Shown: piece by piece, positions 1 through 35,034 of the stretch
Numbering within the stretch: the first letter of the stretch is position 1
Layout of the letters: every line of letters begins with the position of its first letter
Source: Trichodesmium sp. MAG_R03
Lineage (GTDB): Bacteria > Cyanobacteriota > Cyanobacteriia > Cyanobacteriales > Microcoleaceae
DNA length: 35,034 bases
Direction: 5' to 3'
Assembly (NCBI GenBank): GCA_023356535.1
Contig: JAKQYF010000025.1
Span: forward strand, 1 to 35,034
The notes under the pieces: model-generated
Told to the model about the DNA's origin: nothing
The model's database searches: none
What the model saw: the letters and a program-made list of their open reading frames with translations, nothing else
Position numbers and translations under genes: made by a program

Positions 1-2
1 AA

Positions 3-92
3 CACGACTTTGGTGCATTAAAGAAGAAAAGAATGTACGAAGGAAAAGATAAATCCATTGATGATATCATTCGAGATTATTGTGCATCTTAG
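3..92 (+). CDS. C-terminal end of an unrecognised protein (partial)
   Basis: An open frame enters from the left edge and ends at a TAG at 90-92, giving 29 residues that include MYEGKDKSIDDIIRDYCAS. It is lysine-rich at first and ends in an acidic, helix-like stretch. No family is recognised from so short a tail. It may be the end of a real gene or of a transposon protein, because transposon remnants follow directly. Confidence 0.3.
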   Translation, partial: HDFGALKKKRMYEGKDKSIDDIIRDYCAS

Positions 93-102
93 TGTCCCAG
101 TC

Positions 103-414
103 TTATTCATAATGACTATAAGCTGTAAAATCGGATCCACCGCGCAAATAATTACTATCATTGGCATCTTCATAACCACCAATGATTTGATAAACTCTTT
201 GACTCACTAATTGAATTAAAGAATGTTTAATTTTATGTCTTTCTCTTTTTTCTTCTAAACACTCAGCAAAATCTTGACAAATTTTGATATTTTCTTCAGC
301 TTGTCTTACCATTAATAAACCTGCATCTGAACTCAAATCAAGAGAAGAAAACTTAACATCTAATTTTTTACTTGTGGCAAAATTAAAAGGTAATTGCTGA
401 TTAAATAAAGTCAT
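103..414 (-). pseudogene. IS1380-type transposase, N-terminal fragment
   Basis: This 103-residue frame resembles the start of IS1380-family DDE transposases. It has the early SSDAGLLMVRQAEE segment and then the family's typical block around VSQRVYQIIGGYEDANDSNYLR (residues about 70-92). Full members are about 400-450 residues, so only the N-terminal quarter is present. The catalytic DDE core is missing and the frame ends in unrelated residues (FTAYSHYE). It is a truncated remnant and not an active transposase. The assignment rests on recognition of the GYEDAND motif. Confidence 0.65.
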
Positions 415-542
415 TTATTACTAACTTAAAAGACACAAATTATTAATTATTTATTATACCTTATTATAGAAATAATTAGGGATTAAAAACATAATTATTC
501 TAGGAATTACCCTAACTAATTTCTTTTAGTCTAAAGTTTAAT

Positions 543-794
543 CCGACATTCCGCAGATATTCATATATCTTTATATATATTTACATTTTCAATGATACTT
601 ATACGAAAAACCTTCATTCTAGAACGCAATATCAATAAAATTTATTAATAACTAATTTTTTATGAGAAAATTAGTTACAATTCTTTATAATAGTGAAAAT
701 CGATGCCCATAGCTCTAAGGCTTTCAGGGAGAGCATTCGGGGCGATAGATTAATAAAAATTATCAATTTAATGTTAAGAAGTGCGGAATGTGGG
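543..794 (+). mobile_element. MITE, family M1, copy 1
   Basis: This non-coding element of about 252 bp has imperfect terminal inverted repeats: CCGACATTCCGCA on the left and TGCGGAATGTGGG on the right. Flanking hexamers TTTAAT and TTGAAT look like a target duplication with one mismatch. It is closely similar to copies at 809-1061 (same strand) and 18962-19200 (opposite strand). It encodes no transposase and is presumably mobilised in trans. Confidence 0.8.
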
Positions 795-808
795 TTGAAT
801 ACGAATAT

Positions 809-1061
809 CCGACATTCCGCAGATATTCATATATCTTTATGTATATTTACATTTTCAAATAGACTTATACCAAAAACCTTGATTTATAGAACTGAGTATC
901 AATAAAATTTATCAATAACTAATTTTTTATGAGAAAATGAGTTATAATTCTTTATAATAGTGAAAATCGATGCTCATAGCTATATGGCTTTCAGGAAGAG
1001 TATTCGGGGCGATAGATTAATAAAACTTATCAATTTAATGTTAAGAAGTGCGGAATGTGGG
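809..1061 (+). mobile_element. MITE, family M1, copy 2
   Basis: This is the second copy of the M1 element, with the same CCGACATTCCGCA and TGCGGAATGTGGG ends. It is flanked by a perfect 6-bp direct repeat, GAATAT, at 803-808 and 1062-1067. Only 14 bp separate it from copy 1, in the same orientation, which suggests either a preferred AT-rich target or local duplication. Confidence 0.85.
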
Positions 1062-1265
1062 GAATATTTATTTGGATGGAAGAAAAAAGGCAGACTGCTT
1101 TTACTCTTGATAAACTACAAGTCAAACTGAATATGGGTTTACATTATCTTTTCAATTTTCTGATGAATAATTCAGGTTAGGAAGCAACAGACAAACCACT
1201 TTTATTAATTGTAGATTTTTAGAGCGGATTGCCAATTAAATAAAATTAAAAACTAAAATATACAG

Positions 1266-2381
1266 ATGTATTACCGCAGGTTTGGCAAAACGAACTCAAA
1301 ACTTTCAGTGTTTTCCTTGGGTACTATGCGATATTTGGTATCTGAGGAAAATGCTATGCAGATAATAGAGCAAGCTGTGAATATGGGAATTAATCATATA
1401 GAAACAGCTAGAGGTTATGGTAAAAGTGAAAAGTACTTGGGTACAGCTTTAGTATCTGGGTTACAGCGTGCCCAACTTTATATAACAACAAAGATTACAC
1501 CAACAAAAGATGTTAGTCTGATAGAAAGTTCTATAGATGAATCATTGAAAAATCTCAATATTGACTATTTAGACTTTCTCGCTATTCATGGAATTAATAC
1601 TTGGGAACATTTAGAAACTACCTGTCATGGGATCAAAGCGCTACATAAAGTACTCAGTGATGGGCGGGTCCATCATATTGGCTTTTCAACTCATGGGCCT
1701 TTAGAGGTGATTTTAGCAGCCATTAATACAGATTTTTTTGAATTTATTAATTTACATTACTATTACTTTTTCCAACGCCATGCTCCTGCAGTGAAGTTGG
1801 CCCACGAAAAAGATATGGGCATTTTTATTATTTCTCCAGCGGATAAAGGTGGACAGTTATACACACCACCTTCCATTCTTCAGGAGTTGTGTCAGCCTTT
1901 TTCTCCACTAGAATTAAATTATCGTTTTTTATTAAGTGACTCTAGAATTACAACTTTGAGTGTGGGTGCTGCTAGGCCGCAAGAATTAGAATGGCCTTTG
2001 ACTATGAGCGATCGCACAGAACCTCTAACCTTTCAGGAAACAGAAGTATTTCAGCGTTTAGAAACCCAAGCTTTTAAGGGCTTGGGAACGGAAAAATGTA
2101 GCCAATGTTATGCTTGTTTACCTTGTCCAGAGGACATTCATATTCCAGAAGTCCTAAGATTAAGGAACCTGGGGATAGCTTATGACATGATAAATTTCGC
2201 TAAATATCGATACAGAATGTTTGAAAATGCTGGTCATTGGTTTCCTGGTAACAAAGGCAACCGATGTACTGAGTGTGGTGAGTGTTTACCCAGATGTCCA
2301 GAAAAATTGGATATACCAAGCTTATTGAAAGATGCCCACGAAAGATTTAAGGGTGTGTCTGGCCGTCGATTGTGGGAATAA
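1266..2381 (+). CDS. Aldo/keto reductase with C-terminal 4Fe-4S domain
   Basis: This 371-residue protein belongs to the COG1453 type of aldo/keto reductase. The N-terminal TIM barrel carries the expected active-site surroundings: the tyrosine in RGYGKSE (about 50-56), the lysine in YITTK (about 75) and the histidine in LAIHG (about 105). Residues about 275-360 form a ferredoxin-like tail with two cysteine clusters, CSQCYACLPCP and CTECGECLPRCP, likely to bind 4Fe-4S clusters. It probably acts as a cytoplasmic NAD(P)H-linked oxidoreductase coupled to an iron-sulfur centre. The substrate is unknown. It is a single gene, converging on petP, and the ATG lies in a short AT-rich leader. Confidence 0.85.
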   Translation: MYYRRFGKTNSKLSVFSLGTMRYLVSEENAMQIIEQAVNMGINHIETARGYGKSEKYLGTALVSGLQRAQLYITTKITPTKDVSLIESSIDESLKNLNIDYLDFLAIHGINTWEHLETTCHGIKALHKVLSDGRVHHIGFSTHGPLEVILAAINTDFFEFINLHYYYFFQRHAPAVKLAHEKDMGIFIISPADKGGQLYTPPSILQELCQPFSPLELNYRFLLSDSRITTLSVGAARPQELEWPLTMSDRTEPLTFQETEVFQRLETQAFKGLGTEKCSQCYACLPCPEDIHIPEVLRLRNLGIAYDMINFAKYRYRMFENAGHWFPGNKGNRCTECGECLPRCPEKLDIPSLLKDAHERFKGVSGRRLWE

Positions 2382-2517
2382 ATTTTTGAGATATTATCAT
2401 AAATTGTTAAAGATATAGTCTCAACTCATCTTCACAGGCAAGGGGGAGAAGGAAAAAAATACTGTATCTCAAATGTTTGTCTCTATTAAAATTTCTTTCT
2501 ATTTCCTATTCCCTTTT

Positions 2518-3363
2518 CTACTGATGAAATAACATAGTGATTAAAGGGAAAAAATTTAACAATATCCAAATCCAAAAGCAACAATTATTTTCTTGCATAG
2601 AAAAATCTGCTTCTCCTAGTAGGGCATCAATTCTTTCTGTTAAATGGTTAGGGGGAGTTGTGCAACTAAATGCTGCATAACAGTTAGTTTCTTGAGTAAA
2701 GCGATCGCTCACCATTAATAACAAAGTTTCCGCCAACAATAACCCATCCACTTGTTTTTTTGCCCACTGGTCGGCACGGATTTCTCGCAGAGTCAAAAGT
2801 TCATCCCACAAAACTTTAGTATTTGGTAAAAAAGGGACTATTTTACCCAACCAACCAAGCCAGAAAAACCAAAAAGTATCTCGATAATAATCATGAGCTT
2901 GTTCGTGATTTAAAACTGCATCAAGTTGATCAGAATTTAATTTTTCTATAAGTCCTTTACTAACAACTAATTTAGAATGCCAAAAGCCTATTTGAGCACT
3001 AAATAAAATTGGATTATCAAGCAAAAATACAGATTTATCTTTAATATTTATTTGAGGATAATCATTAATCTTTTGCACAGACTTCCAACCTTTATAGGCT
3101 AAAACCAAACCCAAAATAGATGCCCATCCGCAAAAACTCCAGGCCAATATATAACTAATCCATCCACTTGATAATCCTAGCATTTCTCCTTGAGGCCCCA
3201 TACAAATTACTGCAATGGCCGTTGCAATTAACAGTAGGGGAGAAGAAATAAATAGTAGTAAAGAGCGCTGCCAACGGACTAACCAAAGAGTAGAAATAAA
3301 AAAATCTAGACATCTTAGACTAATAGCTAAACCTAGAGCCAAAAATATAAGAATTAGGTGCAT
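2518..3363 (-). CDS. petP: BlaR/M56-type membrane metalloprotease, likely PetP
   Basis: This 281-residue protein has several hydrophobic segments near the N-terminus (about 1-25, 35-60 and 70-95) and a zinc-protease motif HEQAH (about 153-157). A further hydrophobic stretch lies at the C-terminus. This is the M56/BlaR1 layout without the beta-lactam sensor domain. Its ATG overlaps the stop of the upstream BlaI-type gene (TAATG), so the pair is probably translationally coupled. In Synechocystis the equivalent pair PetR and PetP controls the plastocyanin/cytochrome c6 switch, and PetP with copper triggers loss of PetR. The presence of petE and petJ next door supports the same role here. Family assignment is firm, and the specific petP identity is inferred from context. 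Confidence 0.82.
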   Translation of the reverse strand: MHLILIFLALGLAISLRCLDFFISTLWLVRWQRSLLLFISSPLLLIATAIAVICMGPQGEMLGLSSGWISYILAWSFCGWASILGLVLAYKGWKSVQKINDYPQINIKDKSVFLLDNPILFSAQIGFWHSKLVVSKGLIEKLNSDQLDAVLNHEQAHDYYRDTFWFFWLGWLGKIVPFLPNTKVLWDELLTLREIRADQWAKKQVDGLLLAETLLLMVSDRFTQETNCYAAFSCTTPPNHLTERIDALLGEADFSMQENNCCFWIWILLNFFPLITMLFHQ

Positions 3364-3785
3364 TATTTTTTCTCCTTCCTAGCTCTTCGTATAACTTTTA
3401 GTTTCTGAGCGATCGCCTCTATTTGCTCCATACTAGCAGAATCTAGACTATCGGCAAAAGCGGCCACCACATCAGGATTTCCTACAGCCAGAAATTGATT
3501 TAATTGTTGGTGCGCTCTCAAGATTTTGGCTTCTTGACGAGAAATCAAAGGTCGCCATACAAAGGCACGCTCTCTTGGATCACAGATTAACCAACCTTTC
3601 TGAGTTAGGCGACGTAGTACAGTTGTTATTGAAGTATAAGCTAACTCTCGTTTAGGGTCAGCTAGAATAATTTCATGTACCTGTTTAACTGTGGCACAAC
3701 TTAAATCCCAAACAATATTCAAAATTTCTGTTTCCAGAGGACCAAGGGACATTTGTTGTGGACGGTAATTTGGTAGAGGACTCAT
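3363..3785 (-). CDS. petR: BlaI/CopY-family transcriptional regulator, likely PetR
   Basis: This 140-residue protein has the BlaI/MecI/CopY winged-helix layout. LGPLETEILNIVWDL (about 14-28) opens the domain, and TVKQVHEIIL followed by YTSITTVLRRLTQKGWL (about 50-66) is the helix-turn-helix and wing entry. The C-terminal half is helical and suited to dimerisation and proteolytic control. The gene is first in a two-gene unit with the M56 protease. In Synechocystis, PetR represses petE and activates petJ when copper is scarce. It is transcribed divergently from petE here, about 820 bp away, which fits that role. Confidence 0.83.
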   Translation of the reverse strand: MSPLPNYRPQQMSLGPLETEILNIVWDLSCATVKQVHEIILADPKRELAYTSITTVLRRLTQKGWLICDPRERAFVWRPLISRQEAKILRAHQQLNQFLAVGNPDVVAAFADSLDSASMEQIEAIAQKLKVIRRARKEKK

Positions 3786-3940
3786 AATTGTTAAATTTTC
3801 GATTTTGCTTTGGCCTAGTTCAAAATTCTCTGTTCTTTATAGTAACAGGACTTACCCAAAGGAACTAATTGTAGAGTAAATATCTAAAATAATTGCCTAA
3901 TTCCCAAAAATAAACTGTATATAGCGGGACTACCTGGAGT

Positions 3941-4070
3941 TTGAGATTTTTTACACCGAAAATGGCTCCAAACCGACTATTAGCAAGGTAAATACCTTAA
4001 AGAAGTAAAAATAGCTAAAATCTAGGCAGATAAAAAAACAGTTAATTCAAGGTAAAAATATTACTGTATA
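3941..4070 (+). repeat. Dispersed repeat A, copy 1
   Basis: This 130-bp AT-rich segment begins TTGAGATTTTTTACACCGAA and ends TATTACTGTATA. It is about 80% identical by eye to 18831-18960. Similarity continues through AACCTATTTTTT near 4091-4100, where the second copy carries an inserted M1 MITE, so this copy serves as the empty site. It is non-coding. The rest of 3786-4604 holds an IS608-like element and the petE promoter. Confidence 0.65.
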
Positions 4071-4103
4071 AGGTTGTGAACTTATTTTCAACCTATTTTT
4101 TAC

Positions 4104-4355
4104 CGAAAAATTGGGTTTCAAGCCTCGCCCATAAGCGGGCGACTTTTTAGTTGATTTTTTTCACAGGCTTAGTCCATCTTGCTTTTTAGTTCACAAGAAA
4201 TATATTAGTCGCGGGTGGGCATACCGAGACAAAAAACGGACATTGAGGCCAGCAGCCAGACTACTGCCAAAGTAGCAGCAGCCTGTGAAATGTCAACCCG
4301 CCGGGGGCTACAGCTCGGTTGTTACCCAGTGCCTTTAGGCCGGGGAGGATGTCAA
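4104..4355 (+). mobile_element. IS200/IS605 (IS608-like) non-autonomous element, copy 1
   Basis: This 252-bp element has no transposase. It is preceded by the tetranucleotide TTAC (4100-4103), begins CGAAAAATTGGG and ends GGATGTCAA. TTAC as left cleavage site and TCAA at the right end are the IS608 pattern. Subterminal hairpins are visible at both ends: TCGCCC/GGGCGA near the left and GCCTTTAGGC with a GC-rich flank near the right. There are no target duplications, as expected for single-strand transposition. A second copy lies at 11716-11971 on the other strand. Confidence 0.8.
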
Positions 4356-4395
4356 CAAAGTCCAGCTACGTAATTCCTGAATAAATAGTTTTAGC

Positions 4396-4425
4396 ATGAC
4401 AATCTGTCTTAATTTGTTGTAGAAT
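4396..4425 (+). promoter_or_regulatory. petE promoter with candidate PetR operator
   Basis: A -35-like ATGACA (4396-4401) and a -10-like TAGAAT (4420-4425) are separated by 18 bp. A perfect dyad GACA-ATC-TGTC (4398-4408) overlaps the -35 element, a typical repressor position. The same dyad class, GACA-AAA-TGTC, occurs upstream of petJ. The start codon lies about 180 bp downstream, implying a long leader. The promoter elements are inferred by eye. Confidence 0.5.
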
Positions 4426-4604
4426 AAATTTTTAAGTAGATTAGGTATTAAGATTTGTCGTTATATAACAAAGTGTAAATTTTATTCCTCTCAAATCAAT
4501 CTTATCGAGAAGTTTGAAGTTGCTGGACAAAATTTAATATAGCGAAGCCTTTTCCTGTCTACCTACTTAGATACAGAATAATCTAAAAAAACAGGGGTTT
4601 AAGT

Positions 4605-5030
4605 ATGCGTTTTATCTCTTCTTTTTCCAAGTCTATAATAATACTAGCTTCTGTAGTAATGCTAGTTATCGGTAGTCTAGTATTTTCTAGTCCAGCAGAA
4701 GCAGTAGAACATGTAATCAAGATGGGTCCTAACAAAAAGCCTCCATATGTATTTAGTCCTAGTGAAGTAACTGTTCAACCAGGTGATACAGTTAAATTTA
4801 TACAAGTTAATAGTCGTCATAATGTAATGTTCGATACCAGCACCAAGAAAATTAAAGATCGTACACAAAGAAAAATTTTCAAAAAACTTTCCCACAGAAA
4901 ATTGTTGAAGAAGAAGAATGATCAAATTGTTATAACAATACCAGACGAGACTAAGCCTGATACTTATGACTTTTTCTGTACTCCTCACAAGAGTTCAGGA
5001 ATGAAGGGCCACCTAATAGTAAAATCATAG
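4605..5030 (+). CDS. petE: Plastocyanin (basic type)
   Basis: This 141-residue precursor has a thylakoid-lumen signal peptide (residues about 1-33, ending SSPAEA). The mature cupredoxin carries the type 1 copper ligands: histidine in SRHNV, cysteine and histidine in FFCTPH, and methionine in SGMKGH. Plastocyanin carries electrons from cytochrome b6f to photosystem I. The central segment (STKKIKDRTQRKIFKKLSH, then RKLLKKK) is strikingly lysine/arginine-rich. I count 22 basic and 10 acidic residues in the mature chain. It is divergent from petRP and, apart from IS66, adjacent to petJ. A more distant plastocyanin-like cupredoxin remains possible because of the odd charge, but ligands and length fit petE. 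Confidence 0.87.
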   Translation: MRFISSFSKSIIILASVVMLVIGSLVFSSPAEAVEHVIKMGPNKKPPYVFSPSEVTVQPGDTVKFIQVNSRHNVMFDTSTKKIKDRTQRKIFKKLSHRKLLKKKNDQIVITIPDETKPDTYDFFCTPHKSSGMKGHLIVKS

Positions 5031-5052
5031 TAGAACTTAACTTGTAAATTAC

Positions 5053-5107
5053 CGAAAAATTTGGTTTAAAGCCTCGCCCTTCTAGGGCGAGTTTTTAATT
5101 ATTTTTT
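5053..5107 (+). repeat. IS608-like left end, solo
   Basis: This is an isolated copy of the left end, preceded by TTAC (5049-5052) and starting CGAAAAATTTGG with the same subterminal hairpin as the full elements. No right end or gene is attached. It lies about 20 bp after the petE stop codon. Confidence 0.7.
5073..5096 (+). terminator. Likely petE terminator inside an IS left-end hairpin
   Basis: A perfect 8-bp stem CTCGCCCT/AGGGCGAG with a TCT loop (5073-5091) is followed by TTTTT and a T-rich stretch. It has the form of an intrinsic terminator and sits just after petE. The same hairpin is the structural left end of an IS608-like element. Confidence 0.55.
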
Positions 5108-5320
5108 TGAATACATATTTTTATAATTTTGTTAATTTATAGTGGTCGAATATTGGGCACGGGCATAACTAAATGCTCAAATTAAGTCAAAGATTACTTC
5201 TGAATTGCGCGTAGCAATGTAATTAGTTAGCCGCGCTTAGGCACTCCGATATCTAAAAGTTCAGTATTTTAGGGAGTGGATAGTTATTGTTATTTTTAAT
5301 AAATATTTTTAAAATTTTAG

Positions 5321-7140
5321 GTAAGGATTCAAGTGAGAGCGATCGCTTCGGTAGTCAAAGTCTGCATACTTGCTGGAAATATTATAGGGTTGACAAAAAA
5401 ATTAAACTTAATACAGTAAGGATATGAGTGATTCAGTACCATCCCTGACTTCAGAAAACCTCAAGCAGTTGTCAAGAAAAGAACTGGTAAGAATGATCCA
5501 GGTCAGAGGGATTAAGCTTTCCCACTTGCTCCGCCAACCCTCAAGAATGATTCAAGGAGCAGACGTAGGAATCAGAGAAAGAGCTAATAAGTCATCATCA
5601 TCTAGAGTGATATGCCTGACACCACAGGACACGAAAGCCTTTAAAGACTGCTCAAAGAAATCAACCACAGAACGTCCCTGGCGACGACAGGTTTGCACTA
5701 CACTCAACAAATTAGCTGTGTGCTGAAATCGCTCCATGCTTCTTGAGCCACTATTAACTTTTCGTTTGGTGATTGCTTATCGTAATGAACGTTCTGCCAG
5801 ATTATTATCAGGGGGAATCTCTGGATGAAATAGAAAATACCACCATTGATCTGCTTTCAACTTCAAACTACGTAACAGTTTACCCCCTTCATAACCTGCT
5901 TTGTTACTCCATTGCTTCAGGGTTAAATCTACCTTTTCTTTAAATCTCACAGCCCAATAATTATAAAGATACCGATCTTGAGAGTGCTGCCATTGGCTAT
6001 AATGGCGAAATCCTTCATCAATTAAGTCTTTAAAAGCTTGGCCAATCTTTTGATTGTTTTCCCCAGGATGTTGAATCAATCTTTGAAAGTGACGGCGCAG
6101 GTGAGCTAAACATTTCTGTTGGGCCATAACAGGATAACCATTATAAACACTGAGGCCATCACTACTAATCACACCATTGTACTCACTGCCTAACTGGGAT
6201 TCTAGCTCCCTACGACTTCTCGTGTCTGCCCCCGGAATAGACAGAAATCTTTATTGGTAAATACCCATAGCCACTCCTTAATTCCTTTCACGGGCCAAGG
6301 TGTTTCATCTATATGGATTGATGGTTGTTCTGTTTTTAGCCAATTTGATAACTGTTCTACATGAGGTTGAATTGCTTCTTCCAACCTTTGAAGTGTATTC
6401 ACTAAAGTCCCTATACCAATCTCTATTTTCCCTAACTCCCATAACATCTCTTGTTGTTTTTCATAGGGCAGATGTCCATAGTTCCCTAAGCATCCCAGAA
6501 AGGCTTGTAATTTTACCCCCAAATCTTGTCCTGGCATCATTTCTGATAGCCATGAAGCGGATGTGACCATTCTACACCCTTGACATTGGCAAGACATTCT
6601 ACGGTATTCTACTATTTCTATGGGTTTGTCCACCAGTTGTGCTACTTGTTGAGTCTCTATTGTCACTGGTTGCTCTAAAAATTCTGTTTGACCACAATGA
6701 CTACAGCTAGATGGCTCTAAAATTTCTATTCTGTCAACCCTCGAAAACCCTTGGCAGGTTTTCTTCTGATGCCCTGGTTGCCCTCCCGGTCGTCTCTTTT
6801 TTTCTCACAGTTTGAACCATCTTTAGAGTGTTTGGATTTTTCTGATTTTTTGAGCAGGTCTGTTGATGGTGGCTTGGAAGAACTTTTGCTGTCTAAATCT
6901 CGACTAATTCTTAATTTCTCAATTTCTATTTGTAGTTTTTCTATGAGCTTTTGTTGAGTCAATAGTATATTCACCAGTTCCTTTTTTGACAACTAGTTGA
7001 GTTTTTCTGGAGTTAGGAATTGCACTGAATCACTCATCTCCTTACTTTACTATAGTTTGATTTTTTGTCAAACCTATAATATTTCCAGCAAGTATGCAGA
7101 CTTTGACCACCGAAGCGATCGCTCTCACCTGAATCCTTAC
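5321..7140 (-). mobile_element. IS66-family element (decayed)
   Basis: This 1820-bp element starts GTAAGGATTC and ends with its inverse, GAATCCTTAC. It is flanked by a perfect 8-bp direct repeat AATTTTAG (5313-5320 and 7141-7148), the size typical of IS66. The inverted ends are very long, about 170 bp each. They include a HIP1 octamer, a promoter-like TTGACA and the ATGAGTGATTCAGT start of the transposase. The left end therefore carries an inverted, diverged copy of the transposase 5' end (from 5424). The element separates petE from petJ. Confidence 0.88.
5552..7037 (-). pseudogene. IS66 transposase (TnpC/DDE), broken
   Basis: Homology runs from MSDSVQFLTPEKL (start 7037) through a helical region, the zinc-finger segment (SCSHCG and CQCQGC), the DDE domain (HIDETPW; then ISSDGLSVYNGYP; then PPDNNLAERSLR) and the C-terminal tail ending ALSLIPTSAP. 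The frame is broken four times. There is an amber codon at 6993-6995 where the inverted copy at the other end reads Q. There are single-base shifts near 6740 and in a G-run near 6235, and an in-frame TAA at 5777-5779. It cannot make a full transposase. The catalytic residues are otherwise visible, so decay is recent to moderate. Confidence 0.85.
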
Positions 7141-7212
7141 AATTTTAGTAGAAAGAAAAATTTAGCATTAAAAACTCTTTGATAGTAATTAATTAATTTA
7201 ATTGTTGTGTTT

Positions 7213-7256
7213 GACAAAATGTCTTTTGACTTAATATTGAGCTTCATTAATAATAA
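7213..7256 (+). promoter_or_regulatory. petJ promoter with candidate PetR site
   Basis: A perfect dyad GACA-AAA-TGTC lies at 7213-7223. Immediately downstream are a -35-like TTGACT (7226-7231) and a -10-like TAATAA (7248-7253) with 16-bp spacing. The dyad sits just upstream of -35, as for an activator. An alternative -35, TTGACA at 7212, would overlap it. The start codon is about 30 bp downstream of the -10. Confidence 0.5.
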
Positions 7257-7285
7257 TCTGTGTTCGTATTGAGAGAGAAGAACAA

Positions 7286-7645
7286 ATGAAAAAATTACTA
7301 TCAATTGTAGTCTTAGCTATAATCTTTGTTATTGTGGGAATACAACCTCCAGCTTTAGCTGCTGATAATGGAAGCAAAATATTCCAACGCAAATGTGCAA
7401 GTTGCCATAAGGGAGGTATAAACAAATTTAAGAAGGAAAAGACTCTAAAAAAGTCAGATTTAGAAAAATATGGTATGTTTAGTGCAGAAAAAATTATCTA
7501 TCAAGTAACAAATGGCAAAAAACAAATGCCAGCATTTGGTAAGCGTCTCAAGCCTCAAGACATTAAAGATGTTGCAGCTTATGTTATGGCTCAAGCTGAA
7601 AAAGGCTGGCCATCAAATAAACACAAGAAACGTCGTAAAAGATAG
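7286..7645 (+). CDS. petJ: Cytochrome c6 (basic type)
   Basis: This 119-residue precursor has a signal peptide (residues 1-25, ending PPALA). The mature c-type cytochrome has the haem motif CASCH (about 37-41) and the axial methionine in QMPAFGKRL. It is the iron-containing alternative to plastocyanin between cytochrome b6f and photosystem I, used when copper is low. The protein is very basic. I count 26 lysine/arginine against 8 acidic residues in the mature part, and it ends in HKKRRKR, an unusual tail for the family. A purine-rich GAGAGAGAAG ribosome binding site precedes the ATG. A PetR-like dyad lies upstream. Confidence 0.88.
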
Positions 7646-7769
7646 GATATAAAAGTTTTCTACATGGCAAATCATAGCTTTCTCATCTTGTATAATATAT
7701 ACCTTTATTTCTTGATAGTGGGGGTGAAAATCAAAGCTAAGGAAATAATAAAGATATAGCTCTATTTCT

Positions 7770-9036
7770 TCAGATACATCTTGCCCGGCAATTCCCGGTA
7801 AAAGTCGGGAAAACCGTTGATAGCAATGTGACGGCACAACCATCAACATTGGCGGTATCTCGCAATGCTTTGAGGAATATCCCCAAAGCGCCATTCCAAT
7901 CTCTCGGCATTGAGTGACCGCAGTGCGGACATTTAAAATGCTTTGAGCCTTCTAAGTTTTGATGAACATGGCCACACTTTGTACAGGTTTTGGAAGTATA
8001 TTCCTCACTTACATCTATATACGGTGGCCCCTCGTTTTAAACCATGGAACTTAAGAGTTTGTTTGAAACGATAACGTGCCCAATGTAGCATTTGGCGAGC
8101 TGTTTTTGAGTTTAATTTACGTTTCTTTTTTCCTGATTTGGCAACCATTTGGGATGACTCAAAAGTAGGAATAAAAATAACGCGATACTCGGTTGTTAAC
8201 CATTTTGCTACTTTTTTATGGACTTCATCTATGAGGTTTTTGATCCTAATCAACAACCTATTAATTTTCTGGCTTATTCGGTGTCTTTTGTATTTATTTT
8301 TACGACCTTTTAATGTGGTCTTAGCTCTTATTAGTTTGTCAATATGCCGCCCCAACCGAAATATTCTAGTAATATCCCGATTCCCTATATCAATCAACTT
8401 TTCTCCATCAAATCCTGTTAAAAAACTCCGAACACCAGGGTAATATGCAATGATGGATTGACTGTTAGATTTTTCTGATTTAAACTCTACTGGAAATATG
8501 GCAAACCAGGGTTTTTTGTCATAAACTAATTGAGTCTCTGCTTTCCAAGATTGTTCTCTCACACAAACTTTATATGTCCCATCTTTTTGCTTTTGTTGGT
8601 ATTCAACATTAATACTAGGAATTAACTCTGATGGGAGTAAGTTTAATCCTTTTGTTACTGATGGCAACCAAGTACCTTTTTTAAAGTCTTCGACCCTAAA
8701 TTTAATTGATTGTATTCGGTCTCTAATTGAACGAAATTTTCCGCAACAAGGCTTTTTTGTCCCACTTTTAAGACTAGCAATAAAAGCTGCATGAGCATAA
8801 TAAATTGCGTTGACTTTAAGATGATTAGGTGATTTTTTAATCCAATCTGGTAGGGCCGAATGGCCATTACCCCCTACCTTTAAGATTACTTTACGCAAAT
8901 CGTATTTAGAAATAAAACTATGCTTACGTTGATAAGCTATGGCTTGATTAAAGCAATATCTACTTGCTGAACGCCACTGTTTCCAAAGAAGATGGAGACT
9001 TTTTTCTGGGTAAACTCTGATCTTTTGAGATTTTAG
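7770..9036 (-). pseudogene. TnpB (IS605 OrfB family), frameshifted copy A
   Basis: Homology starts at SQKIRVYPEKSLHLLWKQW (about 9030) and covers the N-terminal helical region and the RuvC core. The C-terminal zinc finger (CTKCG and CPHCG) and the RuvC-III motif PRDWNGALGIF follow in another frame. The frame breaks near 8020 at CGAGGGGCC, where one extra G puts a TGA at 8005-8007. The alternative frame then runs to TGA at 7770-7772. The RuvC-I motif reads YYPGVRSF where the family has LDPGVRTF, so the catalytic aspartate is lost. The open frame extends upstream to 9246, but that part comes from the neighbouring tnpB copy. It is probably an inactive RNA-guided nuclease gene. Confidence 0.82.
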
Positions 9037-9126
9037 ATGAATACTTTCGGAGTCCGTACAATCAGGCTGAGAAACAGTGGAGGATTGAAAGAATGTCTTT
9101 AACCATTTCTTTTTTGGGAGAAAGCT

Positions 9127-9995
9127 CAACTTTGTGGACGACCATATTTTTGAGCAAATCCATTCTAAAAATGTTCTGAATGTTCTCCAGCCGTGTTTGA
9201 GAAATGGCTCTTGAAAATTTCCGATTCTTAACCATCCCAGAAACAACTCAAACCTCTAAAACAATTGCTTGGTTTTCACAGACATTTCAGTAGATATTTA
9301 TGTAGAAAATCTATCCTTGTGTCTTTCAGTAAGGCAAGAAATTTAGCTATTTTTAGTCTAGCTTTTTCATATCGTTTAGAACCTTTAGTTTTTTTAGATA
9401 ATGACTTACTGAGTTTTCCGTACTTCAAGCATTCGTTTCCTTAATGGTTTTGGTGCATCAATTTTTTTTACCGCAGTTTTAATTCCTAAATCTATACCTA
9501 CTGAATTATCAGTTTTAGGCAATACTTCAGGCAAAACTTCTACTATAAAACTTAGAAAATATCGATGAGCTGAATCTTTGATTACTGTTACTGATGATGG
9601 AATAGCGGGTAGTTCCCTTGACCACACAATTTTCAGCTTTCCTATTTTAGCTTACGTAAACTTTATGTTGACCAACTTTAAATCCACCTTTTGTAAATCT
9701 AGTTGTTGGCAATGACATTCTCCTTTTAAATTTAGGAAGTCTTATAGGTTTAGCTTTTCTGTTGCCTTGAGTTGATTTAAAAAAGTTTTGATCAGCCTGG
9801 GTATTACATCGTTTAAAGATAGCTGTAGTGGCAACCGCAGAAACAACGGATCGCCAAACTCTATCCTCAGTCTTTAAAGCCCGAGCAATAAACTGTATTT
9901 TGTAGTTCAGAATTAGTCGGTTTTTTGTTTCAAGGTTTGTACTTTTCCTGACAGCAAGCTAGACTATCATTCCAGACAACGCGGACACAACCTTC
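9127..9995 (-). pseudogene. TnpB (IS605 OrfB family), decayed copy B
   Basis: Scattered in three frames are RVVWNDSLACCQEKY, FIARALKTEDRVWRSVVS, RLPKFKRRMSLPTTRF, the RuvC-I block VGIDLGIKT (catalytic D kept) and KGSKRYEKARLKIAK. A garbled stretch matching SGMVKNRK and GWRTFRTFLE follows. Stops and shifts are frequent. The C-terminal zinc finger is missing because copy A begins there. An IS608-like left end at 10100-10168 lies upstream in the right orientation, so the two belong to one element. Confidence 0.75.
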
Positions 9996-10099
9996 CGAGC
10001 CTTGCTAATTGCTGTTTTTATCCCAATGTTGGATATATACGCTACTTAAATCTTGCTTTCATAGAATGACTTTTGAAGCTAAAAAACATAATAACATAA

Positions 10100-10168
10100 C
10101 CTGTGGAAAAAAATCAACTAAAAAGTCGCCCGCTTATGGGCGAGGCTTTAAACCCAATTTTTCGGTAA
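10100..10168 (-). repeat. IS608-like left end of the tnpB element
   Basis: On the minus strand TTAC (10165-10168) is followed by CGAAAAATTGGG and the hairpin GCCTCGCCC/GGGCGAC, as in the copies at 4104 and 11971. It is followed by tnpB copy B. It lies about 20 bp beyond the stop codon of the neighbouring oxidoreductase, so the hairpin may also act as that gene's terminator region. Confidence 0.7.
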
Positions 10169-10188
10169 GTTCTGAAGAATATAAACCA

Positions 10189-11193
10189 CTACCGGACAAA
10201 CTGTGGCATAACTTCAGTAGCAGTAAATAAACCATAAATACCTCTTCTATATAAATTTACTCCTACTTTCAAATAGCCAAATGCTGGACCACAAACATTA
10301 GCTGCCATGCTTGTTTCATCTCCTAATGTAAAGGTATGAGTAGAAATTTTACCTTCAAAAGTGCGACCAGTCACCTGAACATTTGTACTCAAAGGTTTTT
10401 TCGGGTTGCGAGTATCAACGATACCTCCTACTGTTACCCGATCGCGATCGCAAATTCCCCCTAACTCCAACATAATATCGTCAGCATGTTCCATATTCTC
10501 CAATTTCAATAGACCATTTGTCTGTTCTAGCAAAGCTTCTACCTCACCATCAGTCATAGCCTTAGCTTTTTCCACATTATATCCGGGCAAATGGCCAATA
10601 TCCTCGCGGATTGTGGCCCGGTAAGCTTCCCAATTAGCAATACCCACTCCAAAAGTAATTTTCACACTATGAATTTCCCCATAACTCTGAGCTGCTATAG
10701 CTGCTGCTGCAGTTAATAAACCAGGAGTTGCGCCACAACCAGTCATATAAGTAATACCTGCAGCTTGTAACTCATCTTTGAGGACCAATAATTGTTCTAC
10801 GGCACTAGTTCGCTTTATGGCATCCACCAATACTCCACGCCAACCAGCAGCAATAAATTGTTTTGCAACACTTGCCATAAAAGTATTAGGCAAGTTAGGA
10901 AGGGCCAGAAAATAACCATCCACAGTATCAGCTACTTTAATTAATTCTTCAATGCTCTGACTACTTAAAACGCCACCAGGTTCTAAATAACCCAAAGACC
11001 CTTGGTTATTGTACATAGTCATACACTGGTCAGGATTTAATCCTTGACGGTTGTAGGCATAACCTTTTTGGTCGGCAGCAGCAACCCAGACCATTTCTTG
11101 TTTAGGTGTAAGTACCTTAGCTGCAGCTTGTCCCAGACCGCCGAAACCTAAAACACCTACATGAATTTGATTGTTAGAAGTTGTGATTTGCAT
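10189..11193 (-). CDS. Saccharopine-dehydrogenase-like NAD(P)-binding oxidoreductase
   Basis: This 334-residue protein opens with a Rossmann fold ([17 protein letters not shown], about 13-29). It continues with [14 protein letters not shown] and a [14 protein letters not shown] segment (about 150-165) typical of saccharopine-dehydrogenase-like or homoserine-dehydrogenase-like enzymes of cyanobacteria. The C-terminal part ends VMPQFVR. It is probably a cytoplasmic dehydrogenase of amino-acid-type substrates, but the reaction is not known to me. The start ATG lies only 17 bp after the inferred 3' end of a group II intron. Its 3' end abuts an IS608-like end. Confidence 0.6.
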
Positions 11194-11256
11194 AGTACTG
11201 TTAAACTAAGTCAACCCATTTCCGGGTAAATCCTTTATTGGGTCTGCTCGTCTTCC

Positions 11257-11291
11257 GAACCGGATTTGAGACTTTCACCTCATCACGGCTC
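11257..11291 (-). ncRNA. Group II intron domain V (outer intron)
   Basis: On the minus strand this segment reads GAGCCGTGATGAGG, then GTGAAAGTCTC, then CCGGTTC. It matches the most conserved catalytic hairpin of group II introns, with a GAAA-type loop. It marks the 3' end of the outer intron, followed by a domain VI hairpin. Confidence 0.85.
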
Positions 11292-11715
11292 TTCTCTTAA
11301 ACATCCCTTCTCATGGGTACATCCTTAAAATTGTACCTTAGACGCAATGAGTCCTAATGTTCACTGCTTTAAATCCTTGGCAATTTTAACGTCGTGGCAA
11401 TGTCGTTATAATACTTGGGTTTTTTTATAAGTGTTGTCACCGCCTTTAGATCTGGGAACGATGTGGTCAACTTCGATTATATCCCTTGGTCTAAAGTGTA
11501 ATCCACAATGCGCATTTGTTCTTTTGCCGTTTTAACAGCGTTGCAGCTTCCTTCCTTGGGTCTGGGTGTTGGCCAATGCTGCTACTCCAATAAATCCAAT
11601 TACCGTCATAAGGGGATTTATTACCTTTAACTGTGATGTGCCATTCTATAGGGACATCTGAGTGTGGGTTTAGTATATATTCGCTGTTTCTTTAACTTTG
11701 GGGAAATACTTTTTC

Positions 11716-11971
11716 TTGACATCCTCCCCGGCCTAAAGGTACTGGGTAACAACCGAGCCGTAGCCCCTCGCCGGGTTAATCATTTCACAGGCTGCTGCTA
11801 CTTTGCCAGTAGTCCGGCTGCTGGCCTCAATGTTCGTTTTTTTGTCTCGGTAAGCCCACCCGCGACTAATATATTTCTTGTGAACTAAAAAGCAAGAAGG
11901 ACTAAGCCAGTGAAAAAAAATCAACTAATAAAGTCGCCCCAGAAGAGCGAGGCTTTAAACCCAATTTTTTG
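11716..11971 (-). mobile_element. IS608-like non-autonomous element, copy 2
   Basis: This 256-bp element is clearly homologous to 4104-4355, inverted. On the minus strand TTAC (11972-11975) precedes CGAAAA-like sequence (here CAAAAAATTGGG) and the element ends GATGTCAA. It is inserted in the outer intron's maturase remnant between codons for SAKWV and KKYFP. The same position in the inner maturase reads SAHWVKSKYFP without an insertion. Confidence 0.82.
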
Positions 11972-12235
11972 GTAACCCATTTGGCTGACTTATTTGGATG
12001 CCTTCTACTTGCCCATCGACCTCGTCTTATCCATAGGAGATTATCCAATTTGTTGAATATCTTTTTACTGACTACGGCTGAGAAGTAGTTAGCCCATCCC
12101 CTAATTATCGGATTTAGTTTTGCTATTAGAGTTTTAGCAGGGGCATTTTTGTGAAAATCAAATATATCTGCCAATTTACGATAATGAATTTTGATGCTCT
12201 TGGGAGATGGTTTAATCAGTGTTTTAGTTAAACTA
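11902..12235 (-). pseudogene. Outer intron maturase, X-domain remnant
   Basis: Frames spell KTLIKPSPKSIKIHYRKL, then ADIFDFHKNAPAKTLIAKL and NPIIRGWANYFSAVVSKKIF, then GRWASRRHPNKSAKWV. They are very similar to the inner maturase. They are cut on the 5' side by the inner intron and on the 3' side by the IS608-like element (the last 11902-11971 of the open frame is element sequence). The HNH nuclease part lies further on at 11400-11715 in broken form. Confidence 0.8.
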
Positions 12236-12269
12236 AACCAGGCAAGTTACCTTACCCGATTCGTCTTCA

Positions 12270-12303
12270 GAACCGGACTTGAGACTTTCACCTCATCCGG
12301 ATC
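12270..12303 (-). ncRNA. Group II intron domain V (inner intron)
   Basis: This 34-nt hairpin reads GATCCGGATGAGG, then GTGAAAGTCTC, then CCGGTTC on the minus strand. It is the catalytic core element. The stop codon of the intron-encoded protein (12288-12290) lies inside it. Confidence 0.87.
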
Positions 12304-14150
12304 CTCTCCTGAGCGTCCCTTGTCATGGGTACATCCTGCACTAGAGTTAACATATCGTTAATCCATAAGTAATTATCAGGTAAATCCTGTGACTTAAATT
12401 TTGGATATGCTTTAACGTCCAGTGCTGTTTTACTGTCGTGACAATGTCGATGTAATAACTGCTTATTTTTGAGTGAGTTATTACCTCCTTCAGACCTTGG
12501 TTTTATATGGTCTACTTCCATAAGGTCGTCTGGCCTGAAGTAATTTCCACAATGTGCGCATTTACCTTTCTGTTGTTTTAACAGTGTTGTAACTTCTTTC
12601 CTTATGCCGGGATATTTGCCTAGTCGGTTGACCCAGTATATCCAGTCTCCGTTATAGGATGAGTTATTACCTTTAACTTTTACGTGTCGCACAATAGACA
12701 CGCTAGAGTGTTGGTTTAATACATATTCGCCGTCGTTAAGTATCCAGTTTCTGGAGCCCAGAGCGGGGAAGTATTTACTTTTTACCCAGTGAGCGGACTT
12801 GTTAGGATGTCTTCTACTTGCCCATCGACCTAATCTTTTCCATAGGAGGTTATCCATTTTATCAAATACCTCTTTACTGACTACGGTTGAGAAGTAGTTA
12901 GACCAACCTCTGATTATTGGATTTAATTTTGCTATAAGTACCTTGGTAGGAGCTGTTTTCATAACATCACATATTTCCGCCATCTTTTTATAATGAGTTT
13001 TTATACTCTTATTTGATGGTTTAATCAGTGTTTTGAATTCTTGTTTGGTTGTCTTAACTTTCCACTGCCTTACTGTGAATCCTAGAAAGTCAAATCCAGG
13101 TTTGTTCCCTTCATATTCTTCTAAGGTGTGGGCAATTTTGGTTTTTTCTGGTTTTAGCTCTAATCCTACCTGGTTTAACCATTCCTGTATTACGGCTTTT
13201 GCTTGTAACAATACTTTGATGTCCTTATGTAGAATTACAAAGTCATCAGCATATCTTACTAGGGTTAATGCCTGTTTGTTTTCCGCCTTTTTCCCCGGCA
13301 GGTTTTCGGCAAAGTTTTCTAGACATTTTTCCATACCGTGTAAGGCGATGTTTGCTAGTAAGGGTGATATAACCCCTCCCTGTGGTGTACCTTCCACAGT
13401 TTGTGAGAACTTTTTATTGTCAAATACCCCGGACTTTAGCCATTGTTTGACCACTTTTCTATATGGGGATTTTCCTAATTTTCTCATTAGCACATCGTGG
13501 TTAATTCGATCAAAACATTTGGATATATCGGCATCTAAAACATATTTAGGTTGATGGTTGATGCTGACATAGATGGCCTGTAGGGCATCATGTGCTGACC
13601 GTCCTGGTCTAAAACCATAACTGTTAGGCTCGAAAAGGGCTTCCCATTCTGGTTCCATACCTAACTTTACCAGTGCTTGAAGTGCCTTATCATAAATAGT
13701 AGGTATGCCTAATGGGCGTTTTTCTTCTTTCCCTGGTTTTGGTATCCAGACTCTACGGGTTGGGCTTGCTTTAAGATATCGTGACCTTAACATTTCCACC
13801 AAGTTAAATCTCTACATTGGGGGAAGACTCTTTATACCATCTATACCCGCAGTTTTTTTCCCCTGGTTGTCCTGAGTCACACGCCTAACAGCTAGCAACC
13901 TAGCATAATAACTTTTGGTCAGAAGTTTTTGGTATTTACGCATTTTGCGGATTTCGCCACGGCTGGATGCTTTATAGATTAACTTTTGCAACTTAAACAC
14001 ATACCCCTCGACTTTTTTCCAGTCTATATCCTTCCATTTAAGGTTAGGATTGACACAAATTTGGTCGGGCATATCGTAAGTGTCCCATGCCACACTTAAA
14101 AAGGGCTTTGGGTCTCCCAATCTTCTTTTTAGTATTTCAGCTTTTTTCAT
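12288..14150 (-). pseudogene. Group II intron reverse transcriptase/maturase with HNH domain, one amber codon
   Basis: The N-terminal RT0-RT2 part (residues 1-112, MKKAEILKRR to GIKSLPPM) is separated from the rest by a single in-frame TAG (13812-13814), where homologues have glutamine. The remaining 504 codons carry the RT palm (LDADISKCFDRI; GTPQGGVISPLLANI; RYADDFVIL with the catalytic YADD), the maturase X domain (LIAKLNPIIRGWSNYF) and an HNH endonuclease (CAHCG, MEVDHIKPRSEGG and LLHRHCH). Everything except the amber codon looks functional. It is either a very young pseudogene or is read through. Translation could also restart at 13802, but that product would lack the first RT motifs. 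Confidence 0.85.
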
Positions 14151-15281
14151 GACTAATCATTACTCTATACTACGTTCAACAGTGGGTACGTCTGCCTGAT
14201 GGCTTCTTACCCAATCCTACTCCCTCTAGAACCTACATCCTTACGTGTAGATTGACCTTGAATGGCTCCCTAAGATTTCGACCTTTATTCTTAGGTATCC
14301 TAGAAGGGTTTCTTCGTTCCCTTATACCTTTGTTACGACCAATTAAGAGGGGTAAACTCTCCCGGGAGGCGCTGTATGGTTGCTTAATGAGATCTGGACC
14401 ATAATCTCATCCATTGGCCTTCTGACTTTCGTCCTACATTCCTTAGCTACCTTTGGAATGGTTCTACGTAACGAGAGTTTAATTACCTTCCTGTTCGTCC
14501 TCTTTTTGGTCTCTGCTAGAGGTTTCACTAATTTGGTAGTTATAGCTTTAACCCCATTTATGCCAGCTTCAAGGATTGATGTTCAGTCGCTACCTTGTGG
14601 CCTATGCTGTCAACCCAAACAACAGGGTGGTAGGAATTACACCTACAAGGTTATAAGAGTTATCCACAAGTCGAGAGGTCTCATGTGTTGACTTGGGACG
14701 GCTATTTATACACTAATTAAAGGTTTAGTGGCCAACGAATCGCACAACCCAAGTTTAGTTGGCTTTACCTGACCTTGCCTGATTGTGAATCCTAGGAAGT
14801 TAAATATGGCTTTATTGCGACTGATTTAGTGAGGTAAAATCTCCCGGAGAGTTCAGCATGGTTGTTGATATTACCGCAAAGATAGTAATATCCGAGGCCC
14901 TCTGACTTTTGTCTTACGTCCCGTAGCTATCTTTGGGATGGTTATGATGACGAGAGTTTTATTACCTTCATGTTCATCCACTTGTCAGTCTTTGCTACAA
15001 GTTTCACTTATTTGATAGTTAGACCTATGACCCCATTTAAACCAGCTTCACTGATTGATGTTCAGTCTCTACAGTGTGGCCTATGCTGTCAACCCAAGAA
15101 AAGGGCAGATGGAATTTCACCACCAAGGACATAAGAGTTATCTACAAATCGAGGTTTTCCTCATGTGTTGATTTGAGACTGCCATTTATACCCAGTTTTC
15201 TGGTTTAGTGGCCAACGAGTCGCACCATAACACTAATAGCAGTTAATTTAACTAGACAGATTTTTATGATCTGCTAAGTTG

Positions 15282-15431
15282 CAGATACATCTTGCCCGGC
15301 AATTCCTGGTAAAAGTCGGGAAAACCTTTCATAGCAATGTGACGGCAGAACCATCAACATTGGCGGTATCTCGCAATGCTTTGAGGAATATCCCCAAAGC
15401 GCCATTCCAATCTCTTGGCATTGAGTGAGCG
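15282..15431 (-). repeat. Orphan tnpB 3' end (IS605-type right end)
   Basis: This 150-bp copy of the end of tnpB copy A differs at only about 5 positions from 7771-7918. It encodes the last RuvC-III and tail residues (MPRDWNGALGIFLKALRDTANVDG) and then stops. Both copies end at the same base (GATGTATCTG on the minus strand). The region corresponds to where TnpB guide RNAs are normally encoded. Confidence 0.75.
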
Positions 15432-15480
15432 CACCATCCTGAAAATCATTTTAGTTATTAGTTAAAGTCATTTACCTTAT

Positions 15481-15580
15481 GAGGTACACATTTAGCTTTG
15501 TATAGCCACTATATATGGTGTATTTTTCCTAATCATTTTCAATATTTAAACTACAATTAGTGCCTTTGCGTACGTCCTGA
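15481..15580 (+). repeat. Diverged member of palindromic family P1
   Basis: This segment contains the family's internal ACTATATATGGTGTA and CTACAATTAGTGCC motifs and ends TGCGTACGTCCTG, related to TGCGTAAGTCCTG. The left terminus is degraded. It is non-coding. Confidence 0.45.
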
Positions 15581-15586
15581 AATCTT

Positions 15587-15683
15587 ATACCAATTTCATA
15601 AACTTAGACTACACTGCTTGTCTTAATATTTATCAAATATTGACAGAGATATTATGTGTAGCCATACTTAAGAAAATTGGTAT
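15587..15683 (+). mobile_element. TA-flanked MITE, family M2a, copy 1
   Basis: This 97-bp element begins ATACCAATTTCATAAAC and ends AAAATTGGTAT. TIRs of the form CCAATTT are flanked by TA, as in IS630/Tc1-like elements. It is similar to 17930-18022. From 15684 to the next gene at 16032 nothing else is recognised. Confidence 0.65.
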
Positions 15684-16031
15684 TAATATATGACTTCCCA
15701 GTTTGGAAAGTTCAGGATAGATAATAGAGGTGTTGACATTCTGCGAAACGGTATAACTTGTCTAGTTTCCACTCCGAAATTTCGTCATGGCTGGGTTTAC
15801 TATCTTGACGGTTTCCAAAATATACGCCAAACTTAACAAATAATTCATCTACTGCTTCATAATATAATAACTTTTGTTAATAAATGATTCGCTATCTATC
15901 AGTTAGTAAAAATTGATTTAGATTAAAAGCAAGTCATTTAAAAAATCAAGAAGCAACTTCATTAGATATTCAGTTTGAAAAAATTGGTTTATGTTTATAA
16001 TTCTACAACTGTTCATCATTTAGCTATGAAT

Positions 16032-16244
16032 ATGGAAACTTTAGAGTTCATAATTCACCCAGATGGTCGAGTACAGGAAAAAGTAACTGGCATTGTCGGG
16101 AGCTCCTGTACAGAAGTCACTGTAGCAATTGAATCTGAGTTAGGTATTGTCTTAACTCAACAGTCAACTTCTGAATACTTTGCCCAAAAGCAGTCTCAGT
16201 CTGATACTGCTACAAGCAAAGTTTCTTCTTTTAGCAACTGGTAA
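16032..16244 (+). CDS. DUF2997 family protein
   Basis: This small cyanobacterial protein of 70 residues has the family's opening METLEFIIHPDGRVQEKV, the SSCTEVT turn, and the tail LTQQSTSEYFAQK. An upstream TTG at 15975 would add 19 residues, but homologues start at METLEF, so the ATG at 16032 is chosen (16026 is also possible). The function is unknown. The neighbouring DUF1257 and ferredoxin genes on the same strand suggest a conserved plastid/cyanobacterial gene group with a redox role. Confidence 0.72.
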   Translation: METLEFIIHPDGRVQEKVTGIVGSSCTEVTVAIESELGIVLTQQSTSEYFAQKQSQSDTATSKVSSFSNW

Positions 16245-16289
16245 AATTATTTTTTTGTTTAGTTCTGTTTATTGCTTTATAAGATAACT

Positions 16290-16676
16290 ATGTCACACTT
16301 TAGTCAAATCAAAACTCAAATTCGTAATCTGAAGTCTTTACAGTCTGCTCTGACAGATATAGGTATAGAATGGAAGTCTGGCCCAACACAAGTCCGGGGT
16401 TATCGTGGACAGACTAGCACTGCTGAAGTGCTTATAGAACAAAAAAATGGGTATGATGTAGGCTTTAGCTGGAATGGTAATGAGTATGAACTGGTTGCTG
16501 ATTTACAATTCTGGCAACAAGCATGGTCTGTAGATCGGTTTCTTAGGATGGTGACTCAGCGTTATGCTTTCCACACTGTAGTCAATGAAACTGCTAAACA
16601 AGGATTTCAAGTTACTGAGCAACAAAAAAATCAGGATGGGTCTATCCGTCTAGTTGTTCAACGTTGGAGTGCTTAA
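16290..16676 (+). CDS. DUF1257 (Ycf35-like) protein
   Basis: This 128-residue protein matches the cyanobacterial/plastid Ycf35 (DUF1257) family. Recognisable segments are MSHFSQIKTQIRNLKSL, VRGYRGQ, IEQKNGYDVGFSWNG, FLRMVTQRYAFHTV and the ending LVVQRWSA. The chosen ATG at 16290 matches the family start, and an upstream in-frame ATG at 16272 is less likely. It lies 45 bp after DUF2997, so the two are probably co-transcribed. The molecular role is not established. Confidence 0.82.
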   Translation: MSHFSQIKTQIRNLKSLQSALTDIGIEWKSGPTQVRGYRGQTSTAEVLIEQKNGYDVGFSWNGNEYELVADLQFWQQAWSVDRFLRMVTQRYAFHTVVNETAKQGFQVTEQQKNQDGSIRLVVQRWSA

Positions 16677-16709
16677 ATAGCAGACAGCAATTAGTTATCG
16701 TCACTCAGC

Positions 16710-16786
16710 TAGGACTTATACACTTGATTTCTATTCTTAAAAACAATGATTTATCCTAAAAACCGAGTTTTTTTGCGTAAGTCCTA
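16710..16786 (+). repeat. Palindromic family P1 copy
   Basis: The left end TAGGACTTA and the right end TTTTTTGCGTAAGTCCTA are partly inverted repeats of each other, with an AT-rich interior. It lies just after the DUF1257 gene. From 16787 to 17266 no other gene is supported, and a weak frame at 16956-17144 was rejected. Confidence 0.55.
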
Positions 16787-17266
16787 TAAGTTTTTCATAT
16801 TATTGAAATGTGGAAATGGAAAAGTTATTTCATCTGTAGTCACATCTGCCAACCTTCATCTCCCTATCATAAAAGGTTTTTAGGAGTCCTCAGATAATGG
16901 ATAACTTTTAAAGGCAGAATAGGGGGGACAGAAAGGCAGTTGGAAGCCTAGTTGTTTGACCCACATTTTAGAGTTAGACGACTTATTAGTTTGGGTTTTG
17001 CTGTGCAATATATTTGCGGAGTATTCGGAAAAAAATATTATAGCAGTCGAAGCAAAGGTTAGGACATTACTAAATGCTGAAATTCACTCAGAGATTACTT
17101 CTGACTTCTTACTTACCCGTAGTGCTATACTTCGACTGCCATAGCAAAACCCAACAAATATTACAATACAGCATTACTATTGTATTTTTGGGTGGGTTGA
17201 ACAGCAAAGCCGAGTACACAAAGCTCAAAGCTTTATAGATATCTTTAATAATATTATTATGACAAA

Positions 17267-17722
17267 ATGTTAGATTTTTCTCTATCCTCCTGTGAACCTA
17301 AAACAGAACGTTCCGGTTTGGAACCTGAACTTGGTGAGATATTACGGGATACTCCACCAAGTTCAGGTTTGGAGCCTGAACTTGGTGGAGTGTGGCGACA
17401 AAAGGGAGTTTATGTTGATGAAGTTACCTGCATCGGTTGTAAACACTGCGCCCATGTTGCTCATAATACTTTTTATATAGAACCGGAACATGGTCGAGCG
17501 CGCGTTTTTCAGCAAAATGGTGATCCTCAAGAGTTAATTGAAGAAGCGATCAATACTTGTCCTGTAAATTGTATTCACTGGGTTGATTATACTAAACTGA
17601 AAACTCTTGAACAAGAGCGCAAGTATCAGATGATTCCTATTGCTGGGGGTCCAGTGGGTCATAGTCAAACACATATTCTTAGTCATAGACCCAAGCAAAA
17701 TCAGACGAAAAAGGAAATTTGA
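17267..17722 (+). CDS. 4Fe-4S ferredoxin of the Ycf35-associated type
   Basis: This 151-residue protein carries a single iron-sulfur signature: CIGCKHC (about 57-63) and, about 45 residues later, CPVNC. This is the layout of cyanobacterial 4Fe-4S ferredoxins with an IHWVDYTKL motif after the last cysteines. It is probably a soluble electron carrier in the cytoplasm. The N-terminal 45 residues contain a duplicated SGLEPELG segment whose DNA forms a perfect 16-bp-stem hairpin. Near the DUF2997 and DUF1257 genes, it suggests a functional unit. No clear ribosome binding site is seen before the ATG. Confidence 0.8.
   Translation: MLDFSLSSCEPKTERSGLEPELGEILRDTPPSSGLEPELGGVWRQKGVYVDEVTCIGCKHCAHVAHNTFYIEPEHGRARVFQQNGDPQELIEEAINTCPVNCIHWVDYTKLKTLEQERKYQMIPIAGGPVGHSQTHILSHRPKQNQTKKEI
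17352..17390 (+). repeat. Perfect hairpin inside the ferredoxin gene
   Basis: The arms CTCCACCAAGTTCAGG (17352-17367) and CCTGAACTTGGTGGAG (17375-17390) pair perfectly around a 7-nt loop TTTGGAG. A third arm-like copy, CCTGAACTTGGTGAG, lies upstream at about 17325. In protein it yields the repeated SGLEPELG. Confidence 0.85.
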
Positions 17723-17929
17723 ATCTAATAAGTTAGTGGTCGTACTGTAGTGGGCAGACATAGTTAAAATAGTGAATTATCGTAAGGAATGAGAATTAAA
17801 TAAGGTCCAGCATTTTTTTGAGATAACTCAGATGATATGGAGTTTAGGAAATTTCACTTGCGTAGATAATAAAATCTTCATTCCTAAGGTATTTAATAAT
17901 CTGTAGGGACGTTCTCTGGAATGTGGGTT

Positions 17930-18022
17930 ATACCAATTTTATAAACTTAGACTACACTACTTGTCTTAATATTTATCAAATGCTGACATATGATGTGTAG
18001 CCATACTGGAGGAAATTGGTAT
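17930..18022 (+). mobile_element. TA-flanked MITE, family M2a, copy 2
   Basis: This is a 93-bp copy of the element at 15587-15683 (ATACCAATTTTATAAACTTAG to GGAAATTGGTAT). It shares the internal GACTACACTACTTGTCTTAA-type block and the TGATGTGTAGCCATACT block. Confidence 0.65.
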
Positions 18023-18192
18023 TACAACCCACCTTATACTAAGTCTCAAAAGTCCTGCTATACTTGGAAGCTTGCCAAAATAACTTTCCTTCATAACCGA
18101 AGTTAGCAATAATATCGAGTATTTCCTCCAACAAATAATATTTAGAAATAGAGAACTCAAGTATAGCAAGGTTTATAGTAATTGGTATTATG

Positions 18193-18257
18193 CAGATACA
18201 TCAAGCCAGGCAATTCCTGGTAAAAGTCGGGAAAACCGTTCATGGCAATGTTACGGC
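18193..18257 (-). repeat. Short orphan tnpB 3' end
   Basis: This 65-bp segment matches the very end of tnpB copy A: GATGTATCTG terminus, palindromic CCAGGAATTGCCTGG-like motif and CCCGACTTTTACC. It ends at exactly the same base as the copies at 7771 and 15282. Between 18258 and 18830 no gene or known element is recognised. Confidence 0.65.
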
Positions 18258-18830
18258 ACCAGAAATATACTAAAAGGGTATTTTCGACTCAGAAGCTAGA
18301 TTACAGCCACCCGTTAATACTAATAACTAGGGCCTACTGAGAAAGTCTTTTTAAGAAGCAGGGGGCCCAACCCTAATCAAGATTGTTGAGGGGAAATGGA
18401 GGTAGTCAGATATATAGCAATGAGTACCCAGATATTTACAAGGCCCCGCTTAAAGTGCCTTCTAGAAAAGGTGTACAAAAAAGAATGTCTCAATATGCCA
18501 GCGCACATAGCAATATCTTTGTATCTTGATTTTTCTGTCATGGGAGTGCCTGAAATACTAACTTTTTCAGCTTGAAGGACCGAAAACCAGGTAGTTTTTT
18601 CCAAAAAAAAAGGCTAATATCTTAATATTTGTCAATGCTTTTATATTTAATCGGCAAACCCTAACTATTAATAGCTTATGTAATATGTGTTTTTCTTTAG
18701 AGACTTTATAGTTATTATCAAGCAAGGCAATCAAAGTGTTAGTTTTATATACTATAGTTTGCATTACGGAACGTAGGATAAAAAGACCAAAACCTTAAGT
18801 TTTGTTCACGAATCATTTCGTATCTGGACT

Positions 18831-18961
18831 TTGAGATTTTTAACACCGAAAATAGCTGGAAACCCAGTATTAGCAAGGGAAATACTTCAAAGAACTAAAA
18901 ATAGCTAAAACCTAGTAGATTAAGAAAAAGGTTGATTAAAGGTAAAAATATTACTGTATAA
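18831..18961 (+). repeat. Dispersed repeat A, copy 2 (carries M1 MITE)
   Basis: This is about 80% similar to 3941-4070 and ends TTACTGTATAA, where the M1 MITE begins. Similarity resumes after the MITE (TATAAG...GAACCTATTTTTT, 19202-19228). The other copy runs through without a gap, which proves insertion of the MITE here. Confidence 0.65.
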
Positions 18962-19200
18962 CCCACATTCCGCACTTCTTAACATTAAATTAATAAGTTT
19001 TATTAATATATCGCCCCGAACGCTCTCCCTGAAAGCCTTATAGCTATGGACATAGATTTTTACTGTGCTCAAGAATTGTAACTAATTTTCTCATCAAAAA
19101 TTAGTTATAGATATTGAGTTCTAGAATGAAAGTTTTTCGTCTCAGTCTCTTTGAGAATGTAAATATATATAAAGATATATGAATATCTGTGGAATGTCGG
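18962..19200 (-). mobile_element. MITE, family M1, copy 3
   Basis: This 239-bp element is inverted relative to copies 1 and 2. On the plus strand it begins CCCACATTCCGCA and ends GGAATGTCGG. It is flanked by a perfect 6-bp target duplication GTATAA (18956-18961 and 19201-19206) and inserted in dispersed repeat A. Confidence 0.87.
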
Positions 19201-19325
19201 GTATAAGATTTTGAACCTATTTTTTCCATAAGTCCAGGTATTGCCATAGAGCGAAAACCCTCTACATAGCAAAAAACTAAGTAATGCTTCAATACTTAGC
19301 TTTCTCCTTTAATTTTTAATTTAAA

Positions 19326-19704
19326 TGGCGGGAGGCGGATTTGAACCACCGACCTTCGGGTTATGCTTACCACTACAGCTTTAACTGCCTTAACTCTAAA
19401 AATATTAGAATTAGTTTGTGGTCTGGACTGTCCCTTTACCCTCAGCTTCTATAAAATCATCACTGTTAGGGTACCTGCCAACCAGTCTCTACACCTTCTC
19501 CTAAAGCTTGGAGCTTGGCTCGGGATTACCCCGCTAACGGCTTCCCCGAATTTGACAAGTAATCACATAAAAGTTTCCTTATATGCCGCCCTTTATAAGG
19601 TAAAGATTCAAGATAACCGACTAGCAGTTTCGATTTATGCTGAATTTAACTTATCTTTCCTTATAACTTGAGCCCGACGAGCTACCAGACTGCTCTATCC
19701 CGCG
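19326..19704 (-). tRNA. Initiator tRNA-fMet(CAU), interrupted by an intron
   Basis: The 5' exon (19671-19704) reads CGCGGGATAGAGCAG and then the D arm up to GTCGGGCT. The 3' exon (19326-19365) reads CATAACCCGAAGG and then GGTGGTTCAAATCCGCC and TCCCGCC plus A73. Joined, they give the GGG/CCC anticodon stem typical of initiator tRNA and the anticodon CAU. The acceptor stem keeps an unpaired first position (C1 against C72), also an initiator trait. CCA is not encoded. The intron lies between U33 and C34. Confidence 0.93.
19366..19670 (-). mobile_element. Group I intron in tRNA-fMet
   Basis: The 305-nt insertion begins after U33 and ends in G, the group I rule. Core segments typical of cyanobacterial tRNA introns are visible on the minus strand: GGTAATCCCGAGCCAAGC (P3/P4/P6 region), GTAGAGACTGG (P3'/P8) and GGACAGTCCAGACCAC (P7/P3 region). 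It encodes no protein. Such self-splicing introns in initiator tRNA are known in other cyanobacteria. Confidence 0.9.
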
Positions 19705-19790
19705 TCAACTTTTTTATTATAACCATAACCAAATTAAAATTGCAACCCCTTAATCAAATATTCTCATTTTTTTCTGAACTGTCCACAGAG

Positions 19791-20744
19791 CTAAATTATC
19801 GACATTTCTCCAACTACTTCCAAACGCTTGACATTGCTAAGTAAAATATAGTTTTCCGCCAGAGTTTCAGCAATACTAGGAGCTATCCAACCCATCTGAG
19901 TTAATAAATGAATAGCTACTGCATATTTTGCCCTTTTTGCACCATCATTAACTTTTATAGCTAAACCCATACCCTCACCTACCCGGCCAATACATTGGAC
20001 TCCTTCAGCTCCAGACTTACTAACAAGTTCTCCTGAAGTTAAGCGAATTAACTCTGTATCAAAATTTCCCTCTCCTGCAACCATTTCTGGATGATAGGTC
20101 ATAGCGCGGACAATTCGTTCTAGATCCAAACTATTACCTGAAGCTAATTTTGCGTACAATGTAGCCATTTGACTCAATTGTAGGAGATAAGTTGGAGCAC
20201 CACAGTCATCACGAGCGCCAATAAATTCTGGTGCGGGCATGGCCAATAATTCAGCAACTTTGCTAATAATCAATTTTTGTACTGGATGTTTCATTTCTAG
20301 GTAAGACTCCATAGACCAATTTCTTTGTTGACAAATAGCTAGCATACCTGCGTGCTTACCAGAACAATTATGTTGCAAAGGACTATTTTTTTGAGGTGGA
20401 ATTGGACATTGTAGCTTTGAGGGATCAATATCACAACGCCATAAAATGTTAAATACCTGTCTGGCTTGCTTTGTTGTACCTTCATGAGAGCTACATATAA
20501 TAGCTAAGTCTATATCAGTTAAATTATACTGTTCTATAATACCTGTGGTAGTAACTGCTAAAGCTTGAAATGGTTTGAGAGCTGAACGAACAAATGTAGC
20601 TATATTAGCATCTCCCGCCACAGATAAAACTCGGCCTCTATGGTCGCATATTGTGGCCTGAACTTGGTGAGTAGATTCAACAATACCTTCTCTAAGTAGT
20701 CTGACTTTCAGTTGTGTAGTTTGTGTTCTTTTTTCCCTAGTCAT
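19791..20744 (-). CDS. Type II-like L-asparaginase (COG4448 family)
   Basis: This 317-residue protein fits the Asparaginase_II (PF06089) family. Recognised blocks are RSALKPFQALAV, ICSSHEGTT, HNCSGKHAGMLAIC (nucleophile region), FIGARDDCGAPTYLL and a C-terminal SKSGAEGVQCIG and NDGAKRA. It is predicted to hydrolyse asparagine to aspartate and ammonia. No signal peptide is seen, so it is cytoplasmic. It is the last gene of a minus-strand series yqeK-rsfS-CGLD27-asparaginase. The ATG at 20744 is preceded by four copies of the heptamer AGTTATY. Confidence 0.83.
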   Translation of the reverse strand: MTREKRTQTTQLKVRLLREGIVESTHQVQATICDHRGRVLSVAGDANIATFVRSALKPFQALAVTTTGIIEQYNLTDIDLAIICSSHEGTTKQARQVFNILWRCDIDPSKLQCPIPPQKNSPLQHNCSGKHAGMLAICQQRNWSMESYLEMKHPVQKLIISKVAELLAMPAPEFIGARDDCGAPTYLLQLSQMATLYAKLASGNSLDLERIVRAMTYHPEMVAGEGNFDTELIRLTSGELVSKSGAEGVQCIGRVGEGMGLAIKVNDGAKRAKYAVAIHLLTQMGWIAPSIAETLAENYILLSNVKRLEVVGEMSII

Positions 20745-20747
20745 TTC

Positions 20748-20775
20748 AGTTATCAGTTATTAGTTATTAGTTATC
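20748..20775 (+). repeat. Heptamer tandem repeat
   Basis: Four tandem units AGTTATC, AGTTATT, AGTTATT and AGTTATC lie directly upstream of the asparaginase start. They resemble the short tandemly repeated heptamers common in filamentous cyanobacteria. Confidence 0.7.
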
Positions 20776-20836
20776 GGTACCTCCAGCTTCAGCAATAGCC
20801 AGGAAAATTAGGATTTTCCTTTTGACCATTGCCCTC

Positions 20837-20895
20837 AAACCTATTCCCAAAAAGCTGTAAAACTTTGGACACAAATAAAATAGGATTGCTATATA
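20837..20895 (-). repeat. Partial member of palindromic family M3
   Basis: On the minus strand TATATAGCAATCCTATTTTA and the following TTGTGTCCAAA match the left half of the element at 25337-25473. The remainder is diverged. It lies between the asparaginase and CGLD27 genes. Confidence 0.55.
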
Positions 20896-20930
20896 ATTAT
20901 CATAATTTTTAATAGTTACTTTAGAATATT

Positions 20931-21431
20931 TTATAGACATAACCAGATAATTCCACCAATAAAAATTACTAAGGTAAAACTATAAAAAGTTTTGTGTAAT
21001 CTTTGCATAAGTGGTTGAACTTGATATTCAAGTATTAATCGATCTTTTGTAATTTCCTCTGGTGTTTTTAGCCATGTTTGTCCATCATACCAACCAGACT
21101 CCTCATAAAAGACTGTGGTATTCTCTAGACGCGATCGCACATAATTCCAACCCAGATAAAGTCGCAACAATACCAAAATTAGAATTAAACTTGCTCCTGC
21201 CGAACCACTCAGTAAAAATTGCACCAGATCTTTTTCTGGTGCAAAACTTGCTGCTGCTACAGGCCCTGATACTAACCAACTCCAGACCCAAACGCAGACT
21301 AGCTTCTTTAAATAAGAGAATATTTCTAATGTCACCCAGCAAAAGAACCAAGAATTTTTGATTTCTTCATATTCGTTTACTGGCTGTTGTTCTGGTGGAA
21401 CGGGAGAACGAGATGTTATTTGTCTAATCAT
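20931..21431 (-). CDS. CGLD27-like (DUF1230) membrane protein
   Basis: This 166-residue protein of the cyanobacterial/plant CGLD27 family has the family opening SPVPPEQQPVNEYEEIKNSWFF. A first hydrophobic segment (about 45-65, WLVSGPVAAASF), a second (about 75-95), then YVRSRLENTTVFYEESGWYDG and a third hydrophobic stretch at the C-terminus follow. The plant homologue is a chloroplast protein linked to photosynthesis and stress, and the precise role is unknown. It lies 65 bp downstream of rsfS on the same strand, probably in one transcript. Confidence 0.82.
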   Translation of the reverse strand: MIRQITSRSPVPPEQQPVNEYEEIKNSWFFCWVTLEIFSYLKKLVCVWVWSWLVSGPVAAASFAPEKDLVQFLLSGSAGASLILILVLLRLYLGWNYVRSRLENTTVFYEESGWYDGQTWLKTPEEITKDRLILEYQVQPLMQRLHKTFYSFTLVIFIGGIIWLCL

Positions 21432-21496
21432 AAATAAATTTTTCCCTCATCTATTTTATACCCGCAAATAAAGTAATTCATATTGACAGTTTGAGT

Positions 21497-21919
21497 CTAA
21501 TTGATCAATGATGAAATATCTATTTTTTCTGCATGACCCCAGAATGCTTCTAAGTTATAAAAATCTCGTTCCTCAGGTTTCAAAATATGAACTATAACAT
21601 TAGCGTAATCCATTAATATCCAAGAACTTTCCTTTTGGCCTTCTACCCCTAAAGGATAAACTTGCTTCTCTTGTTCTACCTTTTCGGCGATCGCCTGAGA
21701 TATACCTCTTACTTGGACATGAGAATAACCTGTAATAATCACAAAGTAGTCTGCCAAATAAGATACTTCTGATACTTTAATGACAACAATATTATCTCCT
21801 TTGCGGTCCAATGCTGCATTAACAATTGTGGATGTCAATTTTAAGGTTTGATCTGGTTCCAAATTTATTGCACTTGTTTTAGTTGATAAGGATTGAATAT
21901 GAGGGTAATTTGACATCAA
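21497..21919 (-). CDS. rsfS: Ribosome silencing factor RsfS
   Basis: This 140-residue protein of the Iojap/RsfS family has the core KGDNIVVIKVSEVSYLADYFVIITGYSHVQVRGISQAI (about 38-76) and WILMDYANVIVHILKPEERDFYNLEAFW (about 100-127). It binds ribosomal protein uL14 and blocks subunit joining during starvation. The N-terminal 25 residues are a variable extension. In many bacteria it follows yqeK, and here the yqeK upstream is decayed. Confidence 0.9.
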   Translation of the reverse strand: MMSNYPHIQSLSTKTSAINLEPDQTLKLTSTIVNAALDRKGDNIVVIKVSEVSYLADYFVIITGYSHVQVRGISQAIAEKVEQEKQVYPLGVEGQKESSWILMDYANVIVHILKPEERDFYNLEAFWGHAEKIDISSLIN

Positions 21920-21932
21920 ATTATCTATTTCC

Positions 21933-21954
21933 TTAATTAATTAATTAATTAATT
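21933..21954 (+). repeat. TTAA tandem tract
   Basis: About five TTAA units run just upstream of the rsfS start. It is a simple-sequence tract that may be prone to slippage. Confidence 0.75.
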
Positions 21955-22092
21955 GATCTTAGCTAATTTTTGGCCTCTATATTGATCATATCTTATTAAT
22001 TTCTTATGTACTTCATCTTCTTCTGATCCAGTTATTTTTTGGCCTTTTCCATAAACAAATTTCTCGTCAATATAATTTTGTGGGTGAATCAA
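21949..22092 (-). pseudogene. 47-codon frame of unknown identity, cut by a MITE
   Basis: A minus-strand frame ending at 21949 reads LIHPQNYIDEKFVYGKGQ and then TGSEEDEVHKKLIRYDQYRG before its stop. It has no ATG, only a TTG at 22092 directly beside the M3 element. The composition is protein-like, charged and in frame throughout. It may be the end of a lost gene or, given the LIHP beginning, a shifted tail of yqeK. Not identified. Confidence 0.4.
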
Positions 22093-22094
22093 AC

Positions 22095-22232
22095 TATAGC
22101 AATCCTATTTTATTCATATCAAAAATCTTGCCACTTTTTGAGAATATGTTTGGAGATAATGGTTAATAAATAAGGCTTTCAGAGTTGATTTCTACTTTTT
22201 GAATTGTTACAACCTATGTGCGGATTGCTATA
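22095..22232 (+). mobile_element. Palindromic MITE family M3, copy 1
   Basis: This 138-bp element has terminal inverted repeats TATAGCAATCC and GGATTGCTATA. It is similar along its length to 25337-25473. It lies between the yqeK remnant and the 47-codon fragment, interrupting the operon. Confidence 0.72.
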
Positions 22233-22251
22233 TGTAAGTCAAGTGGTTGCT

Positions 22252-22897
22252 TTATAGTATAATCACAGGTGAACCAAACTGCGTAGTTAGAGTTTTATTT
22301 TGAGCTCTTTGTCTCAAATCCTCTAGCTCAGGGGCATTACCTCTATCAGGTTCTAAAGTACCTCCCAAGAAAATCACCCAACTTAGCTGATTCATAGTCG
22401 GAGATCCTAATGTAGGATTAGCAATCACAGCTAAGATTTCCCGTTATTCTATGCCAATTTTTTTTCCACAATTGCACTAACATCTGCGTGGAGCAAGTGA
22501 GAACAAATTGATAAGCTTTTGTGCATTTAACGACTTATTGTTGTATGTCTCATTCAGAGAAAAAACCCTTCTAAATTCTAGATTCTAGCTTACTAATACA
22601 CATTTTAAATGAGTATTAGCTTAATACTGAGTCCATTTCTAGACCTTCTGACTTAGAGATTTGTAATAGACTTTTAGAAGAAAAGTATTTAGCTAGGTCA
22701 TGTATCAATCCTGTCAGTTTAGCTTTTTCTTGATTTAGGCCATAGTAGCTAGCTAGTTCCTCCGCTATTTTTTCTACCCTGAGAATATTTCTAATTCTCG
22801 AGGTGGGGACATGAATTGACAGCCATTTTAAAACTTTTTCTTTCAGTTGAACCAAGCCTAATGTTTCTGTTTTGATTGACAGTTCCTCAGCTTTCAT
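22252..22897 (-). pseudogene. yqeK: yqeK (HD-domain Ap4A hydrolase-like), decayed
   Basis: The first 93 codons look normal: VPTSRIRNILRVEKIAEELASYYGLNQEKAKLTGLIHDLAKYF contains the HD motif. After LEMDSVLS the frame stops and about 100 bp of unmatched sequence follows. Homology then resumes as LHADVSAIVEKK, PTLGSPTMNQLSW, and FLGGTLEPDRGNAPELEDLRQRAQNKTL, ending at TAA 22252. The later metal-ligand positions are altered (NPTLG for NHTLG; GGTLEP for ADYIEP-like). YqeK normally hydrolyses diadenosine tetraphosphate and lies next to rsfS. This copy is inactive. Confidence 0.75.
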
Positions 22898-23660
22898 AGA
22901 AATTATTTTTACTCAAAAGTGATAATTGTGATAAAAGTTTACTGTCAATAAAAATTACTATCGGGACTTACACAAAATAGTAGCAAAAAATAAGCTCAAG
23001 TATAGAGAGGGAAAAGTTTTTACGTCGAAAAGGTATAAATCCTTTATTACCAAGGGTTGTGGCCATTTTTAAGGTCGTGACGTAATTTACTTGTCTAGAC
23101 TGGCTTTCAAGCAGTTTTTCCGCCAAAAAATGTCTAAGTACCACTATCTACAGATTGACATCAATCATAATAGGAGTAAATTTTAAGTTAGGAACTCTTG
23201 ACTTAATTTTTTTCATACTAATTATTAATAGTGAACATCAAAAGAATCTTATTGTTGGCATCTAACCTAATTTGAGTCAGTCACTATCTCCAATAATTGA
23301 GCGGTTTAGCTATGCATAAATTTTCTTTGATCTTGGTAGTTATAAAGAATATTTCAGGCAAATGATGTACAAGGCATGAATGTTAAAATTATTGTATTGC
23401 GATTATCTTGCTCCCTAGTTGTGTACCTCATAACATAGAGAAGTGCTATAAATAGATAAATATAAAGTACTTTTACCTTGGCAATGAAAATTTTATGATT
23501 AATGTAGAGCTTTATGTACTAAATTATATTTAATTATATTAAATTATATCAAGATGCACTAGTTAATGAGTAATAGCTGATTTTGCTAGAATAAACTAAA
23601 TTGAAAATTAAGAAATTTTCCACAGATTTCCTACTAACTGAAAGTCTGAAACATAGAAAT
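22898..23660. other. Gene-free stretch upstream of the MBL hydrolase
   Basis: About 760 bp of AT-rich DNA. It contains a fragment of family P1 near 22973 (GGGACTTACACAAAATAG) but no open frame with recognisable content. The hydrolase promoter must lie in its last part, where no clear -35/-10 pair stands out. Confidence 0.4.
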
Positions 23661-24587
23661 ATGCCATCTTCAGAGTCCTCATCCCCAATATCACAGTCTG
23701 AGGAAACAGCTACTCATTCAGAAACCTTGTCAACTGACTTTGTTGTTGAATTCTGGGGTGTGCGAGGTAGTATACCTACCCCTGGTTGTAGCACAGTCCG
23801 CTATGGTGGCAATACCTCCTGTGTAGAAATGCGTGTAGGGGAAAAACGTTTGATTTTTGATGGAGGTACTGGCCTAAGAGTACTGGGTTTAAAGCTACTT
23901 AAGCAAATGCCAGTCGAAGCTCATATATTTTTTAGTCATACTCATTGGGACCATATTCAAGGTTTCCCATTTTTTGTGCCTGCCTTTGTACCTATTAATA
24001 AATTTCACATATATGGAGCAATAGCACCTGATGGTACTACAATTAAGGAATCTTTATCCGATCAAATGGTAAATCCTAACTTTCCTATTCCTTTACAAGT
24101 AATGGGATCGGAAATGAAGTTTTATGACTTTAGTAATGGAGATGTAATTCAGGTAGATGATATTAAAATTGAAACAGCTTCTCTAAATCACCCAAATTTT
24201 GCTATTGGATATAGGGTTTGTTGGGAGGGTAAAACTGTAGTTTATTGTCCAGATACAGAACATTATGAAGACCACTTTGATGAAAATGTACTTCATCTAG
24301 CCCGTAATGCTGATTTACTAATTTATGATGCTACCTACACAAATAAAGAGTATTATGATGTTGAATCACCAAAAATTGGTTGGGGACATTCTACTTGGGA
24401 AGTAGGAGTAGAAATAGCAAAGAAAGCAGGAGTTAAACAAATAGCTATGTTTCAACACGATCCTGGTCATAATGATGATTTATTGGATGAAGTTCAAGTG
24501 GCTCTCCAATCAATACTCCCTAATGGGTTAGTAGCAAAAGAAGGTATGACAATCCCGATTCTTCAGTCAGGTTTAAAATATCTATAA
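23661..24587 (+). CDS. Metallo-beta-lactamase-fold hydrolase
   Basis: This 308-residue protein (328 if the TTG at 23601 is used) has the MBL metal-binding motif SHTHWDHIQG (HxHxDH). A further histidine lies in SLNHPNFAIGYR, an aspartate in YCPDTEHYED, and a C-terminal histidine in MFQHDPGHNDD. The N-terminal core opens FWGVRGSIPTPG and TVRYGGNTSC, seen in cyanobacterial MBL hydrolases related to the RNase Z/PhnP group. Zinc-dependent hydrolysis is predicted and the substrate is unknown. The ATG at 23661 is preferred over the upstream TTG. It is followed 28 bp later by a cytochrome gene. Confidence 0.82.
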   Translation: MPSSESSSPISQSEETATHSETLSTDFVVEFWGVRGSIPTPGCSTVRYGGNTSCVEMRVGEKRLIFDGGTGLRVLGLKLLKQMPVEAHIFFSHTHWDHIQGFPFFVPAFVPINKFHIYGAIAPDGTTIKESLSDQMVNPNFPIPLQVMGSEMKFYDFSNGDVIQVDDIKIETASLNHPNFAIGYRVCWEGKTVVYCPDTEHYEDHFDENVLHLARNADLLIYDATYTNKEYYDVESPKIGWGHSTWEVGVEIAKKAGVKQIAMFQHDPGHNDDLLDEVQVALQSILPNGLVAKEGMTIPILQSGLKYL

Positions 24588-24615
24588 ATAAGCAAGTAGC
24601 ACAGAGACTATATTC

Positions 24616-25161
24616 ATGTCAAGAGCTAATCTCAGAAATAGGTGTAGACAAAGGCCGACTCTTTTTTTACTGTTACTACTGATATTTGTATGGACCACGA
24701 GTTGTGTTTTGTTTATGATAAAAATCTCTACTGCAACGACTATTTCACAAATTAATTCTGAGTTAATTAGCAATGTTGATGTGGTTCCTCAAAGTTATCG
24801 GTTAGGACTATCATTGTACTTAGAGAATTGTGCTAATTGTCATGTTGCAGTACCACCTCAAGTTATCCCTACAGAAAGTTGGCAAATAATTCTGCGAGAT
24901 TCTCAGCACTACGGTGTACAACTCCCTAATCTTATAGATCCACCACGTCAACTTGTTTGGAATTATTTACAAGTATCTTCTCGTCGCAAATCTCAGCAAG
25001 ATGAGATAATACCTTACAGAATTGCTAGTTCTCGTTATTTTAAAGCACTTCATCCGGGGGTAAAACTTCCTCAAAAATTAAATATTAAGGGTTGTATTTC
25101 TTGTCATCCCAAGGTTAAAAATTTTGATTTTAGGACTCTTAATTCAGAATGGCTAGATTAA
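24616..25161 (+). CDS. Membrane-anchored diheme cytochrome c
   Basis: This 181-residue protein has one N-terminal membrane segment (about 16-36), acting as anchor or signal. Two CxxCH haem sites follow: CANCH (about 72-76) and CISCH (about 160-164). The middle contains RLGLSLYLENC and PPRQLVWNYL, resembling small cyanobacterial diheme cytochromes. It probably transfers electrons in the lumen or periplasm. It directly follows the MBL gene and may be co-transcribed. Confidence 0.82.
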   Translation: MSRANLRNRCRQRPTLFLLLLLIFVWTTSCVLFMIKISTATTISQINSELISNVDVVPQSYRLGLSLYLENCANCHVAVPPQVIPTESWQIILRDSQHYGVQLPNLIDPPRQLVWNYLQVSSRRKSQQDEIIPYRIASSRYFKALHPGVKLPQKLNIKGCISCHPKVKNFDFRTLNSEWLD

Positions 25162-25336
25162 GTAAGTAAGAAGTTGTTTTTGATTGGGAGGATTTTGAGC
25201 AACCATACCAAAACATTTCGCCAATCAAGGCTTGGTTTTAGAGCAAATTATTTTGATAATATTTAATTCAAAATTCAAAAGTAATGGAAGTAGGAAGATA
25301 GGTTGAAAAACAATCACGATTTACGTAGCACTACTA

Positions 25337-25473
25337 TATAGCAATCCTATTTTATTTGTGTCCAAAATCTTACCGCTTTTTGGTATGGGGTTTTGAGGAA
25401 TGTTAAATGGGTAAGAGTTTCGGAGTTTATTTCTAATTTTTGAATTTTCACAACCTATAGGCGGATTGCTATA
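25337..25473 (+). mobile_element. Palindromic MITE family M3, copy 2
   Basis: This 137-bp element has ends TATAGCAATCC and GGATTGCTATA, and internal CTATTTTATTTGTGTCCAAA and ACAACCTATAGGCGG. It is similar to 22095-22232 and to the half-copy at 20837-20895. Confidence 0.72.
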
Positions 25474-25477
25474 TATT

Positions 25478-25541
25478 TGTGTATAAATTTCTTATTTTCC
25501 AGATATTACTACTACAATTAGTGCCATGGCGTAAGTTCTGA
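25478..25541 (+). repeat. Right half of palindromic family P1
   Basis: Contains GTGTATAAATTTCTTATTTT, CTACTACAATTAGTGCC and GGCGTAAGTTCTG, matching the right part of 34283-34372. No left end is present. Confidence 0.5.
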
Positions 25542-25546
25542 CAATA

Positions 25547-25638
25547 ATACCAATTTCATAAAATATTGCTACAATGGTTTTCCCTGCTGGTGGGAATTTA
25601 GAGATTAATACTGTAACGACCTTTTTTGAATTTGGTAT
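25547..25638 (+). mobile_element. TA-flanked MITE, family M2b, copy 1
   Basis: This 92-bp element runs from ATACCAATTTCATAAAATAT to GAATTTGGTAT. It matches 32624-32715 in inverted orientation at 91 of 92 positions. The termini CCAATTTC and GAATTTGG are flanked by TA. From 25639 to secA no further gene is seen. Confidence 0.82.
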
Positions 25639-25986
25639 AAAAACTTACCCATGGCCAACCCATCTAAATTAGAGAAACTTTTGACTTACATATATACAGA
25701 GAAAGGTTTTTGACAGTTCACTAACTTCCTCTTGCAGATTGAGTGGAAAAAGTTTTTATTCTGAACTATACCCCTAAGTTTTTTTGCTCGCAAAACCTAT
25801 CCCTAATCAGGGGGTTTTTATACCCGTAAATTTTTGATAAAATAATTCACACCAATTTTTTAACAACTAAATAGTTCTCAACTGACTAAACTCAGACAAG
25901 AATTATATTTACAAAATAGACAAAAAATGGTGTTATAAATCACTATTTTGACATTTAATTACTGGAATTTAATTTAGATAACAACT

Positions 25987-28797
25987 ATGTTCAAAAAACT
26001 TCTGGGAGACCCTAACGCACGCAAACTCAAGAAATTTCAACCTTGGGTGACAGATCTTAATATTCTTGAAGAAGATATTCAAAAACTTTCAGATGAAGAA
26101 CTAAAGGCCAAAACAGGAGAATTTAGACAAACTCTAGAAAAAGCAAAAAATAAGGATGAAGAAAAAGAAATATTAGAAGAAATTCTACCAGAAGCTTTTG
26201 CAGTGGTTCGAGAAGCAGGAAAACGAGTCCTAGGTATGCGACACTTTGATGTTCAACTCTTGGGAGGCATTATTTTACATCAAGGCCAAATAGCAGAAAT
26301 GAAAACAGGAGAAGGCAAAACTCTTGTGGCTACCTTACCAGCATACTTAAATGCTCTAACAGGTAAAGGTGTCCATATAATTACTGTTAATGACTACCTA
26401 GCGAGACGGGATGCGGAATGGATGGGACAAGTGCATCGGTTTTTGGGTTTAAGTGTAGGGTTAATTCAACAGGGAATGAATCCAGAGGAGCGGAAAAGAA
26501 ATTATGCCTGTGATATTACTTATGCTACTAACAGCGAAGTTGGATTTGACTACTTGCGTGATAATATGGCAACTAGTATGGATGAAGTAGTACAGCGTCC
26601 ATTTAATTTTTGTATTATTGATGAAGTTGACTCAGTATTGGTAGATGAGGCACGAACTCCTTTAATTATTTCTGGGCAGGTAGAAAGACCGAGTGAAAAA
26701 TATATTAAAGCAGCACAAATTGCGGCAGCTTTAAACAAAGAAAAGGAACATTATGAAGTAGATGAAAAAGCAAGAAATGTTTTATTGAGTGATGAGGGTT
26801 TTGCTGAAGCAGAACAATTATTAGGATTACAGGATTTATATAATCCTGAAAATCCTTGGGCGCATTTTGTATTTAACGCTTTGAAAGCAAAAGAATTATT
26901 TATCAAAGATGTTAACTATATTGTGCGGGATGATGAAGTAGTTATTGTTGATGAATTTACTGGTAGGGTAATGCCTGGGCGACGATGGAGTGATGGTCTA
27001 CATCAGGCGATAGAGGCAAAAGAAAGGGTAGATATTCAACCAGAAACCCAAACACTGGCAACTATTACTTATCAGAATTTCTTTCTTCTTTATCCAAAGT
27101 TATCGGGAATGACAGGAACGGCAAAAACAGAAGAAGCAGAATTTGAAAAGATTTATAATTTACAAGTAACAATTATACCTACAAATAAACCAACTGGTAG
27201 ACAAGATTTATCAGACGTGGTTTATAAAACAGAAGAAGGAAAATGGAAGTCTATCGCTCAAGAATGTGCAGAAATGCATGAGAAAGGTCGTCCAGTTTTA
27301 GTAGGTACAACGAGTGTAGAAAAATCAGAGTTACTATCTAGGTTACTAGGTGAACTGAAAATTCCCCACCAACTTCTAAATGCTAAGCCAGAAAATGTGG
27401 AGCGTGAATCAGAAATTATTGCACAAGCAGGTCGTGGTGGTGCAGTAACTATTGCTACGAATATGGCAGGTCGAGGTACAGATATTATTTTGGGTGGAAA
27501 TGCTGAGTACATGGCCAAGTTGAAGCTCAGGGAGTATCTAATGCCTAGAGTTGTGAAACCAGAAGATGATGATGGTTTGGGTATGGTACAGATACCAAGA
27601 GTGAAAAAGCCTAATTTAGCAAAAGGTTTTGACCCCCAGAAAAAGGTGAAGACCTGGAAAGTTTCACCTCAGATATTTCCAGTTAAGTTATCACCACAAA
27701 CAGAGGGAATGTTGAAGTTAGCAGTGAATTTTGCAGTGAAAGAGTGGGGAGAGAGAGCGCTGCCTGAGTTGGTGGTGGAAGATAAGGTGGCGATCGCTGC
27801 GGAAAAAGCTCCTACTCAAGACTTAGTTATTCAACAGTTACGGGAAGTTTATAATTTCATCCGCCAAGAATATGAAAGCTATATAGAGATGGAACATGAC
27901 AAAGTAATAGAATGTGGTGGGTTGCACGTTATTGGTACTGAGCGCCACGAGTCACGGCGAATTGATAATCAGTTGCGGGGAAGAGCGGGGCGACAAGGAG
28001 ACCCGGGTTCGACGAGATTTTTCTTGAGTTTGGAAGATAACTTATTGCGGATTTTTGGTGGTGATCGTGTTGCTGGAATGATGCAGGCGTTTGGGGTTGA
28101 GGAAGATATGCCAATTGAGTCTGGGTTGTTAACTCGTTCTTTGGAAGGTGCCCAGAAGAAGGTGGAAACCTATTATTATGATATGCGGAAGCAGGTGTTT
28201 GAATATGATGAAGTGATGAATAATCAACGTCGAGCAATTTATGCAGAACGCCGACGGGTATTGGAAGGTAGAGATTTGAAGGAACAGGTGATTAAATATG
28301 CGGAGCAAACGATGGATGATATTGCGGAGGCCTATATTAATCCTGAGCTGCCTTCGGAAGAGTGGGAGTTGGATAAGTTGGTAGAGAAGGTGAAGCAGTT
28401 TGTGTATTTGCTAGCAGATTTAACACCGGAGCAATTGTTTGATTTATCGATGGAAGAGATTAAGACTTTTATGCATGAGCAGGTAAGGAATGCTTATGAT
28501 ATTAAGGAAGGACAAGTCAATCAGATTCGTGGTGGTTTGATGCGAGATGCCGAACGTTTCTTTATTTTGCAGCAAATTGATACTTTGTGGCGGGAGCATT
28601 TACAGCAGATGGATGCATTGCGAGAGTCTGTTAGTTTGCGAGGTTATGGACAGAAAGATCCGTTGATTGAGTATAAGAGTGAGGGTTATGAGTTGTTTTT
28701 GGATATGATGACGGATATTCGCCGAAATGTGGTTTATTCTTTGTTCCAATTCCAACCGCAACCTACTGTACAGACTACTGCAGCAGAGACGGTTTAG
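25987..28797 (+). CDS. secA: Preprotein translocase ATPase SecA
   Basis: This 936-residue protein has all SecA domains. The opening [17 protein letters not shown] leads to the first nucleotide-binding fold with MKTGEGKT (about 105-112) and the [19 protein letters not shown] box (about 215-233). The peptide-crosslinking domain follows, then GTTSVEKSE and [15 protein letters not shown] in the second fold, [13 protein letters not shown], and the helical scaffold/wing domain. The C-terminal zinc-binding tail seen in E. coli is absent. It drives export of signal-peptide proteins through SecYEG in plasma and thylakoid membranes, presumably including the plastocyanin and cytochromes here. It is a single gene with its own terminator. 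Confidence 0.97.
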
Positions 28798-28823
28798 TTG
28801 GGGTAAAAATTGAGTATTTTGAG

Positions 28824-28848
28824 TGGAGGTATACCTCCATTTTTTTTA
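28824..28848 (+). terminator. secA intrinsic terminator
   Basis: The palindrome TGGAGGTATACCTCCA is followed by a T-run of about nine bases, starting about 27 bp after the secA stop. Confidence 0.85.
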
Positions 28849-28905
28849 TGTTTAGGTGTGGGATATCATATCCTATCATGTCCGGTAGCATAGTTTGTGC
28901 ATAAA

Positions 28906-28997
28906 CAGGACTTACGCAAATTCACCTTGAAAACGCCATATGTAGGGGCGAATGCCATTCGCCCTCACCCTCGTGTAGTGCCCGTGGGTAAGTCCTG
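28906..28997 (+). repeat. Palindromic family P1 copy with inner GGGCGAATGCCATTCGCCC
   Basis: The ends are CAGGACTTACGCAAA and GGGTAAGTCCTG. A second perfect palindrome-like motif GGGCGAATGCCATTCGCCC sits in the middle (28946-28964). It lies between secA and the lipoxygenase 3' end, which converge. Confidence 0.65.
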
Positions 28998-29150
28998 ATC
29001 AAATTAAGTCATTCTTGGAAGAAACCCTTCTGTCTTCTACCTTCTGTCCTCTGCCTTCCTTCCACCAAAGCATAAGTCTTTAGGCGGACATGATATAAAC
29101 CATTGTTAGCAATACTTTTGAGGCTATTGTCACCCCGTGAGGTCAATCAC

Positions 29151-31061
29151 TTAAATATTAATACTCTGGGGAATTTGAGAAGGTAACAAATACCTATACC
29201 CTCGACGGTTCAAATTACGCTTCTCAATGGTCGCTTCAACCTGAGTAAGATTAGCCTGAAACTTCTCCAGTAAAGCTTTCACCCGGGAATCAGTAAAATG
29301 CTTGATCGGATATTCACCCAGTTTTGTGTAATAAACAGACCCCAATAAATACAACATAATAAGTTGCATTTGTGCCTGCTCCAGGGGAGGCAACAAATTG
29401 AGATAGTCTTCCTCGCTAACTTCACCTTGAAGAATTGAACTAGGCAAATAACCAGCTAATGGAACTGCTGGAGCATAAGACATTATATCTTTTTGTGGGA
29501 AGTTAACTGCAGCGTGTTGAGCACTAGCAGTAAAAATAATTAACGTCACAGCATCAATCAAATACTCTAGCGTCTTAATACCTCCATCCTCACCAAAATC
29601 AGGTACACGACCACCATCAAAAGCCATAGCTTCCGCTGCCCAAGCTTGTAGTTGCTCATCTGCTTGAACCTTTTCATCTGAAGTATAATAAATATTCAGA
29701 TAATCTGAAACCCATTGATGAATAGCATCCCAAACCAGCAAAGCATCATCCCGATAAGGATAAACAGGAAGCAAATTAGGATCATCAACCCCACGCTGCT
29801 GCAATTGCTTCGGTAACATAGCTCCATTAAAACCATAACTTTGTAACCCTAATACTGCTAAAACACGAGAGTTATCAATTGTAGATGAAAGTAAACTGTC
29901 AACTGCACCCCTAGAAGCAATTAACATTTCATGAGCACCCTTGTTAATTAATAAAGTACCTTCAAAGTGAGGACGCAATAGCACACTTAAGCAATGTTCT
30001 TGGGGGAGTTGCCGATGGGTAGGTAGAATAAATGCTCCCACAAATAAATGAGTTCTGCCTAAGTGACTTACAGCTTCGTGGAAGTTAGCATCTACTATCT
30101 CTACAACTGTTTTGGCAAATAACCAAGCATACCGAGAAGAGTTGGGAGTCAAGATGGGGTTATCCGCTCCTGGGGTTTGACCACATTGAATAGCTACAGG
30201 ACGTAATTGACGCTTTGGGTCTGAACCTTTTGGCACTGCGAATAAAGCCAGAGGAGCATAAATCTGCTTTTGATGTTGAGGAAAAGTGCCATTAAGAGCG
30301 CCTGCTACAATTTTATAGTCTGCTAGATAGAGTCGCCCTTCTGCTCCTGCTACTTCTAATGAATCATCACTACCCATAACTTCTTGATATTGGGTATTTG
30401 TCACGGGAAAACGTTCGTCAAGAGTTGACACCCGTTCAATCATCAGGGGATTATAGCCTCCTACTCGCATATAGGCGAATACTTCATCTTCCTCGAAGGT
30501 ATTAGCTATGCTTGGTATCCCTCCTTTTTCCGGAAAGAGCTTTTCATAGGCAAAGAGCTTTTCATAATCTTTGAGGCTAGTTGCATGACCTTCTGCTTGT
30601 CCTGCCATTAAAAGTTTTACAGCTCGCTCTAAGATATCACGAAATATTGAGAGGTCATCTTTGTTGATCAGGGAAAACAACAGGTCATCAATTTCGTGAA
30701 AATCTTTGGATACCCCTTCAATCAACAATTGGATCAAAATTTTCCCAATTTTAGCTATGACTCTAATTTTTGTTGATATTTTTTCTTTGGAGATGACTTC
30801 AAAGATATATTTAACTACATCGTCTCTTGTGCCTTGATCACCATGATTTCCTCGGTTTGCAATGAGGGTATTTATAAAAAGAAGACGTATGCTTCCCGCC
30901 AATAAGAAAGACCATTGACTAGAAGGTTGTTCTTGAGGAGGTAACTTATCCACCATTGCTACAGGAGGAATATGTGTATAGTTGTATTGATATTCCTGTC
31001 TAGCTATTTCCAGAGTTTTATTTACCGATGAACTTGTAATATTTTGTAATGAGTTAGTCAT
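29151..31061 (-). CDS. Lipoxygenase
   Basis: This 636-residue protein has the catalytic lipoxygenase domain but no obvious PLAT domain. The iron site is complete: the H-x4-H-x4-H motif in FHEAVSHLGRTHLF (about 333-346), the distal histidine and asparagine in SAQHAAVNFPQ (about 513-523), and a C-terminal isoleucine (IPQSINI end). LPTHRQLPQEHCLSVLLRPHFEGT is also typical of the family. It is predicted to oxygenate polyunsaturated fatty acids to hydroperoxides, leading to oxylipins. The N-terminal 170 residues form a helical extension. It is monocistronic, with a P1 repeat upstream. Confidence 0.88.
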   Translation of the reverse strand: MTNSLQNITSSSVNKTLEIARQEYQYNYTHIPPVAMVDKLPPQEQPSSQWSFLLAGSIRLLFINTLIANRGNHGDQGTRDDVVKYIFEVISKEKISTKIRVIAKIGKILIQLLIEGVSKDFHEIDDLLFSLINKDDLSIFRDILERAVKLLMAGQAEGHATSLKDYEKLFAYEKLFPEKGGIPSIANTFEEDEVFAYMRVGGYNPLMIERVSTLDERFPVTNTQYQEVMGSDDSLEVAGAEGRLYLADYKIVAGALNGTFPQHQKQIYAPLALFAVPKGSDPKRQLRPVAIQCGQTPGADNPILTPNSSRYAWLFAKTVVEIVDANFHEAVSHLGRTHLFVGAFILPTHRQLPQEHCLSVLLRPHFEGTLLINKGAHEMLIASRGAVDSLLSSTIDNSRVLAVLGLQSYGFNGAMLPKQLQQRGVDDPNLLPVYPYRDDALLVWDAIHQWVSDYLNIYYTSDEKVQADEQLQAWAAEAMAFDGGRVPDFGEDGGIKTLEYLIDAVTLIIFTASAQHAAVNFPQKDIMSYAPAVPLAGYLPSSILQGEVSEEDYLNLLPPLEQAQMQLIMLYLLGSVYYTKLGEYPIKHFTDSRVKALLEKFQANLTQVEATIEKRNLNRRGYRYLLPSQIPQSINI

Positions 31062-31091
31062 ATTCAGTAATTTCCTTGAACTAGAAACTAT

Positions 31092-31183
31092 CAGGACTTA
31101 CGCAAAATATGAAAATATACACCATCTTTAGGGGTTAACGCCCGTTAAACCCTACTAGATATAGTGTTTATGCGTAAGTCCTG
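31092..31183 (+). repeat. Palindromic family P1 copy
   Basis: CAGGACTTACGCAAAATATG at the left and ATGCGTAAGTCCTG at the right are inverted repeats. The interior contains GGGGTTAACGCCCGTTAAACCC, itself a hairpin. It lies immediately upstream of the lipoxygenase gene. Confidence 0.68.
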
Positions 31184-31266
31184 ACTATGTACAGTTTATC
31201 AAAAAAGAAGTTAGGAGTTAGGACTTGCGAGGAAATAAAGGTTCTATTTGCTAGAAGACTACTTAG

Positions 31267-31345
31267 TTGACATCCTTTTCGGCCTGAAGGCATGGAGATT
31301 ATGACCGAACCTTAGCTCCTTGGGGTTGACCCTTGGCTACTCCTT
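31267..31345 (-). repeat. IS608-like right-end fragment
   Basis: TTGACATCCTTTTCGGCCTG resembles the right end TTGACATCCTCCCCGGCCTA of 11716 onward. Further weak similarity runs to GGGGTTGACCC. No left end is found nearby. Confidence 0.5.
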
Positions 31346-31373
31346 TATAATTCTAACTCCTAGATTAATCACA

Positions 31374-31463
31374 CAGGACATATGCAACGGCACTAATTGT
31401 AGTAGCAATATCTTGAAAAAGACGAATTTATGACCCATATATAGTGGTACTGCGTAAGTCCTG
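31374..31463 (-). repeat. Palindromic family P1 copy, P1b type
   Basis: This 90-bp copy is inverted and highly similar to 34283-34372. It shares TAATTGTAGTRGCAATATC, TGAAAAAGAC and TGCGTAAGTCCTG. It ends 6 bp before the mtnP stop codon, so it may affect the end of that transcript. Confidence 0.68.
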
Positions 31464-31469
31464 TCACAA

Positions 31470-32342
31470 TTAAATATATTTCTGCAATAATAATTTGAAC
31501 TTTTCCTTAGTTGTATCAGGTACTCTATTCAAAGGAGTCAAAATACAATTTTTCAAAGCTGAATGAGAATCAGAAACAAACTGATTTTTACTCAATCTCT
31601 GCACAGTTTCTTGAATAACTTTTTGGGCATTCACTACATTCTTGTTTAAATTATTCACCACCATTTCTACAGTTACACTATCATGTTCTTCATGCCAACA
31701 ATCATAATCTGTAGACAAAGCTAGAGTTGCATAAGCTATTTCGGCTTCTCTTGCTAATTTGGCTTCTGGCAAGTTTGTCATCCCAATGACTGTTGCACCC
31801 CAACTGCGATATAAATTTGACTCCGCTTTAGTAGAAAAAGCAGGCCCTTCCATACATAAATAAGTACCACTACGATGCACATTTGCATTTTTTAAGTTTA
31901 AACTTTCCGCAGCATCGGCTAGTATTTTTGCTAGTTTAGGACAAGTAGGATTTTCAAAAGTAATGTGTGCTACTATTCCTTCCCCGAAAAAAGTAGATAT
32001 CCGACCTTTTGTCCGGTCAATAAACTGGTCTACTACTAATAGATCTAGTGGTTTGACTTCTTCTTTAAGAGAACCAACTGCAGAAGCAGAGATTAAATAT
32101 TCCACACCTAAACGTTTCATACCATAGATATTAGCACGAAATGGTAATTCAGATGGTAATAAAGTATGGTTACGATTGTGCCTAGGTAGAAATGCTACCC
32201 GTTCTCCTTCTAAACTACCAACAATAAAAGCATCAGAGGGAGAGCCAAAAGGTGTATTTAGGCTGATTTCTTCTACGTCTTTGAGTGCCTCCATTTTGTA
32301 TAGACCACTACCACCAATAATGCCAATCTTTACTTCGCTCAT
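31470..32342 (-). CDS. mtnP: S-methyl-5'-thioadenosine phosphorylase
   Basis: This 290-residue protein of the PNP/MTAP family has [15 protein letters not shown] (about 6-20), [30 protein letters not shown], the phosphate/ribose site [13 protein letters not shown] (about 163-175) and [15 protein letters not shown] with ALSTDYDCW (about 188-216). It cleaves methylthioadenosine to adenine and methylthioribose-1-phosphate in methionine salvage. It is cytoplasmic. The start at 32342 matches the family. No partner salvage genes are adjacent. Confidence 0.92.
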
Positions 32343-32586
32343 GCTTTTTTTACTTTATATTCCTACTACCTAATATTTTATCAGATATAGGCTTGTATTA
32401 TTTCACGTCAACTTAACTTTTGAGTAATACAGTAGATTTTGGGCAAATGATGTATAGGGTAAATGCTGAAACTTTTGTCATGCACACATCTTGTCCGCGT
32501 GGGTGTACCTAATAACAACAGAAAGGGGTTTATTACAGCAGTTTTCATTAACATAGAATAGAGAAATTTCAACTGAAAAGCAGAAG

Positions 32587-32622
32587 CCAAAAGTCAAAAG
32601 TCAAAAATTAAAAGTCAAAAGT
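32587..32622 (+). repeat. AAAAGTC heptamer tract
   Basis: Repeats of AAAAGTC, with one AAAAATT variant, run directly up to an M2b MITE. They resemble short tandem heptamers of filamentous cyanobacteria. The region 32343-32586 shows nothing else recognisable. Confidence 0.65.
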
Positions 32623-32623
32623 T

Positions 32624-32715
32624 ATACCAAATTCAAAAAAGGTCGTTACAGTATTAATCTCTAAATTCCCACCAGCAGGGAAAGCCATTGTAGCAATATT
32701 TTATGAAATTGGTAT
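32624..32715 (-). mobile_element. TA-flanked MITE, family M2b, copy 2
   Basis: This 92-bp element is the inverted counterpart of 25547-25638, with a single difference (GGGAAAGCC against GGGAAAACC). The near identity shows recent mobilisation or gene conversion. Confidence 0.83.
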
Positions 32716-32768
32716 CAGAAAAAAAATCATAGTGATCATAATCGGCTTAAGCATTTAATATTTGTATT

Positions 32769-33032
32769 TTACTGGAGATTTTCTTGAGTATATAAAGCAC
32801 TATCTGTTACCATTAAACTGTCAAAATTTAACTGATTTTTGAAATCTTTCATGGCTTGCACAAATTGTTTTTGGTCAGATTCATTTCCCGACCCAATTCT
32901 CATCCACAATAGCACATCTCCATCATTTCTACAAATTAGATCCATCATAAATTGTTTTAAATCAGGTTGTTTATCTCTGAAATATCCATAAGTAATTTTG
33001 ATAGTTTTTGGCTCTAAATCTTCTTGGGTTTC
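32769..33032 (-). pseudogene. IS4/IS1634-like transposase fragment
   Basis: A frame without start codon spells EPKTIKITYGYFRDKQPDLKQFMMDLI and then RIGSGNESDQKQFVQAMKDF and FDSLMVTDSALYTQENLQ before a stop at 32769. This is the start of the DDE domain of IS1634/IS4-type transposases, with YGYSKDHRPDLKQ-like and DSALY motifs. Only 87 codons remain and a TAG precedes them. From 33033 to the next gene at 33370 only non-coding DNA is seen. Confidence 0.65.
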
Positions 33033-33369
33033 CTACTCCTGAAAAAGACTTTTTCAGCAAGCCCTAATTAGTGATCAAAAAACTTCCGCCTCTTTCCTCC
33101 TGACTCCTGTAGGGGCATTTCATATCTCACAGCGTTAACAAAGTATGCGCAAGCAAAACGGCCGTTCGTCCCTACTTCTCTCTAATTTATTTATACCTAT
33201 TCAATCGGATATGATATGATGTACCTTTTTTGCTCTGACATAAAGATTTTTGAGCTTTTCTAAGTATATCTAAATATAGTTTAATTCTCCCGCCGCTCCC
33301 CTGCGGAAGAGCGCGGATCTGCAACCAAAGTTAAGATAAAAATTTTTTCTTTTGTTGTTGGCAAATTAT

Positions 33370-34212
33370 CTAGTTTGACCCTAACAGCCAAAAACCACTA
33401 TAAGTCATTCCAGAATCATCAGGTTGCACTAACAAAAAATGTAGCCCCTGACTCTGCTGTTTTCTGTGCTCATAAACTTGAGCTGCTCCTGATACTTCTT
33501 TATCTAAAAAAGTAGCAACTACCCACCGATCTACTAACCCCGTCTCTAAAATTAACCCATCAGGATTGCCAGGAATATACTTTAAAAGGTATGGTTGGGC
33601 AGTTTCTAGCCATCTTGCTAATTTCATAGACTGACGACCACCATCTATAACTACTCCTGGTATTGGTACTGTTGAAGATAACCCTAAATTTAGCGGCAAA
33701 AGAAATTCTGGCGCTGCTAAAAAAGGTACGGGGCGTTCAATAATATCATCAATATTGCTAGCAGCTAATGAAGCAAATCTCCAGCGATCGCCCCACAAAT
33801 TGGCAGCTAATGGTAAAGGTGGAGGAACATCCAATAATAAAGGTTCGTAAAATTCACCAGTATATGCTTCCATATCCTGATATTGTTGCACCCTCTCCAG
33901 TAACCATTCTTTTAAAGCAATTGTACGTCTAGTCGGCTCTACTTTCAACCCTAACATTTGACTGGCAGTTTCTATTAACCCCAAGCACTGAGGTCGAAAT
34001 ACTTGAATTATATCTGGTAAATCCTGGTTTTGACCCACTTTTTGCAGTTGTGCCACGAGCCAATTGGTTTGAACTTCTGACTGGGAACATATAGCAATAA
34101 ATTCTAAGCTACGAGTGGGAGTACAAATTAATAATTCCCATAATTGTTGGCCTTGTTTGTCCTGGAGGGGACGACGGTAATAATCTACTTGCCAGATAGT
34201 TGTAGTGTCCAT
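33370..34212 (-). CDS. Tab2-like RNA-binding protein (DUF1092)
   Basis: This 280-residue protein of the Tab2/Atab2 family opens IWQVDYYRRPLQDKQGQQLWELLIC. It contains IQVFRPQCLGLIETAS and PTRRTIALKEWLLER, and ends with GFWLLGS. In algae and plants the homologue binds the psaB 5' leader and promotes photosystem I reaction-centre translation. In cyanobacteria a similar role is likely but not shown. The ATG at 34212 matches the family start (MDTTTIW), and an upstream in-frame ATG at 34230 is less likely. It has no operon partner. Confidence 0.83.
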   Translation of the reverse strand: MDTTTIWQVDYYRRPLQDKQGQQLWELLICTPTRSLEFIAICSQSEVQTNWLVAQLQKVGQNQDLPDIIQVFRPQCLGLIETASQMLGLKVEPTRRTIALKEWLLERVQQYQDMEAYTGEFYEPLLLDVPPPLPLAANLWGDRWRFASLAASNIDDIIERPVPFLAAPEFLLPLNLGLSSTVPIPGVVIDGGRQSMKLARWLETAQPYLLKYIPGNPDGLILETGLVDRWVVATFLDKEVSGAAQVYEHRKQQSQGLHFLLVQPDDSGMTYSGFWLLGSN

Positions 34213-34282
34213 TTTGCAGTCAAAATTCAAATGTCAACAGTCAAAAGTTAGAACGTCAGGACTTACGTAATAGTAACATATA

Positions 34283-34372
34283 CAGGACTTACGCAGTACT
34301 ACTATATATAGTGTATAAATTTGTCTTTTTCAAGATATTGCCACTACAATTATTGCCGTTGCGTAAGTCCTG
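34283..34372 (+). repeat. Palindromic family P1 copy, P1b type
   Basis: CAGGACTTACGCAGTACTAC at the left and TTGCGTAAGTCCTG at the right flank a 90-bp unit, near identical to 31374-31463 inverted. A partial extra left end lies just before it at 34257. Confidence 0.68.
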
Positions 34373-34395
34373 ATATATAGTTTTTTTGTGTTTAT

Positions 34396-34443
34396 CAGGA
34401 CTTACGGAGTAGCGCTATATATGGCGCATGAATTTGTATTTTT
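34396..34443 (+). repeat. Left half of a P1b repeat, cut by an IS1 element
   Basis: CAGGACTTACGGAGTAGC and ATATATGGCGCATGAATTTG match the left half of 34283-34372 up to GTATTTTT. There the sequence switches to GGTAGTGCATCAG, the likely end of the IS1-type element. Confidence 0.55.
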
Positions 34444-35034
34444 GGTAGTGCATCAGTAAAGTGTGGGATAAGTATAATGGTCGTTCCAACTCCAAGGAGC
34501 GATGGCCAACTCAGCTCTTTGTGCAGCAGTATTTTCTTTGCGAGTATGAACCCAAATCCAATTGAAATAGGCGATCGCTAACCTCACTGTTATCTCTGTC
34601 TGTACCCAGACCTTACCAAAATTATTCTGTCGGCGATGCCCGATACCTATCTGCTGTCTGACAATCCCGTTAGTTCGCTCCTTATGTTGTGTTTGGTATG
34701 CCCCAATAATGTGCTTCACTTCAGGAGGAAGAACTCGCTCATACCCACCCCAATCATCAGTATGCCAATGTTTACAGTTAGTTGTCCCTTCTGTGTTGGT
34801 GATTAATTCTGAGATGAACTGGTCAGTGTGTTTGCCGACACGAGTGGCCAAAATAAATCTACTTGATGATGCTTGAGTCATCCCAATCCAACAATCACCT
34901 TCTGTCAATTCATTCATCTGACAGTGTTTTTGTTTTTTTTGACGAATGACCAAAATTCGTCACTACTAATTTGTGAGGAATCTATGTTTTGTACATGGGC
35001 ATTATGAATCATTTGCCCTTTTTGAGAGGCTGCT
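34444..35034 (-). mobile_element. IS1-family element, partial at window edge
   Basis: The inner end begins GGTAGTGCATCAGTAAAG (resembling IS1 ends starting GGTRATG). The transposase follows on the minus strand. The other end lies beyond the window. Confidence 0.7.
34453..35034 (-). CDS. IS1-family transposase (InsA-InsB type), partial, -1 frameshift
   Basis: Read from the right edge, frame one gives QKGQMIHNAHVQNIDSSQ and ISSDEFWSFVKK. At GTC followed by eight A and a C (about 34934-34945) the reading frame must slip by -1. It then continues as KQKHCQMNELTEGDCWIGM, HTDDWGGYERVLPPEVKHIIG (catalytic D region) and TNGIVRQQIGIGHRRQNNFGK, and ends YTYPTLY. A -1 slip on an A-run is how IS1 makes its InsAB transposase, so this is probably programmed, not decay. 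The N-terminal zinc-finger/HTH part is outside the window. Confidence 0.78.

Follow-up and report, generated by a model that had tools for sequence, protein, structure and literature searches.

How might one copper-linked regulator hold one gene down while raising another? The question is raised by a 35,034-base stretch of DNA from Trichodesmium sp. MAG_R03 (hereafter the window), in which a BlaI/CopY-family regulator gene adjoins a protease gene, the arrangement that defines a PetRP system, and both candidate targets are present. On the minus strand, petR (3363..3785) encodes a BlaI/CopY-type regulator (Penicillinase_R, Pfam PF03965, E=1.7e-27) and gives a single match in its own genome, the only copy found; petP (2518..3363, minus strand), which shares one base with the end of petR, encodes a metallopeptidase-like membrane protein with an HEQAH motif (Pfam Peptidase_M48, E=6.3e-06). 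On the plus strand lie petE (4605..5030), encoding plastocyanin (Pfam PF00127, E=2.4e-15), and petJ (7286..7645), encoding cytochrome c6 (Pfam Cytochrome_CBB3 and Cytochrom_C), whose starts are 0.8 and 3.5 kb, respectively, from the petR start.

The locus resembles PetRP of Synechocystis sp. PCC 6803 in its regulator and protease as well as in its targets, petE and petJ. For that system, a commentary reports both gel-shift evidence and binding of PetR to the two promoters, and calls the mechanism behind its opposite outcomes unknown (PMC7896320). Copper-dependent degradation of PetR by PetP is reported in two sources (PMC7896320, PMC13421787), and PetRP is treated in three others (PMC12292863, PMC9252766, PMC12382314). 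We consider it very probable that two short dyads in the window are PetR operators that would block petE and activate petJ by their position in each promoter, the same activating operator extending to further genes, in many cyanobacteria chiefly those of apparent copper acquisition. This reading draws, at the level of sequence, on the conservation of the sites, their spacing to promoter-like hexamers, their inversion in most cases, their co-occurrence with PetR and their agreement with the published regulon.

The dyads GACAATCTGTC (4398-4408, plus strand, before petE) and GACAAAATGTC (7213-7223, before petJ) are as written in an earlier note on this DNA, and are the sole GACANNNTGTC dyads in the window (2 seen versus 0.29 expected; at least 2 in 2 of 100 shuffles). 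The petE dyad, inside the intergenic region common to petR and petE and 613 bp from the petR start, falls in a predicted repressing position: a predicted petE promoter, ATGACA-18-TAGAAT (4396..4425, plus strand, 10 of 12 matches), has a -35 that includes the dyad's left half. The petJ dyad is the core of an extended petJ-type operator, GTGTTT-GACAAAATGTC-TTTTGAC (7207..7230, plus strand), defined by the consensus from 55 petJ sites, and the extended pattern fits at 7210-7230 with 0 mismatches. By promoter scan, a predicted petJ promoter, TTGACT-17-AATAAT (7226..7254, plus strand), begins 2 bp after this dyad. The note had indeed placed the petE dyad across a -35-like element and the petJ dyad just upstream of one. 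Single promoter matches are weak evidence, because the scan of 3 kb returned 13 promoter-like matches versus 8.4 in shuffles; an equal-scoring alternative petJ promoter, TTGACA-16-AATATT, was found at 7211-7238.

Are these merely chance palindromes in AT-rich upstream DNA? An unbiased scan of all four-base palindromes, with gaps of 0-13, was carried out upstream of petE, petJ and petR. GACA-N3-TGTC is the top palindrome before petE, where the exact dyad lies at most 350 bp upstream in 30 of 57 PetR-positive sequences (0.05 expected), and also before petJ, with 34 of 83 PetR-positive sequences (0.35 expected). In PetR-negative genomes the exact dyad is absent from all 6 petE and all 17 petJ upstream regions, a contrast that reflects shared ancestry in part because these genomes are phylogenetically clustered. 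Conservation at orthologous promoters, which the note had proposed as a check, is thus borne out. Among PetR-positive sequences, 14 of 57 petE and 27 of 83 petJ upstream regions (the latter including paralogues) lack the dyad even with one mismatch, and the one-mismatch count carries a background, since such dyads also occur before 1 of 6 petE and 3 of 17 petJ genes in PetR-negative genomes.

The chance explanation draws its force from the bare dyad. The genome of the organism (5.84 Mb) contains 28 copies, 12 of them within ORFs of at least 80 aa, versus 43 of a reversed control pattern; the bare dyad alone is therefore not specific, and its count, lower than that of the control, was set aside as a specificity test that neither supports nor refutes. 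The signal is carried by position and flanks. The exact extended petJ-type site is present in 71 of 386 genomes of the phylum, comprising 71 of the 109 with PetR and 0 of the 277 without, and the reversed control of the extended pattern gives 1 site in the same 386. The note's concern that the motif might be common genome-wide hence applies to the bare form, but not to the extended one, which is rare and confined among these genomes to those bearing PetR. Together with conservation at the orthologous promoters, these figures leave chance a close to negligible probability.

The same distribution bears on whether some other regulator reads the dyad, with PetR acting indirectly. Binding of PetR to the dyad is here predicted, and 38 of the 109 PetR-positive genomes lack the exact extended site, both of which speak for such a regulator. 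Against it, every one of the 71 genomes with the extended site has PetR, the half-sites are of BlaI/CopY type, the sites agree with the PetR regulon in a genus that we take to be Synechocystis-like (see below), and the commentary, which also reports gel-shift evidence, has PetR binding both promoters. We regard this possibility as highly improbable. A further point in favor of PetR operators is that the predicted DNA-reading helix is near-invariant across 78 PetR proteins.

Closer examination of spacing separates the two petJ promoters. A -10-like hexamer occurs at offsets 34-39 in 34 of 55 petJ sites versus 15 of 55 in a control window, and in 58 of 80 other petJ-type sites versus 13 of 80; in both sets the peak lies 17 bp after TTGACN. 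These comparative data favor the predicted promoter at 7226-7254 over that at 7211-7238. Under the latter, the dyad's left half would itself be the -35 (TTGACA, 7211-7216, with -10 AATATT at 7233-7238) and at petJ, too, PetR would overlap the -35. This arrangement scores 10 of 12 in the window, equal to the preferred promoter, but the 55 petJ sites point elsewhere: leaving the conserved block aside, their -10 signal is strongest at offset 36, 17 bp beyond the downstream TTGAC, and only 5 of 55 have a -10-like hexamer at 20-25. Moreover, the TTTTGAC stretch that comes after the dyad at most petJ sites is among their most conserved parts. We judge the arrangement highly improbable. A third PetR half-site within TTTTGAC was also considered (TGTC-N4-GACA is enriched, 23 of 83) and rejected; the stretch is read as a -35 because its sixth base varies (A25 C3 G11 T16) and the -10-like peak follows 17 bp on.

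With the promoter at 7226-7254, the petJ dyad would by inference lie at about -43 relative to the predicted start. Class II activator sites are centered near -41.5 from the mapped start and abut or overlap the upstream edge of the -35, as the petJ site does by the predicted promoter alone. At petE the support for a -10 is weak: 22 of 40 sites have a -10-like hexamer at offset 20-25, and 17 of 40 have one in a control window placed at a distance. Outside one family, f6, the figure is 20 of 28; within f6 the -10-like peak is at 30-34 in 15 of 15, and overlap with the -35 there relies on a poor hexamer. The note's placing of the dyads for repression and activation holds in the window and, across relatives, is firmer for petJ than for petE.

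The flanks add an orientation. At 53 of 55 petJ sites an AAGTTT-like flank lies upstream of the dyad, and at 32 of 43 petE sites it lies downstream, so the operator appears mostly inverted between the two promoters, its better flank usually facing opposite ways. This asymmetry is absent at the window's own petE (3:3) and at that of a relative, G320 (4:1).

From these features we infer PetR binding, polymerase contact and start points in the following scheme. Under copper scarcity PetR remains stable, as the commentary and reviews describe. At petE, PetR over the -35 hexamer would keep RNA polymerase off. At petJ, PetR would bind immediately upstream of the -35, some 43 bp ahead of the start point and mostly in the opposite orientation, and would aid polymerase by a contact of class II type. 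With copper available, PetP would degrade PetR and both effects would reverse.

A less likely version, to which we still give an appreciable chance, retains the dyad as operator and has PetR activate petJ without touching polymerase, by excluding another repressor or reshaping the DNA, with proximity to the -35 incidental. BlaI-family proteins are known chiefly as repressors, which suits this version, as does the commentary's statement on mechanism; the preferred spacing of dyad to -10 at petJ and the 80 other sites is more easily reconciled with two proteins held in a fixed geometry than with an anti-repressor. The operator offers a concrete, testable account: the same site, mostly in opposite orientation, shifted by about 14 bp relative to the predicted start. 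Since petE and petJ promoters serve as tools in cyanobacterial biotechnology, knowing the operator would permit rational tuning.

As the note had observed, no copy of the dyad precedes the window's own petR: the best site within 400 bp has 3 mismatches. A site for autoregulation was sought among relatives, and the exact dyad was found in 5 of 79 petR upstream regions. In three (G005, G062, G118) a divergent petJ adjoins petR; in the other two (G197, G308) the petJ-type face of the site points towards a divergent PepSY_TM or TonB-receptor gene. The palindrome scan also ranked GCGATCGC high (petE 15/57, petJ 11/83, petR 16/79); we take this to be the common cyanobacterial repeat HIP1.

The predicted operator resembles, and departs from, those of known BlaI-family systems. 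Like BlaI/MecI with BlaR1/MecR1, PetR is a Penicillinase_R regulator paired with a membrane metalloprotease; unlike BlaI/MecI (TACA/TGTA), its predicted half-site is GACA, its spacer 3, its action dual and its signal copper rather than beta-lactam. PetP matches Peptidase_M48 in Pfam, unlike BlaR1/MecR1, proteases of family M56. The conserved GACA/TGTC conforms to the palindromic KACA/TGTM half-sites of BlaI/CopY operators, but their two-base spacer (NN) is not seen. Because gap 3 ranks top of gaps 0-13, the predicted operator is a variant and not a typical cop or bla box. According to passages on CopY, the cop box RNYKACANNYGTMRNY permits a GACA half-site (PMC7253601). As far as those passages go, the predicted PetR operator shares with the CopY/CopR box a BlaI-family palindrome, KACA half-sites and copper-linked genes, and differs in its spacer of 3 instead of 2 and its asymmetric flanks. 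CopY, as described, represses and itself binds copper; for PetR, degradation by a protease and activation in addition to repression are reported. The note had proposed a variant of TACA/TGTA operators: the variant stands, but the contrast does not end with TACA/TGTA: CopY already allows GACA, and the new trait is the 3-base spacer together with the asymmetric flank. In the literature searched, which lay outside the 2021 PNAS paper of Garcia-Canas et al., reportedly the founding PetR/PetP paper for Synechocystis sp. PCC 6803, we found no earlier statement of the motif; an earlier description is possible. Beyond what the commentary and the other sources on Synechocystis give, our account spells out the predicted operator, its orientation and its spacing, and predicts that the regulon elsewhere includes apparent copper acquisition genes.

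That regulon can be compared with the published one in the presumably Synechocystis-like genus g8. In genomes G076 and G093 the sole two exact extended sites precede petJ and a gene pair that we take to be slr0601-slr0602, and petE carries a one-mismatch petE-type site; in all 4 g8 genomes searched, a site precedes the slr0601-like gene with 0-2 mismatches. Sites in g8 thus precede petE, petJ and the apparent slr0601-slr0602, the four published target genes.

Elsewhere the extended site precedes genes for TonB receptors, ExbB/D, PepSY_TM, MbnP and DsbD_2-ferric-reductase proteins, several labels being drawn from a single representative of the family. One cluster of TPR proteins (20 loci, at listed distances of 272-648 bp downstream) was rejected as a new target: the petJ coding sequence was read by eye in aligned regions, where the cluster was taken together with the group lacking a downstream ORF, and in G127 petJ lies between site and TPR gene, so that the TPR gene stands behind petJ. 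A small RNA at sites without a downstream ORF was set aside after examination for a shared transcript; at 12 of the 16 such loci examined, the opposite side of the site holds a related gene, read as 166-264 aa and placed in petE-like orientation.

In related bacteria the site thus often precedes genes with an apparent resemblance to copper scavengers, and PetR may activate copper acquisition in general, the direction of regulation at these new targets being predicted from the petJ-type site. The broader proposition, which we hold to be probable with somewhat less assurance than the operator itself, is that PetR would act across cyanobacteria as a general activator under copper starvation: a single asymmetric operator, working in either orientation, would serve the plastocyanin/cytochrome c6 switch and a regulon of copper acquisition genes (TonB receptors, ExbB/D, PepSY_TM, MbnP and a di-haem partner, DsbD_2-ferric reductase), and lineages that have lost plastocyanin would retain PetR for copper acquisition. 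In passages of a 2009 study of Anabaena sp. PCC 7120, seven TonB-dependent transporter genes rise on copper, not iron, limitation, their regulating components being described there as still to be identified (PMC2771747). PetR is a candidate regulator for these genes.

Two genes on the minus strand of the window, petP (2518-3363) and petR (3363-3785), encode the protease PetP and the BlaI/CopY-type copper regulator PetR, and two on the plus strand encode plastocyanin (petE, 4605-5030) and cytochrome c6 (petJ, 7286-7645), all assigned by Pfam and position. The earlier note had described a GACA-N3-TGTC dyad before petE and another before petJ and proposed them as PetR operators for repression and activation, respectively. 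Both are present as described, GACAATCTGTC at 4398-4408 and GACAAAATGTC at 7213-7223, and the window has no others. The genome of the organism itself (5.84 Mb) holds 28 dyads, these two included, and 43 copies of a reversed control pattern; because 12 of the 28 lie within ORFs of at least 80 aa, the bare dyad is non-specific. The window's petR encodes the sole PetR homologue found in this genome, with 50-87% identity to its orthologues; PetE identity is 29-40%, save to that of genome G320 (48%). Judged by eye, the predicted PetE and PetJ seem unusually rich in Lys/Arg.

PetR orthologues (E <=1.3e-38) occur in 109 of 386 phylum genomes, hereafter PetR+; 145 more genomes with weak BlaI-like matches (254 in total at E 0.001) were excluded as PetR. 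DNA upstream of petE and petJ was gathered from 80 genomes picked for family spread (65 PetR+, 15 PetR-negative), and rows whose tblastn E value was no better than 1e-9 were removed before counting (petE rows of G070, G215 and G374 and a petE fragment of G121; petJ-like fragments of G022, G051, G116 and G296). When every four-base inverted repeat with a gap of 0-13 in the 350 bp upstream was scanned without bias, with expectations from 20 shuffles, GACA-N3-TGTC ranked first in PetR+ genomes both before petE (30/57 sequences, representing 56 genomes, against 0.05 expected) and before petJ (34/83 sequences, representing 62 genomes, paralogues counted, against 0.35 expected). Upstream of petR the dyad is found in 5/79 sequences (0.3 expected), all five beside divergent genes: three adjoin petJ, and two adjoin a gene for PepSY_TM or a TonB receptor. 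With up to one mismatch within 400 bp, sites precede petE in 43/57 and petJ in 56/83 PetR+ sequences, against 1/6 and 3/17 in PetR-negative genomes, where the exact dyad is absent from the same interval (0/6 and 0/17). Per PetR+ genome, a site of this quality lies upstream of petE in 43 of 56 and upstream of one or more petJ copies in 53 of 62; like the other counts given here, these come from sequences of common descent and hence are non-independent.

The extended pattern, in which the dyad is joined by its petJ-type flanks (TTTGACANNNTGTCNTTTGAC), is far more selective. Its 130 exact copies lie in 71 of the 386 phylum genomes, all 71 within the 109 PetR+ genomes and none within the other 277 (Fisher p ~6e-50, a value that overstates independence, the PetR-negative set including distant, clustered lineages); the reversed pattern occurs once. 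When the variable base was limited to A or T, an 84,980-species collection yielded at least 117 stretches, and 113 of the 117 among the matches listed are cyanobacterial by title, a proportion of those matches and not of the whole collection. The other four listed are from Algoriphagus, Nitrosomonas, a Bacteroidetes MAG and Moraxella. These non-cyanobacterial records (L242, L282, L336 and L337) match exactly, and four in 257 billion bases could be reached by chance.

Dyad-aligned consensus sequences read AAGTTT-GACA-RNY-TGTC-TTTTGAC for petJ (55 sites) and GACA-NNN-TGTC-AWANTT for petE (43 sites). The AAGTTT-like flank is better upstream in 53/55 petJ sites and better downstream in 32/43 petE sites (opposite in 9, ties in 2), so that the candidate operator mostly has opposite orientations at petE and petJ; this asymmetry is not seen at petE in the window (3:3) or in G320 (4:1). 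At petJ, -10-like hexamers are most frequent 17 bp past TTGACN, with offsets 34-39 occupied in 34/55 sites against 15/55 in a control window. The picture at petE is weaker, with such a hexamer at offset 20-25 in 22/40 sites against 17/40 in a distant control window. Outside family f6 the petE count is 20/28, an offset that would put the -35 at the left half-site of the dyad; within f6 the signal lies at 30-34 in 15/15, and by arithmetic the -35 would overlap the right half-site, yet it resembles no good hexamer. With start points inferred at 7 bp after each predicted -10, the centre of the window's petJ dyad falls near -43 and that of its petE dyad near -29. Divergent petE and petJ genes have a dyad pair in common in G095 and G105 and one dyad in G111 and G123, where a single site may serve both jobs simultaneously.

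The surroundings of both window genes carry repeats. Between petE and petJ lies a broken transposon-like element (5321-7140, 168-nt inverted repeats, 87%), which we take to be IS66-like; its right end is ~70 bp before the petJ dyad, and the petJ operator and promoter are therefore outside it. A 265-bp stretch between petR and petE (4100-4359) recurs inverted at 11712-11975 with 91% identity, and 10070-10168 holds a shorter copy; the stretch resembles the remnant of a mobile element. The petE leader is ~135 bp longer (4426-4560) than that of G320, with the dyad at -207 as against -70, and three diverged partial copies of 4426-4560 elsewhere in the genome suggest a repeat inserted between the petE promoter and the gene.

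PetR matches PF03965, and MecI and a penicillinase repressor are among five solved relatives found by sequence. Across 78 PetR proteins, PxRELAYxSVTTVLxRLTxKGWL is near-invariant; in the window's PetR, I replaces V after S. CopY operators are given as RNYKACANNYGTMRNY (PMC7253601), so GACA half-sites have precedent in the BlaI/CopY family, whereas the three-base spacer has none there. We class the candidate site as a variant operator of BlaI/CopY type within the already known PetRP system. In G215 (C70, stretch L225), a second but partial PetR-like frame and a petJ-like gene point away from each other on either side of a one-mismatch operator.

The extended pattern also points to a wider predicted regulon. 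For its 119 instances in the 117 stretches listed, we scored the nearest-starting recognised family within 480 bp, families being similarity clusters whose representatives were run against Pfam or NCBIfam. Among the matches listed, petJ is nearest in 37/119, followed by a DsbD_2 + Ferric_reduct fusion (18), a TonB-dependent receptor (14), a GLTT protein (7), the unnamed cluster cl8 (5), PepSY_TM and the unnamed cluster cl7 (4 each), an outer-membrane-like protein (3), MbnP (2), and DsrE and DUF4347-CHRD (1 each); 8 lack a recognised family and 4 are non-cyanobacterial. The remaining 11 have, on the operator's other side and in petE orientation, a family of 259-aa proteins that match nothing in Pfam (e.g. 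L267:3845-4621, L266:1640-2416) and are possibly PetR-repressed. Individual sites are followed by ExbB/ExbD (G308), a di-haem peroxidase and TonB receptor (G103), or cl7 and then MbnP (G127). A gene behind petJ on the same strand (L420:768-2162, L423) encodes TonB in G103 and a TPR-protein in G127 and others, and is possibly co-transcribed with petJ. The same -10 spacing recurs at 58/80 cyanobacterial petJ-type sites that lack a petJ cluster member, against 13/80 in a control window; the -35 there belongs to the search pattern and is no independent evidence.

As a cross-test, orthologues of the motif-found DsbD_2-ferric-reductase were sought in the above 80 genomes, which had been selected independently of the motif. 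They occur in 44/80, and 30 loci were examined. Among 27 PetR+ loci, 15 have an extended operator with at most two mismatches within 450 bp (0.0 in shuffles) and 12 have at least six, with none intermediate. One of three PetR-negative loci (G099) has a two-mismatch copy with TGTC altered, which may reflect decay following PetR loss. The orthologue in the window's own genome (C201) lacks the operator; that genome has two further petJ-type sites (0 and 1 mismatch), one before a DUF4347-type gene (84 bp, truncated by the contig end) and one before a cl8-type gene (624 bp). By family names the new targets would concern copper acquisition, MbnP alone being named for copper (NCBIfam 'MbnP family copper-binding protein', 7.8e-94), with the direction of regulation predicted.

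Genus g8, which we take to be Synechocystis-like from its PetE and PetJ, allows comparison with the published regulon. G076 and G093 have two exact extended sites each (G014 and G080 none). One lies before petJ; the other is 87 bp upstream of the gene for a GLTT-repeat protein of 126 aa, behind which comes a 138-aa ORF. Next in G076 is a PHP-domain frame, presumably the DnaE N-terminus. In Synechocystis the N-terminal dnaE gene is slr0603, and on that basis we take the GLTT-repeat gene and 138-aa ORF to be the slr0601-slr0602 pair. The slr0601-like gene has an upstream operator with 0-2 mismatches in all four g8 genomes searched, and petE in G076 and G093 is preceded by a petE-type site with a single mismatch, TACCAT lying at offset 22. 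The published PetRP regulon comprises four proteins (PMC7896320), named as petE, petJ, slr0601 and slr0602 (PMC12382314). In the published proteome, Slr0601 and cytochrome c6 are lowered together, as expected if both are PetR-activated.

Seven of the 65 PetR+ genomes have no petE found at E 0.001 (G039, G129, G131, G197, G253, G296, G336), assembly gaps or a diverged petE being possible alternatives to true absence. Exact extended operators occur in five of them (G039, G129, G197, G296 and G336). The gene behind the operator is a DsbD_2-ferric-reductase in G039 and, in G336, a short version of it that seems interrupted; in G129 it is an AMIN-Plug TonB-receptor frame, and in G197 a PepSY_TM gene adjoining petR. 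Operators so placed fit a role for PetR beyond the petE/petJ switch.
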